From a virus: 64,000 nt of DNA. The DNA is taken from positions 1-64,000 of IMG/VR virus record IMGVR_UViG_3300036846_001111. One strand, 5' to 3'. The position numbers were made by a program, and so were the translations under genes. This document shows, piece after piece, positions 1-64,000 of the stretch. The notes below the pieces were generated by a model. That model was not told the DNA's origin, did no database searches, and saw only the letters and a program-made list of their open reading frames with translations. Position 1 is the stretch's first letter. The number at the start of each line of letters is the position of its first letter.

Positions 1-781
1 CGACCACGTTCGTGGCGACGCCCGCCAACTGCACGAGGCCGGTAAATTGCTGGCCGTCCCAGCCGTTGTAGCCGCTCCAGCCGACCCAGTTGCCGCTGCC
101 GACCGGCGCCGGCGCGCCCGGCGTGCCGCCCGCGTAGGAGTAGGTGGTGCCGGGCAGCGCCCCGTAGCCGCTGAGCCCGACCGACGCGCCGGTCGCCGCG
201 CCGATGTCGGGCGTCACCAGCGCCGGCGAGGTCTGCAGCACCACCGGGCCGTTGCCGACGGTGCCGTTGGAGAGGTCGGCGGCGGCCGGCTGCGCGGCGC
301 CCACCGTGCCGTCGACGTTGATGGCGTTCAGCCACTGATGCGGCACCGCCGGCTTGGAGTAGAGCCCGCCGAGGTTGGTCGGCCCCGGCGGGCCCGGCGC
401 GCCCACCAGCGGCGGCAGGCCGGTGAGGTCGCTGTAGTCCGGCTGCGCGGCGGTGGTCTGGCCGTTCGCGTCGATGCCGGTGAGGAAGCGGTGCGGCACC
501 GGCAGCAGCGCCTCGACGCCGCCCAGGCTGTTGGTGGTGGGCAGCGGCAGGTCGCCCCCGACCAGCGGCCGGAACGCCGCGGGCCCGGCGTTGCCGCTGA
601 CCGGGCCGGCGAACACCAGATTGGGGCCCTGGATGCCGTAGCTGAGCGCGGCGACGTCGCGGGCGGCCGCGCGCCGATCGCCGCCGCCCTGATTGATCCA
701 GACCTGCTCGTCGCCACCCAGCGGCAGGCTCGCCGGGGTGAGGTCGGGGATGGTCTTGAGGGGGATGGAGCCGTCGGCCAT
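1..781 (-). CDS. Tail fibre-like virion protein, partial
   Basis: Open frame from ATG at 781 that runs off the left edge after 260 codons without a stop. The protein is rich in Gly, Pro, Ala and Thr, has a collagen-like GAPGPPGP stretch near residue 135, and has repeated short beta-type segments. The opening residues (MADGSIPLKTIPDL) resemble fibre proteins that begin with an attachment segment. It is the most distal gene seen in the minus-strand structural run, where fibres often sit. The role as adhesin or fibre is inferred from composition and position only. Joining position 1 to 64000 does not extend the frame into the partial gene at the right edge. Confidence 0.6.
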   Translation of the reverse strand, partial: MADGSIPLKTIPDLTPASLPLGGDEQVWINQGGGDRRAAARDVAALSYGIQGPNLVFAGPVSGNAGPAAFRPLVGGDLPLPTTNSLGGVEALLPVPHRFLTGIDANGQTTAAQPDYSDLTGLPPLVGAPGPPGPTNLGGLYSKPAVPHQWLNAINVDGTVGAAQPAAADLSNGTVGNGPVVLQTSPALVTPDIGAATGASVGLSGYGALPGTTYSYAGGTPGAPAPVGSGNWVGWSGYNGWDGQQFTGLVQLAGVATNVV

Positions 782-791
782 CAGGCGTCCT

Positions 792-1646
792 CTAGCGGCC
801 GAGGTTCCCCGGCTGGATGAAGGTAGCCCGAACCGAGCCAGCACCCGAGTTCAACAGCACCCGCGCCCAGAGCGGCGTGTAGGGCCAGGACCCGGAGAGG
901 CTGGTGGTGGCGCCCACGAAGGTGGCGTCGGTGTCGTTCGTCCAGCCCATCCCCCCAGGCGGCACACCACCGGGCGCGTTCGGATCGTCGTAGCTCACCT
1001 GCACGGTGTAGTTCGCGACGCCATTGACGATCGCCTGCTTGGAGATCGCCCCGCCGCTGGCGTAGGGGTCGAACATCACCCACGGCGAGGTCGCGGTTGC
1101 GGCGGTGCCAGCCGTCGCGGCTGCGGTGGTCGGCGCGCTGCAACTGATCTGGGTGACGGTGGCGAAGTTCTGCTGGGTGGTGACCGCCGCGCCGGTGCTG
1201 ACCAGCGTCTCGCTGATCTGGTTGCCGGCGGCGTCGGTCCCCACCACCGTGAAGCTGTTGGCGCCCGCAGGCTCGGTGTTGGTGATGGTGATCTGCCGCG
1301 GCGCGTCGAGGGTGATCACTTGGTTGCCGTAAACAGCGCCGCCCGCACTCGTCTGCGTCGGGGAGACGCGCCACGTACCCGGTGTCGGGCCTGGGCCGAT
1401 CACCCTGGTGTTCGGTGCGACAGCATAGCCCGAGAGCGACATGCCTCCGCTGATCGCGCCAGAGGTCGTTGAACTGATGGTGAGCACGCCGCCGACGATG
1501 CCGCCGTTACCAACAAAGGCCCTGGCGTTTGAGCCGCCGGTTGGCGTCTGACCTAAATTGAAGCCGCCAACGGTTCCCAGCGGCACTGCGCCGCCGAGGT
1601 TCGACGCCGCTGCGAGCGGCCCGACGCTGACGGTGATCGGCCGCAT
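792..1646 (-). CDS. Putative virion protein, 284 aa
   Basis: ATG start at 1646. The protein is Gly, Thr, Ser and Ala rich with no charged core, as in beta-rich phage surface proteins (for example GGVLTISSTTSGAISGG around residue 52). The C-terminal part (SLSGSWPYTPLWARVLL) looks like a compact domain. It lies 10 bp before the tail fibre gene in the same transcription direction. The family was not recognised, and a structural role is inferred from neighbours and composition. Confidence 0.6.
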   Translation of the reverse strand: MRPITVSVGPLAAASNLGGAVPLGTVGGFNLGQTPTGGSNARAFVGNGGIVGGVLTISSTTSGAISGGMSLSGYAVAPNTRVIGPGPTPGTWRVSPTQTSAGGAVYGNQVITLDAPRQITITNTEPAGANSFTVVGTDAAGNQISETLVSTGAAVTTQQNFATVTQISCSAPTTAAATAGTAATATSPWVMFDPYASGGAISKQAIVNGVANYTVQVSYDDPNAPGGVPPGGMGWTNDTDATFVGATTSLSGSWPYTPLWARVLLNSGAGSVRATFIQPGNLGR

Positions 1647-1661
1647 GGGGCCCTCCCGCCC

Positions 1662-1856
1662 TCAGTCCTTCATCGTGTGGCGGCCCTTGGGCGACTCGCC
1701 AGACTTGGCCGATGAGAACGGACGCGAATCGGAGCCGACGCCGCCGCCGCCCTTGCGCGGCGCGCGCCCGCCAGTGGCGCGAGCGTGCTCGCCCTTGACC
1801 TTGTCGTCGTCGTCGTCTTCGGCGCGGCCGCCGCGCCGGCGCATCTTCGTCTTCAC
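1662..1856 (-). CDS. Small highly charged protein, 64 aa
   Basis: Short frame with a GTG start at 1856 (an ATG four codons later is possible). It has an Arg/Gly-rich N-terminus, a run of five Asp, then Lys/Arg/Gly-rich sequence (GGRAPRKGGGG), so it is probably disordered. It lies between two virion genes on the same strand. No family was recognised. It could be a small nucleic-acid-binding or capsid-associated protein, or a spurious frame. Confidence 0.4.
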   Translation of the reverse strand: MKTKMRRRGGRAEDDDDDKVKGEHARATGGRAPRKGGGGVGSDSRPFSSAKSGESPKGRHTMKD

Positions 1857-1885
1857 GGATCAGACCCTTCGTTCTGTTTCTGGCC

Positions 1886-2431
1886 TTACGAGGTCGGCGC
1901 GTTGATCCCCTGGATGTACTCCACGATGGCGATCATCACGCCGGCGCCGGTGTTCGATGAGGTGAACACCAACTGCTCGTCGATATTGCCGCAGTTGATC
2001 CAGTTGGCCAGTTGCGGCGCGGCCGCGGCGCTGATCAGTTCGGACTGCGGCGCGGTCAGAGCGCCGGCCGCCGTGAACGCCGTCGGGTTGACGGTGTTGC
2101 CGATGCCGAAGGTGCTCGCCGCCCCGCTGAACGCCACCAGCACGATCGAGGCGATCGAGAGGATCATCGACTGCGCCGGGATGATCAGGTCGGGCGAGAC
2201 GAACACGCCCGCCGGCTGCCCAGGCGAGGCCGCCTGGGTGATGCGCGCCGCCTGCACCATCTTGGCGTAGCCGACGTTGGCGAGGCCGCCGGCCATGTTG
2301 CCGGCCGCCGCGAGATTCGCCGAGCCGTCGGAACGCTGGATGTTGCCGGCCAGCAGCGGGCCGCTGACCCGCGTGCCCGGGAAGATCGGGTTGCCGTTGG
2401 TCTGGACGAGTTGGCCGCCGCGGATATTCAT
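1886..2431 (-). CDS. Putative virion protein, 181 aa
   Basis: ATG start at 2431, 9 bp downstream of the capsid gene stop. The composition is Ala/Gly/Asn rich with small hydrophobic segments (MILSIASIVLVAFSGAASTFG, about residues 97-117), typical of a capsid- or tail-associated beta protein rather than an enzyme. The position directly after the major capsid gene suggests a head-completion or decoration role. The family was not recognised. Confidence 0.55.
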   Translation of the reverse strand: MNIRGGQLVQTNGNPIFPGTRVSGPLLAGNIQRSDGSANLAAAGNMAGGLANVGYAKMVQAARITQAASPGQPAGVFVSPDLIIPAQSMILSIASIVLVAFSGAASTFGIGNTVNPTAFTAAGALTAPQSELISAAAAPQLANWINCGNIDEQLVFTSSNTGAGVMIAIVEYIQGINAPTS

Positions 2432-2440
2432 GTGGCCCCC

Positions 2441-3355
2441 TCAGGACGTCGGATAGCTTGCCCAACCAGAGCGCGGGTTGTAGTAAGCAAACGAATAGCG
2501 TTCGTAGGCCTTCACAAGTAGATTGTCAGTAATGAAATCGACTTGCATGTCGGTCTCGAAAGCAACGCGGGTCATATAGCTGAGCCCGTCGATGTTCGTC
2601 AGCAGGAACCACGCGAACGGCGAGGTGAGGAAGTCCATCACCATGTAGCCTTCGGGCAGGCCGCCCGAAGTCGAGTGGATGGCGTTGACGTCGTTGTCGG
2701 CGGTTCCCGGCCGCAGTTCGGTCTTGATCAGGCGGACCATGACCGGCTCAAGCTGCGGCGGCCCGATCAGCTTGCGCGCGCGGCTGAACATGCGCAGGCC
2801 GGCCTGATCGCGGAACTGGGTCCGCACGGAGATCATGCCGTTCAGCAAGGACGCCTCGTTGAGGTCGGCCGGGGTGGCGGCGATGTTCGAGTAGACCCCG
2901 CCGTCGATCGGGTGGTTCGGCGCGAACAGCGCCACGCCGTCGCCGCCGATGGTCTGGTCGTAGACCTGCCCGGTATTGAGGACGTTGGCGCCGTAGAGTT
3001 CCTTGGTTTGCTGGTAGCTCTCGACGAGGCCCAGGTTCGACGGCTGGAACTGGCTCTTGTAGAGGTTGTCGTCGATCGACTTGCGGGTCATCGCGTACCC
3101 GAGGCCGATCTCCCTGTGCTCCTGATTGAACACGAAGCGCTCGCCAGCCGCATTGTCGAACTGGGTCTGGCCGCCCTCGGTCTTCAGTTGCGCGAGGCCG
3201 AGGTAGCGCATCTCGGCGGTGCGCTCCAAGGCCATCTTCGACGTGTGCCGCGTGAAGACTTTGTCCCACTGCGACGGAATCTGTTCGTACTTGCCTTCGA
3301 TCCCGCGAAGACCGGGGAGGAGCAAGTCCTTGATGGCGGCTAGATTGACTGCCAT
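2441..3355 (-). CDS. Major capsid protein, HK97 fold (Mu gpT-like)
   Basis: 304 aa, ATG at 3355. It should form the icosahedral shell. Visible features are a helical N-terminus typical of capsid subunits (LPGLRGIEGKYEQIPSQWDK), a central NHP motif in ALFAPNHPIDGG near residue 165, and a C-terminal barrel-like end with YERYSFAYYNPRSGWASY, a signature close to the Mu gpT class of HK97-fold capsid proteins. It has no N-terminal delta/protease extension, which fits the separate scaffold gene at 6138-7145. It sits immediately after a Gly-rich putative decoration protein gene. Family assignment is from motif memory. Confidence 0.85.
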   Translation of the reverse strand: MAVNLAAIKDLLLPGLRGIEGKYEQIPSQWDKVFTRHTSKMALERTAEMRYLGLAQLKTEGGQTQFDNAAGERFVFNQEHREIGLGYAMTRKSIDDNLYKSQFQPSNLGLVESYQQTKELYGANVLNTGQVYDQTIGGDGVALFAPNHPIDGGVYSNIAATPADLNEASLLNGMISVRTQFRDQAGLRMFSRARKLIGPPQLEPVMVRLIKTELRPGTADNDVNAIHSTSGGLPEGYMVMDFLTSPFAWFLLTNIDGLSYMTRVAFETDMQVDFITDNLLVKAYERYSFAYYNPRSGWASYPTS

Positions 3356-3364
3356 GACCCGCCC

Positions 3365-3973
3365 CTATGCCTGCGCCGTCAGAGACTTGGTCTCGACGTT
3401 GTTGAAGCCGACGATCGCCCAGTTGTAGGCGCCGGACTGGGTGCCGGGCCCGCCGGGCGGGTCGGAGATCAGGGCGATGACCCGGAAGGGGAGGGTGGGG
3501 GTTACGGCGCGCGCCACCCCCATGTCGATGTACGCGCCCGAAAGGCCGTTGGCGGGGTTGCCGACCCCATAGGCGAACTGGGCGTTCATGCCGACATCCG
3601 CGGCCACGAAGCCGACGGTGGCGCTGTTGCCGGCCTGCACCCGGAAGCGGGCGCCGGGCGCGTTGATCACCCAGCAGACCGAGGTGGTGCCGGCGGCGAC
3701 GTCGGCGGCCGGCCAGTAGTTCGACCAGACCTTCCGGCTGAGCGCCACCGAGAGGTAGCTGCAGCCCATGAAGATGCCGGCCATGACGCCGGCGCCTGGG
3801 CCCGGGCCGGTGGTGTTGCCCGCCACGGTGCCATCCGCCAAGCGGAACACCGGGTCCCCCTTGAAGATGGGCGCGGTGGCCGCGGCGATCTGTTCTTGGA
3901 TTTGCTCGTAGGTCGGCGGCGAGCCGAGACCCGACGCCTCTTGGAAGCCGAACGGCGCGTTCGTGTTAGGCAC
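3365..3973 (-). CDS. Putative head decoration protein, 202 aa
   Basis: The GTG at 3973 is preferred, because GTGAGGGA lies just upstream as a ribosome site and the protein then opens PNTNAPFGFQEASG. A GTG at 3985 is also in frame. After a Gln-rich helix, the protein is a beta-rich Gly/Ala/Val domain. It lies directly upstream of the major capsid gene in the same direction, where decoration or stabilisation proteins of similar size are common. The function is inferred from position and composition. Confidence 0.6.
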   Translation of the reverse strand: MPNTNAPFGFQEASGLGSPPTYEQIQEQIAAATAPIFKGDPVFRLADGTVAGNTTGPGPGAGVMAGIFMGCSYLSVALSRKVWSNYWPAADVAAGTTSVCWVINAPGARFRVQAGNSATVGFVAADVGMNAQFAYGVGNPANGLSGAYIDMGVARAVTPTLPFRVIALISDPPGGPGTQSGAYNWAIVGFNNVETKSLTAQA

Positions 3974-4073
3974 GACGTCCCTCACCTGAGGTGGGAAGTC
4001 CTGCCGAGCACCGGGCCGGATCAGACTTGAAGTTGGCTACCTGGGCCCTCCCCGGGGGGCCCGATTGGGGCGG

Positions 4074-4103
4074 AAGCTACGGCCGGTCTTGCCGAAGTGT
4101 CAA
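4074..4103 (-). promoter_or_regulatory. Candidate promoter for capsid genes
   Basis: Minus-strand TTGACA (4103-4098), an 18 bp spacer and TAGCTT (4079-4074) lie about 100 bp upstream of the decoration/capsid genes. The -35 is perfect and the -10 is only fair. It would let the capsid genes be transcribed despite the oppositely oriented islet upstream. Confidence 0.4.
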
Positions 4104-4204
4104 TCGGCCCCGGGGCATGTTCATTTTCGCGCCCTCAGATGAGGCGGCAAAAAGTGACGCGCCAAGTAGCTTTTGGTGCGACAAAAGGTACAAAAATCCC
4201 CCAC

Positions 4205-4232
4205 TTGACTTATCCGTCAAAAGTGGTAATAT
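4205..4232 (+). promoter_or_regulatory. Promoter of the plus-strand islet
   Basis: TTGACT (4205-4210), a 16 bp spacer and TAATAT (4227-4232) make a strong sigma-70-type promoter in a locally AT-rich stretch. It faces right, toward the two small genes at 4346 and 4534. The -35 is part of a short inverted repeat, TTGAC-N6-GTCAA (4205-4220), that could be an operator. Confidence 0.65.
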
Positions 4233-4236
4233 AGTT

Positions 4237-4262
4237 GAGCCCGGGATTGCAGTCCCGGGCTC
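4237..4262 (+). promoter_or_regulatory. Perfect 10 bp hairpin at the islet mRNA 5' end
   Basis: GAGCCCGGGA (4237-4246) and TCCCGGGCTC (4253-4262) are perfect inverted repeats around a 6 nt loop. The predicted transcription start from the promoter at 4205-4232 is about 4239, so the hairpin would form the very 5' end of the mRNA. A TTCTTTCTC tract follows, so it might also act as an attenuator. Both roles are inference. Confidence 0.55.
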
Positions 4263-4345
4263 GTTCTTTCTCATCGTTATCAAGGAAACCAGATGGCCTA
4301 CACACGTAGACCTTTGACGACTACTATGCAAGGGGGGCGCTGACC

Positions 4346-4537
4346 ATGCCTTTGCTCAGAGTCTCCCCTGCCGAGGCCAAGCGGCTGCAGGCTGCGCGCA
4401 AGCGCAACGAGGTCCGCAACCGCGTCCTCATCGAGATCGTCGACCGACTGAAGCCCCGGCTCAAGGTCGACGATCCGCTGGAGGTGGCGATCACCACCGC
4501 CATCATCAGCGACATCCGCAAGATGGTGCGCGCATGA
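4346..4537 (+). CDS. Small basic helical protein of the islet, 63 aa
   Basis: ATG at 4346. The first half is Arg/Lys-rich and helical (EAKRLQAARKRNEVRNRV), and the whole is predicted helical, so a small nucleic-acid-binding or adaptor protein is possible. It overlaps the next gene by 4 bp (ATGA) and shares the promoter at 4205. The family was not recognised. Confidence 0.65.
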   Translation: MPLLRVSPAEAKRLQAARKRNEVRNRVLIEIVDRLKPRLKVDDPLEVAITTAIISDIRKMVRA

Positions 4538-4737
4538 GCCAGTTCTTCGCGCGCCAGGACGCCAGCGGCCTGAACCTGTTCACCGACACGCTGGAGGCGG
4601 CCGAAGAGTGGGCCGCCTCCAAGTGCCTGAAGAACGAGCAGGTCGACATCTTCGAACTGCGTCACCAGGGCGAGTGCCCCGAGGGACGCTGGGTCTGGGT
4701 CTGCACCCAGATGACCTGTCACTTCGGCGGCGACTAG
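4534..4737 (+). CDS. Small islet protein, 67 aa
   Basis: ATG overlaps the upstream stop (ATGA). It is a mixed alpha/beta small protein with three cysteines (C31, C48, C57) and the C-terminal motif TCHFGGD. Its TAG stop shares the palindrome CTAG (4734-4737) with the stop of the convergent gene at 4734-5006. A strong terminator follows at once. The family was not recognised. It is an islet (moron-like) gene transcribed apart from the structural genes. Confidence 0.65.
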   Translation: MSQFFARQDASGLNLFTDTLEAAEEWAASKCLKNEQVDIFELRHQGECPEGRWVWVCTQMTCHFGGD

Positions 4738-5006
4738 CCGCCCTGCCCCCCGGCTTCGGCCGGGGGGCTTTTTTCTTGCCCGAGCACCACCTGGGCGTAG
4801 TAGCGCACGACCTCGACCGCCAGTTCGATCTCGCGCGCCGAGTACTCGTCCGGGCAGAGCACATCCATCAGCCGCTCTTTGCTGGCCAGCGCGATGATCG
4901 CATCGGCCTCGCTGACCTTGATCCACGACACCGCCCGGCGCATCCCGGCGAGCAACGCCTCCTGGCTCTCGAACGTCGCCAGCACGCGGATGCGCTCGTC
5001 GCTCAT
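4734..5006 (-). CDS. Hypothetical protein, 90 aa
   Basis: The start ATG at 5006 overlaps the preceding stop (ATGA), so it is translationally coupled to the 123 aa gene. The protein is helical with an acidic middle (VSEADAIIALASKERLMDVL) and a short disordered tail encoded by the islet terminator hairpin. The family was not recognised. It lies with other small virion-region genes downstream of the scaffold. Confidence 0.65.
   Translation of the reverse strand: MSDERIRVLATFESQEALLAGMRRAVSWIKVSEADAIIALASKERLMDVLCPDEYSAREIELAVEVVRYYAQVVLGQEKSPPAEAGGQGG
4745..4774 (+). terminator. Intrinsic terminator of the islet
   Basis: GCCCCCCGGC (4745-4754), TTCG tetraloop, GCCGGGGGGC (4759-4768), then six T (4769-4774). 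This is a textbook rightward terminator. It lies inside the 3' coding end of the convergent minus-strand gene, whose last residues read KSPPAEAGGQGG. Confidence 0.93.
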
Positions 5007-5374
5007 GCCTTCCTCACCCGATCCTGCAAGGTCTGCGTCTGCAGATCGAGCGCCGCCTGCTGCTGCGGAGTCGGGTAGTTGAGGCCCGCGGGGTTCATCG
5101 TCGCCTTCTTCTCGCCGATCGCCCGGTTGGCGGCCTCGTTCAGCGCCATGCCGAGGTCGAAGTGGCGCGCCAGCCGGTCGGAGAGGATGCGCTGCTCGCG
5201 GTCCTGATAGTCGAAGTGCGCCAGGATCGACTCGCGGATCGCGGTGATCTCCCGCCACGCCAGCCGGCGCACCTCGCCCTTCGGCAGCGGCGGCTCAAGG
5301 TCGGGGCGGGTGAGGTCGCGCTCCAGCGCCCAGGCGTAGACCCGCGCCGAGACGTTCAGCAGCCAGCGGTTCAT
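5003..5374 (-). CDS. Hypothetical protein, 123 aa
   Basis: ATG at 5374 with GAGGAGAG as a ribosome site. The protein is helical and charged, with an aromatic N-terminus (MNRWLLNVSARVYAWALERDL) and a coiled-coil-like middle (DREQRILSDRLARHFD). It is coupled to the next gene by a 4 bp overlap. The family was not recognised. It is in the head gene cluster and may be a head-tail adaptor or assembly factor, which is inference. Confidence 0.6.
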   Translation of the reverse strand: MNRWLLNVSARVYAWALERDLTRPDLEPPLPKGEVRRLAWREITAIRESILAHFDYQDREQRILSDRLARHFDLGMALNEAANRAIGEKKATMNPAGLNYPTPQQQAALDLQTQTLQDRVRKA

Positions 5375-5418
5375 CGGGCTCTCCTCTTTCCCGAATCGGG
5401 ACCCGAATTATGCGAATC

Positions 5419-6138
5419 CTATACGTCGGGCACCGGAATCTCGACCGGGCTGTAGGTGGTCCGCACCCGGGCGGTGGGTTGGCCGCTCTGGTCGACGCGG
5501 GCGAAAGTGCCCTCGGGGCCCTCGTTCAGTTGCCGCTCCTTCAGCTTCACCGCGTCGCGGGCGCGCCGGTACATGATCTGCTTGACCCGGTCGGTAATCG
5601 CCTTCGGCCGCTCCATCAGGATGAGGCCCTCGCGCTCGATCGGGCCCCGGTGGCCCTTCGGCATCATCGCCGGATGGCGATCGGCGGGCACCGTTTCCCA
5701 GCCGGTCCTGGCGAGGCGGCTGTCGTAGGAGGGGTCGGATTTTCCATAGACCGTCGAGCGCTTCCACTCGTAGCTCCAGCCATCCGGCACGGCGATCCCG
5801 TCGAGGCTGAGTTCGTCCGGCCCCTCGTCGAGCGCCCCCTCAAGGTGGCCCATGATCTCGGCGGCGCGCCGCTCGGCGCGGTCGCGCGAGGTCTCGTCGC
5901 GCGAGGAGTCGGCGCGCATCTCGGGCCGCGGATCGCCGCGCGGGTCCTCGCGCTGCATGCGATCGGGGTGACTGATGGCGTTGAGCGCGACGCCGTCCTG
6001 TGGCTCAGCTTTTGTTTCACGTGAAACATTCGGCTTGGCCGCGGCCGGCTTCGGGCCGCCGTTGACCCCCTTCAGGAGGGCGTCGACGTCGGGCTGACCA
6101 CGCTGGCGGGGGCGGCGGGTGGGGGTCTTGGCGACCAT
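5419..6138 (-). CDS. Virion-region protein of unknown function carrying a parS site
   Basis: 239 aa, ATG at 6138 overlapping the scaffold stop (TGATG). The N-terminal 95 residues are charged and probably disordered. The C-terminal part is conserved-looking (GWSYEWKRSTVYGK near residue 122, then REGLILMERP near residue 169) and resembles podovirus proteins of unknown function coded beside the scaffold. The codons for VSRET (about residues 39-43) form a perfect parS sequence, described separately. The residues around it are otherwise disordered, so the site need not be kept for protein function. Confidence 0.6.
   Translation of the reverse strand: MVAKTPTRRPRQRGQPDVDALLKGVNGGPKPAAAKPNVSRETKAEPQDGVALNAISHPDRMQREDPRGDPRPEMRADSSRDETSRDRAERRAAEIMGHLEGALDEGPDELSLDGIAVPDGWSYEWKRSTVYGKSDPSYDSRLARTGWETVPADRHPAMMPKGHRGPIEREGLILMERPKAITDRVKQIMYRRARDAVKLKERQLNEGPEGTFARVDQSGQPTARVRTTYSPVEIPVPDV
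6013..6028. promoter_or_regulatory. parS: Perfect chromosomal parS centromere site
   Basis: TGTTTCACGTGAAACA, a 16 bp perfect palindrome, is identical to the canonical bacterial parS bound by chromosomal ParB. It lies in frame in the disordered N-terminus of the 239 aa protein (5419-6138). A given 16-mer is expected about 0.00002 times in 64 kb. No other copy and no parA or parB gene was seen in the window, so any binding would rely on host ParB or on genes outside the window. Confidence 0.9.
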
Positions 6139-7145
6139 CAGTTCAACCTCCCCTCGCGCTTCAGGATCAGCATGTTGCGGGCATAGGCCTGCTCGCTCTT
6201 GCGCCCGGTCGGGTCCTCTTGAAGCTCATCGGGGAAGAGGTCGCGGGCGGCCTCGCGCTGCTCCCTGTTGAGGGTGACGCGGGTTGGGCTCGACCCGCCG
6301 TTGGCGCGGCTGACCGGCGCGGCCGGCGGGGCCTTGGGTCGGGAATCGGCCACTGGCGTCCTTTCTTCGACAAAGCCCGGCCTGGGCGCAGCAGCGGGCT
6401 GCCCGCCCAGGCCGAGAGTACGCTCCACGTGAGCGATGTACTCGGGAGAGTCGAGCGCCAGCCCCTCGCCGGCTGCGGCATAGTGGGCGCTCATCAGCTT
6501 GGCGTTCAGGCGCGTGTCGGTGACGTACTGCGGGTGGCCGCGCACCCAGGCGGCGGCATTCGGCGAAAGCTGCGAGGCCACTGCCTCCACCTGCTGGTCG
6601 GCCGACGGCGGCGGCGGCGCGGCGCGCGGCTGCTCGCGCGGCTGCGCCTTCAACTGCTCCAGGCCGCTTTCGATCTGGCCCTCGCGCTGGGTCTGGCGGC
6701 TGATCTCCACCTGCAGGTCGGCGACCGCGCTGAAGTCCTGCACCGCGTAGGCCTCGGCCAACTGGCTCTTCAGGATGCCGATGCCCTGCCTGAGACCACC
6801 CAGCGCGGTCTCCAGAATCTGCACGTTGGCGGCGTCGGCGGCGCCGGTGGCCTGGGTCCTGGCCTGCTCGGCGGCGCTGGCGCGCTGGTTGGCCTCCTGG
6901 GTCGCCCGCTCGGACGCCTGCAGGCGCGCGCGCAACGCCTCGATCCCCTCATCGGCCGGGATTTCGCGCGTTGGTTCCGGCGCAGGCGCGCGGGACGTCG
7001 GCTCGGCCGGCGCACCATCCTCGGCGTGGTCGATCTGGATGTCGTCGTCGGGCGGCGGCGGCCGGTGCTCGCGGGTCCGATCGGGGAGCGGCTCGCGCTC
7101 CAGTTCCTCAAGCGCCAGTTCGACGGAATCGTCGGGGCCAGCCAT
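6138..7145 (-). CDS. Putative capsid scaffolding protein, 335 aa
   Basis: It has the build of a phage scaffold: an acidic Pro-rich N-terminus (to about residue 65), a long Ala/Gln/Glu coiled coil (about 68-175, with ALRARLQASERATQEANQ), a Pro-rich linker, and a charged C-terminus with NREQREAARDLFPD (about residue 298) that could contact the capsid. It lies between portal and capsid genes in the usual order. It is terminally coupled to the 239 aa gene. The assignment rests on architecture and gene order, not on a specific signature. Confidence 0.65.
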   Translation of the reverse strand: MAGPDDSVELALEELEREPLPDRTREHRPPPPDDDIQIDHAEDGAPAEPTSRAPAPEPTREIPADEGIEALRARLQASERATQEANQRASAAEQARTQATGAADAANVQILETALGGLRQGIGILKSQLAEAYAVQDFSAVADLQVEISRQTQREGQIESGLEQLKAQPREQPRAAPPPPSADQQVEAVASQLSPNAAAWVRGHPQYVTDTRLNAKLMSAHYAAAGEGLALDSPEYIAHVERTLGLGGQPAAAPRPGFVEERTPVADSRPKAPPAAPVSRANGGSSPTRVTLNREQREAARDLFPDELQEDPTGRKSEQAYARNMLILKREGRLN

Positions 7146-7148
7146 CGC

Positions 7149-7364
7149 TCACTCTCCGAAACGGATTTCCCCGCCCGGCCCGATGCTGATCGGCCGGAAC
7201 AGGGCCGTGTCCTGGCGCGCGTTCATCACCGCGGTGATGGTGGCCGCCAGGATCATCACCTTCATGTCGTCGCTGAGCATGATCTTCAGCCCGGCGCGAT
7301 CGCGGGCGTCCATCAGCGTGATCAGCACGCTCTCGGTGAAGCGCGCGAGGTCGGTTTCGTCCAT
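7149..7364 (-). CDS. Small protein, 71 aa
   Basis: ATG at 7364 overlaps the GroES-like stop (TGATG). A start two codons upstream (7370) is also possible. The sequence is helical and slightly acidic (MDETDLARFTESVLITLMDARDRAG). The family was not recognised. It sits between the scaffold and the co-chaperonin. Confidence 0.6.
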   Translation of the reverse strand: MDETDLARFTESVLITLMDARDRAGLKIMLSDDMKVMILAATITAVMNARQDTALFRPISIGPGGEIRFGE

Positions 7365-7753
7365 CACCACACCAAATCCGGGTGCTTCACCCGGCCCTTC
7401 ACGTCGACGTCGTCGACGATGCGACAGGCCTGCCCGTTGAGGGTGCAGGCGACGCTGTCACTGACCCGGTAGAACACCCAGTCGCCCTCGCCCATGTCCT
7501 CGGGCCACGTCCACTTAGCGTCGCTTTCGAAGGCGTGCGGGCCGCACTTCAGGATGAGCCCGATCTTGCCCTGGTACTTGTCCTCGTCGACGTTCGAGTA
7601 GGGCCGGATGATGCCGCCCTTGGTGCGCTCCGGGGCGATGTAGACGGCGCACAAGACTTGGTTGTGAAAGATGTCGACGCCGTCGATGTCGCCGACCGCC
7701 TCGATCAGCTTGGCTTTCGGATCGACATCGTGCGCGAACGCGGTTGCGGGCAT
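7364..7753 (-). CDS. GroES-like co-chaperonin (Cpn10 fold)
   Basis: 129 aa, ATG at 7753 with GAGAGG upstream. It matches the Cpn10 layout: VLCAVYIAPERTKGGII (residues 33-49; the family has VLVRP..EEKTKGGI and the mobile loop here), a G-x-I-x-L-K-x-G turn, GDWVFYR (about 91-97), then LNGQACRIVDDVDVKGRV, the typical C-terminal strand pair. Known Cpn10 proteins cap GroEL, and phage versions such as T4 gp31 help the host chaperonin fold the capsid protein. Its place between scaffold and portal genes fits a capsid-folding job. It has a 15-20 residue insertion before the GDWV strand. Confidence 0.75.
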   Translation of the reverse strand: MPATAFAHDVDPKAKLIEAVGDIDGVDIFHNQVLCAVYIAPERTKGGIIRPYSNVDEDKYQGKIGLILKCGPHAFESDAKWTWPEDMGEGDWVFYRVSDSVACTLNGQACRIVDDVDVKGRVKHPDLVW

Positions 7754-7756
7754 GGT

Positions 7757-7951
7757 CTACCTCTCGTCGAGCCGCTTCCCCGCCTCTGCACACCACTCTG
7801 GGAGTTGGTCAAGCGCGCGGATGTAGGCGACCCGGGCGCTGTAGTCGGCGTAGTCCTCGGCTGCGCCCTTCGCCAGTTCGTCGACCAAGTCGTCACGCTC
7901 GGCGGCGACGACCTGTCGCAAGACCGCCTCGAACTGCGCGCCTGACGCCAT
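7757..7951 (-). CDS. Small acidic protein, 64 aa
   Basis: The start ATG at 7951 overlaps the upstream stop (TGATG), so it is coupled to the 491 aa gene. The protein is helical, with QFEAVLRQVVAAERDDLVDEL and a C-terminal RALDQLPEWCAEAGKRL. The family was not recognised. It is in the head cluster. Confidence 0.65.
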   Translation of the reverse strand: MASGAQFEAVLRQVVAAERDDLVDELAKGAAEDYADYSARVAYIRALDQLPEWCAEAGKRLDER

Positions 7952-9426
7952 CAGGGATGCGCCTCACCCTTCGGCGGCTTCGATCCGTAGGCCGCGATCT
8001 TCTGCAGCCGGCCCTCGCCGGACCCGGCGCCGGCCTTCACCCGGCCGCCACGCTTGCGCATCGGCATCGGCGGCGGTGGGCCGCCGGCGCCCGGCGGCGG
8101 CATCGGCATCGGCGGACCCCCGGGCGGCATCCCGGGCGGGCCGGCCGCGGCCGGCGGCGGCAGCACCGGCGGCGTCGGCGGGCGCATTGGCGCCAGCGGA
8201 CCACCGGGCGGCGGCGCAGGCTGGGCGTTGGCCCCGCCGGGCGAGATGATGATGTTGATCTTGGTGCCGGCCTTGCCGCCCTTGGCGCGCGCGGCGCGTC
8301 CGCCCTTGGCGCGGGCGTCGGCGTCGAACTTGGAGAGCAGGCCGCCCTTGGCCTTCTTCGCCGCGCAGCGCGGGCACGTGCAGTCCGGCCCGTGGCCCTG
8401 TTTGGCCTCGGCCTTCACCGCCTCGCGGATGTTGGCGCCGCCAGCGGCCCTGGCGCGGCCGCCGGCCTTGTGGCCTTCGCCTTCGACGTCGTGGCGGAAG
8501 CTCTGCGCGTTCCAGCCGGCGCGCCAGCCCAGGTGCTCGGGGGAGTCGGCCTCGTGCGGGTTGTCGGCCTTCTGCCTGCCCTCCGTGTGCGCCCGCTCGC
8601 CGACCTGAAACGCCTTGTCGTAGATCGGCAGGCGCGGATCGGGGTCCCACGCCGAGGCCGGGCCACCCTTGGCCTTGCCCTCGCGCATGGCGTCGTGCTC
8701 GGCATGGTGCGCGGCCAGCACCTTGGTCTCGACGCTGCCGCCGTCCTTACGGCCGACCCGGCCGTAGCGCGCCTGCGCCTTGGCGCGGCCATCGGTGACG
8801 ATGCCGCCGTGCTTGATGCCCAGCTTCGCCCCGGTCGAGGCCTGCGGCCCGAAGTTGAAGCCGAGCCGGCCCTGGCCGCCCATGCCGGCCGCCAGCGGCG
8901 TCGCCAGCGGACCCCCAGCCTGACGGGCGACGCGGCCGCCGGCGGCGCGGCCGCGGCGATCCTCGGCCGCCGGCCGTTCCTCGGTCGACACCGTCGAGGA
9001 GCCGGTCGAGCGCTTCAGGCGCCGGGTGGCGCTGGCGCCGGCGGCCTCGGCGTTGGGCAGGTAGCCGCCCTCGGCGCGATGGGTGCGCCCGCCCTTCTTC
9101 ATGCCGCCGTTAGGGTAGTGGCCCTCGCGCTCGGCGTCGGCCGACTTGGCGTCGCGATTGACCAGCGCGTTGGCGAAGCCGCCGCCCTTGCGCGGGCTGC
9201 GGCCGGGGTTGCCGCCGGCGTGCATGCCGACCACCGCGCCGCCGTCCTTGCGGGCCTGCCGGGAGACCGGCCGCATGCCGGTCTTCACCCCGGCGTAGAG
9301 CTTCTCGGCCGGGGTGAAGTCGGAGGCGTCGACGTTCCTGGCGTCCTCGCCGCCGCCCAGGCGCTCGGCCTTGGCCTTCATCGCCTCGCGATAGGACTTG
9401 GCATCCGCTGCGCTCGCGCCAGCCAT
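7951..9426 (-). CDS. Gly/Lys/Arg-rich virion protein with repeated KGG motifs
   Basis: 491 aa. The ATG at 9426 is chosen because AAAGGAGG lies just upstream; the frame is open 17 codons further. The protein is full of short R/K-x-G-G units (RKDGG, AKGG, HRAEGG, RAAGG), has a CTCPRCAAKKAKGG zinc-like knuckle, a long Pro/Gly/Met-rich linker, and a C-terminal end KRGGRVKAGAGSGEGRLQK. Such GG-rich motifs recur in the internal virion proteins at the right of the window and in other podovirus virion proteins. It is probably a disordered, basic, DNA- or scaffold-associated virion protein. The function is unproven. Confidence 0.6.
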   Translation of the reverse strand: MAGASAADAKSYREAMKAKAERLGGGEDARNVDASDFTPAEKLYAGVKTGMRPVSRQARKDGGAVVGMHAGGNPGRSPRKGGGFANALVNRDAKSADAEREGHYPNGGMKKGGRTHRAEGGYLPNAEAAGASATRRLKRSTGSSTVSTEERPAAEDRRGRAAGGRVARQAGGPLATPLAAGMGGQGRLGFNFGPQASTGAKLGIKHGGIVTDGRAKAQARYGRVGRKDGGSVETKVLAAHHAEHDAMREGKAKGGPASAWDPDPRLPIYDKAFQVGERAHTEGRQKADNPHEADSPEHLGWRAGWNAQSFRHDVEGEGHKAGGRARAAGGANIREAVKAEAKQGHGPDCTCPRCAAKKAKGGLLSKFDADARAKGGRAARAKGGKAGTKINIIISPGGANAQPAPPPGGPLAPMRPPTPPVLPPPAAAGPPGMPPGGPPMPMPPPGAGGPPPPMPMRKRGGRVKAGAGSGEGRLQKIAAYGSKPPKGEAHP

Positions 9427-9427
9427 C

Positions 9428-10006
9428 TCAGCCTCCTTTGGGCGGGGCGACCATGCCGCTCGCGGCGGCCTCGCCAACGGTCATGTTCAGGCCCGGCCGC
9501 AGCGCCTTGTCGGCATAGGGGTCGGGCGGCTGCAGCAGGTGCTCGAACTGCAGGTGCGCCTCGGCCGTGAGTCGGGCTGCGCGTTCCAGCACCGCGAGCG
9601 ATGGCACCTGCCCGCCCGGGGTCTGCGCCTCGACGAAGAGCCCGAGCGTCTCCTTCAGATGGGAAAGCGCGCTCCTCAGGGTGTCGTCGCGGTTGGCGCT
9701 CATCTGTGCAGCCTCCTTGGCAGCCTCCCTGAACGGGTCCCAGGCGCCGAAGTTGTCCGACCGCCGCGGGTCCAGCGGCTCGGTGACGTCGACCCGGTGA
9801 TTGGCGACGGCGCCCTCGCGCGGCACGCCGAACACGTCCTCGTAGGTCGGCAGCCAACTGCGCAGGGTCGCCAGCGCCACGGTGAGGTGCTCTTCGGCGC
9901 GGCGCAGGTCGCTGACCGACGGCTGGCCCCACATCGGGGTGATCAGGGTGCGCGCCGATGCGAGGCGCGATCGCAAGAGGTGGATGGCCTGATCGTCCAT
10001 CTGCAT
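9428..10006 (-). CDS. Hypothetical helical protein, 192 aa
   Basis: Start at 10006 (MQMDDQAIHLLRSRL), 4 bp after the portal stop; an in-frame ATG at 10027 would overlap the portal gene. The protein is mainly helical, with a coiled-coil-like centre (DDTLRSALSHLKETLGLFVE). It is next to the portal and may be a head completion or connector-associated factor by position. The family was not recognised. Confidence 0.6.
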   Translation of the reverse strand: MQMDDQAIHLLRSRLASARTLITPMWGQPSVSDLRRAEEHLTVALATLRSWLPTYEDVFGVPREGAVANHRVDVTEPLDPRRSDNFGAWDPFREAAKEAAQMSANRDDTLRSALSHLKETLGLFVEAQTPGGQVPSLAVLERAARLTAEAHLQFEHLLQPPDPYADKALRPGLNMTVGEAAASGMVAPPKGG

Positions 10007-10010
10007 CGCT

Positions 10011-12461
10011 CTAGTCCGAATCCCCACCCTTGTCCTTAGCGGCCGCCGCGGCCTGGATTTCCGCCTGCCGCACGTCAGCCGAGCGATCGAGGGCGTTCTC
10101 GCGCTGCTCGTGGCCGTGCTCCATCTGGGTGGTGGCGACGTCGGTGTGGTGCGCCAGGATCGCCTTGACGAGGTCGACCCGGTCGGAGTTGGCCTCGGCC
10201 TGCCGGTCGGCGGCGCGATCGCCGCTCTGCTCCTTCATCTCGGCGGCCTTGAAGCCCACCTGCTTTTCCCGGGTCTTGGCGTCCATGCGGCGGGTCTGGG
10301 CGTCCATCAGCTTGGCGTGGGTCTCCAGCGCGTCGAGGTGGTTGGGCTGCGCGTCGGCCTTGCCGAAGCCGCCCTGCTGAATCTTCGCCTGGGTCTCGGC
10401 CAGCTTCGCCTTCGCCACCTGGGCGCGCGCCTGGGCGTCCATGGTCTTGGCGTCGGCCTGCTGCTGCTTGGCCTTCATCTCGGCCTGCATCTGCTGCAGT
10501 TCGGGCGGCGGGTTGGCCATCGCCTGCGGCGGCACGAAGAACTGGCTGGGGTCGTTGATCCCCATGGTTTTCAACACGTAGGTGTCGACGGCGATCGGGT
10601 CGTAGAGGCTCTGGCTGGTGCCCTGAAGCTGCTTCAGCCCCATCGCCTTCATCGCCCGGTGCAGGTGGCTGGCGGTGTTCGGATCGGCCTGCGGGACGAG
10701 GTCGCAGGTCTGGATGGCGGTCAGGAAGGTCTGCTCGGTCCAGGGGTTCTGGCTCGTCTGTTCGAGGTTGAGGAAGTCCTCCGGGTGCTCGCGGAAGCAG
10801 GCCACCAACAGCTTGAACTCCTCGGCCTGGGAGGCGTGCAGGCGCTTGTGCACCGAGGACTCGATCTTGGTGGCCTGCTCGATCAAAGCGAGGGTGGTGC
10901 CGACCGGCGCGTCCTGGCGCCCCTCGCCGACCTGAATCTCGGCGGTGCCGCCGATCCGCGCGCCGGTGGTCGCCATGCCCTCGACGAGGCTCATCAGCGC
11001 CGGCATCTGCTGGGTGTTGTAGGGCAGCGGCATCACCGACTGGTTGATCGGCTTGCCCAGCGTGTCGATCGGCTGACCACCGCCGGGCGGCACCCGGATG
11101 ACCGTGGTCTGCTGGCGGGTGGCAGATTTGGCGATGAGGAATCCCGGGAAGTTCGCGTACATCCCGTTGTCGAGCATCTCTCGCCAAGCAGCCGTGATGG
11201 CGTTCGTGGTATTGCCGAGGATGTGACCCAGGCCAAGATCATAGAAACCGAAGCCGGGGACGTAGGAATACTTGACGAACGTCTTGCGCTTTTTGGGGAG
11301 TTCATCATCGGACTTGGGCTCGTCGTAGTCCCTGACCAGCGCCAGCACCTGCCGGCTGGTGCGGTCGATGGTCACCCGGTAGGGAATCTCCAGCCCGGAG
11401 TCCTTGCCCTTCCACTGGTGCTCGTAGCCGACGAGGTCGAGGTCGCAGTAGCACTCGTAGAGGTCGCGATCGCGATCGTCGGGGTTCTGCACGTCCTCGG
11501 CGATGCCCTGCTGGCGGCGCGCCTCGCGCTCGGCCTCGTTGAGGTCGCTCTGCAGCGGCGCGCCGAGGTCGACGTCGCGGTAGGCGCCGATGATCTGCAT
11601 GCGCTTGATGGTGGTCGGCGACATGCGGATCGCGTGGGTGACGCGCCGCGCGTTGGCGAGGTCGGTGGCGTCGTTGGAGACGATCAGTTCGACCGCGGTC
11701 ACCGTCTCGGAGACCGGCCGCATTCTGAGCGGACAGCGATAGATTTTCTTGAAGGTGGTGCCTTCCAGGCCGAGGCGGAAGTACATCCGGTCGGTGTCCG
11801 GGTAGTACTCCGTCGCATGCGCCGTAAGGTAGTGGTTCATGTCGCTTTCGAGCGCGTCGGCCAAGAGCGCCTGCTGCGCCTGCCACTGGCTGTCGTCGCG
11901 CACCTTCACCGGCCCGTCGGTCGGCAGCATCTCGGCCCGCGCGTTGGCCTGGAAGCGCAGGACCGCCTCCAGCAGCAGCGGGTGGCGCACCTTGCTCATG
12001 CCCTCGACCGGGGCCGAGTCGGCGACGCCGCCGATGTTCGGCACCTCGATGGTCACCCCGATCAGCTTGATGAAGGTGGCGACGGTGTCGATCCAGTCCT
12101 TGCGGCTGGCAATGTCGTCGTCGATGCCGCGGATCAGGTCTTCGGCGATCGTGCCAAGCTGGCCCTCGTCCAAGTCCTCGGCGAGGTTGGCGAACCAGTC
12201 CTGCGGACCCCGGTTGTGGCCGATCCCGTAGAGCGGCTTGTCGTTGACGCTGATGGTGACCGAGCCGTCGCCGTGCTCGATCGAGAACACCTCGCCCTCG
12301 GTGTTGACCTGCGGCGCGTCGGCGTCCTCGTCGGGGTCGACGTCGACGACGATGTCGTCGTTGGCGCTGCTGACCGGCGCCGGCGAGACCAGCCGCAGGT
12401 TGGCGCGGCCGAAGCCCGAGCGCGCCATCTGGCCGGCGCCGAGGGTGGGGCGGCGCGCCAT
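10011..12461 (-). CDS. Portal protein
   Basis: 816 aa, ATG at 12461, directly following the upstream stop. It should form the dodecameric DNA gateway at one capsid vertex. It has the traits of large podovirus portals: an acidic N-terminal tail, a wing region with repeated Asp/Glu stretches, a stem/clip with PGFLIAKSATRQQTTVIRVPPGGG, then a crown with ATTGARIGGTAEIQVGEGRQDAPVGTT, and a long C-terminal Gln/Ala coiled coil (about residues 640-800) like the P22 portal barrel. The position between terminase and scaffold fits. The 170-residue helical tail is long for the family. Confidence 0.85.
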   Translation of the reverse strand: MARRPTLGAGQMARSGFGRANLRLVSPAPVSSANDDIVVDVDPDEDADAPQVNTEGEVFSIEHGDGSVTISVNDKPLYGIGHNRGPQDWFANLAEDLDEGQLGTIAEDLIRGIDDDIASRKDWIDTVATFIKLIGVTIEVPNIGGVADSAPVEGMSKVRHPLLLEAVLRFQANARAEMLPTDGPVKVRDDSQWQAQQALLADALESDMNHYLTAHATEYYPDTDRMYFRLGLEGTTFKKIYRCPLRMRPVSETVTAVELIVSNDATDLANARRVTHAIRMSPTTIKRMQIIGAYRDVDLGAPLQSDLNEAEREARRQQGIAEDVQNPDDRDRDLYECYCDLDLVGYEHQWKGKDSGLEIPYRVTIDRTSRQVLALVRDYDEPKSDDELPKKRKTFVKYSYVPGFGFYDLGLGHILGNTTNAITAAWREMLDNGMYANFPGFLIAKSATRQQTTVIRVPPGGGQPIDTLGKPINQSVMPLPYNTQQMPALMSLVEGMATTGARIGGTAEIQVGEGRQDAPVGTTLALIEQATKIESSVHKRLHASQAEEFKLLVACFREHPEDFLNLEQTSQNPWTEQTFLTAIQTCDLVPQADPNTASHLHRAMKAMGLKQLQGTSQSLYDPIAVDTYVLKTMGINDPSQFFVPPQAMANPPPELQQMQAEMKAKQQQADAKTMDAQARAQVAKAKLAETQAKIQQGGFGKADAQPNHLDALETHAKLMDAQTRRMDAKTREKQVGFKAAEMKEQSGDRAADRQAEANSDRVDLVKAILAHHTDVATTQMEHGHEQRENALDRSADVRQAEIQAAAAAKDKGGDSD

Positions 12462-12779
12462 TCAGGCCTCCCAGACCGCGGCGATCTTGCGATCGTCGTC
12501 GCCGTGGCCGCCGGGCCGGGGCTCGCCGTAGACCACGTAGCGGACGAGGCCGTCGGGGCCGTCGGGGCCGTAGCGCCAGCGCTGGTGGACGCCGTCGACC
12601 TCGGCGTCGATGACGTCACCGTGCCGGACGGCGTCTTGAGGCGGCGCGGGGACCTCGTCGCGGGTGAGGATGCGCCCGCCGTCCGCCTTGCAGAAGTCGG
12701 TGAGGGTGATCTCGACCACCGGGACGCTCTTCAGGCGGGCCATCAGCGGCTCCTGCATGGCGTGCAGCACGCGGGCCAT
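12462..12779 (-). CDS. Small protein, 105 aa
   Basis: ATG at 12779 overlaps the preceding stop (TGATG) and its own stop touches the portal start. It has a helical N-terminus and a beta-rich remainder with HGDVIDAEVDGVHQRWRYGP and Gly/Asp-rich turns. The family was not recognised. It is in the packaging cluster between terminase and portal. Confidence 0.6.
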   Translation of the reverse strand: MARVLHAMQEPLMARLKSVPVVEITLTDFCKADGGRILTRDEVPAPPQDAVRHGDVIDAEVDGVHQRWRYGPDGPDGLVRYVVYGEPRPGGHGDDDRKIAAVWEA

Positions 12780-12994
12780 CAGTTCGGCCGCTGCATGTCG
12801 GCGACGTAGAGGTCGAGGCCGGCGCGGCCGGCGATGTCGTCGGTGGCGGCGGCGATCTGGTAGACGCGCCGGGGCAGCTTGTCGCCGGTGATCAGTTCGC
12901 CCCAGCAGGTGACCCTGAACGGCGTCAGGTCGGCCTCGCAGGGGAACTTGGCGACGTCGACGACGGCCTGCGCCAGAATCTGGGGCCCGATCAT
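12779..12994 (-). CDS. Small protein, 71 aa
   Basis: ATG at 12994 with GGAGGG upstream is chosen. The frame extends to 13219, but that extra part is Arg/Pro-rich and looks like noncoding read-through. The core (FPCEADLTPFRVTCWGELI) has two cysteines. The family was not recognised. It is coupled to the next gene. Confidence 0.6.
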   Translation of the reverse strand: MIGPQILAQAVVDVAKFPCEADLTPFRVTCWGELITGDKLPRRVYQIAAATDDIAGRAGLDLYVADMQRPN

Positions 12995-13151
12995 GGTCGG
13001 CCCTCCGTTGTGCCGCCCCTTCCTGAGGCGGCAGGCGCCAGGGCCGCGCTTGCGACGGTGGCTCACCGAGCGTCCTCTCGGAAGGCGCCCGGATGAGTGT
13101 CGCGGCCGGGAAGACTGGGGAGGCCTGCGGTTCCGAGCCGCCAGCCTGAGA

Positions 13152-14936
13152 TCAGCCCACACCGGGATAGAGCGGCTCTGGCGGGCGCGAGTATTGCTTG
13201 GCCGCGTCGATCTCCGCAAGCCGTTCGGCCGGCAGCTTCAGAATCCCGCGGTCGCGCAGGTGGCGCAGCGCCTGGGAGACGGTGTCGACGAGGTCGTCGT
13301 GCTTGCCCTTGGGGAAGCTCTCGCACTGGCGCGCCACTTCCTCGGCCCAGATGCGGAAGGTCGGCTGGCCCGGCGAGCTTGGGGCGTAGACGATGCCGTC
13401 GCGGGTGGGGACGAGGATCGGCGCGCCGCTGATCGGGTCGCGGACCACCTTGCCCTGCACGTCCTTCCGCTCGGTGAGTTCCGGCGCGAAGAAGGGGACC
13501 ACGGAGTGCAACCGGGAGACCTTGTCGGTCGACTTCGGGTCGTTGAGTTCGACGCCCCAGTGCTCCTCGGCGTAGAGCCGCTGCATCTCCTGGCTGACGC
13601 TGATGCCGGATGCCTTGTTCTCGATGAGCAGGAGGTCGACCTTGTAGCGCTTGCAGGTGTCGGCGGCGGTGGTGACCAGTTCATGCAGGGCGAGGCGCTT
13701 CTGCCAAGCGTACATCAGCATGACCTTGGCGCTGGGCTCGTAGAAGTTGCGCTCGGCGAGGTAGACCGGGCGCCCGTCGTGGTCGATGTAGCGGCCCGGG
13801 ATCGCCTCGATCGAATGGGACCAGACGCCCCAGACGGTGATGGCGGAAAAGTCGTTCTCGGTCTTCTCGGTGTAGGCGGTGTCGAGGCTGGCCAGCACGA
13901 AGTCCATCGGCGGGTAGCCGGCCGCCTCCCACGGCATCCACCACTCGTATTTCACGATGCCGCCGCCCTTCGGCTTGGGGCTCTGCTCCAACTGGCCGGC
14001 GGCGCCCCATGGGCCGAGGGTGCGTTCGAGGGCCCTGACCGCCGGCTCGGGGAAGCGCGTGGGCCACAGGAGTTCGCCCTCGCCGTCGCCGCCGTTGCGT
14101 TGATCGCGGGGGTCGGACCAGCCGATGGAAGTGTAGTAGAAGCGCTGCGGGTCGTAGTGCATCGGCAGTATAAGATTATCCCACTCGCCGATCTGCTGCT
14201 CCAGCACGTGTCCGGTGAGGTCGTTCTCGGCGAGGCGCTGCTGGATATTGATGTATGCGCCAGATGAGGGGTCGTTGAGGCGGGTGCTGGCGGTCTGATC
14301 CCACCACTCGATGACTTCCTCGATCGCCGCGTCCGAGTTGGCCTCGTTGGCGGCGTTGGCGTCGTCGATGACGAAGATGTTGCCGCCGAAGCCGGTGGCG
14401 GTGCCGTTGATCGAGGTGACGAGGCGCTCGCCGCCCTCCGAGTTGGCGAAGCGGTGGGCGCTGGATTCGTCGCTTAGGAGGGTGAAGCGCTGGTTGGGGC
14501 CGGCGAGGGCGCCCCAGCGCTGCTGATACCAGCCGGTGTTGATCAGGCGGCGGTTGCGGAGGCTGAAGCGCAGGGAGAGCTTCTCGGCGTAGCTGGCGTA
14601 GACGAACTGCACGGCCGCGCCCGACGTCGGGCTGTCGTGGTCAGGCGGCTGCGCCCACACCCAGGCCGGGAAGCAGACGCTGCAGAGCGTCGACTTGCCG
14701 CTCCTGGGGGGGATGTTGATGTTGAGCCGCTTGATCTGGCCGTCGACCACCGCCTCCAAGTGCTCGGCGATCGCCTGCAGCGGCCAGCCCGGGCGGAAGG
14801 GGGCGGGGTCGATCTGTTTCCAGGCCTGCTTGGTGAACTTGTAGAAACTCTCCTCGCAGTCGAAGCGGGAGAGGTCGATCCGCTGCTCGGCGGGATCGAT
14901 CCTGATGTCACCGAAGTCGAGGAGCGGCATCGACAT
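13152..14936 (-). CDS. terL: Terminase large subunit
   Basis: 594 aa packaging motor and nuclease. The ATPase domain has Walker A PPRSGKST (about residues 76-83) and Walker B NIFVIDDA (about 186-193). The RNase H-like nuclease domain has LDTAYTEK (about 351-358), LLIENKASG (about 436-444) and KHDDLVDTVSQAL near residue 550. ATG at 14936 is preferred because family members begin shortly before a helix like the SFYKFTKQAW helix seen here. A GTG at 15107 overlaps the upstream stop but would add 57 Arg/Pro-rich residues with no family likeness. It works with the small subunit at 15767-16384 and the portal. Confidence 0.95.
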   Translation of the reverse strand: MSMPLLDFGDIRIDPAEQRIDLSRFDCEESFYKFTKQAWKQIDPAPFRPGWPLQAIAEHLEAVVDGQIKRLNINIPPRSGKSTLCSVCFPAWVWAQPPDHDSPTSGAAVQFVYASYAEKLSLRFSLRNRRLINTGWYQQRWGALAGPNQRFTLLSDESSAHRFANSEGGERLVTSINGTATGFGGNIFVIDDANAANEANSDAAIEEVIEWWDQTASTRLNDPSSGAYINIQQRLAENDLTGHVLEQQIGEWDNLILPMHYDPQRFYYTSIGWSDPRDQRNGGDGEGELLWPTRFPEPAVRALERTLGPWGAAGQLEQSPKPKGGGIVKYEWWMPWEAAGYPPMDFVLASLDTAYTEKTENDFSAITVWGVWSHSIEAIPGRYIDHDGRPVYLAERNFYEPSAKVMLMYAWQKRLALHELVTTAADTCKRYKVDLLLIENKASGISVSQEMQRLYAEEHWGVELNDPKSTDKVSRLHSVVPFFAPELTERKDVQGKVVRDPISGAPILVPTRDGIVYAPSSPGQPTFRIWAEEVARQCESFPKGKHDDLVDTVSQALRHLRDRGILKLPAERLAEIDAAKQYSRPPEPLYPGVG

Positions 14937-15103
14937 GATGGGCGTCCGCGCGGTGGGCCCTTCTAGCGCACCCTGAGGCGACGCCAGAAGAGCCCCCATG
15001 CCATGCCTCGCCCCGCCCCGCCTACCTCGCCTTACCGCGCCAAGCCCGGCCTGGACGCGCCGAGTCAACGCCGCCCCGGGAGGGACGACGTCCGGGGGTC
15101 CTC

Positions 15104-15436
15104 TCACCAGTCGGGGAAGAGGTCAAGCTGGCCGTTCTTGGCGGATGGGCAACTGCCGTAGCCGGGGCGGCGGAACAGATCACCCTGGCGGGCCGGGTGG
15201 GGCTGCGTCGCCCTGATGATCGCCTCCATGTAGGGGCGGAAGGTTTGGGGGTAGAGCGCGAAGCAGTGGCTGCCGCTTTGGTTGGTCTTCTGGCGGTTGT
15301 CCTTGGGGGGGAGATGACCCTTGGTGAGGGTGGCCCAGGCGTCCCGCGTGCGGGCGCCGGCCTCCCAGGTGTGCTGCTTGGTGGGTTCGAGATGCAGAGC
15401 CCGGAAGACGTCAAGCACGGTGATCATATCGGGCAT
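15104..15436 (-). CDS. Hypothetical protein between terminase subunits, 110 aa
   Basis: ATG at 15436 (MPDMITVLDVFRALHL). It has Trp/His/Phe-rich patches (HCFALYPQTFRPYMEAIIRA) and a disordered C-terminus. The family was not recognised. It lies between small and large terminase genes and ends just upstream of the large subunit. No strong ribosome site was seen, so the start is uncertain. Confidence 0.5.
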   Translation of the reverse strand: MPDMITVLDVFRALHLEPTKQHTWEAGARTRDAWATLTKGHLPPKDNRQKTNQSGSHCFALYPQTFRPYMEAIIRATQPHPARQGDLFRRPGYGSCPSAKNGQLDLFPDW

Positions 15437-15766
15437 ACGGGGGCCCCAGGAATAGCAAGTACTACCACCGAAAAGGGGGCCCCGGCTACTCAGGGAATAC
15501 GGGAGGGGACCCGCTTCGCGGCCGCCATCTGTCAAGCTATTCCTAGGGCGCTTGCCCCCGGGGGGTGCGGCGTGCTGTCGCAGTTGACTGTTGCAGGCAT
15601 GCCACTACACCCTATGGGTGTGTGCCCTGCCTGCGGCGTCAGGCCGCGGCGCAGCGGCGATGGGCTGCGGCCGGCAGCCGCAGGCTGTGCCGATCGTCCG
15701 TGACCGGACGATAGCGCCCAGCCCGCTGCGCGTTACCGCATGTGCCGCCGGGCGGATGCGACGTGT
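15437..15766. other. Noncoding spacer with several hairpins
   Basis: About 330 bp without a credible gene. It has two GGGGGCCCC blocks (near 15439 and 15475), a 9 bp inverted repeat AGGAATAGC/GCTATTCCT (15448-15456 and 15536-15544), and an 8 bp perfect hairpin ATCGTCCG-TGAC-CGGACGAT (15693-15712). The pac or cos site is often near the terminase genes, so these repeats are candidates, but nothing specific supports that. Confidence 0.5.
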
Positions 15767-16384
15767 TCACACGTCGCCTTCGTCCGGCGGCTGACGATCG
15801 GCGAGCGGCCCGTCGGTCCAGACGGCGTCGACCGCGTCGTCGTCGTCTGCGTCGTCGGGCGGCGGGATCAGGCCGGCGGCCTGCGCCTGGGCGAGCAGCG
15901 CCCGCAGCGCAGCGCGCCCGGCGTCGTCGAGCACGCGCGCGTCGACCACGTGGCGCACCGTCTCGGTGACCACGGCGTCGACCTTCAGCGCGCGCTCGGG
16001 CTCGGCGTAGGTGCCCGACTGCCACGCCCGCAGCAGCCGCATCCGCGTCTCGATGCGCAGCTTGGAGCGCAGCACGGCCTCGTTGTTGAAGCGCCAGCCG
16101 GTGGGCTCACCATCGTGGTCGCGCGTCTCCATCCAGTCGTTTGTGCCGTCGTCGGCGATCTCCAGGCACTCGTGCGCCAGGGCGTCCCAGCCGAGTGATC
16201 GGGCCGCGGCGAGGTCCTCACTAAACTCAGGGTCGGTTGACTGCCACTGGTGCACACACTGGCGCGTGATATTGTTGGCGCGGGCCGCAACCGAGAGCGG
16301 TGTTCCGATACTCAAGGCGACCAGAATGTCGCGCTTGATTTCGGCCTCGTTAGAGCGCCGAGGCCTGCCGCGGTGTGTACTCAC
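15767..16384 (-). CDS. terS: Terminase small subunit
   Basis: 205 aa DNA-recognition subunit of the packaging motor. The GTG start at 16384 is chosen because GGAGGG lies 7 nt upstream; an open frame to 16591 exists but has no ribosome site. The N-terminal HTH (IKRDILVALSIGTPLSVAAR, about residues 15-34) is followed by the typical oligomerisation part (DLAAARSLGWDALAHECLEIADD), and a C-terminal acidic tail. It is the first gene of the leftward structural run. Confidence 0.85.
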   Translation of the reverse strand: MSTHRGRPRRSNEAEIKRDILVALSIGTPLSVAARANNITRQCVHQWQSTDPEFSEDLAAARSLGWDALAHECLEIADDGTNDWMETRDHDGEPTGWRFNNEAVLRSKLRIETRMRLLRAWQSGTYAEPERALKVDAVVTETVRHVVDARVLDDAGRAALRALLAQAQAAGLIPPPDDADDDDAVDAVWTDGPLADRQPPDEGDV

Positions 16385-16420
16385 GGTTGAACCCTCCTCG
16401 CTACTTTCGGTGCACCTAAA

Positions 16421-16730
16421 ACTCTGTCCCGTCGTAAGCTCTTGATCCTGCAGGCCTTTTTGGCGTTTTGGGACAGAGTGGACAGACGGGACGCCGTTCT
16501 CCCAAGAAGGGCATGCGTTTTTGAAATGCTCCTGCGGGCGCGTAGCGTCAAATAATTGACGTCCGCGGATAGGCCTGCGCGGCCCCCACAAACAGGGCCA
16601 CCCGTCCTATCGTCCGCCCAAAGCCGACTTTTATCCTGTGCGCGTATATACTGTCCCATCTGTCCCTTTGTCCCATAGCAATAAAAACAACGCCTTGACC
16701 GGGACAGACTGGGACAGACCCGGGACAGAC
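16421..16730. repeat. Cluster of GGGACAGA repeats, candidate operator or origin iterons
   Basis: Copies: ACTCTGTCCC (16421-16430) and its inverse GGGACAGAGT (16470-16479), a second partial copy GGACAGACGGGACG just after it, three inverted copies CTGTCCC/CTGTCCC/TTGTCCC spaced about 9 bp (16651-16674), and three direct copies GGGACAGAC (16701-16730) spaced 10-11 bp, that is one helical turn. Only this intergenic region has them. This pattern is typical of binding sites for an oligomeric regulator or replication initiator. Confidence 0.8.
16645..16673 (-). promoter_or_regulatory. Possible late promoter toward terminase
   Basis: Minus-strand TATATA (16650-16645) has GGGACA as a weak -35 with an 18 bp spacer, and the spacer is made of the GGGACAGA repeats. 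If active it would transcribe the terminase genes with a 260 nt leader, and binding of a factor to the repeats would control it directly. The -35 match is poor. Confidence 0.3.
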
Positions 16731-16846
16731 CGGCCCTCAACAGAGCGCATCCATCAACACCACAGAGCGCAACCGTCCGCTCACTGAGCACATGCGCCCA
16801 CCACACCCTCCCCCGCTTCATGTCAAACTGCCGCATCAACACCAGC

Positions 16847-16875
16847 TTGACACATACGCCGCACACCCTTACAAA
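16847..16875 (+). promoter_or_regulatory. Promoter of the first early operon
   Basis: TTGACA (16847-16852), a 17 bp spacer and TACAAA (16870-16875). It is the only early promoter without the AGGAC/GTCCT palindrome, so its control may differ from that of the other eight. The first gene starts at 16922. Confidence 0.6.
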
Positions 16876-16921
16876 GGCTGCACACCACACGGCGCCACGC
16901 CAGACGAAAGACCCGCCCGCC

Positions 16922-17263
16922 ATGACCGCCACCTACGCCACCGAGGCCGGCCGCAAGACCTGGGACGCCATGACCGACGCCGAGCGCGACCAGCGCAACG
17001 TCGAGGCCTGGGACGCCTGCTGCAGCCGCCTGCGCGACGCCTTGCGTGACGCCGAGGACCGGGGCGAGGCGATCGACCTCGACGAGGCCAAGGCGCGCGT
17101 CGAGGCCCGCATCGCCGTCGAGATGACCGAGAACACCCGCCTCGTCCGCCGTGGTCAGCGCACCCGCGCCACGCGCAGCGATCGCGACAGCGCCCAGTGG
17201 GCCGCCCACCGCAACGCCGACCTCGGCCTCGACCTCGGCATGCTCTGGGACGTCGAACTCTAG
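16922..17263 (+). CDS. Early protein, 113 aa
   Basis: ATG at 16922 (MTATYATEAGRKTWDAM); an upstream in-frame start at 16820 would lie before the predicted transcription start. It is a highly charged helical protein (RLRDALRDAEDRGEAIDLDEAKARV) with probable coiled coil. The family was not recognised. As the first rightward gene it is likely made right after DNA entry. Confidence 0.6.
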   Translation: MTATYATEAGRKTWDAMTDAERDQRNVEAWDACCSRLRDALRDAEDRGEAIDLDEAKARVEARIAVEMTENTRLVRRGQRTRATRSDRDSAQWAAHRNADLGLDLGMLWDVEL

Positions 17264-17307
17264 GCCACCCGGCCAGCCCCTCACCCCTCACCGCCAGGAG
17301 TCACCCC

Positions 17308-17508
17308 ATGCAAATCCACCTCACCCGCGAAGGCTACCTGCCCGCCGGCCTGACCACGTTCTGGGTGGTCGAGGCCTGGGCCCGCCACGCCACCGTGCAC
17401 GGCCGCTTCACCACCCGCCTGGAGGCCGACGCCTGCGCCCTGGCGCACCGCAGCCGCTTCGGCCCCGACCCGGTCATCCGCCAGATGGAGATGGCCCGGC
17501 CGGGCTGA
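17308..17508 (+). CDS. Early protein, 66 aa
   Basis: ATG at 17308 with CAGGAG 7 nt upstream. Small mixed protein with an aromatic strand (TTFWVVEAWARHATVHGRF). The family was not recognised. It is in the first early operon. Confidence 0.6.
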   Translation: MQIHLTREGYLPAGLTTFWVVEAWARHATVHGRFTTRLEADACALAHRSRFGPDPVIRQMEMARPG

Positions 17509-17535
17509 CGCCCTGCGTCACCTGACCGCACAAAC

Positions 17536-17569
17536 AGGACTTTACGTCCTGCACAGACCCCGGTAGAGT
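17536..17569 (+). promoter_or_regulatory. Early promoter-operator P1
   Basis: Palindrome AGGAC-TTTAC-GTCCT (17536-17550) contains the -35 TTTACG; a 17 bp spacer is followed by TAGAGT (17564-17569). It drives the gene at 17597 with a leader of about 20 nt. It is one of eight matching copies. Confidence 0.8.
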
Positions 17570-17596
17570 GCACGGGTCAACGAGGAGACACGCCAG

Positions 17597-17806
17597 ATGA
17601 CCGCGGCCGACCAGTTCACCATCATCCAAGAGGACGCCACCCGGTTCATGCCGCATGACCCGACCGGCGTGGAATACGAGCACTTCGTCTACGCCGAGAT
17701 GGGCCACAAGCACCCGCTGACCGGCGCGCCGCAGAAGACCCTGGTCTGCCGGGGTACGAAAGCCGCCTGCGAAGCCTTCATCAGCCTGCGGCTGGCGGCG
17801 CTCTAA
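17597..17806 (+). CDS. Early protein, 69 aa
   Basis: ATG at 17597, preceded by the leader element GGAGACACGCCAG shared with other early genes. Acidic small protein (FTIIQEDATRFMPHD, VYAEMGHKHPLTG). The family was not recognised. It is the only gene directly behind promoter P1. Confidence 0.65.
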   Translation: MTAADQFTIIQEDATRFMPHDPTGVEYEHFVYAEMGHKHPLTGAPQKTLVCRGTKAACEAFISLRLAAL

Positions 17807-17918
17807 CCGCCCGGGCGCATCGGGAGGCCCACCCACTCGCGCTGAACGCGCCCAAGCCGGGAGCCCGCCAGGGTGGCCCGGCCGAGGGCGTGCAACCACA
17901 CGCCAGGAGTCACCCGTC

Positions 17919-18527
17919 ATGGGCGCCTACATCTACGTCACCAAGCCGAGCCACGTCGCCACCGCCGTCGTCGAGATCGACGGCGTGCGCTCCGAGACCG
18001 AGGTCGCGCTCTACCGCTACGCCTTCAAGCCGTACCACTGGGACGAGCGGCTCAACGCCCGCATGCGCTTCTCCAGCGGCGCGCTGGCCTGCGCCGCCGC
18101 CTACGACCGCAGCGGCAAGGCGGTGCCCGCCTACGGCGTGTTCTTCGACGACGAGGCGGCCGAGGTCTACGCGGCCGGCCGCACCGACGCCAACGGCTGC
18201 TTCCTGACCCACGGCGCCGTCGAGGTGGTCGACGACACCCGCACCAGCCGCGGCCGCGTGGTGCGCTGGGTGCGCCTGCCCAAGGGCGTCACCGAGGGCC
18301 GCATGCCTCTCGATCGGCGGCTGACGCCGACCACCGTGCTGCAGGTGCAGCCCAAGCCGGCCGCGGCCTTGAGCCCCAACGCCCCGGCGTTCTGGACCCG
18401 GCTGGCCGACAAGGCGACCGGCGAGGTGCAGCCGCAGTGGACGCTGGTGCGCACCCAGGCGGACCTCGAACGCCTCGCGCTCAGCTACGGCGTGCTGGTC
18501 GAGCCCGCCCCCGCGGGGGCGCTCTGA
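17919..18527 (+). CDS. Early protein, 202 aa, with a C-terminal module duplicated later
   Basis: ATG at 17919 with CAGGAG upstream. The N-terminal half is beta-rich (YIYVTKPSHVATAVVEIDG). The C-terminal half (about residues 131-195) begins DRRLTPTTVLQVQP and aligns by eye with the entire 75 aa protein at 20826-21053 (DRRLTPTTVLMIQP, then FW-RL-D-A-GE-QP-WTL), so one arose from the other. The family is otherwise unknown. Confidence 0.7.
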   Translation: MGAYIYVTKPSHVATAVVEIDGVRSETEVALYRYAFKPYHWDERLNARMRFSSGALACAAAYDRSGKAVPAYGVFFDDEAAEVYAAGRTDANGCFLTHGAVEVVDDTRTSRGRVVRWVRLPKGVTEGRMPLDRRLTPTTVLQVQPKPAAALSPNAPAFWTRLADKATGEVQPQWTLVRTQADLERLALSYGVLVEPAPAGAL

Positions 18528-18748
18528 TGGGCGCCCCCTGGCCCGGCATCTCGCTGGAGGTGCGCTGCGCGGCGCTGATCGAGGGCGCGCACCTGTGGAC
18601 CCAGGCGACGCACACGCAGGGCGCCGCCCAGGCGGCCGCTGACGCCCGCTGGAAGGCCTGGAGGGCCCGCTGGGGCCCGCGCATGGCCGAGGCCGCCCAG
18701 GCGCTGCAGGCGAACGCCTGGGTGCGGGCGCGGGACTTCGTCGCCTGA
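18527..18748 (+). CDS. Early protein, 73 aa
   Basis: ATG at 18527 overlaps the upstream stop (TGATG). Trp/Ala-rich helical protein (AAADARWKAWRARWGPRMAE). The family was not recognised. It ends the first early transcription unit; two hairpins follow. Confidence 0.6.
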   Translation: MGAPWPGISLEVRCAALIEGAHLWTQATHTQGAAQAAADARWKAWRARWGPRMAEAAQALQANAWVRARDFVA

Positions 18749-18753
18749 CGCCA

Positions 18754-18786
18754 GGGGGGACAACCGCGAATCCGGGTTGTCCCCCC
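18754..18786 (+). terminator. Strong hairpin ending the first early unit
   Basis: GGGGGGACAACC (18754-18765) pairs perfectly with GGTTGTCCCCCC (18775-18786) around a 9 nt loop. There is no T-run, only a C tract, so the terminator role is likely but could need Rho. It separates the 18527 gene from promoter P2. Confidence 0.6.
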
Positions 18787-18802
18787 CCGCATCCCCAGAA
18801 CC

Positions 18803-18819
18803 TCGCGAACAATTCGCGA
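18803..18819. terminator. Second hairpin before P2
   Basis: TCGCGAA-CAA-TTCGCGA followed by AGTTTTGGGG, with partly matching flanks, just upstream of promoter P2. A similar CCCCAAAACCTCG sequence lies before P3 (about 20157). It may be a back-up terminator. Confidence 0.45.
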
Positions 18820-18854
18820 AGTTTTGGGGCCCTGCGTCCGCCCGCCGCACAAAC

Positions 18855-18888
18855 AGGACTTGACGTCCTACCATCACCCCGGTATTGA
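18855..18888 (+). promoter_or_regulatory. Early promoter-operator P2 (ardC)
   Basis: Palindrome AGGAC-TTGAC-GTCCT (18855-18869), -35 TTGACG, 17 bp spacer, -10 TATTGA (18883-18888). It drives ardC at 18918. In the leader, CGTCA and TGACG flank the AGAGGAG ribosome site and could fold over it. Confidence 0.85.
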
Positions 18889-18917
18889 TGTTCTCGTCAA
18901 GAGGAGATGACGACCCC

Positions 18918-19811
18918 ATGAAGACCGACGAACTCTTCCGCACGATCACCGACCGCATCGTCGCCCAGATGGAAGCCGGCGTGCGGCCGTGGGCGCGGCC
19001 CTGGTCGGAGCGCACCACGGCGGCCGACTACGCGCTGCCGCACAACATCGCCGGGCGCCCCTACCGCGGCGCGAACATGTTCTGGCTGGCGATGGCGCAG
19101 AGCGCCCGCGGCTACACCTCGCCGGTGTGGCTGACCTTCAATCAGGCCAAGAAGGCCGGCGGCAACGTCAAGAAGGGCGAGGTCGGCACCCCGGTGTTCT
19201 TCTGGAAGTTCGACGAGAAGGTCGACCCGAAGACCAAGAAGAAGACGAAGACGGTGTGGGCCAAGGGCTACACGGTGTTCAACATCGCGCAGGTCGAGGG
19301 CGTCAAGGTCCCGGCGCGCCGCGAGCGCACCGCCGCCGAGCGCCACGCCGAGGCCGAAGCGCTGATGGCCTCGACCGGCGCCGACATCCACTTCGGCGGC
19401 AACCGCGCCTGCTTCATCCCGGCGCTGGACATGGTGCAGCTACCGGTGCGCGAGGCCTTCAAGGCGCCCGATTTCTTCTACGCCACCGCGTTCCATGAAC
19501 TGGGCCACTGGACCGGCCACAAGACCCGGCTCGACCGCGAGTTCGGCAAGCGCTTCGGCGATCAGGCCTACGCCTTCGAGGAACTGGTGGCTGAACTGAC
19601 CGCGGCCTTCGTCACCGGCACCCTCGGCCTCGCCAACCCCGAGCGCGAGGACCACGCGGCCTACCTGACGAACTGGCTGCAGGTGCTGAAGGGCGACCCC
19701 AAGGCGTTCATCACCGCAGCCGGCAAGGCCCAGGCCGCCGCCGACTACATCCTGGCCAAGGCCGAGGCCAGCGACGAGGACGTCGACGCCGACCACGCCG
19801 AGGCCGCCTAG
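18918..19811 (+). CDS. ardC: ArdC-type antirestriction protein
   Basis: 297 aa. ATG at 18918 follows AGAGGAG; an upstream in-frame start lies inside the -10. The N-terminal domain (about 1-135) is the ArdC ssDNA-binding type, with PHNIAGRPYRGANMFWLAM and a KKGEVGTPVFFWKF core. The C-terminal zincin domain has HELGHWTGH (193-201) with a further Glu in EELVAELTAAF (about 221-231) as third metal ligand. Known ArdC proteins protect incoming DNA from type I restriction. The gene has its own early promoter, which suits protection at entry. The protease activity of the family is inferred from the motif. Confidence 0.88.
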   Translation: MKTDELFRTITDRIVAQMEAGVRPWARPWSERTTAADYALPHNIAGRPYRGANMFWLAMAQSARGYTSPVWLTFNQAKKAGGNVKKGEVGTPVFFWKFDEKVDPKTKKKTKTVWAKGYTVFNIAQVEGVKVPARRERTAAERHAEAEALMASTGADIHFGGNRACFIPALDMVQLPVREAFKAPDFFYATAFHELGHWTGHKTRLDREFGKRFGDQAYAFEELVAELTAAFVTGTLGLANPEREDHAAYLTNWLQVLKGDPKAFITAAGKAQAAADYILAKAEASDEDVDADHAEAA

Positions 19812-19880
19812 CGCCAGCCCCACCACCAGCCAGCGGCCGATCGGCCGCTGGCGCCCCCTTCCAGCCCCGAGGAGAGCCTG

Positions 19881-20102
19881 ATGGCCCGCTACGCCCTGAT
19901 CACCGTTGACCCCAACAGCCACACCCGCTCTGTGGTGAGCCTGCACCGCTCACTGCGCACGGCCGGCAAGGCCTACCAGCACCTTGCCTACGCCCGCTGG
20001 TCGTTCGTCGCCGAGCGCGACGAGCGCCTCGGCACCTGGGCGCTGCGCGGCGAGGCCGGCGACGTCACCAGCCTCGCCTGCGACGCCGCCAACGCCGCGT
20101 AG
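19881..20102 (+). CDS. Early protein, 73 aa
   Basis: ATG at 19881 with GAGGAGAG upstream. It starts with a beta strand (ARYALITVDPNSHTRSVVSL), then a basic helix. The family was not recognised. It is cotranscribed with ardC. Confidence 0.6.
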   Translation: MARYALITVDPNSHTRSVVSLHRSLRTAGKAYQHLAYARWSFVAERDERLGTWALRGEAGDVTSLACDAANAA

Positions 20103-20225
20103 GGGGGGCGGATCGCCTCCCCCGCCGGGGCGGATCGCCGCCTTGACAGGTGTCAACCCCAAAACCTCGGCGAATCTGGATGGGGTTATGGGGTGCGTCA
20201 ATCTGCGCATCCTCATCCATCATGC

Positions 20226-20259
20226 CGGACTTGACGTCCTGGCAACTCCCCTGTACAAG
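20226..20259 (+). promoter_or_regulatory. Early promoter-operator P3
   Basis: CGGAC-TTGAC-GTCCT (20226-20240; one base off the palindrome), -35 TTGACG, 17 bp spacer, -10 TACAAG (20254-20259). Upstream lies GGGTGCGTCAATCTGCGCAT (from about 20188), an element also found before P4. Confidence 0.8.
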
Positions 20260-20285
20260 GGAGAGGTCGAACGGAGGACACGCCA

Positions 20286-20552
20286 GTGCACGTCAAACAC
20301 CTGACCATCAGCGGCCGCGCCAACGGCGGCATGGGCGCGCCGGCCACCGGCATCGTCGTGTTCAGCGATGGCCGCGCCTACGAGTGGTTCACGCTGATCG
20401 AGCACGACCCGATCAGCGGCACCTACAAGCACATGGGCCAGTACCGCTTCGCCGGGGCCCGCAAGGCGCCCGGCGGCGGCTACGCGCTGCGCGTCACCTT
20501 CGCCAGCCGCCCCCGCGAGGTGGCGCTGATCGAGGCGCTCGCCGGCAACTGA
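20286..20552 (+). CDS. Early protein, 88 aa
   Basis: GTG start at 20286, directly behind the shared leader element CACGCCAG. Beta-rich small protein (IVVFSDGRAYEWFTLIEHD) with a Gly-rich turn. The family was not recognised. It is driven by P3. Confidence 0.65.
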   Translation: MHVKHLTISGRANGGMGAPATGIVVFSDGRAYEWFTLIEHDPISGTYKHMGQYRFAGARKAPGGGYALRVTFASRPREVALIEALAGN

Positions 20553-20607
20553 CCCCGCCAAGCGCGCCCGCGCGGCGCGCCCCCCTCTCACACGCCAGGA
20601 GACCACC

Positions 20608-20829
20608 ATGTCCCAAGAGTTCGCCCGCGGCATCCACACCGCCCGCTGCGTCACCCTCGCCCAGTTGAAGGCGGCCATCGAGTCGATGGAAATCGCCGCG
20701 CTGATCGAGGGCGCCAGCCCCGACGAGGTCTACGTGAACACCTCGCAGGCCCCGAGCGCCGCCTTCACCCTGGTGGAGCGCACGCTGACCGACGGCTCCA
20801 AGGTCTACGACGTCGAGGTGGGCGCATGA
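20608..20829 (+). CDS. Early protein, 73 aa
   Basis: ATG at 20608 with CAGGAG 9 nt upstream. Acidic alpha/beta protein (AQLKAAIESMEIAALIEG, then FTLVERTLTDGSKVYDVEV). The stop overlaps the next start by 4 bp (ATGA). The family was not recognised. Confidence 0.65.
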   Translation: MSQEFARGIHTARCVTLAQLKAAIESMEIAALIEGASPDEVYVNTSQAPSAAFTLVERTLTDGSKVYDVEVGA

Positions 20830-21053
20830 CCCGCGATCGGCGCCTGACGCCGACCACCGTGCTGATGATCCAGCCGCGCCACAGCGCCACCGATCCCGGC
20901 GGCTTCTGGATGCGGCTGGTCGACCCGGCCAGCGGCGAGGCGCAGCCCGAGTGGACGCTGGCCGCCGACCGCTGGGCGGTGCAGCACTACGCCGACAGCT
21001 TCGGCGTGCAGGTCAAGATCGACCCCGAAACCGGAGAGGACTCCGACCAATGA
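20826..21053 (+). CDS. Early protein, 75 aa, paralogue of the 17919 C-terminus
   Basis: ATG overlaps the previous stop. The whole protein resembles the C-terminal third of the 202 aa protein at 17919-18527, with DRRLTPTTVLMIQP, FWMRLVDPASGEAQPEWTL and an acidic end. It is therefore a free-standing copy of a domain, although its function is unknown. Confidence 0.7.
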   Translation: MTRDRRLTPTTVLMIQPRHSATDPGGFWMRLVDPASGEAQPEWTLAADRWAVQHYADSFGVQVKIDPETGEDSDQ

Positions 21054-21511
21054 CCAAGCTTCCCCCCATCGTGCTCACCGTGGCCGCCGCCGAGGCCGCC
21101 CTGGCCGAGGCGCGCGACGCCCTCACCGAGGCCCAGGCGGCGCACAGCGCCGCGCAGCGGGCCTTCCGCGACGCCAGGGAGGCCGAGAAGGCCCAGCGCG
21201 AGCGCGACGCCCGCAACCGCACCAGCCGCGATCGCCGCAAGGCCCAGGCGCTGGCCAAGCGCTACGGCGTCTCGATCGAGCGCGAGGACTACGGCGACGG
21301 CCGCTACGGCTACTGGGTGCTGGGCCCCTGGAGCATCTACGGCGACGGCGACGGCATCGCCGACACCGAACAGTTCCCGCTGGGCAAGGTGGTCCGCGCC
21401 GACCCCTGCGAGGGCGATCACATCGCCTACGACTGGTCGGAGGTGCTGCACAACATCGGCATCTACGTGGCCGACATCGAGGCCTCCAAGGCCAAGCCAG
21501 AGGAGGGCTGA
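21050..21511 (+). CDS. Early protein with N-terminal coiled coil, 153 aa
   Basis: ATG at 21050 (ATGA overlap). The N-terminal half is a continuous Ala/Glu/Arg coiled coil (about residues 10-70, EAALAEARDALTEAQAAHSA). The C-terminal half is a small acidic aromatic domain (GDGRYGYWVLGPWSIYGDGD). The family was not recognised. Confidence 0.65.
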   Translation: MTKLPPIVLTVAAAEAALAEARDALTEAQAAHSAAQRAFRDAREAEKAQRERDARNRTSRDRRKAQALAKRYGVSIEREDYGDGRYGYWVLGPWSIYGDGDGIADTEQFPLGKVVRADPCEGDHIAYDWSEVLHNIGIYVADIEASKAKPEEG

Positions 21512-21560
21512 CCACTGCGCCGGGCGGGTGCGTCAACTTGCGCATGCGCCTGTTACAAGT

Positions 21561-21594
21561 AGGACTTGATGTCCTGACCCGACCCCTGTAGAAG
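21561..21594 (+). promoter_or_regulatory. Early promoter-operator P4
   Basis: AGGAC-TTGAT-GTCCT (21561-21575), -35 TTGATG, 17 bp spacer, -10 TAGAAG (21589-21594). GGGTGCGTCAACTTGCGCAT lies just upstream (from about 21527) and matches the element before P3. Confidence 0.8.
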
Positions 21595-21631
21595 GAGGGG
21601 GTCGGGCAGGACCGCCCGGGAGACACGCCAG

Positions 21632-22009
21632 ATGACCACCCGCACCACCCTCGCCCGCGCCTGCGCCTACGTCGGCATCACCGGCCGCAAGCTGGGCCTC
21701 AAGGTCGACACCCGCATCGCGCTGTACGACTACGCCGACTTCGTGAAGGGCGCCGACGGCCTGCACAGCGAGGTGCTGAACGACGCCGGCCGCGCCCTGG
21801 CCGAGACCTCGCCGCTCTGGAAGGCGCACGCGGCGCTGGTCGCCCGCGGCTTCCACCTCGACCGCAACACCCGCCGCCAGCGGCCGAGCTACCTGCACTA
21901 CGCCATGTGGGACGAGGACGCCCGCCGCCACCGCACGGCCTTCATCGCGAACGGCCAAGCCTACGTCCCGAGCCCGATCGGCAGCACCTACCTGCCGCTC
22001 GCCGTCTGA
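21632..22009 (+). CDS. Early protein, 125 aa
   Basis: ATG at 21632, directly behind GGAGACACGCCAG. Mixed protein with Tyr/Asp/His-rich stretches (RIALYDYADFVKGADGLHSE, then YLHYAMWDEDARRHR). The family was not recognised. It is driven by P4. Confidence 0.65.
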   Translation: MTTRTTLARACAYVGITGRKLGLKVDTRIALYDYADFVKGADGLHSEVLNDAGRALAETSPLWKAHAALVARGFHLDRNTRRQRPSYLHYAMWDEDARRHRTAFIANGQAYVPSPIGSTYLPLAV

Positions 22010-22020
22010 GGAGAGACCCT

Positions 22021-22569
22021 ATGACCACCGAGACCATCCCCGCCCCGGCCGACCTGCACGGCCAGTTCACCGTCGACGTCGATGGCAAGCGCTACGACGC
22101 CAGCTTCCACAAAGGCCGGCCCTGCGCGCTCAGCGTCACCTACCGGACACAGCCCGGCTTCCGCCGCAACAGCGGCCAGCGGCAGACGCGCCGCGTCTGG
22201 TCGACGACCTACACCAACCCCGACGCCCCGACCGGCCGCGCCGCCGAAATCTTCGCGATGGTCTGCGACCCGGCCAAGGCCGCCAAGGCTGGCGCCCACG
22301 TCGAGACGCCCGAAGAGCGCTCGGCCCGCTGGCGGCGCGCGGACGACAAGCGGGCGGCTGACGATCGCCGGATGGCCGCAGCGGCCAAGGTGAGCGCCGC
22401 CGCGCCGGCCCTGCTGGCCGCCCTGGAGCGCCTCGCCGACGCGCAGCTACCCTTCAAGCTGCAGCCCGGCGAGAGCCGCATGGAGGCGTCGATCCGTTGG
22501 GGCGACGAGCGCAACGCAGCGCACGCGCACGCCCTCACGGTGATCGCCGCCGCCAAGGGAGACGCCTGA
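22021..22569 (+). CDS. Early protein, 182 aa
   Basis: ATG at 22021 with GAGGAGAG upstream. The N-terminus is a beta domain (HGQFTVDVDGKRYDASFHKG) with an Arg/Gly-rich loop. The C-terminal half is an Ala-rich helical tail typical of phage coiled-coil extensions (AAKVSAAAPALLAALERLAD). The stop overlaps the next start. The family was not recognised. Confidence 0.65.
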   Translation: MTTETIPAPADLHGQFTVDVDGKRYDASFHKGRPCALSVTYRTQPGFRRNSGQRQTRRVWSTTYTNPDAPTGRAAEIFAMVCDPAKAAKAGAHVETPEERSARWRRADDKRAADDRRMAAAAKVSAAAPALLAALERLADAQLPFKLQPGESRMEASIRWGDERNAAHAHALTVIAAAKGDA

Positions 22570-22763
22570 TGACCCAAGCCGAAGCCACCGAACTGAAGGA
22601 CTTCATCGAGGGCCTGTGCGGCTGCGAGAGCGTCAGCCTGCGGCGTCGCCGCCTGGGCGGCAGCGGCTACGCGATCACCGTCCGCATGGTCGACACGCCG
22701 CCGCGCACCTACGCCAGCCACGCGCGGGCGTTCGCCGCCTACTGCGCCGGGGGCGAGGATTGA
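22569..22763 (+). CDS. Early protein, 64 aa
   Basis: ATG overlaps the previous stop by 1 bp (TGATG). Small protein with a Cys pair (GLCGCESVSLRRRRLGG) and a basic middle. The family was not recognised. It is coupled to both neighbours. Confidence 0.6.
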   Translation: MTQAEATELKDFIEGLCGCESVSLRRRRLGGSGYAITVRMVDTPPRTYASHARAFAAYCAGGED

Positions 22764-23413
22764 TGGCCGCGCCCATCATCCTGACTGACGGGCCGCCCCC
22801 CGAGCGCCACGCGGCGCGGGTGGTGGCCGAGATGTGCCGCTGGCTGGCCCGCGACCAGTGGCGCGTCGGCGCGCGGCTCAGCCAGCGCATCCGCGGCAAG
22901 GCCAAGGGCCTGGGCAATCCGAAGGCTCAGCGCCGCTTCATGGCGCGGCTGGCGAAGGACCCGGACCTCGGGCTGCTGGCGGTGCAGGTGCAGCCCGGCA
23001 AGCGCGGCCGGGCGGTGATGATGTTTCTCTCTTGGATGCTGGTGCAGCCGCACACCAGCGCGGAGATCAAAGAGGGCGACCCGATCCCCGACAAGCCGTG
23101 GCTGGCCTGCCACCTCGACGTGATGAACCTGAAGGACAAGGCCGCCAGCTTCGGCCGCCGCATCGTCACCTTCACCCACCACGCCCTGCAGCGGCTGGCC
23201 GAGCGCTGCGGCGCGCGCACCGTCGACGACCTCTTGGAGGCGCTGCGCGAGGTGGCGTTCTGGTTCTTCGACAACCGGCCGAAGGACCGCGGGCCCACCC
23301 TCTACGTGCCGCTCGCCGGCGCCGGCGTCGCGGTGATCGTCTGGACCGAGGCGCACTACTGGCTGGTCAAGACGGTGCTTCCGGCCCCGGCAGAATCCGC
23401 TTCCGACTTTTGA
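22763..23413 (+). CDS. Early protein, 216 aa
   Basis: ATG at 22763 (TGATG coupling). The N-terminus is a basic helix-rich region (RLSQRIRGKAKGLGNPKAQR). The middle has TFTHHALQRLAERCGARTVD (about residues 138-157), then a beta domain ending IVWTEAHYWLVKTVL. It could be a nuclease- or toxin-like fold, but no signature was certain. It is the last gene before P5. Confidence 0.65.
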   Translation: MAAPIILTDGPPPERHAARVVAEMCRWLARDQWRVGARLSQRIRGKAKGLGNPKAQRRFMARLAKDPDLGLLAVQVQPGKRGRAVMMFLSWMLVQPHTSAEIKEGDPIPDKPWLACHLDVMNLKDKAASFGRRIVTFTHHALQRLAERCGARTVDDLLEALREVAFWFFDNRPKDRGPTLYVPLAGAGVAVIVWTEAHYWLVKTVLPAPAESASDF

Positions 23414-23454
23414 CCTGGGCGGATGCGGCAACTTGTCAGCACGCCTTCAGCAAA

Positions 23455-23488
23455 AGGACTTGACGTCCTGTCATCACCCCGCTACAAA
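23455..23488 (+). promoter_or_regulatory. Early promoter-operator P5
   Basis: AGGAC-TTGAC-GTCCT (23455-23469), -35 TTGACG, 17 bp spacer, -10 TACAAA (23483-23488) in the context GCTACAAAGC, very near the Caulobacter housekeeping -10. It drives the zinc-protein gene at 23515. Confidence 0.85.
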
Positions 23489-23514
23489 GCTCTCACACGC
23501 CAGGAGCCACGCCA

Positions 23515-24462
23515 GTGACCAACGCCTTCAACCCCGCCTCGGCCTTCGACGATCTGGAAGACGCCGCGTTCTGGGCTGACGAGCCCTCCGAGAACATCAT
23601 CCCGTTCGGGACCCGCGAGGCGGTGGTCACCGAGATGCCGCCCGGCGGCGGCTACAAGCAGCGCTGCGACAAGTGCCAGGGCTCGGGCAAGTTCCGCGGC
23701 CGCAACGGCCGCATCTTCGGCGACTGCTTCGCCTGCAAGGGCGAAGGCTTCCTCACCTTCAAGACCTCGCCGCAGGAGCGCTCGACGGCGCGCGGCCAGA
23801 GCGCCGCTCGCAAGGCGGCGATCCTCGCCCAGTGGCTGGAAGCCAACGTCGACGTGGTGGCCTGGGTGAAGCGCCGTTCGACCGGCGATCGCCCCTTCGA
23901 CTTCGCGGTCGAACTGGCCGGCAAGCTGCAGCAGTACGGCACCCTCACCGACGGCGCCGTCGCCGCGGTCAAGCGCATGATCGCCCGCGACGCCGAGCGC
24001 GCCGCCGAGCGCGCCCAGGCCCAACCGGCCAAGCCGGCGGTCGACACCGGCCGCGTCGAGGCGGCGTTCGCCAAGGCGGTGGCGGTGGCCAAGGCCGAGG
24101 CCCAGGCCCGGGTCGGCGGCGAGGCCGATCGCGCCACCTTCAAGGCCCCCAAGCTGCGCCTGGGCGAGTTCTTCATCACCCTGGCCCCGATGCACGGCCG
24201 CAACGCCGGCGCCCTCTACGTCAAGCGGACCACCGATCGGGAGTACCTCGGCAAGATCGCCGGCGGCCAGTTCAGCAAGTCCTTCGTCTGCACGCCGGCC
24301 GAACAGGCGGCGGTGGTCGAGACCTGCGCCGACCCGGAGGCGGCGGCGGTGGCCTACGGCCGGCTGCACAGCCAGTGCGCCATCTGCGGCCGCGGCCTCG
24401 ACAACTACGAATCGATCGAGCGCGGCATCGGCCCGATCTGCGCCAAGAAGTGGGGGTGGTGA
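23515..24462 (+). CDS. Zinc protein with DnaJ-type fingers and DUF6011-like C-terminus
   Basis: 315 aa, GTG start at 23515 directly behind CACGCCAG. It has two DnaJ-like CxxCxGxG motifs, CDKCQGSG (51-58) and CFACKGEG (71-78), which bind one zinc in DnaJ. A long Ala/Arg helical linker is followed by the C-terminal motif CAICGRGLDNYESIERGIG (about residue 288 on) ending PICAKKWGW, as in DUF6011 phage domains. It probably binds DNA or protein partners through zinc. The exact function is unknown. Confidence 0.75.
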   Translation: MTNAFNPASAFDDLEDAAFWADEPSENIIPFGTREAVVTEMPPGGGYKQRCDKCQGSGKFRGRNGRIFGDCFACKGEGFLTFKTSPQERSTARGQSAARKAAILAQWLEANVDVVAWVKRRSTGDRPFDFAVELAGKLQQYGTLTDGAVAAVKRMIARDAERAAERAQAQPAKPAVDTGRVEAAFAKAVAVAKAEAQARVGGEADRATFKAPKLRLGEFFITLAPMHGRNAGALYVKRTTDREYLGKIAGGQFSKSFVCTPAEQAAVVETCADPEAAAVAYGRLHSQCAICGRGLDNYESIERGIGPICAKKWGW

Positions 24463-24719
24463 TGCGCCCCGACACCACCGAGTGCGACGCCTGGATGGCG
24501 ACCGGGCCGAGCCGCGAGACCAGCCCCGAAATCATGGAGGCGATCTGGTTCCTGGCGCGCACCCCGGCCGAGGCCGAGACGCTCTGGGAGGGCGACGGCT
24601 TCGGCCGCATCGCCAACCTCTCGGACATCGTCGAGCGGGTGACGCGCAACGGCCGGCTCGACGCCCGCGACTTCGTCTGGGGCGGCGCCGGCAGCGCCTG
24701 GGCCGAGGAGATTTGCTGA
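24462..24719 (+). CDS. Early protein, 85 aa
   Basis: ATG at 24462 overlaps the stop before it (GGTGATG). Acidic helical protein (PEIMEAIWFLARTPAEAETL, DGFGRIANLSDIVERV). The family was not recognised. It is cotranscribed with the zinc protein. Confidence 0.6.
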   Translation: MRPDTTECDAWMATGPSRETSPEIMEAIWFLARTPAEAETLWEGDGFGRIANLSDIVERVTRNGRLDARDFVWGGAGSAWAEEIC

Positions 24720-24721
24720 CC

Positions 24722-24988
24722 ATGTCCCCCGACGAACGCCGCGAGCAGGTGCGGCAGTACAACCTGTCCCTCAAGCCGAAGAACTACACCGCCATGTCCG
24801 CGAACGACTTCCGCACGCGGCTGGACGCGCTCGGCCTGACCCAGACCGGCCTCGCCAAGGTGCTCGACATCGATCCGCGCAGCGTGCGCCGCTACTGCGC
24901 CGGCACGCAGCGGGTGACCACCCTGGTGGCCTGGGCGCTTCGCGGCGTCAAAGCCGAGGTCGAGCGCCAGGAGACCCTCGATGCATGA
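24722..24988 (+). CDS. Small HTH DNA-binding protein, 88 aa
   Basis: ATG at 24722. A basic N-terminal stretch (about 1-24) is followed by an XRE-like helix-turn-helix: FRTRLDALGLTQTGLAKVLD (about 30-49), recognition helix DPRSVRRYCAG. It probably binds DNA as a dimer. It is a candidate for a regulator of the early promoters, but no direct link is visible. The next start overlaps its stop by a few bases. Confidence 0.7.
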   Translation: MSPDERREQVRQYNLSLKPKNYTAMSANDFRTRLDALGLTQTGLAKVLDIDPRSVRRYCAGTQRVTTLVAWALRGVKAEVERQETLDA

Positions 24989-25151
24989 GGACCGCTTCCG
25001 CCGCATCGCCCGGCGCCCCGAGCGCGACCACCTGCCGTTCGAGACGGGCCGGCGCCGGGGCCCCTACCTCTCGCCGAGCGGCATCCGGGCGCTGGTCTTC
25101 CTGCTGGGCATGCTGGCGCTCGCCGGCATCGTGTTCGGCGCCCGCCCATGA
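24981..25151 (+). CDS. Small membrane protein, 56 aa
   Basis: ATG at 24981, inside the 3' end of the HTH gene (8 bp overlap). A basic N-terminal part (RFRRIARRPERDHLPFETGR) is followed by one membrane segment (IRALVFLLGMLALAGIVFGA, about residues 34-53) and the short end RP. A single-pass protein, inner membrane with N-terminus inside by the positive-inside rule. Function unknown. Confidence 0.55.
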   Translation: MHEDRFRRIARRPERDHLPFETGRRRGPYLSPSGIRALVFLLGMLALAGIVFGARP

Positions 25152-25348
25152 TGCACCAGACCACCGTCGTGGTCGGCGGGACGCGCTACAGCGTCACCTA
25201 TGACGGCCGCGGCTTCGTGCACCGGGTGGCCCAGCAGATCGTGCCGATGCGCACCGCGATCTACTGGCGCGCCCTCAACCCCAGCAGCAAAGCTTTCAAG
25301 GCCGCGGTCGAGGCCGCCAACCGCAAGAAAGCCCAGGAGGCCCCATGA
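25148..25348 (+). CDS. Early protein, 66 aa
   Basis: ATG (ATGATG) overlaps the previous stop by 4 bp. Small basic protein (TVVVGGTRYSVTYDGRGFVH, then KAFKAAVEAANRKKAQ). The family was not recognised. The next gene overlaps by 4 bp. Confidence 0.6.
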   Translation: MMHQTTVVVGGTRYSVTYDGRGFVHRVAQQIVPMRTAIYWRALNPSSKAFKAAVEAANRKKAQEAP

Positions 25349-25689
25349 TCCTGATGCGCATCGTCGGCCTGCCGACGATCGTCCACGACCCGGACCCGAA
25401 CGTGGTGGCGGCGATCAAGGCCGGCCATCCGATCTGGCTGAAGAGCTACGACGTCGAGGCCTTCAACGGCCGCGGCACGGCCTACTTCACCGACGTGCCT
25501 GAGAAGGCGCAGCGCTTCGCCGATCTGGGCGCGGCGTTCGAGGCCTGGAAGACGCAGTCGAAGACGCTGCCGCTGCGTCCCGACGGCAAGCCAAATCGCC
25601 CGCTGACCGCGTTCAGCATCACCTTCGACACCGCACCAGAGCCCGGGGGGGCCGACCATGACCGAGAAGGACCGGGAGACGCTGCTTGA
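25345..25689 (+). CDS. Early protein, 114 aa
   Basis: ATG overlaps the previous stop by 4 bp. Alpha/beta protein (MRIVGLPTIVHDPDPNVVAA, then AFNGRGTAYFTDVPEKAQRF). The last 10 codons overlap the 55 aa gene at 25658. The family was not recognised. Confidence 0.6.
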   Translation: MILMRIVGLPTIVHDPDPNVVAAIKAGHPIWLKSYDVEAFNGRGTAYFTDVPEKAQRFADLGAAFEAWKTQSKTLPLRPDGKPNRPLTAFSITFDTAPEPGGADHDREGPGDAA

Positions 25690-25825
25690 TGCAGTCGAGG
25701 TCTTCAACCTGCACGGCGGCAAGGCCGCGGCGTTCTTCGCCGACGCCCTGGCGCAGCCAGAGAACGACGAGGCCCAGGCCTGGGTCGCGAGCCTATGGGA
25801 GCCCGAATACTTCGGGTCCAACTGA
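25658..25825 (+). CDS. Early protein, 55 aa
   Basis: ATG at 25658 behind GGGGGG, 32 bp inside the previous gene. It reads MTEKDRETLLDAVEVFNLHG, is acidic and helical, and ends in WEPEYFGSN. The family was not recognised. Its composition and codon use match its neighbours. Confidence 0.5.
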   Translation: MTEKDRETLLDAVEVFNLHGGKAAAFFADALAQPENDEAQAWVASLWEPEYFGSN

Positions 25826-25835
25826 GGAGAGATGG

Positions 25836-26051
25836 ATGACCGAGAAGACGTTCGGCATGAGCCGGCTGGGGAACCTCTGGACGGTCACGGCCGGCCCCGA
25901 GAGCCTCGGGGTGGTGATCTGCATCTATCTCGCCGAGGCGCCCGCCCAGAGCCTCGCTGACGCCCTCAACGCGACGATCGAGACCCACCATGCGGTCAAC
26001 CACGCCGAGGCGCTGTGGGCCGTCAACGGCGCCGAGGGGCCACGCGCATGA
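25836..26051 (+). CDS. Early protein, 71 aa
   Basis: ATG at 25836 with GAGGAGAG upstream. Beta-alpha protein (RLGNLWTVTAGPESLGVVIC, then AQSLADALNATIETHHAVNH). The family was not recognised. It overlaps the next gene by 4 bp. Confidence 0.6.
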   Translation: MTEKTFGMSRLGNLWTVTAGPESLGVVICIYLAEAPAQSLADALNATIETHHAVNHAEALWAVNGAEGPRA

Positions 26052-26278
26052 GGGCCGAAGAGCAGATGCAGCGCTACCGCGACGAGATCGTCGGGCTGCG
26101 CAGATACGACGCCAACAGCACGATCGACGCCGCCGCCTACGCCTCGATGTGGGCGTCGTTCAGCACCGGCTTCCTGTTCGGCGCGGGGCTGCCGGCGGCG
26201 GCCGCGACGGTCGCCCACCTCTACCGGCGGGCCTACCCGGGCGCGGCCTTCCCGGTGCTCTGGGAGGGCGAGGCATGA
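26048..26278 (+). CDS. Early protein with hydrophobic segment, 76 aa
   Basis: ATG overlaps the previous stop (ATGA). Charged helix first, then a long apolar stretch (MWASFSTGFLFGAGLPAAAA, about residues 34-53) that could span a membrane. The family was not recognised. Confidence 0.6.
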   Translation: MRAEEQMQRYRDEIVGLRRYDANSTIDAAAYASMWASFSTGFLFGAGLPAAAATVAHLYRRAYPGAAFPVLWEGEA

Positions 26279-26544
26279 CCGAGGACGAGAAGAAGGCCGC
26301 CCTGAAGGAGGGCGACATCATCCGGGTGACCTCGGACGCCGCGTCGAGCGCCAACCCAGGCATCCAGTACTTCGGCGCGCTCTGCATCGTCGACGAGATC
26401 AGGGGCTGGGGCGTGCTCGCCATGATCCCGGTGCCGTGGGCAGCGATCGACGCGATCATCCCGGTGCGCCTCGCCTGGGAGGACTTCGACCTGACCGGCG
26501 GCAAGGTCCCGTTGGCCCCCCGCCAAGCGGACCACACGCTATGA
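26275..26544 (+). CDS. Early protein, 89 aa, paralogue of the next gene
   Basis: ATG overlaps the previous stop (ATGA). Pattern GDIIRVTSD, IVDEIRGWGVLAMIPVPW, RLAWEDFDLTGGKV. The same order with close spacing is seen in the 163 aa protein coded next (GDIVEARDS, VVERIEAWGVAGYVPAPW, HLGWADFEPTGGRV). The two are tandem duplicates. A small beta-barrel (SH3-like) fold is a guess from the strand pattern. Confidence 0.7.
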   Translation: MTEDEKKAALKEGDIIRVTSDAASSANPGIQYFGALCIVDEIRGWGVLAMIPVPWAAIDAIIPVRLAWEDFDLTGGKVPLAPRQADHTL

Positions 26545-27032
26545 ACCCGGCCGAGTCCGCCGACCTCGCGCCGGGCGACATCGTCGAGGCGCGCGACAGC
26601 GCCCGCACCTTCCGCAGCCAGCGCGGCGACAACCTGCCGCAGGGCGACTGCCTGATGTGGGAGGGCGCGCTGGCGGTGGTCGAGCGCATCGAGGCCTGGG
26701 GCGTCGCCGGCTACGTGCCGGCGCCGTGGCTGGGCGGCGAGTTCCCGGTGCACCTGGGCTGGGCGGATTTCGAGCCAACCGGCGGGCGGGTGACCGCCTG
26801 GGCCTGGGACACCCGCCGCCACCGCCGGCACGTCAACGAGAACGCCGCGATCCGGGCGGCCGACGCCAAGGAAGAGGCCGAGGCCAAGGCGCACGCCGAG
26901 GCTCGCGCGCGCGCGCAAGCCGCATCGTCAGCACCGCCCCCCGAGCCGCCGCCGGCCAAACCGGCCAAGGCGGCCAAGGCCGCTCTGCCGGCGCCGAACG
27001 AAAACGACCTCTTCAAGGGATTCCCGCCATGA
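26541..27032 (+). CDS. Early protein, 163 aa, paralogue of the previous gene
   Basis: ATG overlaps the previous stop (ATGA). Residues 1-90 repeat the 89 aa protein before it. The added C-terminus is Ala/Glu/Lys/Pro-rich and disordered (KAHAEARARAQAASSAPPPE) and ends NENDLFKGFPP, perhaps a partner-binding tail. Function unknown. Confidence 0.7.
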   Translation: MNPAESADLAPGDIVEARDSARTFRSQRGDNLPQGDCLMWEGALAVVERIEAWGVAGYVPAPWLGGEFPVHLGWADFEPTGGRVTAWAWDTRRHRRHVNENAAIRAADAKEEAEAKAHAEARARAQAASSAPPPEPPPAKPAKAAKAALPAPNENDLFKGFPP

Positions 27033-27304
27033 GGTTCCGCGAGCGCGGCAAGCCGATCGAGCAGACGTTCCCCGACGGTGACCTCGGGCGGCAGGCGATC
27101 GTCGAGTACCTGCGCGAGCAGTTCCGGCCCTGGCCGACCCTCGACCACATCGATTTCAGCACCCTCAAGAGCGAGTACAGCCACGAGTCGCCGGGCGCGG
27201 CCGAGCGCGAGGCGGGGCCCGGCTGGGGGCCGACCTACGTCGTCACCGTCAAGGGCTACGGCGTGGTCGGCTGGTGCGACAAACCCCTGGAGGAGAGCCC
27301 ATGA
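27029..27304 (+). CDS. Early protein, 91 aa
   Basis: ATG overlaps the previous stop (ATGA). Small alpha/beta protein (DLGRQAIVEYLREQFRPWPT, then PTYVVTVKGYGVVGW). The family was not recognised. The next gene overlaps by 4 bp. Confidence 0.6.
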   Translation: MRFRERGKPIEQTFPDGDLGRQAIVEYLREQFRPWPTLDHIDFSTLKSEYSHESPGAAEREAGPGWGPTYVVTVKGYGVVGWCDKPLEESP

Positions 27305-27621
27305 CCGAGACCATGCCCAAGGTGGTGAAGATCAACCCGGTGCAGAACAACCAGTACCTGAAGGCGCGGGTCGACGTGGCCTTCCCCTCGGGGCTGATCA
27401 TCCATGCGGTGAGCGTCTTCCGCCGCCAGAACGGCGACCTGTCGATCGTCGAGCCGAACGCGGCGATGCTCGGCAAGGACGGCAAGGCGCTGACCGACGA
27501 CCGCGGCAAGGTCCGCTACTGGCCGACCATCAGCTTCGCTGACAAGGCGGCGCAGGAGCGCTGGCGCCGCTCGGTGCTGGACGCCATCCGGGCGATGGGC
27601 CCAGACGCGATCGACCGATGA
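27301..27621 (+). CDS. SpoVG-like protein, 106 aa
   Basis: ATG overlaps the previous stop (ATGA). The order YLKARVDVAFPSGLIIHAVS, then VFRRQNGDLSIVEPN, then a late helix DKAAQERWRRSVLDAIRAM follows the SpoVG layout (strand, strand with surface loop, DGK turn, C-terminal helix). SpoVG family members bind DNA or RNA and regulate genes. The match is by pattern only and the insert before the last helix is long. Confidence 0.5.
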   Translation: MTETMPKVVKINPVQNNQYLKARVDVAFPSGLIIHAVSVFRRQNGDLSIVEPNAAMLGKDGKALTDDRGKVRYWPTISFADKAAQERWRRSVLDAIRAMGPDAIDR

Positions 27622-28193
27622 TCATGCCGACGCCAGAGGAGCGGGCCGACTGGGTCGACCTGAAGCAGCGCTACCGCTGGCTCTACGACTGCACCTTGGA
27701 GGAGGCGCTGATTACGCAGCGCCAGGACATCGGTGCGTGGTGGTACTTGGGAGGAGACCTGAAGATGCCAGGAAGGAAGCCGGCGGGTCCGACGAAGCGC
27801 GAGGTGACGAGCCCCGCCGGACCTTCACACGCCAGTGTGTCGCCGCCGGTCTCGTCGAGGAGATCAAACCCACCTGCGGCGCCGGTGAGCCTAGCAGAAG
27901 CCCGCGAGGCCGCGCAGCCCCCCCCACGTGGTCTGCCGCCGCAGGTCAAGACGATCATCCTGGGCGTCGCCGCCGAGACCGGCGTTGACGTCGCCCAGAT
28001 CATGTCCGTTCGCCGCACCGGCCCGATCAGCGACGCCCGCCAGGAATGTTACCGCCGGTTACGGGCGATGCCCTGGCGCGGCGGCCACCCCAGTCTGCTG
28101 CAGGTGGGCCTCTGGCTGCAGCGCGACCACACCACTGTGCTTCACGGCATCAACAAGCGAGGAGATCAAGATGGCCCGACGTCGTCGAGTTGA
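27618..28193 (+). CDS. DnaA domain IV-like DNA-binding protein
   Basis: 191 aa. ATG overlaps the previous stop. The N-terminal 45 residues are helical and aromatic, followed by a Pro/Ser linker (about 50-105). Residues about 108-181 resemble the DnaA C-terminal domain IV: ILGVAAETGVDVAQIMSVRR, ARQECYRRLRAM, and the signature RDHTTVLHGI (169-178), which in DnaA reads the DnaA box. There is no AAA+ ATPase, so it is a stand-alone DNA-reading domain that might compete with or recruit to DnaA boxes. A consensus DnaA box lies at 33838-33846. Confidence 0.75.
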   Translation: MIMPTPEERADWVDLKQRYRWLYDCTLEEALITQRQDIGAWWYLGGDLKMPGRKPAGPTKREVTSPAGPSHASVSPPVSSRRSNPPAAPVSLAEAREAAQPPPRGLPPQVKTIILGVAAETGVDVAQIMSVRRTGPISDARQECYRRLRAMPWRGGHPSLLQVGLWLQRDHTTVLHGINKRGDQDGPTSSS

Positions 28194-28389
28194 ACGTGTC
28201 ACCACCCATGCCGGCGTGCGGCTGCGGTTCGAGACCAAGGACAGCCTCGCGCTGGTGATCGAGCCGGTCGGCGACGCCATGGCGGTGATCGTGCCGATGG
28301 AGGCCGCCGACTTGGCCGAACTCAAGCTGCTGGTCGAGACGGCGGCCGAACATCAAGTCCAGCTTGAGAAATCTGCAAAAGGGACTTGA
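28171..28389 (+). CDS. Early protein, 72 aa
   Basis: ATG at 28171 with GAGGAGAT upstream, inside the 3' end of the previous gene (23 bp overlap). Strand-rich start (RVTTHAGVRLRFETKDSLAL), then an acidic helix. Its stop lies in the -35 of P6. The family was not recognised. Confidence 0.6.
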   Translation: MARRRRVERVTTHAGVRLRFETKDSLALVIEPVGDAMAVIVPMEAADLAELKLLVETAAEHQVQLEKSAKGT

Positions 28390-28414
28390 CGTCCTAGGAC
28401 GACCGCTGTACTGA
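28381..28414 (+). promoter_or_regulatory. Early promoter-operator P6
   Basis: GGGAC-TTGAC-GTCCT (28381-28395), -35 TTGACG (28386-28391), 17 bp spacer, -10 TACTGA (28409-28414). The -35 overlaps the stop codon of the gene before it. Confidence 0.85.
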
Positions 28415-28426
28415 TACGCCTTGTCA

Positions 28427-28440
28427 GGGCGACGTCGCCC
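28427..28440 (+). promoter_or_regulatory. Leader hairpin just before a ribosome site
   Basis: GGGCGACGTCGCCC is a perfect 14 bp palindrome directly followed by GAGGAGAT and the ATG at 28452. The P7 transcript has the equivalent GGGCG-ATGA-CGCCC at 29079-29092, also next to GAGGAGAT and ATG. A shared leader structure is likely, perhaps for mRNA stability or translation control. Confidence 0.6.
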
Positions 28441-28451
28441 GAGGAGATCAC

Positions 28452-29003
28452 ATGCCCAACCACCGCGCCGCCGCCGGCAGCCGCCGCCATCCCATCCAGT
28501 CCGACCTCGCCGGCGCCCTCGCCGACGGCATCTCGGACGTCGAGAACCTCAAGGAAGAGATGGAGGAGTGGGCCAACAGCCTCGAATCCAACAACATGGA
28601 GCACCTGCCGAAGTACGACGAGGTGACCGAGGCCAAGGACGCGCTGGAGAACGGCCTCGACGGCCTGCAGGGGATCGAGGTCCCCGAGTTCCTGGGCGAC
28701 CTCGACGCCAGCTTCACCATCGACACCCGCAAGAAGGCGCAGTCGCGCTCCTACCGCCTCGCCAACGCCATGAACGCCATCGACGCCGCCAAGTGCGCCG
28801 CCGAGTCGTGGCTGGAGGAGCACGACGAACTGGAACTGCCGAGCGAGGACGACGAGCCGGCCGAGGACGACGACGGCGAGCCGATCACTCAGGAGATGAT
28901 CGAGGAGCGCGACCGGCAGCGCGAGGCGGCCGAGGAGTTCGTCAACGAGGTCGAGAACGCCTACGCCGAACTGGAGAACGTCTCCTTCCCGGGCATGTAC
29001 TGA
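28452..29003 (+). CDS. Acidic coiled-coil protein, 183 aa
   Basis: ATG at 28452. Very acidic and helical (DVENLKEEMEEWANSLESNN near residue 29), with an Asp/Glu tract in the C-terminal half (EDDEPAEDDDGEPITQEM). It may be a DNA-mimic or scaffold-like early protein. No family was recognised. It is the only gene directly behind P6. Confidence 0.65.
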   Translation: MPNHRAAAGSRRHPIQSDLAGALADGISDVENLKEEMEEWANSLESNNMEHLPKYDEVTEAKDALENGLDGLQGIEVPEFLGDLDASFTIDTRKKAQSRSYRLANAMNAIDAAKCAAESWLEEHDELELPSEDDEPAEDDDGEPITQEMIEERDRQREAAEEFVNEVENAYAELENVSFPGMY

Positions 29004-29013
29004 TCAAGTCAAT

Positions 29014-29052
29014 CTTGCCAGGACGTCAAAAAGGACTTGACGTCCTGGCAAG
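29014..29052. repeat. 14 bp perfect inverted repeat around the P7 -35
   Basis: CTTGCCAGGACGTC (29014-29027) and GACGTCCTGGCAAG (29039-29052) are exact inverses with an 11 bp loop that holds the AGGAC part and start of the -35. Among the eight early promoters only P7 has this enlarged symmetry. It could be an operator pair or the terminator of the 28452 gene. Confidence 0.75.
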
Positions 29053-29065
29053 TGCCCTGTATAGA
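29032..29065 (+). promoter_or_regulatory. Early promoter-operator P7
   Basis: AGGAC-TTGAC-GTCCT (29032-29046), -35 TTGACG, 17 bp spacer, -10 TATAGA (29060-29065), the best -10 of the set. It drives a long run of small genes from 29104 on. Confidence 0.88.
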
Positions 29066-29103
29066 TAGCGAACTGTCAGGGCGATGACGCCCGAGGAGAT
29101 GAC

Positions 29104-29307
29104 ATGGCCGACAACGCCCCCACCCCCGCCGAGATTTTCGCCGCCGACATGGCGACGATCCTGGCGACCACCGACCCGGACCTGCGCGCGATGCGGCTGC
29201 GCTGGCTGGTCACCGACGCCTTCTTCAAAGGCGCCGACTACGGCCACGACAACCTCTGCAAGGCGCTGAAGATCGGCCCCTACCGCCCGCCGGCCGAGGC
29301 CGCCTGA
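29104..29307 (+). CDS. Early protein, 67 aa
   Basis: ATG at 29104 with GAGGAGAT upstream, after the P7 leader hairpin. Helical protein (EIFAADMATILATTDPDLRA, then DAFFKGADYGHDN). The stop shares a base with the next start. The family was not recognised. Confidence 0.65.
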   Translation: MADNAPTPAEIFAADMATILATTDPDLRAMRLRWLVTDAFFKGADYGHDNLCKALKIGPYRPPAEAA

Positions 29308-29726
29308 TGGCCGAGGACTACTGCACCTGCCCGCCGCCGCCGCGGGGGCCGCCGTGGGACGACGGCTCCGAGAGCGGTCCCTGCGAATACTGCGAACGCA
29401 TCGCCGACGAGGAGCGCCAGATGGCCCGCACCTACACCTACGCCTGCAGCCTGGAGTGGGGCGGCGACACCCCGACCGCGGTGCTCGACGACGTCGTCGT
29501 CACCTACGGCGTCGACTGGGGCTGCCCCTACTCGCGCGACACCCCGCCCGAGTCGGCCGCGGTGATCGACATCGAGATCGTCTCGATCGACGGCGTCGCC
29601 TGGGCCGACTGGGACGGTGGCTATGCCGGCCGCGCCTACTGGCAGGACGAGATCGTCAACAAGCTGGAGATGGACCGCGAGGATCAGATGATCGAGGCGG
29701 CCACCGAAGAGGAGGCCCCCGAGTGA
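29307..29726 (+). CDS. Early Cys-containing acidic protein, 139 aa
   Basis: ATG overlaps the previous stop (TGATG). An N-terminal knuckle-like CTCPPPPRG then CEYCERIADEE could bind a metal. The rest is an acidic Trp/Tyr-rich domain (IEIVSIDGVAWADWDGGYAG). The family was not recognised. Confidence 0.65.
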   Translation: MAEDYCTCPPPPRGPPWDDGSESGPCEYCERIADEERQMARTYTYACSLEWGGDTPTAVLDDVVVTYGVDWGCPYSRDTPPESAAVIDIEIVSIDGVAWADWDGGYAGRAYWQDEIVNKLEMDREDQMIEAATEEEAPE

Positions 29727-29920
29727 ACCCGACCGAGAAGCGCGCGCTGCGCAAGGTCATCAAGCGCCTGCGGCCTCAGGAGGGTGTCACCCCGAGCATC
29801 CGCGAGGCGCTCAACGGCCCGGCCCGGCTCTACCTCGACACCTGGGTGATCGGGGTGCTGGAACTGCTGGTGAAGGACGACCGCACCCTGGCCGAACTGA
29901 AGCTGGCGGCCGAGCTATGA
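29723..29920 (+). CDS. Early protein, 65 aa
   Basis: GTG start at 29723 overlapping the previous stop (GTGA), with GAGGAGG 8 nt upstream. Basic helical start (NPTEKRALRKVIKRLRPQEG), then a helix-rich end. It may be a small DNA-binding protein. The family was not recognised. Confidence 0.6.
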   Translation: MNPTEKRALRKVIKRLRPQEGVTPSIREALNGPARLYLDTWVIGVLELLVKDDRTLAELKLAAEL

Positions 29921-30198
29921 CCGGCCAGCCCCCGCACCCGGCCTACGGCCTGCCGCTGACCACCGGCAAGATCACCCTCACCAACGGCTGCGTGTTCCGC
30001 CCCTACAAGGCGGGCGTGGCGCTGGTGGTGCGCTGCAGCGACGATCATCGCATCACGCTGATCCCGCAGCCGGCCGGTTGGCTGGCCTTCGTCGACACCC
30101 AGCCGGTGGTCGGCAAGAACGGCGAGCGCCTGCGCTTCGCCACCCGCGAAGAGGCCGAGCGGACCACGGCGAAGCTGGCCAAGGAGGCGCGGCGCTGA
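29917..30198 (+). CDS. Early protein, 93 aa
   Basis: ATG overlaps the previous stop (ATGA). Beta-rich (TGKITLTNGCVFRPYKAGVA, then RITLIPQPAGWLAFVDTQP), with a basic C-terminal helix. The family was not recognised. It is coupled to the next gene by TGATG. Confidence 0.6.
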   Translation: MTGQPPHPAYGLPLTTGKITLTNGCVFRPYKAGVALVVRCSDDHRITLIPQPAGWLAFVDTQPVVGKNGERLRFATREEAERTTAKLAKEARR

Positions 30199-30410
30199 TG
30201 GCCCTCTATTCGGTCTACCGCTGGCGGACCCGCAGCGGCTCGCGGAGCGGCGTGGTCCGTGTCTGGCAGGGCGAGGCCACCAGCGAGGCGCAGGCGGTCA
30301 TGCGGGCCGCCCAGGCCCAGCGCGCGCGCCCTGGCTACGCCCTCTTCGCCCGCAAGGCCGGCGAAGACCCCTACGCGGATGATCCGCGCACCATCGTCGA
30401 AGAACCATGA
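30198..30410 (+). CDS. Early protein, 70 aa
   Basis: ATG at 30198 overlaps the previous stop. Begins ALYSVYRWRTRSGSRSGVVR, then a basic Ala/Gln helix and an acidic tail. The family was not recognised. It is followed by the HNH gene with a 4 bp overlap. Confidence 0.6.
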   Translation: MALYSVYRWRTRSGSRSGVVRVWQGEATSEAQAVMRAAQAQRARPGYALFARKAGEDPYADDPRTIVEEP

Positions 30411-30868
30411 AGCGCGGGACGTTAGAGGAGCGCCTCCTGGCTCGGATCGAGTTCGACACCAACGGCTGGGGCTGCTGGCTTTGGAGCGGTGATCTCTCTC
30501 AGAGCGGCTATGGCCGGATGAGGTTCGCTGGCACAGAGGCGCGCGCGAGCCGCTGGGCGTGGCGCGCATGGCGCGGCCCGATCCCTGCCGATCGGCCGAA
30601 CGTCTGCCACCACTGCGATACCCGCCCCTGCATCCGGCCTGACCACCTGTTTGCCGGCACGCAAGCTGACAACCTTGGCGATATGGCCCGCAAGGGTCGG
30701 CAGGGCCGATCGATCCTGCAGGCATCCGACATCCCGCCGATCCGCGCCAGGGTGATGGCGGGTGAGACACAGACCGCTGTCGGTATCGATTACGGCGTCG
30801 ATTCGAGAACTATCCACAACATCATCGCGGGCCGCACATGGCGGCACGTCGTCGAGGAGAACCCATGA
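30407..30868 (+). CDS. HNH homing-type endonuclease with C-terminal HTH
   Basis: 153 aa. ATG overlaps the previous stop. The HNH core is CHHCDTRPCIRPDHLFAGTQ (about residues 67-86), with NL at 89-90 and upstream GCWLWSGDLSQSGYGRM typical of phage HNH nucleases. The C-terminal repeat (AVGIDYGVDSRTIHNIIAG) is a DNA-binding HTH. Codons here are more AT-rich than in neighbours, which fits a mobile gene inserted in the operon. It resembles the gene at 63456-63926. Confidence 0.8.
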   Translation: MKRGTLEERLLARIEFDTNGWGCWLWSGDLSQSGYGRMRFAGTEARASRWAWRAWRGPIPADRPNVCHHCDTRPCIRPDHLFAGTQADNLGDMARKGRQGRSILQASDIPPIRARVMAGETQTAVGIDYGVDSRTIHNIIAGRTWRHVVEENP

Positions 30869-31311
30869 CCGAGTTCTACGTCAGCAGCAGCGGGCCCGAC
30901 CGGGTCCGCGTCGCCTGGGCCGATCAGGAGGCCGACTACTACTTCCTGGCCAAGGTCGCCGGCGACGAGATCACCGAGATCACCACCGGCTACCGCAAGT
31001 TCCCGACCATCTTCCGCCTCGCCAAACTCGGACGCGAGCGCCACCGCGGCACCCAGGCGCTCAGCGCCAACGAGCCGGCCTACGTGCCGATCGTCGACGA
31101 GGCGCGCATCGCGATCCGCGCCGAGCGGCTGGCGACCCGGGCGATGGAGGTGCGCGCGGCCGAGCGCGCGGAGGTGGCGGCCAAGATCGTCGCCGAGAAG
31201 GCGGCCAAGCTGCGCACCATCATGGGCGAGCACCGGCTGCCGACCTTGCCCGAGGTCGCTGACGCGGTGCTCGCCGAGGTCTACGACGCCATCCAGAACA
31301 GCGCGCTATGA
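30865..31311 (+). CDS. Early protein, 148 aa
   Basis: ATG at 30865 with GAGGAG upstream. Beta-rich N-terminal domain (EFYVSSSGPDRVRVAWADQE) followed by an Ala/Glu/Arg helix (VRAAERAEVAAKIVAEKAAK) and an acidic tail. The family was not recognised. It is coupled to the next gene (ATGA). Confidence 0.65.
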   Translation: MTEFYVSSSGPDRVRVAWADQEADYYFLAKVAGDEITEITTGYRKFPTIFRLAKLGRERHRGTQALSANEPAYVPIVDEARIAIRAERLATRAMEVRAAERAEVAAKIVAEKAAKLRTIMGEHRLPTLPEVADAVLAEVYDAIQNSAL

Positions 31312-31817
31312 CCGAGGTCGCCCTCCCCAAGAGCCGCCGCAAGCACGGCGACGGCGACACCCACCGCCGCTGCGGCGACTGCACCGCCTGCTGCACCATC
31401 ATGGGCGTCGACGACTACCAGCCCGAGCCCAAGAAGCCCGGCGTGGCCTGCCCGGACGTCTGCAGCCGCGGCTGCCGGCGCTACGCCACCCGGCCGCAGT
31501 CCTGCCGGGACTTCGCGTGCCTCTGGGTGCAGGGCGGCCTGCCGAAGTGGATGAAGCCCGACCGCATCGGCATCGTCTTCGTGCCCGACGACACCGACGG
31601 CCGCGAGGCGCTGCTGGGCCACGTCGACCTGAAGGTGGGCGACCGCTGGCTGAAGGACCGGGCCCTGGTCGACTACTTCGCGGCGATCAGCACCAAGGGC
31701 CTCGTGGTGGCGCTGGGCCCGACCGGCTCACGCAAGGTCACCCACCAGTTCGTGGGCGGGACCTTGATGGTGCGGCCGGCTGACGCACCCGAGCCAGAAG
31801 CGGAAATCCTCAAATAG
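31308..31817 (+). CDS. YkgJ-type cysteine cluster protein, 169 aa
   Basis: ATG overlaps the previous stop. The N-terminus CGDCTACC (about 22-29), then CPDVCSRGCRRYATRPQSCR, has the CxxCxxCC and later Cys of YkgJ-like zinc/iron-chelating proteins (also noted as Fe-S-cluster-containing in databases). The rest is an alpha/beta domain with IGIVFVPDDTDGREALLGH. The role is unknown. It ends just before promoter P8. Confidence 0.75.
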   Translation: MTEVALPKSRRKHGDGDTHRRCGDCTACCTIMGVDDYQPEPKKPGVACPDVCSRGCRRYATRPQSCRDFACLWVQGGLPKWMKPDRIGIVFVPDDTDGREALLGHVDLKVGDRWLKDRALVDYFAAISTKGLVVALGPTGSRKVTHQFVGGTLMVRPADAPEPEAEILK

Positions 31818-31849
31818 GACTTGACGTCCAGGCAAGTCCCCTGTACTGA
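31816..31849 (+). promoter_or_regulatory. Early promoter-operator P8, predicted to give a leaderless mRNA
   Basis: AGGAC-TTGAC-GTCCA (31816-31830), -35 TTGACG, 17 bp spacer, -10 TACTGA (31844-31849). The next gene starts with ATG at 31856, 7 bp after the -10, where transcription should begin. No ribosome site precedes it, so the mRNA is probably leaderless. Confidence 0.8.
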
Positions 31850-31855
31850 TACGTC

Positions 31856-33058
31856 ATGCACAAGGACTTGGACCTCCTCAACGCCTTCCTCACCCGCGCC
31901 GAGCGCGAGAAGGAGTTCCGCGGCTACCGGCATCTGCTGCGGCAGGCCGAGGCCTTCCACCTCGACCATGAGACCCTGGAGGTGGTCGGCGAGATGGCGT
32001 CGGGCGAGCAGCGCCACCGGATGATGCCGCTCTACCGGGAACTGGCCCGGCTGCCGTTCGAGACCGTCTGGATCGAGTTCGACTACGCCCACCTGCATGC
32101 GTGGCGGGTCGCGTGCGGCTACACCAAGCCGCTCGATGCGCCCGACCAGAGCATGGTCTACGGCCTGGACTCGGACCGCCACGTGGTCGGCGTCCCGACC
32201 CAGATGGGGTTCCTCTGCGAGCGCCTGCAGGCACATGAGGACAGCTACCGGATCACCACCGTGGGCTGGATGAGCGCCGGCCACGGCGACCCGCCCGCTG
32301 CGTGCATGTTTCCGGTCTGCCACAACGTCACCACCGGCCGCGACAAGGTGATCTTCGGCGGCAATCGCGCCGACCGGGCCGAGATCAACGACATCATCTG
32401 GTCGGCGAACCGCAGCCCGATCCCGGCGATCGCCTGGGGGATGGAGGCCTACAACGGCGTCGACGTGCATGCGTGGCTGGCCTCGCCGCTCTGCCAGACC
32501 AACGGCGTCGAGCCCGAAGGCGTCTTCGAAGACACCATGATCCGCAAATACGGCCTGAAGGACGGGCTGGAGCGCATCCGCCGCGGCATGGAGGCCTTCA
32601 CCCTGGAGCAGAAGGGCGATCTGCGCTTCGTGGTGGCCGCCCTGGCGCTGCTGAACCACGTGCCGGTCACCTACAAGCCCTACAAGCCGAAGGGCCGCAT
32701 GCTGGCCTCGGGGACGACGCGGCCGTTCATGGAAAGCCGGGTGGTGCACATCGACGTGCCGTCGAGCCGGCGGCGGATCAAGGTGATCGACCAGCATCTG
32801 CGCAACAGCCTCGTGCTGCAGCGGCGCAAGCGCCATAACGTGCGCGGCCACTGGCGCGTCTCGAACCGCAGCCACGGCGATCGGTGGCAGCCGTTCACCG
32901 ACCCCTTCACCCTGCAGCGTCGGTGGCGCATCTGGATCGCTGACCACCAGCGCGGCGACGCCAGCCTGGGCTGGGTCGACCACCGCTATGAGATCGCCGG
33001 CCGCCCAGGCGCGCTGGCCGCTGTCCTGCCATCAACCGAGGAGAAGACCCATGCCTGA
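31856..33058 (+). CDS. Early protein, 400 aa
   Basis: ATG at 31856, 7 bp downstream of the P8 -10; no ribosome site, so leaderless translation is expected. The N-terminal half is mixed (LPFETVWIEFDYAHLHAW). The C-terminal half contains RRRIKVIDQHLRNSLVLQRR and ends in a Trp-rich, basic domain (RWRIWIADHQRGDASLGWVD). Phages of alphaproteobacteria often carry a protein with this C-terminal end, but no function is established. It is the longest early gene. Confidence 0.7.
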   Translation: MHKDLDLLNAFLTRAEREKEFRGYRHLLRQAEAFHLDHETLEVVGEMASGEQRHRMMPLYRELARLPFETVWIEFDYAHLHAWRVACGYTKPLDAPDQSMVYGLDSDRHVVGVPTQMGFLCERLQAHEDSYRITTVGWMSAGHGDPPAACMFPVCHNVTTGRDKVIFGGNRADRAEINDIIWSANRSPIPAIAWGMEAYNGVDVHAWLASPLCQTNGVEPEGVFEDTMIRKYGLKDGLERIRRGMEAFTLEQKGDLRFVVAALALLNHVPVTYKPYKPKGRMLASGTTRPFMESRVVHIDVPSSRRRIKVIDQHLRNSLVLQRRKRHNVRGHWRVSNRSHGDRWQPFTDPFTLQRRWRIWIADHQRGDASLGWVDHRYEIAGRPGALAAVLPSTEEKTHA

Positions 33059-33590
33059 CACCCCCTTCGACGCCGAGCACACGCTGCGCCTCAACCGGCT
33101 GGCCGACTATCTGGCGGCGGTGCCGCCCGAGCACCTCGTGATGAGCGCGTGGTTCAGCGACCACGCCAGCGGCGCCGCCATGCAGCTTGCCGAGAGCTTC
33201 GGCGGCGAGCGCCTCTTTCCGTCGCCCGAGGCGGCTGTAGCCGACTGCGGCACCGCCGCCTGCGTCGCCGGCCAAGCCGCGGCCCTCTTCCAGCTACGCG
33301 CCGAGAACGAGCGCGACTGGGGCCCGGTCGTGGCCGAGTACCTGGGCCTCAACAAGTCGCAGGAGAAAGACCTGTTCCTGCCCAGCGGCTACGAGGCGCA
33401 CGGCGCCAAGCCCGGCGACTGGGCCTTCAACGACTTCGACCCCGAGGCGGTGCGCGACCTCTTCACCCCGGCCAACGCCGCCAGGGCGGTGCGCGAACTG
33501 GCCGAGACCGGCGGGGTGCCCCAGTGGTGGTGCGCCAACTCGGAGGTCATGAGGGCCGACGGCGACGAGGACGGCATCCAGAACGACTGA
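33051..33590 (+). CDS. Early protein, 179 aa
   Basis: ATG at 33051 with GAGGAGAAG upstream. It has a small Cys pair in DCGTAACVAGQAAAL (about residues 65-79), a motif found in a family of phage and plasmid proteins of unknown function, followed by acidic helices. It overlaps the end of the 400 aa gene by 8 bp. Confidence 0.65.
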   Translation: MPDTPFDAEHTLRLNRLADYLAAVPPEHLVMSAWFSDHASGAAMQLAESFGGERLFPSPEAAVADCGTAACVAGQAAALFQLRAENERDWGPVVAEYLGLNKSQEKDLFLPSGYEAHGAKPGDWAFNDFDPEAVRDLFTPANAARAVRELAETGGVPQWWCANSEVMRADGDEDGIQND

Positions 33591-33591
33591 C

Positions 33592-33783
33592 ATGTTCACC
33601 GCGGCCGAACTGGTGGAGGAGGCGGAGCGCGAGCTTCGCCTCCGCAAGCGGGTCTACCCAAATCGGGTATCCACCCGGCGGATGACGCCGGCCCAGGCCC
33701 AGCGCCGGCTCGCCCTGATGGAGGCGATCATCGCAATTTTGCGATCGAGGCTCGCCGAGGAAGACCTCTTCGGCCGGCCTTGA
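33592..33783 (+). CDS. Early protein, 63 aa
   Basis: ATG at 33592, 1 bp after the previous stop. Highly charged helix (ELVEEAERELRLRKRVYPNR) with a second helix in the C-terminal half. It is the last gene before the putative origin. The family was not recognised. Confidence 0.6.
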   Translation: MFTAAELVEEAERELRLRKRVYPNRVSTRRMTPAQAQRRLALMEAIIAILRSRLAEEDLFGRP

Positions 33784-33785
33784 CT

Positions 33786-33873
33786 CGGGGCTGCCCGGCG
33801 CCTCAGGCTCGCTCTTTTCGTCCATACGTCATACACGTGTGGATAAGTTGTGGACTCTTACGAGGAGAGAGGG
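33786..33873. other. Putative replication origin region with DnaA box
   Basis: 88 bp gap, more AT-rich than the genome, directly upstream of the replication genes. It holds TGTGGATAA (33838-33846), the exact complement of the consensus DnaA box TTATCCACA, with a partial second box (GTTGTGGAC) 1 bp behind it, an ACACGTGT palindrome just before, and GACTC (a GANTC methylation site in alphaproteobacteria) near both ends. A similar box-and-half-box pair is common in bacterial origins. It could be the phage origin that recruits host DnaA, or a DnaA-controlled promoter region. Confidence 0.6.
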
Positions 33874-34110
33874 ATGCCACGAGTTGCAAAGGCGCGCCAC
33901 GGCACGCATTGGCGTGAACATCTGACCGACGTCGAGCGCCGCCGCGTCGCCCAGCTTGACGATAACGTCGAATGCGCCGAGCGCCTCGTGAGGGCCGCCA
34001 AGATCGAGCGTCAGGAGATCGCCGCGCGGGCCCAGCAGCGCATCGTCAGACTGGTGGCGCGCCGCCGAAAAGACCAGCCTACGGACTACCCCGAGACGTC
34101 CGCAGCCTAG
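33874..34110 (+). CDS. Small basic protein of the replication block, 78 aa
   Basis: ATG at 33874 with GAGGAGAGAGGG upstream. Arg/Lys-rich and helical (ARHGTHWREHLTDVERRRVA, RAAKIERQEIAARAQQRIVR). A small DNA-binding or primase-associated protein is likely by composition and place, 14 bp before the primase gene. The family was not recognised. Confidence 0.65.
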   Translation: MPRVAKARHGTHWREHLTDVERRRVAQLDDNVECAERLVRAAKIERQEIAARAQQRIVRLVARRRKDQPTDYPETSAA

Positions 34111-34124
34111 CACCGGAGGTCCCC

Positions 34125-36314
34125 ATGTCCGCGCGCGTGGACGAAGCGCTGCGTGTGGTGGAGGCCCTCGGATGCCGGCTCTTGCCGTGCGGCGCCGGGA
34201 CCAAGAAGGCCCGGCTGAAGGACTGGCCGAACAAGGCCTCGGCCGACCCGGCCCAGATCGAGAAATGGTTCGGCGGCCGATCGCAGTCGAACCCCGCGGT
34301 GGTCGCCGGCTTCGAGTCGGGCTTCTTCATCCTCGACGTCGACCCCAAGCACGGCGGGGCCGAGACGCTGGCGGCCTGGGTCGAGAAGCACGGCCCGCTG
34401 CCCGAGACGCTGACCCTGAAGACGCCGAGCGGTGGTCGGCACCTCTACTTCCGCTGGCCGAACGGCGGCGGCATCGGCAACCGCGGCCACGTCGACGCCG
34501 GCATCGATATCCGCGGCGAGGGCGGCTACGCGCTGATCCCGCCCGCGGTGATGGCCGACGGGACCCTCTATGAGTGGGCGAACTGGGGCACGCCGCTCGC
34601 CGACGCGCCGCAGTGGCTGCTGACGCTGATCCGCCGGCATCCGCAGACCAAGGCCCCACCCCCAGGCCCGGCGCCGCTGCAGCCGCACGGCTGGGGCGAC
34701 AAGGACCGCGAGGAGCGGGTGGCGAAGGCGGCGCTCGACTCGATCTGCGGCGAAATCACCAACGCGGCGAACGGCGAGCAGGACAACACCCTGAACGGCG
34801 GGGCCTACCGGATCGGCCGCTGGGTGCAGCGCGGCCACCTACCCGAGAGCTACGCCAGCGAGCGGCTGATCCACGCCGGGCTGACCATGGCCAGCCACGA
34901 TCCGGCCGACCCCTGGACGCCGCTGGTGATCGTCAGGAAGGTCAGCCGGGCGATGGCGGACGGGCGATCGGCGGGCCCGGCGGACCTCGCGCCGCGCGAC
35001 CTGCCGGCGGTGATCGAGGGCGGCTCCAAGCGGCCGCGCGGGGCCAAGACACCCGAGGGCGAGGTGGCGCCGGACCTCAAGGTGGTGGCGACCAAGCACG
35101 ACTGGCGCCGCGAGTTCGCCTACAAGGTCGGGGCGAAAGGCATCGACCCAAAGGACCCGCAGAACGTCCGGCTGGAGATCGAGCACTGGCCAGCGCTGGC
35201 CGGCCGCTACACCTACGACAGTTGGTCCGACACGCTCATCATCAATCGTCCGTGGCCGGAGGATCAGCGCACCAACTACCCGCGGCCGGTCGAGGATGGC
35301 GACCTCTTCACGCTGATGGCGCATCTCTGGCGCCAGGGGCTGAAGCCGCCGCAGGGTGTCGTGGAGATCGCCCTGGTCGAGGTCGCCCGCCGGTGCTGGG
35401 CGATCAACCCGCTGGTCGACTACCTGACGAAGCTGGCCTGGGACGGCGAGGACCGGCTCGATGGCTGGCTGGCCAGCTACATGGGCGTGCCGGCGTCTCC
35501 CGAGGCGACGCTGTTCGGCCGCAAGTTCCTGATCGGCGCCGCGGCCCGGGCGACGCGGCCGCGCTGCAAGGTCGACACCATGCTGACCCTGCAGGGGCCG
35601 CAGGGGCAGAAGAAGTCGACGGCGTGGCGCACGCTCTTCGGCGAGACCTACTTCAGCGACAACCTCGGCGACGTCCGCGACAAGGACGCCCTGATGGGGC
35701 TCGCCGGCATGTGGGGCATCGAGTGGGCCGAGATGTCGGGACTGAGCCGGGTCTCGGCCGAGGACATGAAGGCCTTCCTGTCACGCCAGGAAGACCGCTT
35801 CCGGCCGCCCTACGGGCGCAGCGTCGTCATGCGGCCGCGCCGCTGCGTCTTCGTCGGATCGACCAACCAGCGGAGCTACCTGCGCGACCCGTCCGGCGGG
35901 CGCCGCTACTGGCCGGTCACCTGCGTGCACACGATCGACCTCGCCGCGATCGAGCGCGACCGCAACCTCCTCTGGGCCGAGGCGATGCACCGCTTGGAGG
36001 CCGGCGAGACGTGGTGGTTGGAGGGCCCGGCCGAGGAGGAGATCGCCAAGGTCGCCCAGGAGGGCGTGTACGACGCCGACCCATGGGAGGGGCCGATCAT
36101 CGAGAAGCTGGCCGAGCAGATGCCGGGGGCCTGGGTGCCGACGCACGAAATCCTCTGGCTGTGGCTCGGCGTCGAGCGCTCCAAGCAGACCACCGCCCAC
36201 TCCCAGCGCCTGGGCGGGATCATGGACCGGCTGGGTGTCCGCGGCGATCGCGCCTACCACCATGGCCGGCGCATGCGCGGCTACATCTTCGGCGGGGCGC
36301 CCCCCGATGAGTGA
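34125..36314 (+). CDS. Primase-polymerase with VirE-type helicase domain
   Basis: 729 aa, ATG at 34125 with GGAGGT upstream. Prim-Pol domain: metal-binding FFILDVDPKHGG (DVD at 71-73), SGGRHLYF (102-109) and IDIRGEGGYALIPP (about 127-140). The C-terminal VirE/VapE-type P-loop domain (about 420-640) has Walker A GPQGQKKST (491-499), Walker B near IEWAEMSGL (about 533), and FVGSTNQRSYLRDPSGGRRY. It should make primers and unwind DNA in phage replication. There is no separate DNA polymerase in the window. The DnaA box lies just upstream. Confidence 0.9.
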   Translation: MSARVDEALRVVEALGCRLLPCGAGTKKARLKDWPNKASADPAQIEKWFGGRSQSNPAVVAGFESGFFILDVDPKHGGAETLAAWVEKHGPLPETLTLKTPSGGRHLYFRWPNGGGIGNRGHVDAGIDIRGEGGYALIPPAVMADGTLYEWANWGTPLADAPQWLLTLIRRHPQTKAPPPGPAPLQPHGWGDKDREERVAKAALDSICGEITNAANGEQDNTLNGGAYRIGRWVQRGHLPESYASERLIHAGLTMASHDPADPWTPLVIVRKVSRAMADGRSAGPADLAPRDLPAVIEGGSKRPRGAKTPEGEVAPDLKVVATKHDWRREFAYKVGAKGIDPKDPQNVRLEIEHWPALAGRYTYDSWSDTLIINRPWPEDQRTNYPRPVEDGDLFTLMAHLWRQGLKPPQGVVEIALVEVARRCWAINPLVDYLTKLAWDGEDRLDGWLASYMGVPASPEATLFGRKFLIGAAARATRPRCKVDTMLTLQGPQGQKKSTAWRTLFGETYFSDNLGDVRDKDALMGLAGMWGIEWAEMSGLSRVSAEDMKAFLSRQEDRFRPPYGRSVVMRPRRCVFVGSTNQRSYLRDPSGGRRYWPVTCVHTIDLAAIERDRNLLWAEAMHRLEAGETWWLEGPAEEEIAKVAQEGVYDADPWEGPIIEKLAEQMPGAWVPTHEILWLWLGVERSKQTTAHSQRLGGIMDRLGVRGDRAYHHGRRMRGYIFGGAPPDE

Positions 36315-36672
36315 AGACGGTGAAGACGTCGTCGACCTCGCGACCTTCCTGAAGACCTTCGACCTCACCCCGGAACAGATGGTCGCGGAGATGGAGGCGG
36401 GGCGGCTGGTGGTGTTCACGACCGCGCTCAACGACGCCGACTGGCTCGCCGAGGCCTACCTCTACGCCGACGACGTCGACGACTGGCTGGAGTGTGGTTC
36501 GCCGCTGGCCGAGATCGTCAACATGCGCGTCCTGTTCGCCTGGATGAACATCACCGAGCATGAGAGGCGTCGGGTCGAGGCGGCGGCAGCCGAGCCGCGG
36601 CCGACGCCGTTCAAGGTGACCGGGCCGCCGCGGCAGTTGCGACAGGTGGCCGGCGGGCTGCCGCCGCGCTAG
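36307..36672 (+). CDS. Hypothetical protein behind the primase, 121 aa
   Basis: ATG overlaps the primase stop (8 bp). Acidic helical protein (DVVDLATFLKTFDLTPEQMV, then a disordered basic tail ending GGLPPR). Its TAG shares a CTAG with the stop of the convergent minus-strand gene. The family was not recognised. Confidence 0.6.
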   Translation: MSEDGEDVVDLATFLKTFDLTPEQMVAEMEAGRLVVFTTALNDADWLAEAYLYADDVDDWLECGSPLAEIVNMRVLFAWMNITEHERRRVEAAAAEPRPTPFKVTGPPRQLRQVAGGLPPR

Positions 36673-36968
36673 GCGTGCTTGGCCTTGGCCTTGGCCGCCT
36701 TGTCGCTGCCGTCGTCCTTGTCGTCGTCGTCGTCCTTCGGCTTGGGCGCGGCCTTGGCCGGCTCGGCCGGCGGCGTGAAGGCAACGCCATAGGCGGCGGC
36801 GAGATCGCGCGCCTCCTCGGCGTTCATGTGGCCCTCGGTGATGTCCTCGGTCAGCGCGTCGGCCAGCGCCTCCGACTCCAGAGTGTGTTCGCGCAGGTCG
36901 GCGCGCGCCTGGGCGACGGCGGCGACGGCCGCCTTGGTCTTCGGGGTCAGTACGGCGGGGATCGGCAT
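36669..36968 (-). CDS. Hypothetical protein, 99 aa
   Basis: ATG at 36968 with AGGAGAC upstream. N-terminal helices (PKTKAAVAAVAQARADLREH, then ESEALADALTEDI), and a C-terminus of Asp and Lys runs (KPKDDDDDKDDGSDKAAK) that is surely disordered. Its stop shares CTAG (36669-36672) with the convergent gene. It is the last gene of a short leftward operon. Confidence 0.65.
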   Translation of the reverse strand: MPIPAVLTPKTKAAVAAVAQARADLREHTLESEALADALTEDITEGHMNAEEARDLAAAYGVAFTPPAEPAKAAPKPKDDDDDKDDGSDKAAKAKAKHA

Positions 36969-37003
36969 GGTGGGTCTCCTGGGGGTGACCTCACCATAAC
37001 ACC

Positions 37004-37279
37004 TCAGTACGCAAGCCGATCGATCAGCGCCTGCACGCGCTCGCCGGTCTCATGGTCGAAATAGGTGGCCTCGCCCTCCTGCTTGAGCGGCGCGAAGCCC
37101 AGGCCGAGCGTGCCGTCGTCGAGGACGCCGGGCCGGTTCTTCATGGCCTCGGCGTGGATGGTGCGCACCCCGCGGCGGATCGCCTGGGCCAGGAACTGGC
37201 TGCGCGACTGACCGCCACGCATCGCGTTGACCACGGCCAGCAGGTCGTCGGTCAGGGTGGTGCGGCACTCTTTGCTCAT
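37004..37279 (-). CDS. Ribbon-helix-helix-like protein, 91 aa
   Basis: ATG at 37279, overlapping the VRR-NUC gene by 4 bp. The N-terminus CRTTLTDDLLAVVNAMRGGQ, followed by SRSQFLAQAIRRGVRTI, follows the RHH layout (strand, helix, helix) of small DNA-binding repressors. The rest has a conserved-looking ATYFDHETGERVQALIDRL. It may regulate this operon. Moderate certainty. Confidence 0.5.
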   Translation of the reverse strand: MSKECRTTLTDDLLAVVNAMRGGQSRSQFLAQAIRRGVRTIHAEAMKNRPGVLDDGTLGLGFAPLKQEGEATYFDHETGERVQALIDRLAY

Positions 37280-37803
37280 ATCAGGAACCCATCGTCTGGC
37301 GCCGGCTCCAGGCCGCTGACCGAGGCGTCGTAGCGGTTGGCCTGGGCGAGCGGCATCTTCAGGTCGATGCCCCAGCGCAGCAGGATGGCCTCGACCTCGT
37401 CGAGCGTCTTCGCGCGGCCCCAGATGTCGCGGCCGCTGGCGAGGCAGTGGTCGCGGAAGGCGCGTTGTTCGCGCGACAGGTTCCCGTCGGGCGCCTTCAG
37501 TTCGATGTATCGGGTGATGCCGTCGGGCCCGAGAAGCTGGATGTCCGGCCAGCCGCGCTTGATGCCGGCCGCCTTCATCTTGACGGCGACCTGCATGCTC
37601 AGCCTGACGCCGGTCGCCGAGGCGGTGAACAGCCAACCATCGGGCAGCGCCCAGGTCAGCGCCGGGATCACGTGCGCGGCCTGGAAGTTGTGCTCGGGCT
37701 GGCCGATCTTGCGCACCGCGCGCCGCCGCCTCGGCTTCTTGTCGAAGAAGCCGGGCGTGCCCTGGCCAGGGCCGCGCCTGTAGGCGTAGGGCGGTTTGGT
37801 CAA
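37276..37803 (-). CDS. VRR-NUC nuclease, 175 aa
   Basis: The start at 37803 overlaps the XRE gene by 4 bp. After a basic N-terminus (KKPRRRRAVRKIG) comes the VRR-NUC core: VKMKAAGIKRGWPDIQL (about 74-90) with catalytic GWPD at 84-87, then RYIELKAPDGNLSREQ (E101, K103), and the late helix DEVEAILLRWGI. VRR-NUC proteins act on DNA structures such as junctions or ends, and phages often carry them beside replication genes. It is coupled to the RHH-like gene. Confidence 0.82.
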   Translation of the reverse strand: MTKPPYAYRRGPGQGTPGFFDKKPRRRRAVRKIGQPEHNFQAAHVIPALTWALPDGWLFTASATGVRLSMQVAVKMKAAGIKRGWPDIQLLGPDGITRYIELKAPDGNLSREQRAFRDHCLASGRDIWGRAKTLDEVEAILLRWGIDLKMPLAQANRYDASVSGLEPAPDDGFLI

Positions 37804-38033
37804 CTGGCGAGGCTCGTCAGTTCAGCAGCGCGGCGGGCGATCAGCTTGTCGAGCGCGCCGTTCAGTTCGTTCCACCTGTCCACCGACGGCTGCTGCCGGC
37901 CGTGCCGGTAGCGCGAGATCGTGGCGCAGGCGACGCCTGACTCTTCGGCCAGTTCCTCGTCTTTGATGCGGGCGTGACGACGACGCTGGTCGAAGTCACG
38001 CATTTGGTCGGAAAAAGATTTCATGCGATGCAT
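37800..38033 (-). CDS. XRE-family HTH repressor, 77 aa
   Basis: ATG at 38033 (or 38024). Residues about 20-65 form a lambda-repressor-like HTH: HARIKDEELAEESGVACATI, then RYRHGRQQPS. It is the first gene of the leftward operon and faces the rightward gene at 38146 across 110 bp, an arrangement like a Cro/CI switch. It lacks a C-terminal peptidase domain, so a simple Cro-like repressor is likely. It might read the early palindromes, but nothing shows that directly. Confidence 0.75.
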   Translation of the reverse strand: MHRMKSFSDQMRDFDQRRRHARIKDEELAEESGVACATISRYRHGRQQPSVDRWNELNGALDKLIARRAAELTSLAS

Positions 38034-38085
38034 GTTGCCACAGCTTCAATCGGATAGCAATCATGTCGCATCCGCCAAGTGGCTA

Positions 38086-38114
38086 TTGACGCGGACACTC
38101 GCCACCGGCATAGT
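38086..38114 (+). promoter_or_regulatory. Candidate promoter for the 38146 operon
   Basis: TTGACG (38086-38091), 17 bp spacer, CATAGT (38109-38114). It lacks the AGGAC/GTCCT palindrome. It lies in the AT-rich gap between the XRE repressor gene and the rightward recombination genes. The -10 is weak. Confidence 0.45.
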
Positions 38115-38145
38115 CGCAACTCCAGTGACGCCAGTGAGTCGAGAG

Positions 38146-38352
38146 ATGACGACCCCACATAAACCGATCGCTTGGCTGATCCGCGAGAGCGGCGCCCGAA
38201 CCGGCGGCTCACCACGGGTGATGGCCGGTAAGATGTACGTCACGCGCGAGGCAGCGATCGTCGCCGCTGCACGGATGAGCAGCCGCTTCTGGAAGCGCGA
38301 GGCCTTTCCGGTGTTCGAGCCGACGGCCGATCAGCTTGAGGGGTGGAGGTGA
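38146..38352 (+). CDS. Hypothetical protein, 68 aa
   Basis: ATG at 38146 (TTPHKPIAWLIRESGARTGG). The longer in-frame start at 38023 lies before the promoter and the added part has no clear composition. Mixed basic/acidic protein. The family was not recognised. Its stop overlaps the next start by 4 bp (GTGA). Confidence 0.55.
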   Translation: MTTPHKPIAWLIRESGARTGGSPRVMAGKMYVTREAAIVAAARMSSRFWKREAFPVFEPTADQLEGWR

Positions 38353-38597
38353 CCGAGCGTTTTGTGGCCATCCGCGGCGACGTCTGGGACCAGACGACGA
38401 TGCCGGCGCGCCGCCTGCATCTGGACGATGCGCGCGCGCTCGCTGACACGTGGCGGCGCGAGGCCGAGGCCTGCCGCCAGAAGGGCGCCTACGATCAGGT
38501 CAAGCTGTGGTCGGGGCCCGCCGCGTTGCTGGTCATAGCGATCGACTCGGCCGTCGTGCAGCGCCGCATGATGGGCTGGAAGGATACCGCGTCGTGA
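38349..38597 (+). CDS. Hypothetical protein, 82 aa
   Basis: GTG at 38349 overlapping the previous stop (GTGA), behind GAGGGGTGG. A Trp/Arg-rich helical region (DDARALADTWRREAEACRQK) is followed by a hydrophobic helix (LWSGPAALLVIAIDSAVVQR). The family was not recognised. The next gene overlaps by 4 bp. Confidence 0.55.
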   Translation: MTERFVAIRGDVWDQTTMPARRLHLDDARALADTWRREAEACRQKGAYDQVKLWSGPAALLVIAIDSAVVQRRMMGWKDTAS

Positions 38598-38776
38598 GCC
38601 GCGAGACCCAGAAGCAGCGGATCGCGCGTCTCGACTGGGCGCTCACCGAGATCACCCGGGTAACGGCGATCCCGGCCAACAAGCGCGGCGATCTCGACTG
38701 GCTGCGCGCCGCCTGCAGCCTCGCCCATGTCTACGCCAAGGCCGGGCGGGCGCCGCCCCCGGAGCCGCCGCCTTGA
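38594..38776 (+). CDS. Hypothetical protein, 60 aa
   Basis: GTG at 38594 overlapping the previous stop (GTGA). Basic helical protein (KQRIARLDWALTEITRVTAI) with a Pro-rich end. It is coupled to the next tiny gene by TGATG. The family was not recognised. Confidence 0.5.
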   Translation: MSRETQKQRIARLDWALTEITRVTAIPANKRGDLDWLRAACSLAHVYAKAGRAPPPEPPP

Positions 38777-38886
38777 TGCCGCAACGCCGCCCTCAGGTCT
38801 GGCGGGAAATCCTGATCCTCGCCGCGCTCAGCCTCGCGCTGTTCGCCGGCATCCTGTTCGCCATGCTGAAAGAGCACGCCCTATGA
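38776..38886 (+). CDS. Tiny single-pass membrane protein, 36 aa
   Basis: ATG overlaps the previous stop by 1 bp. After a basic start (MPQRRPQVWREILI) comes one hydrophobic helix (ILILAALSLALFAGILFAML, about 12-31) and a short end KEHAL. It overlaps the RecE-like start by 4 bp. Too short for a known holin, but its strong coupling suggests it is real. Confidence 0.5.
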   Translation: MPQRRPQVWREILILAALSLALFAGILFAMLKEHAL

Positions 38887-39770
38887 GAGCCTTCCGCTTC
38901 AATGGTCAGCAGATCACCCAGCCCGGGGCCTACGTGGGCGTCGACATCGACCGCTACCACGGCGACCTTGTCCCGCACCGCTTCGTCACCGCCTCGTCGC
39001 TGAAGCGCGCTGATCGCTCGATGGCTCACTTCTGGGCCTTCTGCGCGTGGAACCCCGACCGCGAGCCGCCGGACGTCGACACCGACGCGCTGCGCCTGGG
39101 CAAGGCCTCGCACCTGCTGGCGTTCCAGCCCGAACTCTTCAATCTCCAGTTCGCCGTGTGCCCCTATGGGGATGACTACCGGCTGAAGGACGCCAAGCAG
39201 TGGCGCGAGCAACTGCCGGCCGACATCCTGCCGCTGAAGCCGAAGGAGCACGTCACCATCCAGCGCATGGCGGCCGCCCTCTACAGGGACCCGGACGCGC
39301 GCTCGCTGTTCGCCAAGGGCCTGCCCGAGATGACGTTCTGCGCGCCCGACCCGATCACCGGCATCTGGATGCTGACCCGGCCGGACTTCACGCCGGCCGC
39401 CAACGGCCGCGGCCTCGTCGACTACAAGACCGCCGAGAACGGCGCCTGGGAGCCCTTCGGCCGGCGCGCGTTTGACTACGGGTATCACCTGCAGGTAGCC
39501 CTGGCGGTCGACGTCGTGGCGGCCGCGACCGGCGAGATGCGGCCGACCATGTGGTTCGTGGTGCAGGAAAAAGAGCCGCCCTACTGCGTCTCGGTGCACC
39601 GCTGGGAGCCGGACCAGATCATGTATGGTAGACGCAGAGTGCGCGATCTACTTGACCAAATCGCCAAGTGCGTCGAGACTGGCGAGTGGCCCGGCTACGG
39701 CCCGGCTTCATCGCTGGTCACGCCCTTCTACATCCAACGCCAGATCGAGAACGCTGATGCCGCCGTCTGA
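38883..39770 (+). CDS. RecE-like PD-(D/E)XK exonuclease
   Basis: 295 aa. ATG overlaps the 36 aa gene by 4 bp. Motifs of PDDEXK-like RecE exonucleases (DUF3799-type): GKASHLLAF (73-81), metal-binding RPDFTP (166-171) and DYKT (180-183), then QVALAVD and FVVQEKEPPYCVSVHRWEPD. It should resect DNA ends to give 3' ssDNA. It is followed at once by a RecT-like gene, the classic recombination pair. Overlaps that gene by 14 bp. Confidence 0.82.
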   Translation: MRAFRFNGQQITQPGAYVGVDIDRYHGDLVPHRFVTASSLKRADRSMAHFWAFCAWNPDREPPDVDTDALRLGKASHLLAFQPELFNLQFAVCPYGDDYRLKDAKQWREQLPADILPLKPKEHVTIQRMAAALYRDPDARSLFAKGLPEMTFCAPDPITGIWMLTRPDFTPAANGRGLVDYKTAENGAWEPFGRRAFDYGYHLQVALAVDVVAAATGEMRPTMWFVVQEKEPPYCVSVHRWEPDQIMYGRRRVRDLLDQIAKCVETGEWPGYGPASSLVTPFYIQRQIENADAAV

Positions 39771-40638
39771 TATCGACCCCGTCGCCCTGGAAGGCCCCGC
39801 CGGCCCGGAAGAGGGGCAGAAGCGCGCGGTGCGCGCCGGCGCCTCGATCAAGGCGGGCGCGCCTGTCGCCGGCCTCGTGCCGCGCACGATCGAGGAGGCG
39901 TGGCGACTCGCGGTGGCGATCGCCCGCTCGCGCCTCGCGCCCAAGGACATGCAGCGGCCCGAGCAGATCATGGTCGCCATCATGGGCGGCGCCGAACTCG
40001 GCATCCCGCCGTTCTCGGCGCTGCAGTCGTTCGCGGTGATCAACAACCGGCCGGTGATGTGGGGCGATGGCCTACTGGGCGTGGTGCGCGCCCGCGGCGT
40101 CAAGGTGAAGGAGTGGGCCGAGGGCGAGGGCGAGGCGATGGTCGCGTGGTGCACCGTCACCCGGCCCGACACCGACGAGGAGCCGACCACGCGCTTCTTC
40201 AGCGTCGACGACGCCAAGCGCGCCAAGCTGTGGATGAAGAAGGGCGCGCAAGGTCAAGATACGCCTTGGATTACTTATCCGCGCAGGATGTTGCAGATGC
40301 GCGCCCGCTCCTGGGCGATCCGCGACGGCTGCGCCGACATCCTGCGCGGCATCCAAGTGCGCGAGGAGGTCGAGGACTACGACGACGTCGAGGTGCGCGA
40401 CGTTACCCCGACGGTGAGCCAGTTCCTGGCCGCCGACGTTGCGGAGGGCGAGGACGCCGAGATCGAGATCGTCGACGCGGTGGTCGAGGAGCCAGTGACG
40501 CAGGGTGACGCACCGACCGAAACTGTCGCAACCGTCGCAGCCGAGGACGAATCGGCAACGGAGCCGGAACAGGTGGAGGTGAAGAACCGCCGCCAGGGCC
40601 TGAAGGAACCGCCTCAGGCCGATACGCCAGAGAACTGA
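39757..40638 (+). CDS. RecT-like ssDNA-annealing protein
   Basis: 293 aa, ATG at 39757 (MPPSDIDPVALEGPAGPEEG). Core pattern of RecT-like annealing proteins: EQIMVAIMGGAELGIPPFSA, NNRPVMWGDGLLGVVRA, then ITYPRRMLQMRARSWAIRDG and DILRGI. A long acidic tail follows. It should anneal the single strands made by the RecE-like nuclease in phage recombination and repair. Confidence 0.82.
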   Translation: MPPSDIDPVALEGPAGPEEGQKRAVRAGASIKAGAPVAGLVPRTIEEAWRLAVAIARSRLAPKDMQRPEQIMVAIMGGAELGIPPFSALQSFAVINNRPVMWGDGLLGVVRARGVKVKEWAEGEGEAMVAWCTVTRPDTDEEPTTRFFSVDDAKRAKLWMKKGAQGQDTPWITYPRRMLQMRARSWAIRDGCADILRGIQVREEVEDYDDVEVRDVTPTVSQFLAADVAEGEDAEIEIVDAVVEEPVTQGDAPTETVATVAAEDESATEPEQVEVKNRRQGLKEPPQADTPEN

Positions 40639-40666
40639 CTGAATACGAGAAAGTGTCGAGGAGATA

Positions 40667-41026
40667 ATGGCAGCCATCAAAACCGCGCCCGAAGTGGTGC
40701 AGAGCACAGTCAAGCTACAGGACAAACTGACCGCCGAGCAGCGACAGCACAACAAGGCCGTCGACGCTGAGCGCGAGCGTCTCGAATACTACGGCGACCT
40801 GCGCGACGACGTGGTCAGCCTCGTCCGAAACTCACACCTGACGTTCGAGGAAATCCACGGCAGGCTCGGACCCCACCCCAGCACGCTGACGAAGTGGGAC
40901 GAGAAGACCACCAAGGCGCCGCAGTTCCGCAAGCTGCAGGCCACCTGCCGCATCCTCGGCTACGACATCGGCATCGTGGACGGCCCGCGCCGCCCGGCGA
41001 TCCGCAAGGTGGTGCTGCTGCCGTGA
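40667..41026 (+). CDS. Putative HTH regulator, 119 aa
   Basis: ATG at 40667 with GAGGAG upstream. The N-terminus is a charged helix (EQRQHNKAVDAERERLEYYG). The C-terminal half has an HTH-like piece (LTFEEIHGRLGPHPSTLTKW). Resembles small phage regulators. It overlaps the next gene by 4 bp (GTGA). Confidence 0.55.
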   Translation: MAAIKTAPEVVQSTVKLQDKLTAEQRQHNKAVDAERERLEYYGDLRDDVVSLVRNSHLTFEEIHGRLGPHPSTLTKWDEKTTKAPQFRKLQATCRILGYDIGIVDGPRRPAIRKVVLLP

Positions 41027-41349
41027 GCCTGATCAAGCCGGCGACTGAGGAGGCGGCGTTCGAGGCCTACCGCAAGAGCACGCGCTTCCACTACGTCTGC
41101 CAAGCCGTCGTCATCCAAGAGATGCACTTCGCCCGGCGGGCGCTCGACGAGTGCGAGCGCGACCCCTATCGGGTGCGCGAGGTGGCCGACCGCATCGCCA
41201 CCGGCGTCGCCGCGCGGGTGCTGCAGACGGTCTACGAGAACGACACCGAGATCGCTGAGTTGAGAACCCAGGTCGAGCGGCTGACCGCGATCCTCACCGA
41301 GGGCGGCTACCTCCTGCGGCCGCCGACGATGATCATCCCGAAGCCATGA
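41023..41349 (+). CDS. Hypothetical protein, 108 aa
   Basis: GTG at 41023 overlapping the previous stop (GTGA). Helical (TRFHYVCQAVVIQEMHFARR, DTEIAELRTQVERLTAILTE). It may be a coiled-coil partner of the protein coded before it. It overlaps the next start by 4 bp (ATGA). The family was not recognised. Confidence 0.6.
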   Translation: MSLIKPATEEAAFEAYRKSTRFHYVCQAVVIQEMHFARRALDECERDPYRVREVADRIATGVAARVLQTVYENDTEIAELRTQVERLTAILTEGGYLLRPPTMIIPKP

Positions 41350-41699
41350 CCGAGCCGCCGACCCACCTTGCGATCTGCACCCGCACCGGCGGACCACTGG
41401 CGTGGCGCTGCCTGGGCGAGCGGCGCGAGGGCGGAATCTGGTCGGTGGTGTGCCCCAACTGCAGCCCAGCCGACTGGCTGGTGAGGAGACAAAATGACCG
41501 AGACGCATGGGCCAACCCCGAGCCCCTTGCAGCACCTGATGCGCGCACGCGCCGACGCGCTCGACATCGCCATCATGCTGATGAAGCGGCATCTGGAGGC
41601 CGCCACGCCCGACGGCGCCGGGCGCGAGAGCGCGGCCTACCTGACGGCGGCAGGCCGGGTGGAGACGCTGCAGAACCTCAGGACGGCTCTGGAGAGTGA
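41346..41699 (+). CDS. Zinc-knuckle-like protein with long overlap, 117 aa
   Basis: ATG overlaps the previous stop. The first 50 residues look real (CTRTGGPLAWRCLGERREGG, then VVCPNC, a possible Cys2-Cys2 knuckle). The rest lies over the 153 aa gene at 41494 in another frame and is Arg/Ala/Gly-rich, as expected of shadow translation. Either the gene overlaps by about 200 bp or its true stop was lost by a small frameshift near 41493. Confidence 0.45.
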   Translation: MTEPPTHLAICTRTGGPLAWRCLGERREGGIWSVVCPNCSPADWLVRRQNDRDAWANPEPLAAPDARTRRRARHRHHADEAASGGRHARRRRARERGLPDGGRPGGDAAEPQDGSGE

Positions 41700-41955
41700 C
41701 GAGCCGGACTTCCTGGCCGAGCCCACCTACCCCGATCGGGCGGACGACGACCCGCGCCAGCCACTTCCTGACGGCGCCCGGATCGAGACCATCTTCGAAG
41801 CCCGGGTGCAGGGCGATCTGCCGGGCGCGCAGCGGGCGCTGCTGACCACGCGCATCCTCCACATGGCGAGCCAGATCACCGGCCAGCAGGTGCTGGTGAT
41901 CGGCCGCCAGGAGGTGTTCCCGGCCGAGGAAGAGCCGGCGGACGGTGACCTATGA
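41494..41955 (+). CDS. Hypothetical protein, 153 aa
   Basis: ATG at 41494 with GAGGAGAC upstream. Helical N-terminal part (LDIAIMLMKRHLEAATPDGA) and a coiled-coil-like middle. The C-terminal part reads ITGQQVLVIGRQEVFPAEEE. It overlaps the next gene by 4 bp. The family was not recognised. Confidence 0.6.
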   Translation: MTETHGPTPSPLQHLMRARADALDIAIMLMKRHLEAATPDGAGRESAAYLTAAGRVETLQNLRTALESDEPDFLAEPTYPDRADDDPRQPLPDGARIETIFEARVQGDLPGAQRALLTTRILHMASQITGQQVLVIGRQEVFPAEEEPADGDL

Positions 41956-42203
41956 GCCGGCCCGAGGACTCGCCGCTGGAGCCGGTCAAGTACCGGGTGC
42001 GCGTCGAAATCCTCGACGGCGACGACGAGGTGGTCGGCACCGTGATGGTCGAGGGCGGCCGGCCCGAGGAGAACGCCACCCTGGAGGTGACCGGCGTCTG
42101 CGCGCTGGGCGCCGACACGCCGCTGGCGACGGCGACGTTTTTTTTGACGCTCTCGAACGACATCAAGCAGACCGGCCGGATGGAAGGGAAGCTGGACGCA
42201 TGA
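41952..42203 (+). CDS. Hypothetical protein, 83 aa
   Basis: ATG overlaps the previous stop (ATGA). Beta-rich protein (KYRVRVEILDGDDEVVGTVM). It includes an unusual run of eight T (about 42138-42145) coding FFL, odd for this GC-rich genome. The family was not recognised. It overlaps the next gene by 4 bp. Confidence 0.55.
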   Translation: MSRPEDSPLEPVKYRVRVEILDGDDEVVGTVMVEGGRPEENATLEVTGVCALGADTPLATATFFLTLSNDIKQTGRMEGKLDA

Positions 42204-42547
42204 GCGACGACCTGGGCCCCGGCGACTGCGTCGAGGCGCGCATCACGATGCACATCAGCCCGCCTTGGGTGGATGGCGGGGGAGGGACCTACGACATCCC
42301 TGCAGGCACGCGCACGGTGGTGGTGCGCGTCACGGCCGGGCGTAGTTCGTTCTGCCACACCTGCGGCGCCAACAACGGCCCCGGTCTCATCCTCCACGAC
42401 TACCCGCTGGTCCCGTTCGTTAGCTGGTGCAGTTGCGAATGGCGCAAGGTTGGCGGCGGCAAGGAGGAGCACCTGCGGCAGTTCGCCGAATATCTGCGGC
42501 AGCGCGACGCGGCGGACATCGAGAAGCTGGTGCGGAGCCTCCCATGA
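42200..42547 (+). CDS. Cys-containing protein, 115 aa
   Basis: ATG overlaps the previous stop (ATGA). The middle has CHTCGANNGPGLILHDYPLV, then CSC, a possible zinc site. The C-terminal helix is charged (GGGKEEHLRQFAEYLRQRDA). The family was not recognised. Confidence 0.55.
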   Translation: MSDDLGPGDCVEARITMHISPPWVDGGGGTYDIPAGTRTVVVRVTAGRSSFCHTCGANNGPGLILHDYPLVPFVSWCSCEWRKVGGGKEEHLRQFAEYLRQRDAADIEKLVRSLP

Positions 42548-42819
42548 GCGATCGGCCAGCTTGGCAGATAAGCGACCGCAGGATCGCGCCGTTCAAGCGG
42601 GTGAGGATACGCCAGGGCTGCAGGCTGATGTCTGGGTGGCGCGGCAAGGCGACGATGATGCCCGATGGCCGCGCGCTCAAGGATAGCGGCGCCGATCTGT
42701 TCTGGGACACCGCGATGGCTTGTGGCTACGAGTGGGTGGTGCTGCGCGATCAGACCCCGAACCCGGAGCATCCGCAGACCGAGGAAGAGTGGCTTGAGAG
42801 GTCGCGATGCCTAGCCTGA
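42544..42819 (+). CDS. Hypothetical protein, 91 aa
   Basis: ATG overlaps the previous stop (ATGA). Basic N-terminal half (RRIAPFKRVRIRQGCRLMSG), Trp-rich acidic C-terminal half. The family was not recognised. It overlaps the 225 aa gene by 13 bp. Confidence 0.55.
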   Translation: MSDRPAWQISDRRIAPFKRVRIRQGCRLMSGWRGKATMMPDGRALKDSGADLFWDTAMACGYEWVVLRDQTPNPEHPQTEEEWLERSRCLA

Positions 42820-43484
42820 ACGCTTCGATTCGCGACATCCCCCTCCCCTTCAACATGCAGGCGCTGCCGATCGACGCGCGCGGCTTCCCGGTCCCCTGGT
42901 TCGTCGCGTGGCGCAAGGACACCCGCCAGCCCGACTTTCGGGTGATCGGCCCAGGCCGGCGCGAGAAGGCGCTCAAGGAGCAGCGCTGCTGGGTCTGCGG
43001 CCTCAAGCTGGGCCGGCTGAAGGTGACGGTGATCGGGCCAATGTGCGCGGTGAACAAGGTCTCCTCGGAGCCGCCGTCGCACCTCGAATGTGGCCGCTAT
43101 GCGGCCAAGGCGTGCCCCTTCCTGGCCAACCCGCGCATGCGCCGCAACGAGAAGAACGCCGTCGACGAGCGCTGGATACCCGGCGACCACATCGATCGCA
43201 ACCCGGGCGTCGCCGCTCTGTGGATCAGCCTCTACCCGTCCAAGCCCTTCCCAGATGGCAAGGGCAGCTACCTCCTCGACCTCGGCCCGGTCGACCGCGT
43301 CGAGTGGTACGCATACGGACGATCAGCCACCTACGACGAGGTGGTGACGTCGATCGCCACCGGCCTGCCGGCGCTCGCCAAGCTGGCCAACGCCGAGGGT
43401 CAGGAGGCCGTCGACGCGCTCGGCAAGGCGATGGTCGAGACCGCCAAGCTGCTGCCGCCCGACCCGGCGCTGGAGGGCGTATGA
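42807..43484 (+). CDS. Hypothetical zinc-ribbon-like protein, 225 aa
   Basis: ATG at 42807. It has a ribbon-like set of Cys: CWVCGLKLGRLKVTVIGPMC (about residues 54-73), then C in LECGRYAAKACPFLANP. It resembles phage proteins of unknown function with a Cys-rich domain. The C-terminal part is helical. It overlaps the next start by 4 bp. Confidence 0.6.
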   Translation: MPSLNASIRDIPLPFNMQALPIDARGFPVPWFVAWRKDTRQPDFRVIGPGRREKALKEQRCWVCGLKLGRLKVTVIGPMCAVNKVSSEPPSHLECGRYAAKACPFLANPRMRRNEKNAVDERWIPGDHIDRNPGVAALWISLYPSKPFPDGKGSYLLDLGPVDRVEWYAYGRSATYDEVVTSIATGLPALAKLANAEGQEAVDALGKAMVETAKLLPPDPALEGV

Positions 43485-43708
43485 ACATCAACCACACGAT
43501 CCAAGCCGACCTGCGCGCGCGCGGGATCAGTGTCGCGCCGTGCGAGATCGCGCACGTCATGGCGGACGAGGGCCTGACGAAGCGGATCGCCTACAACCGG
43601 ATCGATCCGAACCGCCGGGTCAGGCCGTGTCGGCCAGCAAAGCGGCCGGCGATCCTCGCGGCGCTGCGTCGCCTTGGGCTGCTGGAGGCTGACCATGAGC
43701 GCGGCTGA
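43481..43708 (+). CDS. Small DNA-binding-like protein, 75 aa
   Basis: ATG overlaps the previous stop (ATGA). Basic and helical (TIQADLRARGISVAPCEIAH, then RPCRPAKRPAILAALRRLG). An HTH-like order is possible. The family was not recognised. It overlaps the next gene by 14 bp. Confidence 0.5.
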   Translation: MNINHTIQADLRARGISVAPCEIAHVMADEGLTKRIAYNRIDPNRRVRPCRPAKRPAILAALRRLGLLEADHERG

Positions 43709-43895
43709 CGCAGCCCACCGCTTGCATATCTTCGTCGAGGCGCCGGGCGACTACATCAACCCGCTCGCGGTGGCGTATGGTGGTCTCGACGCCTACGAGC
43801 AGGCGATGTCGGCGTTCAAGGCCGACATCAGAGCCGTGCTGCAGGCGCTAGAGGAGAGCCAGGATGCAAACGGAACAGATCACCGTCGACCGTGA
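43695..43895 (+). CDS. Hypothetical protein, 66 aa
   Basis: ATG at 43695 behind GGAGGCTGACC. Helical (AVAYGGLDAYEQAMSAFKAD). The last 32 bp overlap the next gene. The family was not recognised. Confidence 0.5.
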   Translation: MSAADAAHRLHIFVEAPGDYINPLAVAYGGLDAYEQAMSAFKADIRAVLQALEESQDANGTDHRRP

Positions 43896-44433
43896 AGAGG
43901 CGCGCGCGCTCTACCGGAAATATCGGGAGCACCAGCACTACAGCACGCCGATCGATCTCGAAATCCAGCGTGTCTACGATGCGATCGCTAAGGGCCGGGT
44001 CGTCATCCGGGCGCTGGCCAGCATCGCCCAAGCGGGCCTCGGCGAAGACCATCTACCGAAGCTGGCCATCGTCCGCGCCAACGCCACCGACTGCTTCGTG
44101 CAGATGCGCGCAGACGGCAGCGCCCGGTTCTCGTCGAAGCAGTACCCGCCCGAGAACCACTGGCGCACCTACGTCGACGTGCCCGCCGGCAGCTTCCCCG
44201 AGCGCAGCTACAGCGGCCGCAGCCACGCCGCCCAGGTCCCGCTGGTGCCGATCCACCTGCGGCCGAAGCGCGGCCTGGAGAATTACCATGTGCTCTTCGA
44301 GGCCATCTGGCGGCCGGTGCCGCCAGTCGACCCGCTGCTGGTCCGTCGGGTTGGTCGCAGCGATCTCTGGATCGTCTGCGCCGCGTGGGACCTGACCGAG
44401 ATCGAGCGCGCTGTCCTGGCGGGGCGGCTGTGA
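43864..44433 (+). CDS. Hypothetical protein, 189 aa
   Basis: ATG at 43864 behind GAGGAGAG. N-terminal charged helix (TVDREEARALYRKYREHQHY) and a C-terminal domain reading DPLLVRRVGRSDLWIVCAAW and DLTEIERAVLAGRL. Phages of similar type often have this C-terminal pattern, with no known role. The next gene overlaps by 4 bp (GTGA). Confidence 0.6.
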   Translation: MQTEQITVDREEARALYRKYREHQHYSTPIDLEIQRVYDAIAKGRVVIRALASIAQAGLGEDHLPKLAIVRANATDCFVQMRADGSARFSSKQYPPENHWRTYVDVPAGSFPERSYSGRSHAAQVPLVPIHLRPKRGLENYHVLFEAIWRPVPPVDPLLVRRVGRSDLWIVCAAWDLTEIERAVLAGRL

Positions 44434-44651
44434 GCGACCCCACCACCTTCGACTACCTACAGCCGACCGTGGGGCAGATGGAGCGCATGAACGACGCGCG
44501 CGCCGCTGCCCGCGCCTACGCCGCCTGTCTGGAGGCGCTGGTGCCAGACGGTCCCGACAAGACCTACCTGCTGCGCAAGCTGCGCGAGGTGGCGATGTGG
44601 GCGAACATCGCGATCACCCGCCACGCCGACGGGTCGCCCCGGCAGCTATGA
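44430..44651 (+). CDS. Probable Acb2/Tad1-type anti-CBASS protein
   Basis: 73 aa, GTG at 44430 overlapping the previous stop (GTGA). The pattern FDYLQPTVGQMERMNDARAA, a gap, then KLREVAMWANIAITRH (about residues 49-64) matches the Acb2/Tad1 hairpin domain family (typically a P at the start, a long helix, then a LEEA-MWAN-AIAR helix). Acb2 and Tad1 are known phage sponges that bind cyclic nucleotide signals of CBASS or Thoeris defence. The end of a rightward operon is a usual place for anti-defence genes. Assigned by pattern, without a search. Confidence 0.62.
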   Translation: MSDPTTFDYLQPTVGQMERMNDARAAARAYAACLEALVPDGPDKTYLLRKLREVAMWANIAITRHADGSPRQL

Positions 44652-44812
44652 GCGACCTGACCACCTTGGCGACGCTGGAGCGGATCGTGGAGCGGGCGCG
44701 CGTGCGGCTGCAGAAGACACCTTGGGCGGTGAGCGCCACCCTGGCGCTCGATGCGCTGGCCGAGGAGATCAAGGCCGAGCGCGAGGCCAAGCCGCCGCAC
44801 GTGAAGGCCTAG
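44648..44812 (+). CDS. Small helical protein, 54 aa
   Basis: ATG overlaps the previous stop (ATGA). Charged helix (LATLERIVERARVRLQKTPW, then LDALAEEIKAEREAK). Its TAG shares CTAG (44809-44812) with the stop of the convergent gene. The family was not recognised. Confidence 0.55.
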   Translation: MSDLTTLATLERIVERARVRLQKTPWAVSATLALDALAEEIKAEREAKPPHVKA

Positions 44813-44988
44813 ATGCCGTAGCGCCGGCGCCAGACCTCGCGGCGCTCGGCGTAGGCTTGGTTGAAGGTGACGCCCAGCCACGCCGCGGCGTCCCTGATCT
44901 CGTCCATCGTCTTGGTGCGGAGCAGTAAGGCGACGCGCTCGGCGTCGGACCAATCGGTGGTCGGCGGGACGAGGCGCAGCGTGCTCAA
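44809..44988 (-). CDS. Small protein with TTG start, 59 aa
   Basis: The start is the TTG at 44988, which overlaps the stop of the upstream minus-strand gene (TTGA). Helical (TTDWSDAERVALLLRTKTMD, WLGVTFNQAYAERREVWRRR). The stop sits in a shared CTAG with the convergent gene. The TTG start is unusual but the overlap mirrors the ATGA/GTGA couplings of the genome. Regulator-like by its small basic end; the family was not recognised. Confidence 0.5.
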   Translation of the reverse strand: MSTLRLVPPTTDWSDAERVALLLRTKTMDEIRDAAAWLGVTFNQAYAERREVWRRRYGI

Positions 44989-45140
44989 TGGCTGGTGAGT
45001 GCGCCCCAGGCCCAGACCACCGCGGCGGCCAGGAAGAAGCCGCGCGCGATGCGCTCGGCGAGCGGCACGCCGGGCCACGTGGCGATCAGCCAGAAGATGA
45101 AGCCGACCACGACGAGGATGGCGAAGATGATGGTGGGCAT
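44985..45140 (-). CDS. Small two-membrane-segment protein, holin-like
   Basis: 51 aa, ATG at 45140 with AGGAGCACCTC upstream. Two hydrophobic segments: IIFAILVVVGFIFWLIATW (about 4-22) and FFLAAAVVWAWGALTS (about 35-50), joined by a short loop with charged residues. The two-segment hairpin resembles small class II holins, but no lysis neighbour is visible. It is coupled to the TTG gene. Confidence 0.5.
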   Translation of the reverse strand: MPTIIFAILVVVGFIFWLIATWPGVPLAERIARGFFLAAAVVWAWGALTSH

Positions 45141-45220
45141 GAGGTGCTCCTGCGGATGCTCCCGTCACGCAACTGGGTTACAGAGGGGCGCACCATACCC
45201 CCAGGAGAGCACCTCACCAC

Positions 45221-45733
45221 ATGGCTGATCCCTTCCTCGCCATCGCCTACCCGATCGCCGGCCTTCCGCACGTCGGCGGCGGTCCCATGCCGGGTGGTCC
45301 CAGCGGCGTCGACCCCAGCTACGGCCAGGGTCACCCGGTCCCGCCGCACATCGGCGGCGGCCCGGTCTACCGGCCTCCGCATGCAGGTGGCAGCCCGGCC
45401 GATCCGACCCGGCCGGCCGATCCCAGCTACGGCGTAGGGCTCTGGCCACCGCACGTCGGTGGCGGCCCGGCGGCCCCGCCCGGGACTCCCGGTCAGCTTC
45501 CGAGCGGCGACGGCGCCGTCGTGATGCCGCCGATCCACTACCCGCCGACCATCTGGCCGCCGAACAGCCCGGCGCCCGACCCGACGAAGGACATCTTGGT
45601 GCTGGTCTGGGTGCCGAACGTCGGCCTCGCCTGGATTGCCGTCGACAAAGACCTGATGCCGTCGCACGAACTGCCCGAGCCGCCCGCGCATGTCGGCGGC
45701 GGCCCGGCCCCGACGCCGGCGCCGAAGACCTGA
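45221..45733 (+). CDS. Pro/Gly-rich repeat protein, 170 aa
   Basis: ATG at 45221 with AGGAGAG upstream. Five repeats of the type P-H-(V/I/A)-G-G-(G/S)-P (LPHVGGGP, PPHIGGGP, PPHAGGSP, PPHVGGGP, PAHVGGGP), spaced irregularly between Pro-rich linkers, with DPSYG twice. A C-terminal strand reads ILVLVWVPNVGLAWIAVDKD. No signal peptide was seen. It may be a surface-exposed phage protein with metal-binding His. Unknown family. Confidence 0.6.
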   Translation: MADPFLAIAYPIAGLPHVGGGPMPGGPSGVDPSYGQGHPVPPHIGGGPVYRPPHAGGSPADPTRPADPSYGVGLWPPHVGGGPAAPPGTPGQLPSGDGAVVMPPIHYPPTIWPPNSPAPDPTKDILVLVWVPNVGLAWIAVDKDLMPSHELPEPPAHVGGGPAPTPAPKT

Positions 45734-45801
45734 CCTCGGCCGCGTTGACCCTCCCAGTCACCCCTACAGGTGAAGCCCCCGGGTGGGGCGCGGCATGAGC
45801 A

Positions 45802-45846
45802 GCGGCCAGGAGCCCACCACCCCAGCCGGTGCGGACTCCTGGCCGC
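45802..45846. repeat. 11 bp perfect inverted repeat
   Basis: GCGGCCAGGAG (45802-45812) and CTCCTGGCCGC (45836-45846) with a 23 bp gap, in the noncoding region between the repeat protein and the secreted proteins. Possible protein-binding site or terminator without T-run. Confidence 0.6.
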
Positions 45847-45981
45847 ATGTTAAGCTTGAACCGCATGGCGGATGCGTCATAATCAGCTTCGCGCTCGGGG
45901 CCCCGCTACCCTTCCTGAACAAGCCCCCAAAGCCCTGAACGAAGGGCTGCCGCTCCGAGCGTCCGGCGTCACACCGGTCAG

Positions 45982-46008
45982 GCCCGCCGAGAACCCCCCT
46001 CGGCGGGC
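45982..46008 (+). terminator. Hairpin in the secreted-protein intergenic region
   Basis: GCCCGCCGAG (45982-45991) pairs perfectly with CTCGGCGGGC (45999-46008) around a 7 nt loop, followed by CTCTTCGTCT. Likely terminator for rightward reading, although the T-run is broken. Confidence 0.55.
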
Positions 46009-46196
46009 CTCTTCGTCTGGCTTGCCGCAATCGCACAGTACGCCGGGCGCTTTGCTCACAAAAAAGGCGCGGATATGTCAGATTGCCGCTTGAAGTGTCA
46101 CGAAACCCTGATAGCTTCGTGAACACCAAGCTTCACTTGGTGGGGGACTGGCGCGACCCGAACCATCGCGTCTTCACAACAGGGACTATCATCCTC

Positions 46197-46541
46197 ATGC
46201 GCAAGCTTTTCGCAGCGGCCGCGGCCGTTGCCATGCTCGGCTTCGGCGGCTCGGCTCTGGCCGCGACCGCCACCACGGCGACCGCCGCCAGCGGCGCCGC
46301 CAGCGGCACCTTCAGCGCCCAGGTCGGTGCGGGCACCACCCAGTCGGTGTCGGCCTCCACCAACCACACCGTCTCCACCGGCACGGCGCTCAGCCTGCAG
46401 CCGGTGTTCTCGACGGCGACCGCCAACACCACGACCACGGGCAGCGGCGTCAACGCCTCGACCTCGAACGCCCCGGCCTCGATCTCGGGCGGCTTCAGCT
46501 TCCAGACCGGCTTCGGCACGGCTTCGGCGCTGTCGCACTGA
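46197..46541 (+). CDS. Secreted Ser/Thr/Ala-rich protein, 114 aa
   Basis: ATG at 46197; the signal peptide is MRKLFAAAAAVAMLGFGGSA with cleavage after LAA (about residues 22-23). The mature part is almost only Ser, Thr, Ala, Gly and Asn (for example VSASTNHTVSTGTALSLQPV) with no Cys. Such secreted low-complexity proteins are unusual in phages and could coat or modify the host surface. Followed by a strong terminator. Unknown family. Confidence 0.65.
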   Translation: MRKLFAAAAAVAMLGFGGSALAATATTATAASGAASGTFSAQVGAGTTQSVSASTNHTVSTGTALSLQPVFSTATANTTTTGSGVNASTSNAPASISGGFSFQTGFGTASALSH

Positions 46542-46603
46542 GTCGAGCCGACTGCTAACCGCGATGGGAGCCCTCCTCTCGCGGACCCGGTCGGACACGA
46601 AGG

Positions 46604-46632
46604 GAGGCGGTGGGGCATGCTCCCGCCGCCTC
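46604..46632 (+). terminator. Intrinsic terminator after the first secreted protein
   Basis: GAGGCGGTGGG (46604-46614) pairs with CCCGCCGCCTC (46622-46632; one G-T) around a 7 nt loop, followed by TTTCTTCTTC. A good rightward terminator between the two secreted proteins. Confidence 0.75.
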
Positions 46633-46664
46633 TTTCTTCTTCAACACCCTGGTGGGGGACACCC

Positions 46665-47600
46665 ATGCAACGACTTCTCGCGACCACGGCGGTCGCGTTC
46701 CTGCTGATCGGCGGCGCGGCCTACGGCCAACAGACCTCGACCAGCGATGCGGCCTCGAACGCCCAGCAGGCGCAGGGCCAGACCCAGACGCAGAGCCAAG
46801 GCGCGCAGACGAATAGCAACGGCGCGCAGACCACCTCGGTCGGCCCGCAGACCTCGACCTCGAACGCCGCTTCCGGTTCGGTTTCCGGGTCGAACTCGGC
46901 GGCCAACAACGGCGGCCAGAACGTGACGACGACCGTCTCGCCGGTCTCGACGTCGGCCAACGACACCTCGAACAGCATCGCGCACTCGAACAGCGACTCG
47001 GCTTCCCACTCGACCGCCACCGGCGGCCAGGGCGGCTCGTCCACCTCGACCTCGCAGGGCGGTTCCTCGCAGGCGGCGGCCAACAACGCCGCCACCAACG
47101 CCGGCAACGCGCAGAGCGTGACGTTGAACAGCAACGTGCCGGCCAATACGCGAGCGGACATCCGCACGGTCGCCCAGGTGAGCGCACCCGCGCTGACCAC
47201 GACCCTCACCGACACCTGCATGGGCTCGTCTTCGATGAGCGGCACCGGCATGGGCTGGGGCCTCTCGTTCGGTTCGACCTGGGAGGATCACAACTGCAAC
47301 CGGCGGCTCTACGCCCGCGAGGTCGCCAGCCTCACCGGCGACCGCGAGGCGGCGCGCGCCATCCTCTGCCAGGACAAGGACGTGCGGCAGGCGTTCGAAG
47401 ACGTCGGCCGGCCCTGCCCGACGCCGCAGGCGGCCCAAGGCCCGTCGTCCTACGTGCCGCCCCCGCTGCCCCCGCCGCCGGCCCAGTACCTGTACGCTGC
47501 CCCGCCGCCGCCGCCGCCCGAGAGCGAGCAGCAGTCGGCGCCCGGCACGATGGCGCCGATCCCGAACCCGTCCGAGGCGCCGAAATCGCCCCGGAATTAA
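46665..47600 (+). CDS. Secreted low-complexity protein with C-terminal Cys domain, 311 aa
   Basis: ATG at 46665 chosen because it begins a signal peptide (MQRLLATTAVAFLLIGGAAY, cleavage near GQ at 22-23). Residues about 24-170 are Ser/Thr/Gln/Asn/Gly repeats. A conserved-looking domain (about 185-250) has DTCMGSSSMSGTGMGWGLSF, then CNRRLYAREVASLTGDREAA and ILCQDKDVRQAFEDVGRPC, seen in alphaproteobacterial phages and without known function. A Pro-rich tail ends the protein. It may be a periplasmic or surface protein made during infection. Confidence 0.65.
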   Translation: MQRLLATTAVAFLLIGGAAYGQQTSTSDAASNAQQAQGQTQTQSQGAQTNSNGAQTTSVGPQTSTSNAASGSVSGSNSAANNGGQNVTTTVSPVSTSANDTSNSIAHSNSDSASHSTATGGQGGSSTSTSQGGSSQAAANNAATNAGNAQSVTLNSNVPANTRADIRTVAQVSAPALTTTLTDTCMGSSSMSGTGMGWGLSFGSTWEDHNCNRRLYAREVASLTGDREAARAILCQDKDVRQAFEDVGRPCPTPQAAQGPSSYVPPPLPPPPAQYLYAAPPPPPPESEQQSAPGTMAPIPNPSEAPKSPRN

Positions 47601-47690
47601 GTTAGAGATTGGTCTGCCGCCTCGGCCATCGCACGCCCCCACGGCATGGCTTAAAGCCCCGACCCCCGGCGGCAGGCCTACGGTCGGCCT

Positions 47691-47723
47691 CGGCCCCTCC
47701 TTCCACATTCCCGGGAGGGGCCG
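47691..47723. promoter_or_regulatory. Hairpin before the 47749 gene
   Basis: CGGCCCCTCC (47691-47700) and GGAGGGGCCG (47714-47723) are perfect inverted repeats around a 13 nt loop, in the 148 bp gap after the secreted protein. No T-run follows, so it may be an attenuator or an mRNA-stabilising hairpin rather than a terminator. Confidence 0.5.
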
Positions 47724-47748
47724 GGGTCGATTTCCCGAGGAGAGCACC

Positions 47749-48042
47749 ATGACCGACCCTGTCATCGTCGCCGCGGCCATCCTGCTGATGCCGTCGCTGG
47801 CGCCGGACATCCACGTGCCGGCGCTGCACGCCTTCACCGTCCCGCAGGCCGTCGCCGCCTACTCGACGCTCTGCCAGACCGACTACCGGATCATCCGCGA
47901 GGCCGAGGCCACCACGCTGCCGCACGCCGATCCGCACGCCCTGGTCAGGGCCCGGCAGGCCAACGGCAACCGGCTGACCATCGCCCCGCGTCCCGCGCCG
48001 GCGCCGCGCCACTACCGGCATCGCCACCACCACCACCGATGA
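47749..48042 (+). CDS. His-rich small protein with hydrophobic N-terminus, 97 aa
   Basis: ATG at 47749 with GAGGAGAG upstream. The N-terminal PVIVAAAILLMPSLAPDI may be a signal or anchor. The C-terminal end is His/Arg-rich (RHYRHRHHHHR). Metal binding is plausible for such a tail. The family was not recognised. The next gene overlaps by 4 bp (ATGA). Confidence 0.55.
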   Translation: MTDPVIVAAAILLMPSLAPDIHVPALHAFTVPQAVAAYSTLCQTDYRIIREAEATTLPHADPHALVRARQANGNRLTIAPRPAPAPRHYRHRHHHHR

Positions 48043-48215
48043 ACGAGATCGTCGCCGATGCCGCCCTGATCGCGGCGGCAGTCAGCATCGCGGCGGCCTG
48101 TTTCGCGGTTGGCTGGAGGATCGGCTACTGGATGCGTGAGCGCCACTGGGCGCGGGTGGCGCGCGAGGAGGCCGAGTCGGCGGCCAGCTACAAGGGCGCG
48201 GACGGGCATGAGTGA
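48039..48215 (+). CDS. Single-pass membrane protein, 58 aa
   Basis: ATG overlaps the previous stop (ATGA). One membrane segment (ALIAAAVSIAAACFAVGW, about 9-26), then a charged amphipathic helix (RERHWARVAREEAESAASYK). The layout of N-terminal anchor plus helix resembles small spanin- or holin-like phage proteins, but this is inference. Confidence 0.5.
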   Translation: MNEIVADAALIAAAVSIAAACFAVGWRIGYWMRERHWARVAREEAESAASYKGADGHE

Positions 48216-48459
48216 CGGCTGGCACCGCATCTACGGCCGCGCCGACTACAACGGCTGGCGGCTCTACATCCTTGGCACCAAGGCCAAGATGTACGTGGGG
48301 TCAAGCTTCGCGAGATGCCTCTGGATGGTCGTGGCCTTCAGGCTGCAGCGCCTCATCGGCGGCTGGATCGAGCTAGAGCCGGTCGGCCGGGTGCTGGAGA
48401 TCAGGATGGTCTCGCCGCGGCAGTGGCCGAAGGAGAGCGCCAGCCGTGACCAGACATGA
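48208..48459 (+). CDS. Small membrane-associated protein, 83 aa
   Basis: ATG at 48208 overlaps the previous stop. Basic, aromatic protein (HRIYGRADYNGWRLYILGTK) with an apolar helix in CLWMVVAFRLQRLIGGWIEL. The family was not recognised. It overlaps the next gene by 14 bp. Confidence 0.5.
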   Translation: MSDGWHRIYGRADYNGWRLYILGTKAKMYVGSSFARCLWMVVAFRLQRLIGGWIELEPVGRVLEIRMVSPRQWPKESASRDQT

Positions 48460-48679
48460 CATCTCCGAGGCGATCCTCGCCGAACTGCGCGCCGGCGCCC
48501 TGGCCGATCTGGCGTCCTGGCAAGACCTCGGCTTCGCCTCGCCGCTGGTCGAGCAGCACCTCGCCGAGCGCATCCCGCCGCTGCGGCCCTGGCAGGCGCG
48601 CGCCGGGATCGAGCCGCTGGGTGATCTGAAGGTGGAAATCCGCGCCGAGTTCGCGCGCCTGTTCGATCAGATTCGCTGA
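48446..48679 (+). CDS. Hypothetical protein, 77 aa
   Basis: GTG at 48446 behind GGAGAG. Helical (ISEAILAELRAGALADLASW, then GDLKVEIRAEFARLFDQIR). The family was not recognised. It ends 4 bp before the 3' end of the tRNA on the other strand. Confidence 0.5.
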   Translation: MTRHDISEAILAELRAGALADLASWQDLGFASPLVEQHLAERIPPLRPWQARAGIEPLGDLKVEIRAEFARLFDQIR

Positions 48680-48683
48680 CCAC

Positions 48684-48758
48684 TGGCCCTTCCCCGAGGG
48701 TTCGAACCTCAATTCCTCGGACCAAAGCCGAGTGTCCTACCGATTAGACGAGGGAAGG
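48684..48758 (-). tRNA. trnQ: tRNA-Gln, anticodon TTG, with encoded CCA
   Basis: 75 nt on the minus strand. The acceptor CCTTCCC (5') pairs perfectly with GGGAAGG (3'), then G and an encoded CCA at 48686-48684. The D arm is GTCT...GGAC with loop AATCGGTA, the anticodon arm CTCGG/CCGAG with loop CTTTGGT (anticodon TTG), and the T arm TGAGG/CCTCG with loop TTCGAAC. All parts fit the cloverleaf. It reads Gln codons CAA and, by wobble, CAG. It lies between the late minus-strand genes and the convergent plus-strand genes. Confidence 0.95.
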
Positions 48759-48763
48759 CGGTC

Positions 48764-48789
48764 GGTGGGGCGACCGGCGCCGCCCCACC
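48764..48789 (-). terminator. Hairpin between tRNA and the Glu-rich gene
   Basis: GGTGGGGCG (48764-48772) pairs with CGCCCCACC (48781-48789) around an 8 nt loop. It lies just downstream of the minus-strand gene at 48796 and upstream of the tRNA. It could process or terminate that transcript; there is no T-run. Confidence 0.5.
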
Positions 48790-48795
48790 TCGCCG

Positions 48796-48954
48796 TTAGG
48801 CCTCTTCTTCGTGGGCCTCTTCGGCCTCTTCTTCGTGAGCCTCCTCGGCCTCCTCGGACGCTTCGGCGCTGGTGGCCATGTCCTCGGCGGGGGCCTCGAC
48901 CTTCTCTTCGGTCATCGGCTCGGGATGCTCTTCGTGCTCGTGGGTTTCGCTCAT
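48796..48954 (-). CDS. Glu/Ala/His-rich acidic protein, 52 aa
   Basis: ATG at 48954 with GAGGAG upstream; a longer in-frame start has no ribosome site and odd composition. Very acidic with a tandem repeat (EEAHEEEA twice) and His-rich N-terminus (MSETHEHEEHPEPMTEE). Probably disordered. Function unknown. It is the last gene of the right-hand minus run before the tRNA. Confidence 0.55.
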   Translation of the reverse strand: MSETHEHEEHPEPMTEEKVEAPAEDMATSAEASEEAEEAHEEEAEEAHEEEA

Positions 48955-49054
48955 GTCGCTATCTCCTCTGCTGGGTGCGAACGCATCAAGCGTAGCTAAA
49001 CCTATGAGGAAGTCGAGGGGGGCCGATGCGATATCAACACTTGATGCCGACCCG

Positions 49055-49138
49055 TTAGCCGGCGCCCTTCGCCCAGAACAGCCCGACGGCGATCGCCAGG
49101 AACGCCAGGGCCAGGAGGATGCCGAGCGCGGCACGCAT
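49055..49138 (-). CDS. Tiny hydrophobic peptide, 27 aa
   Basis: ATG at 49138 directly follows the stop of the Gly-rich fibre protein, so it could be translated by coupling. Reads MRAALGILLALAFLAIAVGL, then FWAKGAG: one membrane helix with a short tail. Without a ribosome site its reality is uncertain. Confidence 0.35.
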   Translation of the reverse strand: MRAALGILLALAFLAIAVGLFWAKGAG

Positions 49139-49819
49139 TTAGGTGTAGGCGAACGCGGCCGCCCCGCTGAGCCCTGGCGAAGCGTTGCCGTTGACCACGA
49201 TCGAGGCGTCGCCGCCGGCCCCGCTGCTGATCAGCGCGCCGACCACCGCCGGGCCGCCCTTGGAGGGCGTCGGGTAGTACTGGTCACCCTGGCCGATATT
49301 ACCGTTGAGGTTGGGCGATCCGCCCGAGCCGACCCCGCCTGCCCCACCCGCGCCTGGATTCCACGTGCCCCCCTGGCCGCCGCCGGCCTGCATGTTCACG
49401 GCGCGCGAGAAGGTGCCGTTGACGATCGAGGAGGCCAAGCCGGCGCGGCCGTTGAAGTTGACCACGGTGTCGCCGCCGTCGGCGCCCGGCGAGACGGTAA
49501 GGTTGAAGGTCTTGCCCCAGTCCGCCGACGTCAGCGGGAAGGTCACGCGGCAGATCGCGCCCGAGCCGCCCGAGCCCGCCACGATCGGCGTCGAGTTGGT
49601 CAGGTAGGGCGAGTAGCTGCCGCCGCCGCCCGGGCCGCCGACCTCGGCGACCAGTTGGGATGGACCGACGCCAGTTACCGGGTTGCCGGGCACGGTCTCG
49701 GTGAAGCTGCCAGGGGACGAGTACTGGTGGGTGACCGGCGTGAAGGTCGGGGGAGGTCCGCCGCCGCCGCCCCCACCACTGCCCCCAGGATCGATCTGCT
49801 GGCGGGCGGCAAACGTCAT
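49139..49819 (-). CDS. Gly-rich tail fibre/adhesin-like protein, 226 aa
   Basis: ATG at 49819, 1 bp before the previous fibre gene's end. Polyglycine blocks (GGSGGGGGGGPPP near residue 13, then GGPGGGGS, GGGQGGTW, GAGGAGGVGSGG) alternate with short strands, as in phage adhesins with polyglycine helix sandwiches and in Gly-rich fibre tips. It probably tips or decorates the fibre coded before it. Receptor binding is inferred. Confidence 0.6.
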   Translation of the reverse strand: MTFAARQQIDPGGSGGGGGGGPPPTFTPVTHQYSSPGSFTETVPGNPVTGVGPSQLVAEVGGPGGGGSYSPYLTNSTPIVAGSGGSGAICRVTFPLTSADWGKTFNLTVSPGADGGDTVVNFNGRAGLASSIVNGTFSRAVNMQAGGGQGGTWNPGAGGAGGVGSGGSPNLNGNIGQGDQYYPTPSKGGPAVVGALISSGAGGDASIVVNGNASPGLSGAAAFAYT

Positions 49820-50725
49820 CTAAGCGAAGCCCTTCAGCAGGCTCGCCAGCCACGTCTGTGACGCGCCGAAATAGGTCGCCACCAAGAGGTCGACGGCGTT
49901 GGCGGTGGTCGAGAGCACCCCGGCCGCGCCGCCGGCCCAACGGAAACTGGAGGGCCACACCGCGGTGCGCGCGCCGGCGGTGTCCTGCTGCAGGCGCACG
50001 TTGATGGTCTGCCCATCGACCATATTCGACAGCGCCGGCGCGCCGGTGAGCGAGGCCGTGAGGATGACCGAGAACACGTTCGACTTGGAGCAGTCGACCG
50101 CCATGGCGCTGGCCGCGAAGGTCAGCGGCAGCGTCTGGGTGGTCGCGCCGCCGCCCTGCATCACCAGCTTCGACGTCATCACGCCGCCGATCGCGAGGTT
50201 GCCGCCGACGCCCAGCGGCCCGCCGATGGTCAGCCCCTGCGTCGCGGTGCTGTAGGTGAGGCCGGTGTCGCCGGCGAGCGCACCGCCGACGTTGATCTGC
50301 ACCTCACCGGGCACGCCGCCGGCGGTGGTGGCGACGGTGTTGCCGAGCCGCGCGCCGTTCACCGGGTCGATAACGACGGCGGTGGCCGCGCCCTTCGGGA
50401 TGGTCGCCACCGCGCCGCCGCTGGCCGAGGCGAACGAGATCAGCGGCGCGCCGCCGGTGTTGTCATCGACGAAGAAGAACCGCCCGGCGCCGGCGGGTAG
50501 CTGGTAGGTGACCGCGGCCGCCGGCGTGCCGGTGATGACGAGGTTGGCGCAGGTGAACTGCGCCGTGGTCAGCGCGATCGTTCCTGACGCACCCTGCGCG
50601 TTGAGGGTGGCGAGGCTGCCGAGCGCCGCGTCGACGGTGCCCGAGTTCTGGTTGACCGGCTGATCCCAGGTGCCGACGTCGCTGTTGTTGGGCGGGGTGA
50701 CAAGCTGCAGGTTGGGGGTCGCCAT
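49820..50725 (-). CDS. Tail fibre-like protein, 301 aa
   Basis: ATG at 50725 overlaps the previous stop (TGATG); a TTG one codon upstream is also in frame. It begins ATPNLQLVTPPNNSDVGTWD, a pattern seen at the start of tail fibres of podoviruses. The rest is beta-rich Gly/Thr/Ala (GVGGNLAIGGVMTSKLVMQG) and ends with a compact domain (VDLLVATYFGASQTWLASLL). It should form part of the receptor-binding fibre. Confidence 0.65.
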   Translation of the reverse strand: MATPNLQLVTPPNNSDVGTWDQPVNQNSGTVDAALGSLATLNAQGASGTIALTTAQFTCANLVITGTPAAAVTYQLPAGAGRFFFVDDNTGGAPLISFASASGGAVATIPKGAATAVVIDPVNGARLGNTVATTAGGVPGEVQINVGGALAGDTGLTYSTATQGLTIGGPLGVGGNLAIGGVMTSKLVMQGGGATTQTLPLTFAASAMAVDCSKSNVFSVILTASLTGAPALSNMVDGQTINVRLQQDTAGARTAVWPSSFRWAGGAAGVLSTTANAVDLLVATYFGASQTWLASLLKGFA

Positions 50726-52716
50726 CAAAGTCCCCTATTCGCCAGCGCCAGCGCCTTTACGACGGTAGCGTCGTCAAGGCCGAGCAGCGGCTTGGTGGCG
50801 GCGCGGCTGGCCTTCCCCTCACGCTCGGCGCGCGACATCAGCCGATCGGTGAGGCTGACCACCTTGCCGCCGTCGGCATATCCGACAGCGCCGCCGGCAG
50901 CCTGGGGAAGCGGCACCTGCGAGAGATCGACACCACCATCTGCAGCCGCCGGCGCGGGAGCGGGAGCGGCAGCGCGCGGGCGCTCGGCCTTACGTTCAGG
51001 TTCCGGCGGCGGCGGGGGTGGAGCGGAGGCAGACTCGGGCTGGAGCGCGCCCGGGTCTGGGGGTTCTTCGTCGATGCCGGGCACGGTCGAAAGGTCGACA
51101 GGCGCGTCTTTCTCAGGGGTCGCTGGAGCGGACTGATCCACCCCTGGCGTCGTCGAGAGATCGGGGGCCGCCGGCGGCGCGTTGGCCGGGCCGGCGCGCT
51201 CTTCAGGTGGCGGCGGGGTCGGCGGCAGAGCGCCTGACCGCTGCAGGAACGGCGCGGTGCGCGCGCCGATGTCAGCGCCGGCGCCAGCGGCCTCGATCGG
51301 CGCGGCCCAGCCGCCGTGCACCGGCGCGCCGCCGGTGAGGGTGCGCTTCTCGGCCAGCTTGGCGAAGTAGGGGTCGAAGAACTGCTCGCCGAGCGCGCCG
51401 AGCCCGAACTCGCCGCCGACCAGCCCGGCGCCCGGGATCATGTGGAGGAGGTCGGACGCGCCCAGCGCATGCAGACCCGCGCCCACGGCGGCCGTAGCGC
51501 CGGCGCCGACGCCGGCGCGCGCGATCCTGCCGACCCACGACGGCGCCATGCGCTCGCCGAGCCCTGGCTCGGCGTCGAGGATCGCCTTGCCGTTCGCAGC
51601 GAGGTTGAGGTCGGATAGCTCGGTCGGACTGAAGAGCGCCCGATCCGGGTGGGCGGGATCGGCCACCATCTCGCTGGTCTTGGCCGGATCGAACGCGCCG
51701 TCGGTCTTAACCGCGTTCATACGTCCCGCCTTCCACGTGTCGACCGCTGACGAATAGGGCTCGGTGGGCGGCGGACCCTTGCCGACCATGTTGTCGACCT
51801 TGTTGTCGATGGCGGTGTGCGCGAGCCCCCTGGCCCGATCGACGCCCTCCGCGATGTGGCCGCTGGGCGGCGCGCGCTGGGTGACGGTCGGCATCGGGGC
51901 GGGGGCCGGCTCCTGAGGTGTGCCATGATAGGTCACCACCGCCTCGCGCGCGGCGTCCGGCGTGTTGCCCTTCGCGGTCAGGGTCCGGGCGAGGTGCGGC
52001 TTGAAGTTGGGGTTCTGGAGATCGGCCGGGCTGATGTTGGCCTTGGCCGCGGCGCGCTGCGCATTCGGGGTGAACTCGCCGTTCACCACTGCCGGGCCGC
52101 CGCGGGCGATCTGCGTGCCCTTGCTGACCAAAGCGCCCGCGCCGGCGGCCGGATTGACGACGTAGTTGGCGCCGCGCGCGGTCCTGGCCGCGCCGCTGGC
52201 CACGCGCGCCGCGGCAGAAGCCTCGGGCAGCCGCGCCGCCAGCCCCTCCAGGCCGCCCTCGCCGGCCGTCAGCAGCATCGAGGCGTCCTGCACCACGCGC
52301 TCGGGATGGGTCGCCCAGGTCTGCTTGAGGCCGCCGGGAGAGAGGTAGGCGTTGCGGTAGTCGCGCGCGATGAGGTGGGCGGCATGGAAGGCGTCGACCG
52401 GCGAGCGGGCGACGTCGCCGACGGTCGGCCGCGCCATCACGTTCGGATTGCCAGAGACGACGCCGAGCGCCGCGCGGGTCGCGGTCAGCGAGGGTGATTC
52501 GCCGCGGCCGGCCGGGGTGCTCAGCGCCGTGGCGACGTTGTGCGCCTGATCGGTGATCCCGCCCCAGAGCGAGCTAGCGGTGGCCGGGATGACCTTCTTG
52601 GCGCCCTCCCAGAAGGCGTCGCCGGCGGACGCCTTCCGCCAGTTCTTCGGCGGCGCCGGCTTGGCTGGTGCGGGCTTGGACGGATCAGCGCCGGGCGCGA
52701 GTTTCCACTCAGGCAT
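50725..52716 (-). CDS. Internal virion protein, 663 aa
   Basis: ATG at 52716. Ala/Pro-rich helical protein with long disordered Pro/Ala/Glu parts (residues about 490-620) and the C-terminal motif AAGGAVGYADGGKVV, matching the GG-x-x-GYADGG motifs of the adjacent giant protein. The middle has apolar segments (GVGAGATAAVGAGLHALGA), perhaps for membrane penetration. It sits right after the 1651 aa protein in the ejection-protein cluster. A DNA-ejection role is likely by position. Confidence 0.65.
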   Translation of the reverse strand: MPEWKLAPGADPSKPAPAKPAPPKNWRKASAGDAFWEGAKKVIPATASSLWGGITDQAHNVATALSTPAGRGESPSLTATRAALGVVSGNPNVMARPTVGDVARSPVDAFHAAHLIARDYRNAYLSPGGLKQTWATHPERVVQDASMLLTAGEGGLEGLAARLPEASAAARVASGAARTARGANYVVNPAAGAGALVSKGTQIARGGPAVVNGEFTPNAQRAAAKANISPADLQNPNFKPHLARTLTAKGNTPDAAREAVVTYHGTPQEPAPAPMPTVTQRAPPSGHIAEGVDRARGLAHTAIDNKVDNMVGKGPPPTEPYSSAVDTWKAGRMNAVKTDGAFDPAKTSEMVADPAHPDRALFSPTELSDLNLAANGKAILDAEPGLGERMAPSWVGRIARAGVGAGATAAVGAGLHALGASDLLHMIPGAGLVGGEFGLGALGEQFFDPYFAKLAEKRTLTGGAPVHGGWAAPIEAAGAGADIGARTAPFLQRSGALPPTPPPPEERAGPANAPPAAPDLSTTPGVDQSAPATPEKDAPVDLSTVPGIDEEPPDPGALQPESASAPPPPPPEPERKAERPRAAAPAPAPAAADGGVDLSQVPLPQAAGGAVGYADGGKVVSLTDRLMSRAEREGKASRAATKPLLGLDDATVVKALALANRGL

Positions 52717-52719
52717 GGA

Positions 52720-55700
52720 TCACCCATCCCGCTTCCCGGCCGTCCAGTAAATCTCGCCTTTGTGCTGCCCATACGGGACGACGTAGGGCGTGCCCGGCGG
52801 CAGCTTCTTGGCGGTCGCTTCATCGGCCGGGTGGCGCGGGAAGGCCTTCTTTCCGGCCTCCGACATGCCGGCGTAGTAGGGGATGTTGTCGGACATCGGC
52901 GCTTCGTAGCGGCTGAGCGGGTGCTCGCCGGCATAGTCGGTGTCGTACTGGCCGACGTTGTCGACGCGGTTCTGGTTGGCCCCCCAGTTCTTCCAGTATT
53001 CCTGGCCCCACTTCAAAGCCTGCGCCGTCTGCACCGACAGTTCGTAACGAGCATCGGGCTGCATCTTCGGGTCCGGCACGGTCTTGCCGATCAGGTTGGT
53101 CACGGTCGCGGGCGCGCCCTCGGCGAGATGGCTGAGATTCGCCTGCATGATGGTCTGCGCCGCGGTCAGCTTGGTCGCGAGGTCGTTGGACGCCTGATAG
53201 TCGCCGAAGGCCTTCTGGACGATCGGCCCGATCCCCGGCAGCGACGACAGCCGGCCGACCACCTCGGCGATCTGCGGCGTCAGCCGGTTGGTGTTGTGGT
53301 CGCGGTAGGTCAGGTTGATCGCGTTTTCGAGATTCCAGGCCGCCGGCGCCGTGGCGGACCATTCGCTCGCCTGCGCACCCTTGGCGACCTTGGCCTTGGC
53401 AAACTCGCCCTCGGTCAGGTTCTGCTGACCCAGCTTCTGGCTGTACTGGTAGTACCCGTTGTACGGGTTGCCGTTGATGTCGTAGGGCGTCGTCTTGCCG
53501 TCACGGATCGACTGCGCAGTGGCGAGCATAGTCGCACCCTGCTGCTTCTCTTCCGGTGTCCGCCCCATCTGGACAAGGTCTTGGCCGTGCTGCGTCAGCC
53601 ACTCCGGATCGGACATCTGCTGAAGCTGGACCGGAGGCTTGGGCTCGGGCAGATCGATGCCGGTGTTGAGGTAGTAGCCGCCAGCTAGCTTGTCTTTAAG
53701 CGGCGCGGTTGCAGCGATGTGACGCTTGACGCCAGTCGGCGCTGGCGCGGGGACATGAGCCACTGCTCCATCTCCAGGCGCTCTTGTTGCGACCGCTGCT
53801 GGCGGATGGCTGCCATCACCCCCTCGTACTTCGCCCGGTCCTCCCGATGGCGGTTGTCCGCCGCTATTAGGATGCGGCTGAGCGCCGACAGCAGCGGCGC
53901 CATCACCAGTAGGAGCAGGAGTAGGAGGCCCAAGGTTCGCTCCGTCAGCAGGCGGTGGGGTGGCGGAAACGCCATGCGAGGCGGCCACATCTGAGCCACC
54001 CATAGCATCAATATACGGCCCCATCACTTGCTCATATCGCCGCGCATAGTCGTCGTTCGTGAGGAAGTTGCCGCTCATATCCTGCCAGCCACGCTCCGCA
54101 TTGGGACCGAGCGCCGGCCTGAACATCATCTGGAAGCGCTGCTGCGCCAGTTGCGCCGCCTGGGCGCGGGCCTGCAGCATCCCGGCTTGAGCGGTCATCA
54201 CACCGGTCGGGGCGCCGGCCGCCAGGGTCGTCTCCTGCAGGTTCTTCTGCGCGGCGCCCATCTCGTAGGCACGCTGATCCTGATAGCCCTTGGCGAACTG
54301 GCCAGCCCCAACCAGGGCGGCCACGAGCGGATGCTGGGTCGGCGCGCTCGCCCAGGCCGCCGCGCCTTCCAGCGCCGGAATCCAGAAGTCCGGCGACGTG
54401 ATCTTGTCCATCAGCGTGCGCTTGGTCGGGTTCTGGGCGTGGACGAGGCCCTGCAAGTTCTCGGTCGCGGCCTGCGTCGCCGCCTCCGCGGACGTCTGGT
54501 AGTCCTCCGTCGTCGCGGGCCTCATCTGCACGGCCGGCGCGGCATCGGCTGCCGGCCCAGGCTGCGCGGCCGCGGCGAGGCCGGTGGGCGCCGGCGCGGC
54601 ATCGACCGACGCGGCAGCCGCAGCCGGGGTGGCGGCCGCACCGTGCTTGGGCACGGACACCGTCGGATTGTCGGGATCGTTCGGGTCGACGAGGCTGCCG
54701 TCAGCATAGCCGGCGCGGCCACCTGCAGCGCGGCCGCGGCGCGACATCTGCGCTATGCGCTGGCCGGCCCAGCCGACGAACTGCCCGGCCGTCTTGCCCT
54801 TCATAATCGAGGGGTTGGCGGCGATCGAGGCGGGGCTGACTACTTGGCTGAGCGGCGTCGACGGGTCGGCGTGCAGCACCCGGATGGCGTCGTGCGGGCC
54901 GAGCACCCAAGCCGAGTAGGCGTTGCCCGGCGAGGTCGGATCGATGCCGGCGTGGGTGAGCGCCAGGGCGTTCTGCTTGGCCAGCACCGGCGCCAGTTGC
55001 GCCGATAGCTGGTCGCCCTCGGGCGTCGAGCGCAGCGCCTTGATATCGCCCTTCGACATGCTGGCGGCGCGCTGCGGGTACTGCTGGCGGAACAGCCCCT
55101 CGAACGTCGAGTCGATCATCTGGAAGGGGCCGCGGGCCGACGAGGACGGATTCTTGCCGGTGCCCTCGGCGCGCGCGATCGCGCCCAGCAGGCCACCGGG
55201 AGGGGCAGGTCCGGCGTCGGAAGGCCCCGCAGCCGCGCCAGGAGGGGCGCCAGAGCCGCCCGGAGGCGCGGCGCCTGCGAAGCCAGCGGCGGCCGCCGGC
55301 GGGCCTCCAGCGGCGTCTGTGGGGCCGCCAGCCTGTGGTGCGCCGCTGTCGGCATGGGCGAAGCCGCTGGCTGGGTGCAGGTTCGCCTCGAACCGGCGCA
55401 ACAGGATGTTGTCGACCGGATCGCCGCCGGACGGGTCCTCGCCGCCGAGCGCCTGATCGACCGCATCCGGCGCACCACCGTCGGCAAAGCCGATGCGGCC
55501 GCCACGGTTGGCGAACATCGCGGCGATCTTCGCGATGTCCATGATGTCGGACATGGTCTGGTCGCCGCCGCTGCCGCTCTTGGACGGCTGGGAGACCGCA
55601 AGCTGGGCGCGCGGCGCTTCCTCGGGGATGTCGAGGCCCGCGCCGTGGTCGTTATAGAGATCGTCGGGCGTGTCGCCACCCTCGGCGCGTCTGATGCGGC

Positions 55701-57675
55701 CGCCGCGCGACGCCAGCATCAGGAACGGCAGCAGGCTCGCCATGCCGCTCGCGCCGGCGCCGATGCCCGCGCCGATGCCCGCCATGCCGGCCCCCGCAGC
55801 GCCAGCCGCAGCGCCGGCGCCACCCAAGCCGCCCATCAGGCCAGAGATGCCGCTGCCGATCGCGGGCGCGAGTTTCGCAGCGCCCTCGCCGATCTGGGCG
55901 ATGTCGGCCCCGGCGCCGAGCGCCTTGGAGAAGCCGCTCTCGCCCTGGCTGGGCGGCGCGGCCGTCTTCAACTGCTGCGGGGTCTGGCCTTGGGTAGGGA
56001 TATGCAGGCCCGGCCCCGAGCCGCCGCCGTAAGGGTTGTCGTTCTCGGGATCGGAAAGGTCGCCGCCGCCCTGCCGGTGGGCGCGCGCGAAGCCGCCGAA
56101 GGCGAACGGGACGACCGGATCGGGCTCGCGCCCAGAAGCCCACTGCGCCATCTCAGCAGTGCTCGGCGGCGCGGCAGCCTCGGCCAAGTCCGCGTCCGAG
56201 ATGCCCTTGGTCGGATCGAAGGTCGGCGACCACGACTGGTCGCTCAGCCAGTTCGCCGCCTTCTGGCCGGTCTCTGCCATCGACTTGACATCGCCGGCGG
56301 CCTCGGCGGCCTTGTGCAGGCCGGCCTGGGGCGATTCCGTCGGCGGGTGGGCGATCTGCAACTGCCCGACCGGCAGGCTCGCCTGAGGCACGTAGCCCAT
56401 GGCGCCGCCGTGGGGCGCACCACTGGCGCTCGCACCGTAGAGCGCGCCCTGCTGGTAGGGCCCGTACATCTGCTCCTGCGCCTGCAGCAGTTGCGCGATG
56501 ACCATCGGGTTGGCGCCGCCAGGGTACATGCCCCACTCGGAGAGCCCGCCGCCCTGGCGCGCGATGCGCCCGCCGGCGGCGCGCGCGCGGCGCGCCTCGG
56601 GCTCGGGTTCCCAGTCGTCGTTGGCGGCGAGCGCGAAGCCGGCGGATTCGGCGGTGGCGCGGCCATAGTCGACGGCCAGGAAACCGCTCGGGTGGTGGAT
56701 GATCGCCTCGGGGTGGAAGCGCGTGGTCTCCTGGGCCGAGAGGCCGATCCGCACCGTCGGATCGCCGCGGTAGCGGAAGCGGATGACGTTCTGGCCTTCG
56801 AACGTCTTGCCGATCGGGATGATGTCTTCCTTGAGCCGATCGTCAGAGAATAGACCGCCGGGCTGCGTGGTCGTCGTAGTAGAACCGGACAGAGCGCCGG
56901 TGCCTTCAGCGATATTGGCCAAGAATTGAGCGGTCTGGAACGGGTAGCTTTGCTGTTGAAGGAACTGGTTATACAAAGCTGTCAACCCAGCTTGCTGGGT
57001 CTGTTGCTCGACTTGGCCCGCGCCCAACTGTGCTTGCGCACCACTGAGGGCAGCGCCCTGCGCGCCGGTGCCGAGGCCGGCCAGCGCTTCGCCGGTCTGC
57101 TGCAGCGCGCCGCGGTTGGCCTGCTGCGCGGCGAGGCCGACGCCCTGCTGCTGCATCGCCGTCTGCTGGGCCTGCTGGTAGGCGTCGGAGAGGATGCCTG
57201 AGTAGGTCTGCCCGGCGGCCAGTTGCTGCTGCTGCGCGAGGTTGGCCGCGGCGATGCCCGAGCGATCGCCGCCGAACGCGCCCGACTGGATCGCGGTGCC
57301 AAGCTGGCCCGCCTGCTGCTGCTGGTTGGTCTGGTTGATCAGTTGCTCGGTCGAGCCCAGCACGCTGCCGACATACGGGTTGTAGTACTGGCCGATGTTG
57401 AGCGCGCCGGGGTCCACCGCCTGCGATCCAGCCAGGGCAAAGCCGCTGGCCGCGTTGAAATACGGCTGCGCCATGCCGGCCGCGGTGTTGGTATTGGCGA
57501 TGCCGGCTTCCTGGGTCGGCGTCACCGGCGCGACGAAGGCGTTCGGGTTGCTGCTGTACTGCTGGAACGGCGTCTGCGCGACGTTCTGGGCGGTGGCGTT
57601 GACGGCGTTGTACCTCGCCAAGACTTCAGGCGGGATGGTGACGCCAGAGGTCGAGGTACTGGTCTTACCGCCCAT
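52720..57675 (-). CDS. Giant virion protein with S74-type and lytic transglycosylase domains, 1651 aa
   Basis: ATG at 57675. Residues about 1-275 are Gln/Ala-rich. Residues about 276-340 (FSDDRLKEDIIPIG, then FRYRGDPTVRIGLSAQE and PEAIIHH, ending VDYGRA) resemble the peptidase S74/intramolecular chaperone family, usually at the C-terminus of fibres but here internal. Four GG-x-x-x-x-x-GG motifs (RGGRIRRAEGG, RGGRIGFADGG and others) follow. An SLT-like domain (about 825-975) has AIARAEGTGKNPSSSARGPF, with E likely catalytic, and GPHDAIRVLHAD. It should be a virion-associated muralytic ejection protein. Residues about 1222-1330 overlie an overprinted gene. Confidence 0.8.
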   Translation of the reverse strand: MGGKTSTSTSGVTIPPEVLARYNAVNATAQNVAQTPFQQYSSNPNAFVAPVTPTQEAGIANTNTAAGMAQPYFNAASGFALAGSQAVDPGALNIGQYYNPYVGSVLGSTEQLINQTNQQQQAGQLGTAIQSGAFGGDRSGIAAANLAQQQQLAAGQTYSGILSDAYQQAQQTAMQQQGVGLAAQQANRGALQQTGEALAGLGTGAQGAALSGAQAQLGAGQVEQQTQQAGLTALYNQFLQQQSYPFQTAQFLANIAEGTGALSGSTTTTTQPGGLFSDDRLKEDIIPIGKTFEGQNVIRFRYRGDPTVRIGLSAQETTRFHPEAIIHHPSGFLAVDYGRATAESAGFALAANDDWEPEPEARRARAAGGRIARQGGGLSEWGMYPGGANPMVIAQLLQAQEQMYGPYQQGALYGASASGAPHGGAMGYVPQASLPVGQLQIAHPPTESPQAGLHKAAEAAGDVKSMAETGQKAANWLSDQSWSPTFDPTKGISDADLAEAAAPPSTAEMAQWASGREPDPVVPFAFGGFARAHRQGGGDLSDPENDNPYGGGSGPGLHIPTQGQTPQQLKTAAPPSQGESGFSKALGAGADIAQIGEGAAKLAPAIGSGISGLMGGLGGAGAAAGAAGAGMAGIGAGIGAGASGMASLLPFLMLASRGGRIRRAEGGDTPDDLYNDHGAGLDIPEEAPRAQLAVSQPSKSGSGGDQTMSDIMDIAKIAAMFANRGGRIGFADGGAPDAVDQALGGEDPSGGDPVDNILLRRFEANLHPASGFAHADSGAPQAGGPTDAAGGPPAAAAGFAGAAPPGGSGAPPGAAAGPSDAGPAPPGGLLGAIARAEGTGKNPSSSARGPFQMIDSTFEGLFRQQYPQRAASMSKGDIKALRSTPEGDQLSAQLAPVLAKQNALALTHAGIDPTSPGNAYSAWVLGPHDAIRVLHADPSTPLSQVVSPASIAANPSIMKGKTAGQFVGWAGQRIAQMSRRGRAAGGRAGYADGSLVDPNDPDNPTVSVPKHGAAATPAAAAASVDAAPAPTGLAAAAQPGPAADAAPAVQMRPATTEDYQTSAEAATQAATENLQGLVHAQNPTKRTLMDKITSPDFWIPALEGAAAWASAPTQHPLVAALVGAGQFAKGYQDQRAYEMGAAQKNLQETTLAAGAPTGVMTAQAGMLQARAQAAQLAQQRFQMMFRPALGPNAERGWQDMSGNFLTNDDYARRYEQVMGPYIDAMGGSDVAASHGVSATPPPADGANLGPPTPAPTGDGAAAVGAQPHPNSGGQPPSGGPGEVRGGDGSHPPAAVATRAPGDGAVAHVPAPAPTGVKRHIAATAPLKDKLAGGYYLNTGIDLPEPKPPVQLQQMSDPEWLTQHGQDLVQMGRTPEEKQQGATMLATAQSIRDGKTTPYDINGNPYNGYYQYSQKLGQQNLTEGEFAKAKVAKGAQASEWSATAPAAWNLENAINLTYRDHNTNRLTPQIAEVVGRLSSLPGIGPIVQKAFGDYQASNDLATKLTAAQTIMQANLSHLAEGAPATVTNLIGKTVPDPKMQPDARYELSVQTAQALKWGQEYWKNWGANQNRVDNVGQYDTDYAGEHPLSRYEAPMSDNIPYYAGMSEAGKKAFPRHPADEATAKKLPPGTPYVVPYGQHKGEIYWTAGKRDG
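53685..54008 (-). CDS. Overprinted membrane protein inside the 1651 aa gene, spanin-like
   Basis: 107 aa in a different frame of the same strand (ATG at 54008). N-terminus 1-26, a strong membrane segment (LGLLLLLLLVMAPLLSALSR, about 26-45), then a charged helix (NRHREDRAKYEGVMAAIRQQ, then RSQQERLEMEQW). Codon use is the key: by hand count about half the codons of the host frame here end in A or T, whereas about four fifths of this frame end in G or C, like the rest of the genome. An inner-membrane spanin-like or ejection role is possible. Confidence 0.6.
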   Translation of the reverse strand: MLWVAQMWPPRMAFPPPHRLLTERTLGLLLLLLLVMAPLLSALSRILIAADNRHREDRAKYEGVMAAIRQQRSQQERLEMEQWLMSPRQRRLASSVTSLQPRRLKTS

Positions 57676-58216
57676 CGTCGTCGGCCTTCATGCCGCGCGA
57701 GCCCGGTTGGTATATCCAGTATGCGCCTGCGGGCTTGCCGAGGACGCGCTGATAGAGCCTGACCTTCGCCGCTGTCCGGTGGTTCGACAGCACCCCGATC
57801 GAGAGCGGCAGGCCGAGGTTATCAGCAACGTCCATGCTGAACTCCGCGAGTCGCGCCGCGCGGCCTCCACGCGCCCCTCGGAAGGCGGGATGCACGAAGA
57901 TCGCACGCTCCTCGACGTGCTCTTGGTCCGTGTACCACATGTTTCCGATGCGCAGCAGAACGGCCCCCTCCAGTGGTCGGCTGCCCGGCGCCCCGATCAC
58001 CCCGATGATGCCCTTTTCGAGGTTGAGGGCGGCCCAGACGTCCTGCAGGACGCGGATGGGATTGTGGATTTGGAACTCGTTCTCGGCGCAGCCCATCAGC
58101 GCCAGTTCCATGACGGCGTCGACCTCGTCGGGCGTCGCCGTGCGCACGTGCGGCAGCGGCGGCTTCTCGACCATCGGCCGCTCGTAGAGCCCGGGCTCGA
58201 TCTGCTCCTCGGTCAT
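57665..58216 (-). CDS. GNAT-family acetyltransferase
   Basis: 183 aa. ATG at 58216 with GAGAAG upstream is chosen over the GTG at 58234 that overlaps the previous stop. GNAT motif A is seen as AIFVHPAFRGARGGRAARLA (about 105-124), with the acetyl-CoA pyrophosphate loop R-G-x-R-G-G, after strands EGAVLLRIGNMWY and a later NHRTAAKVRLYQRVLG. It should acetylate a protein or small molecule. It lies between two large virion genes, a usual place for phage GNATs of unknown substrate. Confidence 0.75.
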   Translation of the reverse strand: MTEEQIEPGLYERPMVEKPPLPHVRTATPDEVDAVMELALMGCAENEFQIHNPIRVLQDVWAALNLEKGIIGVIGAPGSRPLEGAVLLRIGNMWYTDQEHVEERAIFVHPAFRGARGGRAARLAEFSMDVADNLGLPLSIGVLSNHRTAAKVRLYQRVLGKPAGAYWIYQPGSRGMKADDDGR

Positions 58217-58226
58217 GGTGATCTTC

Positions 58227-60968
58227 TCAGTCACGCGCCGGCCCCGGCAGCTTCTGCAGCGTCTGGATATGCTTGGCGCGCGACCGCTTGACGAACTCAT
58301 CGAGCACCCGGCAGCCAAGCTCGGGATCACCGCGGCCGGCGGCGCGCACCTGCTGCGGCGAGAGCACGTACTCGCCGCCCGCCGCCACGATCGGCACGCC
58401 CTCGTCGCCGTGGTCGGTGGCCGCCCCGCCACGCGACTGGAAGCGTGGATCGGTGATGTCGACCATGTCGTCGGGCTCGTCGTAGGCGCTTAGCTGCCGG
58501 CCGATCGCCGCCTTCTTGACGTCGGCCGCGGTCTGCCGCTCGCGCGCCTGGGCGGTCTGGTGGCGCAGCATGAACTTCTCGGGCAGGTGCTTCATGCCGC
58601 CGCCCTTGATGTGCAGCACGCCGTCGTGGTCGCGCTCGGCCTCCAGGCGGTTGTCCTCGCCGGCCGGCATGCCCCGCAGCGCCTCGGGGACGTCAGGATT
58701 GCCCGAACTCAGGTACTCGCTGGCGTCGTGGTGGATCGCCTTGTCGGCTGGCCACCACACGTGCCCAGCCGGGCTGGCGAGGCCGCGGGCGATCTTCTGC
58801 GGCGGCGCGCCGGGGATTTCGGCCTGCATCGGCTTGGCGGCGTCGACGATCTCGCGCACCCGGCTGGCCGGCGGATTGTCGTGGAAAAGGACACTCTGTC
58901 CGCGCACGGAGCCGCCGAAGGCGCGGTTCTGGATGTCCTCGCCGTAGGGGCCCGAGCCCTGGCCGTAGGGTCCGCCGCTCTGGCCGTAGGGCGCGCCGCC
59001 GAAGAGCCGCCGCATCACCTTGAAGCCGGCCTGGGTGTTGCCCTCGCCGTGGCTGCTGACCACGTCCGCTGGCAGCACGTAGGAGCCGGACGGCACGTGC
59101 ATGTTGAGGTGGTCGGTGCGGCCCGAGACGTGGCTGTGGATCGGCCCGACGTGCAGGTGGTGGCCCTTCAGGTTGGAGTGGAAGAGCCGCGGCCCGGCCG
59201 GCCCGCCCTCGGCGCGCCCCACCCGGCCACCGGCATGCCGCAGCGGCATCTCGCCCCGGATGAACCGATCGCGGACGTCGCGCGGGTCCATGCCGGTTTC
59301 GTGCGCGGTCTGGTGGATGCGGTCGGTGAGGAAGCCCATGAACGGCTTGGAGGAGTCGGAGGCGAGGCCGGTCTTGGCGCCGCCGCCCACCCAGCCTGAG
59401 GCCTGCGTCTCGGCCGGCGCCATGCCCATCTCGCGCCCCATGCCTTGATAGTAGTGCTCCATCGCGGCGTACTCGTTGGCGTTCGGCTGCTCGGTCCAGT
59501 AGGCGGCGTGCTCGGGATCGAGCGCCTCGCTCATCGGTGTGATGCCCTGCGCGACCTCGCGCTGGATGTTCCGCTGCGGGATGCCCTTGCCGGTCTGGTA
59601 GCCGGTGGTCAGGAAGCGCGGGTCCTGCGCCAGGATCGCCGGCAGCCGGAAAGCATGGGTGTCGATCGTCGCCGGGCGCCAGTTGCCGGTGAGATTCTCG
59701 ACGAAGCTGGCCGGCTTCGGGTTCTGCAGCGGGTCCCAGCCGGCGCCGTGCACCCGTTGCGCGTTGAGGATGTGCAGGTCTTGCGCCATATGCCCGTAGG
59801 GCTGCGGCAGTTTCTTCCCGCCAAACACCTTCTCGCCGGTCGGCATGGGCTGCCCGGTGACGTCGCGGTGGAAGTAGTAGGAGGCGTTGCGCGCGTTGGC
59901 GCTCACGTCTGAGCGCGGCGAGGTCGCGGCCACGTAGTCCATGTAGCGGCGGAACATCCGGTTGCCGGTGTCCTCGCCGTGGTGGCGGACGAACTCCTGG
60001 CGCAGCGGCTCGGCGTTGTACCAGTTCTGGGCGCCCGCCTGTCGACCACGCTCGATGTGCTCCATCACCCCCTGCCGCACCTGCTTGTTGGCGACGAGGT
60101 CGGCTACCCGCTTGGAGACGCCGCGCGGCGGGTCGTAGCGGGGCAGATCGAACTGCGGGACGTCGGGCGGCCGCTCCATGTGCGACATGTCGAACAGCGG
60201 CTCGTTCGGCGGCCCCGGGTCGAACTTCTTGGTCTTCGGCAGGCCCTGCCAGCCGCCGGGCGTCCACAGTTGGCTCTCCGCGGCGCCGCCGCCCTGTCGT
60301 CCCACGCGGCCGCCGCGCGCGTACTCGGGCTCCTGGCCCAGCGACATCCGCGCGACGTTCTGGGGCGACCACTTGCCCGGCGTCTGCTCACCGCCGTTGA
60401 ACCAGCGCACCTCGGCGCGGACCTTCGGCACGCTGAGCGCCTTGGCGATCGCGGCGCGGGTGTTGCCCTCGGCGAGGTAGGCATGGCCGTGGTGGTTGAC
60501 GGTGACGAAGACCGGGTGGTTGTGCGGATCGAAGCCGCCCTGCTCCTTCACTTGACCCATCAGGCGGTCGTACTGCGGGTCGCCCGGCTTGCGGTCCTCG
60601 TTGTTGATGCCGCCGAGCGCCGCCAGATGCTTGGTCGGCAGCATCGGGTACTCGGCGAGATGGGCGGTCATCGCGCCGTTGAGGCCCTTGGCGCCGAAGC
60701 CCATCTTGCCCGCGCCACCACGCGCGGCGGCGTCCTCGTCGGCCCACCGCTGCTTGGAAGCCAGCCAGTCCCCGCCAGGATTGTCAGCCTTGAAGCCAAG
60801 GGTCTGCAGGTGGTCAGCGACGAGACCGCTGCCGCCGCCATCGGCGCGACTCTCGCGCGCGGTGCGCATCGCCGCGGCCACCGCCTGCCGCTGCGGATGG
60901 CCGGCGTGCACCATCTCACGGATGTTCGACGATATAGTTTTTTCGGAAGATCCTGACTCCAGCGGCAT
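58227..60968 (-). CDS. Large virion protein with ParB-like fold and DUF7178-like domain, 913 aa
   Basis: ATG at 60968. N-terminus SEKTISSNIREMVHAGHPQR (about 8-27) is a motif common in phage proteins. Residues about 151-210 follow the ParB/Srx fold: PVFVTVNHHGHAYLAEGNTR (E167-R171, like ParB G-x-x-R) then VRAEVRWFNGG. Residues about 290-560 (ANKQVRQGVMEHIERGRQAG, then MDYVAATSPRSDVS and YYFHRD) match a DUF7178-like domain. Several GG motifs (GGRVGRQGGG, GGRVGRAEGG). Likely an internal virion protein. A nuclease or CTP role for the ParB-like fold is only a possibility. Confidence 0.65.
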   Translation of the reverse strand: MPLESGSSEKTISSNIREMVHAGHPQRQAVAAAMRTARESRADGGGSGLVADHLQTLGFKADNPGGDWLASKQRWADEDAAARGGAGKMGFGAKGLNGAMTAHLAEYPMLPTKHLAALGGINNEDRKPGDPQYDRLMGQVKEQGGFDPHNHPVFVTVNHHGHAYLAEGNTRAAIAKALSVPKVRAEVRWFNGGEQTPGKWSPQNVARMSLGQEPEYARGGRVGRQGGGAAESQLWTPGGWQGLPKTKKFDPGPPNEPLFDMSHMERPPDVPQFDLPRYDPPRGVSKRVADLVANKQVRQGVMEHIERGRQAGAQNWYNAEPLRQEFVRHHGEDTGNRMFRRYMDYVAATSPRSDVSANARNASYYFHRDVTGQPMPTGEKVFGGKKLPQPYGHMAQDLHILNAQRVHGAGWDPLQNPKPASFVENLTGNWRPATIDTHAFRLPAILAQDPRFLTTGYQTGKGIPQRNIQREVAQGITPMSEALDPEHAAYWTEQPNANEYAAMEHYYQGMGREMGMAPAETQASGWVGGGAKTGLASDSSKPFMGFLTDRIHQTAHETGMDPRDVRDRFIRGEMPLRHAGGRVGRAEGGPAGPRLFHSNLKGHHLHVGPIHSHVSGRTDHLNMHVPSGSYVLPADVVSSHGEGNTQAGFKVMRRLFGGAPYGQSGGPYGQGSGPYGEDIQNRAFGGSVRGQSVLFHDNPPASRVREIVDAAKPMQAEIPGAPPQKIARGLASPAGHVWWPADKAIHHDASEYLSSGNPDVPEALRGMPAGEDNRLEAERDHDGVLHIKGGGMKHLPEKFMLRHQTAQARERQTAADVKKAAIGRQLSAYDEPDDMVDITDPRFQSRGGAATDHGDEGVPIVAAGGEYVLSPQQVRAAGRGDPELGCRVLDEFVKRSRAKHIQTLQKLPGPARD

Positions 60969-60978
60969 AATCGTGCCC

Positions 60979-61377
60979 TTACGAGTACGAAACCGTGACG
61001 GTCATGCCCGCGCCAGGGATCACCACCAGCCCCAGGCTGAGCGGCAGGTTCACGAACACCGATCCGACCGCGTTCGGTATCACATAGATCACCGGCGCTG
61101 TCGCGGCGGCGCTGTTGGAGTCGACGATCGCGCCCGGCGCGGTGCCGGCGACGGTGACGTTGACGAACGCCACCCGGCCGGGACCCAGCTTCGACTGCAC
61201 CGGGCCGCCGGTGAGCGCCGGGGCCGACTGCTGACCGTTGATCGCCAGCAGCGTCTGCCCGAGGTTGGCGATGTTGACGGCGACGTTCTTCACGGCGGTC
61301 AACAGGTCGCTGAGAGACGCGCCCGCCGGGCCTTGGCCGTGGCCCGGATGTGGGCCCGGGGTCGGATCGTAGGTCAT
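60979..61377 (-). CDS. Putative virion protein, 132 aa
   Basis: ATG at 61377 overlaps the tail-hub gene by 4 bp (ATGA). N-terminal Gly/Pro tail, a coiled-coil helix (ASLSDLLTAVKNVAVNIANL, about 20-39), and a C-terminal beta domain (VAFVNVTVAGTAPGAIVDSN). The size and position suggest a tail tip or fibre adaptor. The family was not recognised. Confidence 0.6.
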   Translation of the reverse strand: MTYDPTPGPHPGHGQGPAGASLSDLLTAVKNVAVNIANLGQTLLAINGQQSAPALTGGPVQSKLGPGRVAFVNVTVAGTAPGAIVDSNSAAATAPVIYVIPNAVGSVFVNLPLSLGLVVIPGAGMTVTVSYS

Positions 61378-63455
61378 CCGTACCTACCCGCGGGCTGCCC
61401 GCGGTAGCGGAAGCGGCCGAGCCGCCAGAACGAGCCGACGTCGTTGGAGAGAAGCTGGAAGGCGAAGAGCCGCGCGCGGGCCCGAAGGTTGAACCACGTC
61501 GATAGCTGGGTGACGTTGAACGGGCCGACCACCAGCGTCGGCTGCTCGGGGAAGTCAGTCAGCCAGAAGGTGATCTGCAACGTGGCGTTCTGCGGCGAGC
61601 CGTACTGGCCGTAGCGCGCGTCCGGCCAGACCTCGTCGACGAAGGTCTTCATGTCCCCCTCGTTGAGGGTGAAGAAGCCGGTCTGGAACCACGACACCAG
61701 CGGCTGGCCATCGGCGTCGTTCGACGTCTCGTGCTGGTAGATGAAGCGGCTGCCCGGGTCGGCGCCGATCGGTGCTCCGAGCACGGACTGATCGATCCAC
61801 GCCGAGCGCGCCAGCAGCCCGTAATCCCACCAGCCCAAGGCATAGTTATATTTGAGGAAGGTGCCGACCTCGCCGTTCGACCCCAAGGTCGGGATGTACC
61901 ACGCGATCTCGTTGAAGCGGCTGTTCACCGCGACCCTGATCTTGTCGAGGTTGGCCTCGTCGACGTCTTGGAACGCGACGTCCCACACGGGACACGCGAG
62001 TGGCTGGACCCCTTCACTCGTCAATGAGTAGAACTGGGTGGGCCCCATCCAGTAGACGACGCCGTTGGCCGCCGCAGCGGCCTTGCGGCTGATCAGGCCG
62101 CAGCCGGTGGCCACCTCGTTGAAGCTGTAGATGTAGGGCGGCCCGATGTACTGCATCGTCCAGATCGCGAGGTCGGTCCACAGCAGCCCCTGCTGCGGCC
62201 CCTGGATTCCCCCGACGATTTTGGAGCCGCGCGGCAGCCGGAACTTGCCGGCCTGATTGGTCACCGAGCCGATCCACGAATTGAAGTTGGAGACGTCACA
62301 CCAGCGCACGAGGAGGGGGTCCTGCACCCCGGTGTCGGTCGAGCCCCAGGCGATGATCTGGCGCTGCGGCATGCCGACGAAGAAGCCGTCGTTGACGGTC
62401 GGCGCGTTGGGGATCACCGAGGCCTGCGGTGCGCCCGAGGTCGGGTCCCACTGGTAGATCGGCTGGAACAGGGTGCCGTTGATCGGACACGACAGCAGCA
62501 CCTGCCCGAAGTTGTCGAGCACCCAGTCCGAGGCGGTGATGAAGGCGCCGGTGGCGACGTTGGGGTTCTGCCCGGCGCCGCCGAACGCGCCGGCCCCGAA
62601 GCCACCGATGCCGAAGCCGGTGGCCGGCAGGGTGGGGCCGATGCCGAACGAATAGAGGATGCGCGCGTTGCCGCCGTTCACCGAAGCGGTCGCCGCCGCC
62701 GTGGCGCTGGCGTTGGCGATGATGGTGAACGTGTTCGGCGAAAGCACCGTCGAGACGGTGTAGTTGCCGAAGATGGTGACGCCGCCGACCGTGGTGGGCA
62801 CCACCACCGCGTAGTTGGCGCCCGCTACGAGGCCGTGGTTCGGCAGCGCGACGCTGACCACCGGCGAGTTCGCAGTGGTGGTGTAGGCGGCGACGAGGCC
62901 CGGCGAGTCGGCGCTCGCCGCCGGCAGCGGATTGCCCAGCACGTCGGTGGCGATGATCGAGTAGTGGGTCGCGTCGATCGCCGTGGTCGGGTAGGCGCCG
63001 AACAGGTGGATGCCGCCGACGCTGATGTTGGTCTGGATATAGACCGTGTCGAACGAGGTGACGTTCGGCATCGAGGCGTCGGTGACGGTGACCACCGGCG
63101 AGCCGGCGGTGGTGGCGAAGGCCGGCGCCGGGTTGGTGACGCCCGAGGTCGGCGTGACGTCCTGCACGACGCCTTTGGTGACCACCGCAAGCTGGGCGCG
63201 CGCCCCATAGGCCTCGGTGCCGTAGGCGAGATGCTTCAGCGCGTTGGTATCTTCCCAACCCCAGAGCGCCCGCACCTTCGCCGGCGTCGGCGTCGGCAGG
63301 TACTTCTGCCAGCCGCCCAGCTTCTGCACCATCGGGCGCTGGTCGTCGTCGTACTGGTAGCGGATCAGTTGGCTGGCCGAGAGCCCGAACTGGTTGAGCG
63401 CTGGCGTACGATTCACGTTGACGCCATCGCTGAGTTCGACCGGCTGGTGGGGCAT
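61374..63455 (-). CDS. P22 gp10-like tail hub/stabilisation protein
   Basis: 693 aa, ATG at 63455. Beta-propeller-like repeats with DNFGQVLLSCPINGTLF, then WDPTSGAPQASVIP, IIAWGSTDTG and PLLVRWCDVSNFNSWIGSVT, typical of podovirus tail proteins of the P22 gp10 class that seal the tail and hold the packaged DNA. The N-terminal third includes fibre-like Thr/Val/Ala repeats (PVVTVTDASMPNVTSFDTVY), probably an inserted domain. C-terminal FWRLGRFRYRG is a family-like end. Confidence 0.75.
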   Translation of the reverse strand: MPHQPVELSDGVNVNRTPALNQFGLSASQLIRYQYDDDQRPMVQKLGGWQKYLPTPTPAKVRALWGWEDTNALKHLAYGTEAYGARAQLAVVTKGVVQDVTPTSGVTNPAPAFATTAGSPVVTVTDASMPNVTSFDTVYIQTNISVGGIHLFGAYPTTAIDATHYSIIATDVLGNPLPAASADSPGLVAAYTTTANSPVVSVALPNHGLVAGANYAVVVPTTVGGVTIFGNYTVSTVLSPNTFTIIANASATAAATASVNGGNARILYSFGIGPTLPATGFGIGGFGAGAFGGAGQNPNVATGAFITASDWVLDNFGQVLLSCPINGTLFQPIYQWDPTSGAPQASVIPNAPTVNDGFFVGMPQRQIIAWGSTDTGVQDPLLVRWCDVSNFNSWIGSVTNQAGKFRLPRGSKIVGGIQGPQQGLLWTDLAIWTMQYIGPPYIYSFNEVATGCGLISRKAAAAANGVVYWMGPTQFYSLTSEGVQPLACPVWDVAFQDVDEANLDKIRVAVNSRFNEIAWYIPTLGSNGEVGTFLKYNYALGWWDYGLLARSAWIDQSVLGAPIGADPGSRFIYQHETSNDADGQPLVSWFQTGFFTLNEGDMKTFVDEVWPDARYGQYGSPQNATLQITFWLTDFPEQPTLVVGPFNVTQLSTWFNLRARARLFAFQLLSNDVGSFWRLGRFRYRGQPAGRYG

Positions 63456-63926
63456 CTACACCTCCAGATGCCGCCAGCTTTTCCGGGTGCGGAGCATGCG
63501 AATAGCGGCGGCGCTGACGCCATAGGTCGCCCCGACCTCGGCACTGGTCATGCTGGATGGCAACATAAAGATCGTGCGCGCCTGGGTCTCTGTCAGCTTG
63601 GCGCGAGCGTTGATTTCTCCGCGGGGACGTCCCTGCCGACCTTTCCCGTTTCGATCAGCCATGTTCGCAGCGTGATCGCCAAGGACGAGGTGGTCGCGGC
63701 TGCGACAGAGAGGCGTATCGCAGGTATGCATAACCTGCGCACCGGGCGGGACCGGGCCGTGCTCGACCTCCCAGGCAGCACGGTGGACGGGAACCGCCCG
63801 CCCTTTGACCGTCAGCCGTCCATAGCCCTTGCGTGTATCGCCAAGCCACAACTGGCAGTGCCCCTCAACGTAGGGCTCTGAAAAGGCATCCAGCCGTTCC
63901 GCCAGAGGTTTCGCTTTGCGGGGCAT
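63456..63926 (-). CDS. HNH homing-type endonuclease with C-terminal HTH
   Basis: 156 aa, ATG at 63926, ending at the tail-hub start. HNH core HTCDTPLCRSRDHLVLGDHA (about 67-86), with NM at 88-89, and upstream CQLWLGDTRKGYGRL. A C-terminal HTH (MTSAEVGATYGVSAAAIRML). It is a clear relative of the 153 aa nuclease at 30407. Its codons are more AT-rich than in neighbours, as expected of a mobile gene inserted between tail genes. Confidence 0.82.
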   Translation of the reverse strand: MPRKAKPLAERLDAFSEPYVEGHCQLWLGDTRKGYGRLTVKGRAVPVHRAAWEVEHGPVPPGAQVMHTCDTPLCRSRDHLVLGDHAANMADRNGKGRQGRPRGEINARAKLTETQARTIFMLPSSMTSAEVGATYGVSAAAIRMLRTRKSWRHLEV

Positions 63927-63930
63927 GCGC

Positions 63931-64000
63931 TCACGTCCGCGTCGGGGTGGCGATCGGCGACGACGCGCGCGACGTCCAGGCGTCGGCCTCGAAGCGCTTG
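63931..64000 (-). CDS. 3' end of a virion-region gene, partial
   Basis: The last 23 codons of a frame entering from the right edge, reading KRFEADAWTSRASSPIATPT, then RT and a TGA stop at 63931-63933. It lies 5 bp upstream of the HNH gene in the same direction. Too short to identify; it would lie in the head-tail connector or tail gene block. Confidence 0.45.
   Translation of the reverse strand, partial: KRFEADAWTSRASSPIATPTRT

Follow-up and report, generated by a model that had tools for sequence, protein, structure and literature searches.

At parS, ParB is loaded onto DNA as a clamp in a CTP-dependent manner; it also recruits SMC and acts in concert with ParA. Phage P1 and other phage-plasmids are plasmid prophages that encode their own partition proteins (ParABS), and IMEX phages use host XerCD at dif sites for integration by recombination. 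Chromosomal parS sites of the ParABS type are described for B. subtilis, Caulobacter and Hyphomonas, as is the role of SMC alongside ParB; the Caulobacter parS consensus is t/cGTTt/cCACGTGAAAca (PMC7022226). The P1 prophage ParB is mentioned in PMC12704722. With an engineered lambda-parS, ParB foci form on injected and on replicating phage DNA (PMC13190303).

The present analysis concerns the window, the first 64,000 nt of an IMG/VR virus record of 71,886 nt (71.9 kb), and related phages. The sites in these phages have the 16-bp palindrome of chromosomal parS unchanged and tolerate variation at the same two positions, 5 and 12 (PMC7022226), but they are phage-borne, lack an accompanying ParB gene, are not near a chromosomal origin and often lie beside terminase genes. 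As in P1-type ParABS, a putative centromere is located on phage DNA; unlike in P1, domain searches detected no ParB, and published work describes the cultured relative as lytic. As with IMEX phages, a mobile element seems to copy a short chromosomal maintenance site and would thereby exploit host machinery, but the site here is one of segregation, and the window proteins compared gave no sign of integration. The engineered lambda-parS with CFP-ParB is similar in that ParB is seen on phage DNA as foci, except that both the site and the labelled ParB were introduced by experimenters (PMC13190303). The clamp biology of ParB and the lambda-parS foci together lead to the proposal that these phages may nucleate host ParB on their own genomes. 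No precedent for a natural phage parS serving host ParB was found in the open-access literature searched.

The parS site and its gene in the window

The features of the window that bear on this proposal are as follows.

6013–6028, no strand assigned: perfect chromosomal-type parS, TGTTTCACGTGAAACA, 16 of 16 positions matching, conserved in L122, L123 and L128
6007–6028, minus strand: 22 bp, TGTTTCACGTGAAACAAAAGCT (parS plus AAAGCT in the minus-strand reading), common to the window, L122 and L123
5419–6138, minus strand: gene for a 239-aa head-region protein (ORF P0001), with the site at codons 37–42; homologue of HTVC023P gp38
6138–7145, minus strand: gene for a 335-aa neighbour, weak match to HTVC023P gp37
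7364–7753, minus strand: GroES-like co-chaperonin
2441–3355, minus strand: major head protein (phrog_371), downstream of parS
10011–12461, minus strand: portal protein, SU10 type (phrog_1216)
13152–14936, minus strand: terminase large subunit, TerL (phrog_38); related phages carry parS beside this gene
15767–16255, minus strand: terminase small subunit (phrog_1482)
38594–38608, plus strand: internal control, the peptide VSRET coded GTG AGC CGC GAG ACC

A perfect parS had been claimed at 6013–6028 in an earlier note on this DNA, and the site indeed has no mismatch to the canonical 16-bp parS and falls within the set TGTTYCACGTGRAACA that defines the chromosomal palindrome. It is the only such site: no second parS with up to three mismatches occurs in the 64-kb window, and no further one with up to two mismatches in the whole virus record. 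Dinucleotide shuffles (n = 100) yielded a mean of 0.02 sites with up to three mismatches. The rarity stressed in the earlier note therefore stands, but its figure of 2e-5 does not, as base composition (GC about 0.69) gives a still lower expectation of about 7e-7 exact matches per 64 kb.

In the minus-strand open reading frame, parS is read as N-V-S-R-E-T in the context ..KPN-VSRET-KAE... Its description as lying in a disordered, weakly constrained stretch of a virion-region protein agrees with a pLDDT of about 45–50 around residues 31–60, which predicts disorder at parS, with a length-variable N-terminal part among relatives, and with the position of the gene, which is downstream of portal and TerL and between the genes for the GroES-like and the major head protein. 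Structure comparison of the protein gave no informative fold, returning only uncharacterised phage proteins and chance PDB matches.

The record is that of a tailed phage, with large and small terminase subunits, an SU10-type portal and a major head protein; other genes in the window include PrimPol-VapE, RecT, an exonuclease and an ArdC-like gene (18918–19811, matching anti-restriction protein phrog_7245). A short acidic HEEEA-rich open reading frame adjoining a tRNA-Gln gene is present at 48796–48954 and 48684–48758. No integrase was found among 20 window proteins compared with PHROGs or 10 compared with Pfam, and no near-identical DNA among cultured phages. The parS gene, the gene preceding it and the GroES gene match HTVC023P gp38, gp37 and gp36 in this order, with 27–29% identity over short stretches, and the window TerL is 26–27% identical to that of HTVC023P and 25% to that of HTVC027P. 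The phage thus appears to be a distant relative of HTVC023P-type pelagiphages, matches of this kind not establishing membership of that group. Matches of the parS-gene family in bacterial genomes consist of 11 draft-genome contigs from mixed, unrelated taxa, mostly metagenome-derived, which are probably misbinned phage contigs; being uninformative, they were dropped for host assignment. The TerL relatives suggest an alphaproteobacterial host.

Relatives of the gene and selection on the DNA

Relatives of the parS-gene protein were found at 310 viral loci, the best 80 of which were examined. Three of them (L122, L123 and L128; 72, 65 and 62% protein identity to the window protein) carry the identical 16 bp in frame and at the same place, once per record, with VSRET in the N-terminus. 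Both VSRET and parS are absent from the seven other high-GC relatives (L124–L127 and L129–L131), whose records include fragments. The search of related genomes at the same place, as the earlier note had suggested, thus recovered the site in part of the family. Among the best 80 of the 310 relatives, 3 exact parS-like sites, 6 with up to one mismatch and 11 with up to two were present, against control means of 0, 0 and 0.1, respectively. A tighter DNA pattern, combining parS with a conserved motif of the gene, was found just in L122, L123 and L128. In the tree, L128 is the first to branch in the high-GC clade, which is compatible with an old site. Monophyly of the parS-bearing relatives was considered, but the tree requires three changes of parS, with which one old gain followed by losses and repeated gain both fit.

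Codon usage provides evidence of selection on the DNA. The parS codons GTT TCA CGT GAA ACA have usages of 2.1, 3.0, 4.1, 17 and 1.8% in this genome, and with the codon usage of the phage itself the joint probability of writing this peptide in these five codons is about 8e-8; the same peptide at 38594 is coded by the alternative set listed above instead. Calculated per genome, the probability is 8e-8 for the window, 1e-8 for L122, 8e-8 for L123 and 6e-7 for L128. When the four genes are aligned by codon, A/T-ending codons shared by all four occur nowhere but in the five codons of parS. The N-terminal sequence around parS is diverged and length-variable among these four phages, and the flanks of the four sites are mutually unlike outside 16–22 bp, the six additional bases AAAGCT being kept in the window, L122 and L123. 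Judged from these codons, selection is acting on the DNA at parS, beyond the peptide. The rare codons kept in four phages, together with the variant set in TerL relatives (see below), indicate a sequence maintained by selection as DNA.

Recurrence of parS in other phages

An exact-site scan of IMG/VR detected at least 120 parS loci, compared with 10 for a composition-matched palindrome and 4 for a palindrome with one symmetric change relative to parS. Most of the contigs are fragments. This excess is a lower bound, and some of the contigs may include flanking host DNA or come from phages that encode ParB themselves; in 28 records checked, ParB_N matches were present in 4, above the cut-off in 3. 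The argument therefore rests on the relatives of the gene and the relatives of TerL and not on the excess in the whole collection.

BLAST of parS-adjacent open reading frames revealed that many loci share a TerL matching phrog_38, the same PHROG as the window TerL, and another parS-linked protein matches portal phrog_1216, again the PHROG of the window portal. The best 80 relatives, by protein similarity, of the TerL of one such locus (L006) form a Pelagibacter-phage-like group; as L006 was itself found via parS, this set is centred on a carrier, though its members were not picked by parS. Perfect parS was present in 33 of the 80 loci and a site with up to two mismatches in 46, mostly 71–325 bp upstream of the TerL match, whereas 40 permuted palindromes gave 0 sites within one mismatch and a mean of 0.175 within two. 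Where the sequence extended 340 bp or more upstream of TerL (70 loci), 34 loci had a site in that stretch, spread over 9 of 20 TerL clusters. The set TGTTYCACGTGRAACA accounts for 58 of the 63 sites (35 symmetric TTC/GAA, 18 symmetric TCC/GGA and 5 mixed), indicating that the phage sites vary at the half-site position at which host parS varies, and mostly in both halves together, as a site for a symmetric dimer would. The same set occurs in 117 of 200 genomes of one bacterial phylum, usually in a few copies and often within some kb of one another, and a reversed control had 0 matches.

Among the best 80 TerL relatives of the window phage itself, 15 perfect sites are present in 5 loci, with up to five per locus; no site with exactly one mismatch was found in this set and most loci have no parS. 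Relatives of the gene thus support the idea at the core of the earlier note, that a phage without ParB offers a host-type parS to host ParB, as does the recurrence of the site, in exactly the host variants, among phages whose terminase and portal are of the same kind.

The cultured phages closest to the parS-bearing L006-type TerL group are pelagiphages, with 61% TerL identity for HTVC027P. This phage has CGTTTCACGTGAAACA at 16412–16427, in the gap between gp31 and gp32 and between the small and large terminase genes, and this variant, which matches parS at 15 of 16 positions, fits the Caulobacter consensus (PMC7022226). In published descriptions HTVC027P is a lytic phage whose latent period lasts about 18 h (PMC11066056; PMC12753301). 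parS with up to two mismatches is absent from HTVC023P, 023Pt_psg01, DSL-LC04, Roseobacter phages CRP-901, CRP-902 and CRP-810, Paracoccus phage Pkon1 and MW202675, showing that the trait is patchy.

Several other arrangements of the palindrome were observed. Four or five perfect parS lie upstream of TerL in L016 (2657–3444), L043/L381 and L404, with irregular spacing like that of a chromosomal centromere cluster. The records of L062 and L023 (GC about 0.7; 64 and 35 kb), in which ParB_N had no match, contain perfect parS clustered in about 650 bp, three in the former and two in the latter. Microviridae-like contigs, grouped by a Phage_F-matching capsid protein, contain one perfect parS each (L005, 3842; L025, 1966; L075, 2536), which in L005 and L075 is about 100–170 bp from the 5' end of a gene for about 300 aa. 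In L091 (7754) and L108 (3397), of a different phage group, parS is at the same place in a primase-like gene with diverged flanks. One 23-kb contig (L406 and L409; IMGVR_UViG_3300037423_000235) bears TGTTACACGTGTAACA, a palindrome that resembles parS but for one symmetric change, in several copies, possibly as a partition array of its own.

Proposed recruitment of host ParB and alternative explanations

The absence of a ParB gene from the phage, as the earlier note had it, was borne out by domain searches: PF02195 (ParB_N) and PF17762 (HTH_ParB) had no match in records G000, G001, G002 and G007 or in HTVC027P. ParB_N is absent from the window record, those of L122, L123 and L128, HTVC027P and most other records checked, and HTH_ParB from 13 of 13 records. 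Sub-threshold matches were seen to ParB_N in G072 (L252) and, ParB_N-like, in a 380-aa open frame in the record of the parS-less L130 (G009:C1:47677–47814). Since a gene for a ParB-type reader was not found, this role would fall to host ParB.

In the proposed mechanism, the site at 6013–6028 would be a functional orphan parS. Upon entry and replication of the phage genome, host ParB, a CTP-dependent DNA clamp, would load at parS and spread along flanking phage DNA, resulting in a segrosome on phage DNA without phage-encoded ParB. Host ParA and ParB-recruited SMC might then position, separate and condense the replicating phage DNA for packaging, which is the most likely use, and titration of host ParB from the chromosome might arise as a by-product. 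We infer ParB binding and all these downstream steps. Based on the sequence comparisons, which support it strongly, recruitment of host ParB to a phage parS that is under selection is considered likely, a judgement that covers recruitment and no particular use. Among the possible uses of recruited ParB, positioning and condensation would lead, with somewhat less than an even chance; titration or a cell-cycle block and late-gene control are each a good deal less probable and equal to one another, and other uses slightly less so again. Of placement near the host origin, passenger maintenance and disturbance of segregation, which had been named as uses, passenger maintenance is least favoured because the 11 mixed draft-genome contigs are probably misbinned and HTVC027P, the one cultured relative found to have a parS-like site, is lytic according to its description (PMC11066056).

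The main alternatives accept a protein at the site and differ in its consequence. ParB-like regulators are able to repress or time transcription, and parS could be an operator, bound by host ParB or by a protein of the same specificity, through which the terminase and head genes are repressed or their transcription timed. Like titration of ParB, late-gene control is counted as a real rival, in its case because parS occupies the 5' region of TerL in one TerL clade. Phages of the L276, L278 and L311 kinds carry sites immediately ahead of TerL, in some cases two of them spaced 24 bp apart, below TATAAT-like boxes. However, parS is inside a coding region among the head genes in the window, L122, L123 and L128, no promoter-like site was found near the window parS, which fits a centromere better than an operator, and arrays span about 1 kb, reaching several kb from TerL. 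The operator reading is thus regarded as unlikely, as is, to the same degree, a decoy function in which replicated parS copies titrate host ParB and ParB-linked division regulators, halting segregation or division irrespective of phage positioning. For such a decoy, a single site per genome would suffice after phage replication, arrays of up to five parS exist, and division in Caulobacter and Hyphomonas is linked to ParB and parS (PMC7022226); but many sites would be expected where most genomes have a single one, and the preference for the terminase-adjacent place is left without explanation.

Explanations that do without host ParB fare less well. The palindrome could serve a phage protein, as a packaging start site or as the target of a phage repressor or nuclease, and merely resemble parS, in keeping with the many parS near terminase genes. 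This is improbable, since the sequence varies only within the set known from host parS, other palindromes of equal composition do not occur, the position varies (the window parS is about 7 kb from TerL) and no gene for a ParB-type reader was found. A generic hairpin or terminator was ruled out by the same absence of same-composition palindromes. Least probable is chance, or passive capture of a functionless host parS fragment, for example from gidB, in which parS has the same NVSRET reading. The patchy distribution and the in-frame VSRET, one of two open frames of the parS motif, would suit such an origin, but rare codons are kept in four diverged phages, the four sites have dissimilar flanks beyond 16–22 bp, and the excess over control palindromes is massive.

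Recruitment of host ParB thus remains the preferred explanation. The parS-bearing phages include relatives of phages of abundant ocean bacteria, and lytic viruses probably recruit the chromosome-sorting machinery of the host to their own DNA. A wider reading, in which several lineages of lytic phages, including relatives of the abundant HTVC023P-type pelagiphages, run their own DNA through host ParB, ParA and SMC via orphan centromeres, is held with slight preference. If true, it would add a class of host takeover that has not been described before, in which segregation joins transcription, replication and translation among the host processes that lytic phages commandeer, by means of a 16-bp site and no gene. 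Such phages would be findable through a pattern search, and HTVC027P on Ca. Pelagibacter HTCC1062 would be a ready experimental system. The effect of ParB and SMC on replicating and packaging DNA would then come into question, and so would the possibility that ParB availability shapes infection in slow-growing marine bacteria.
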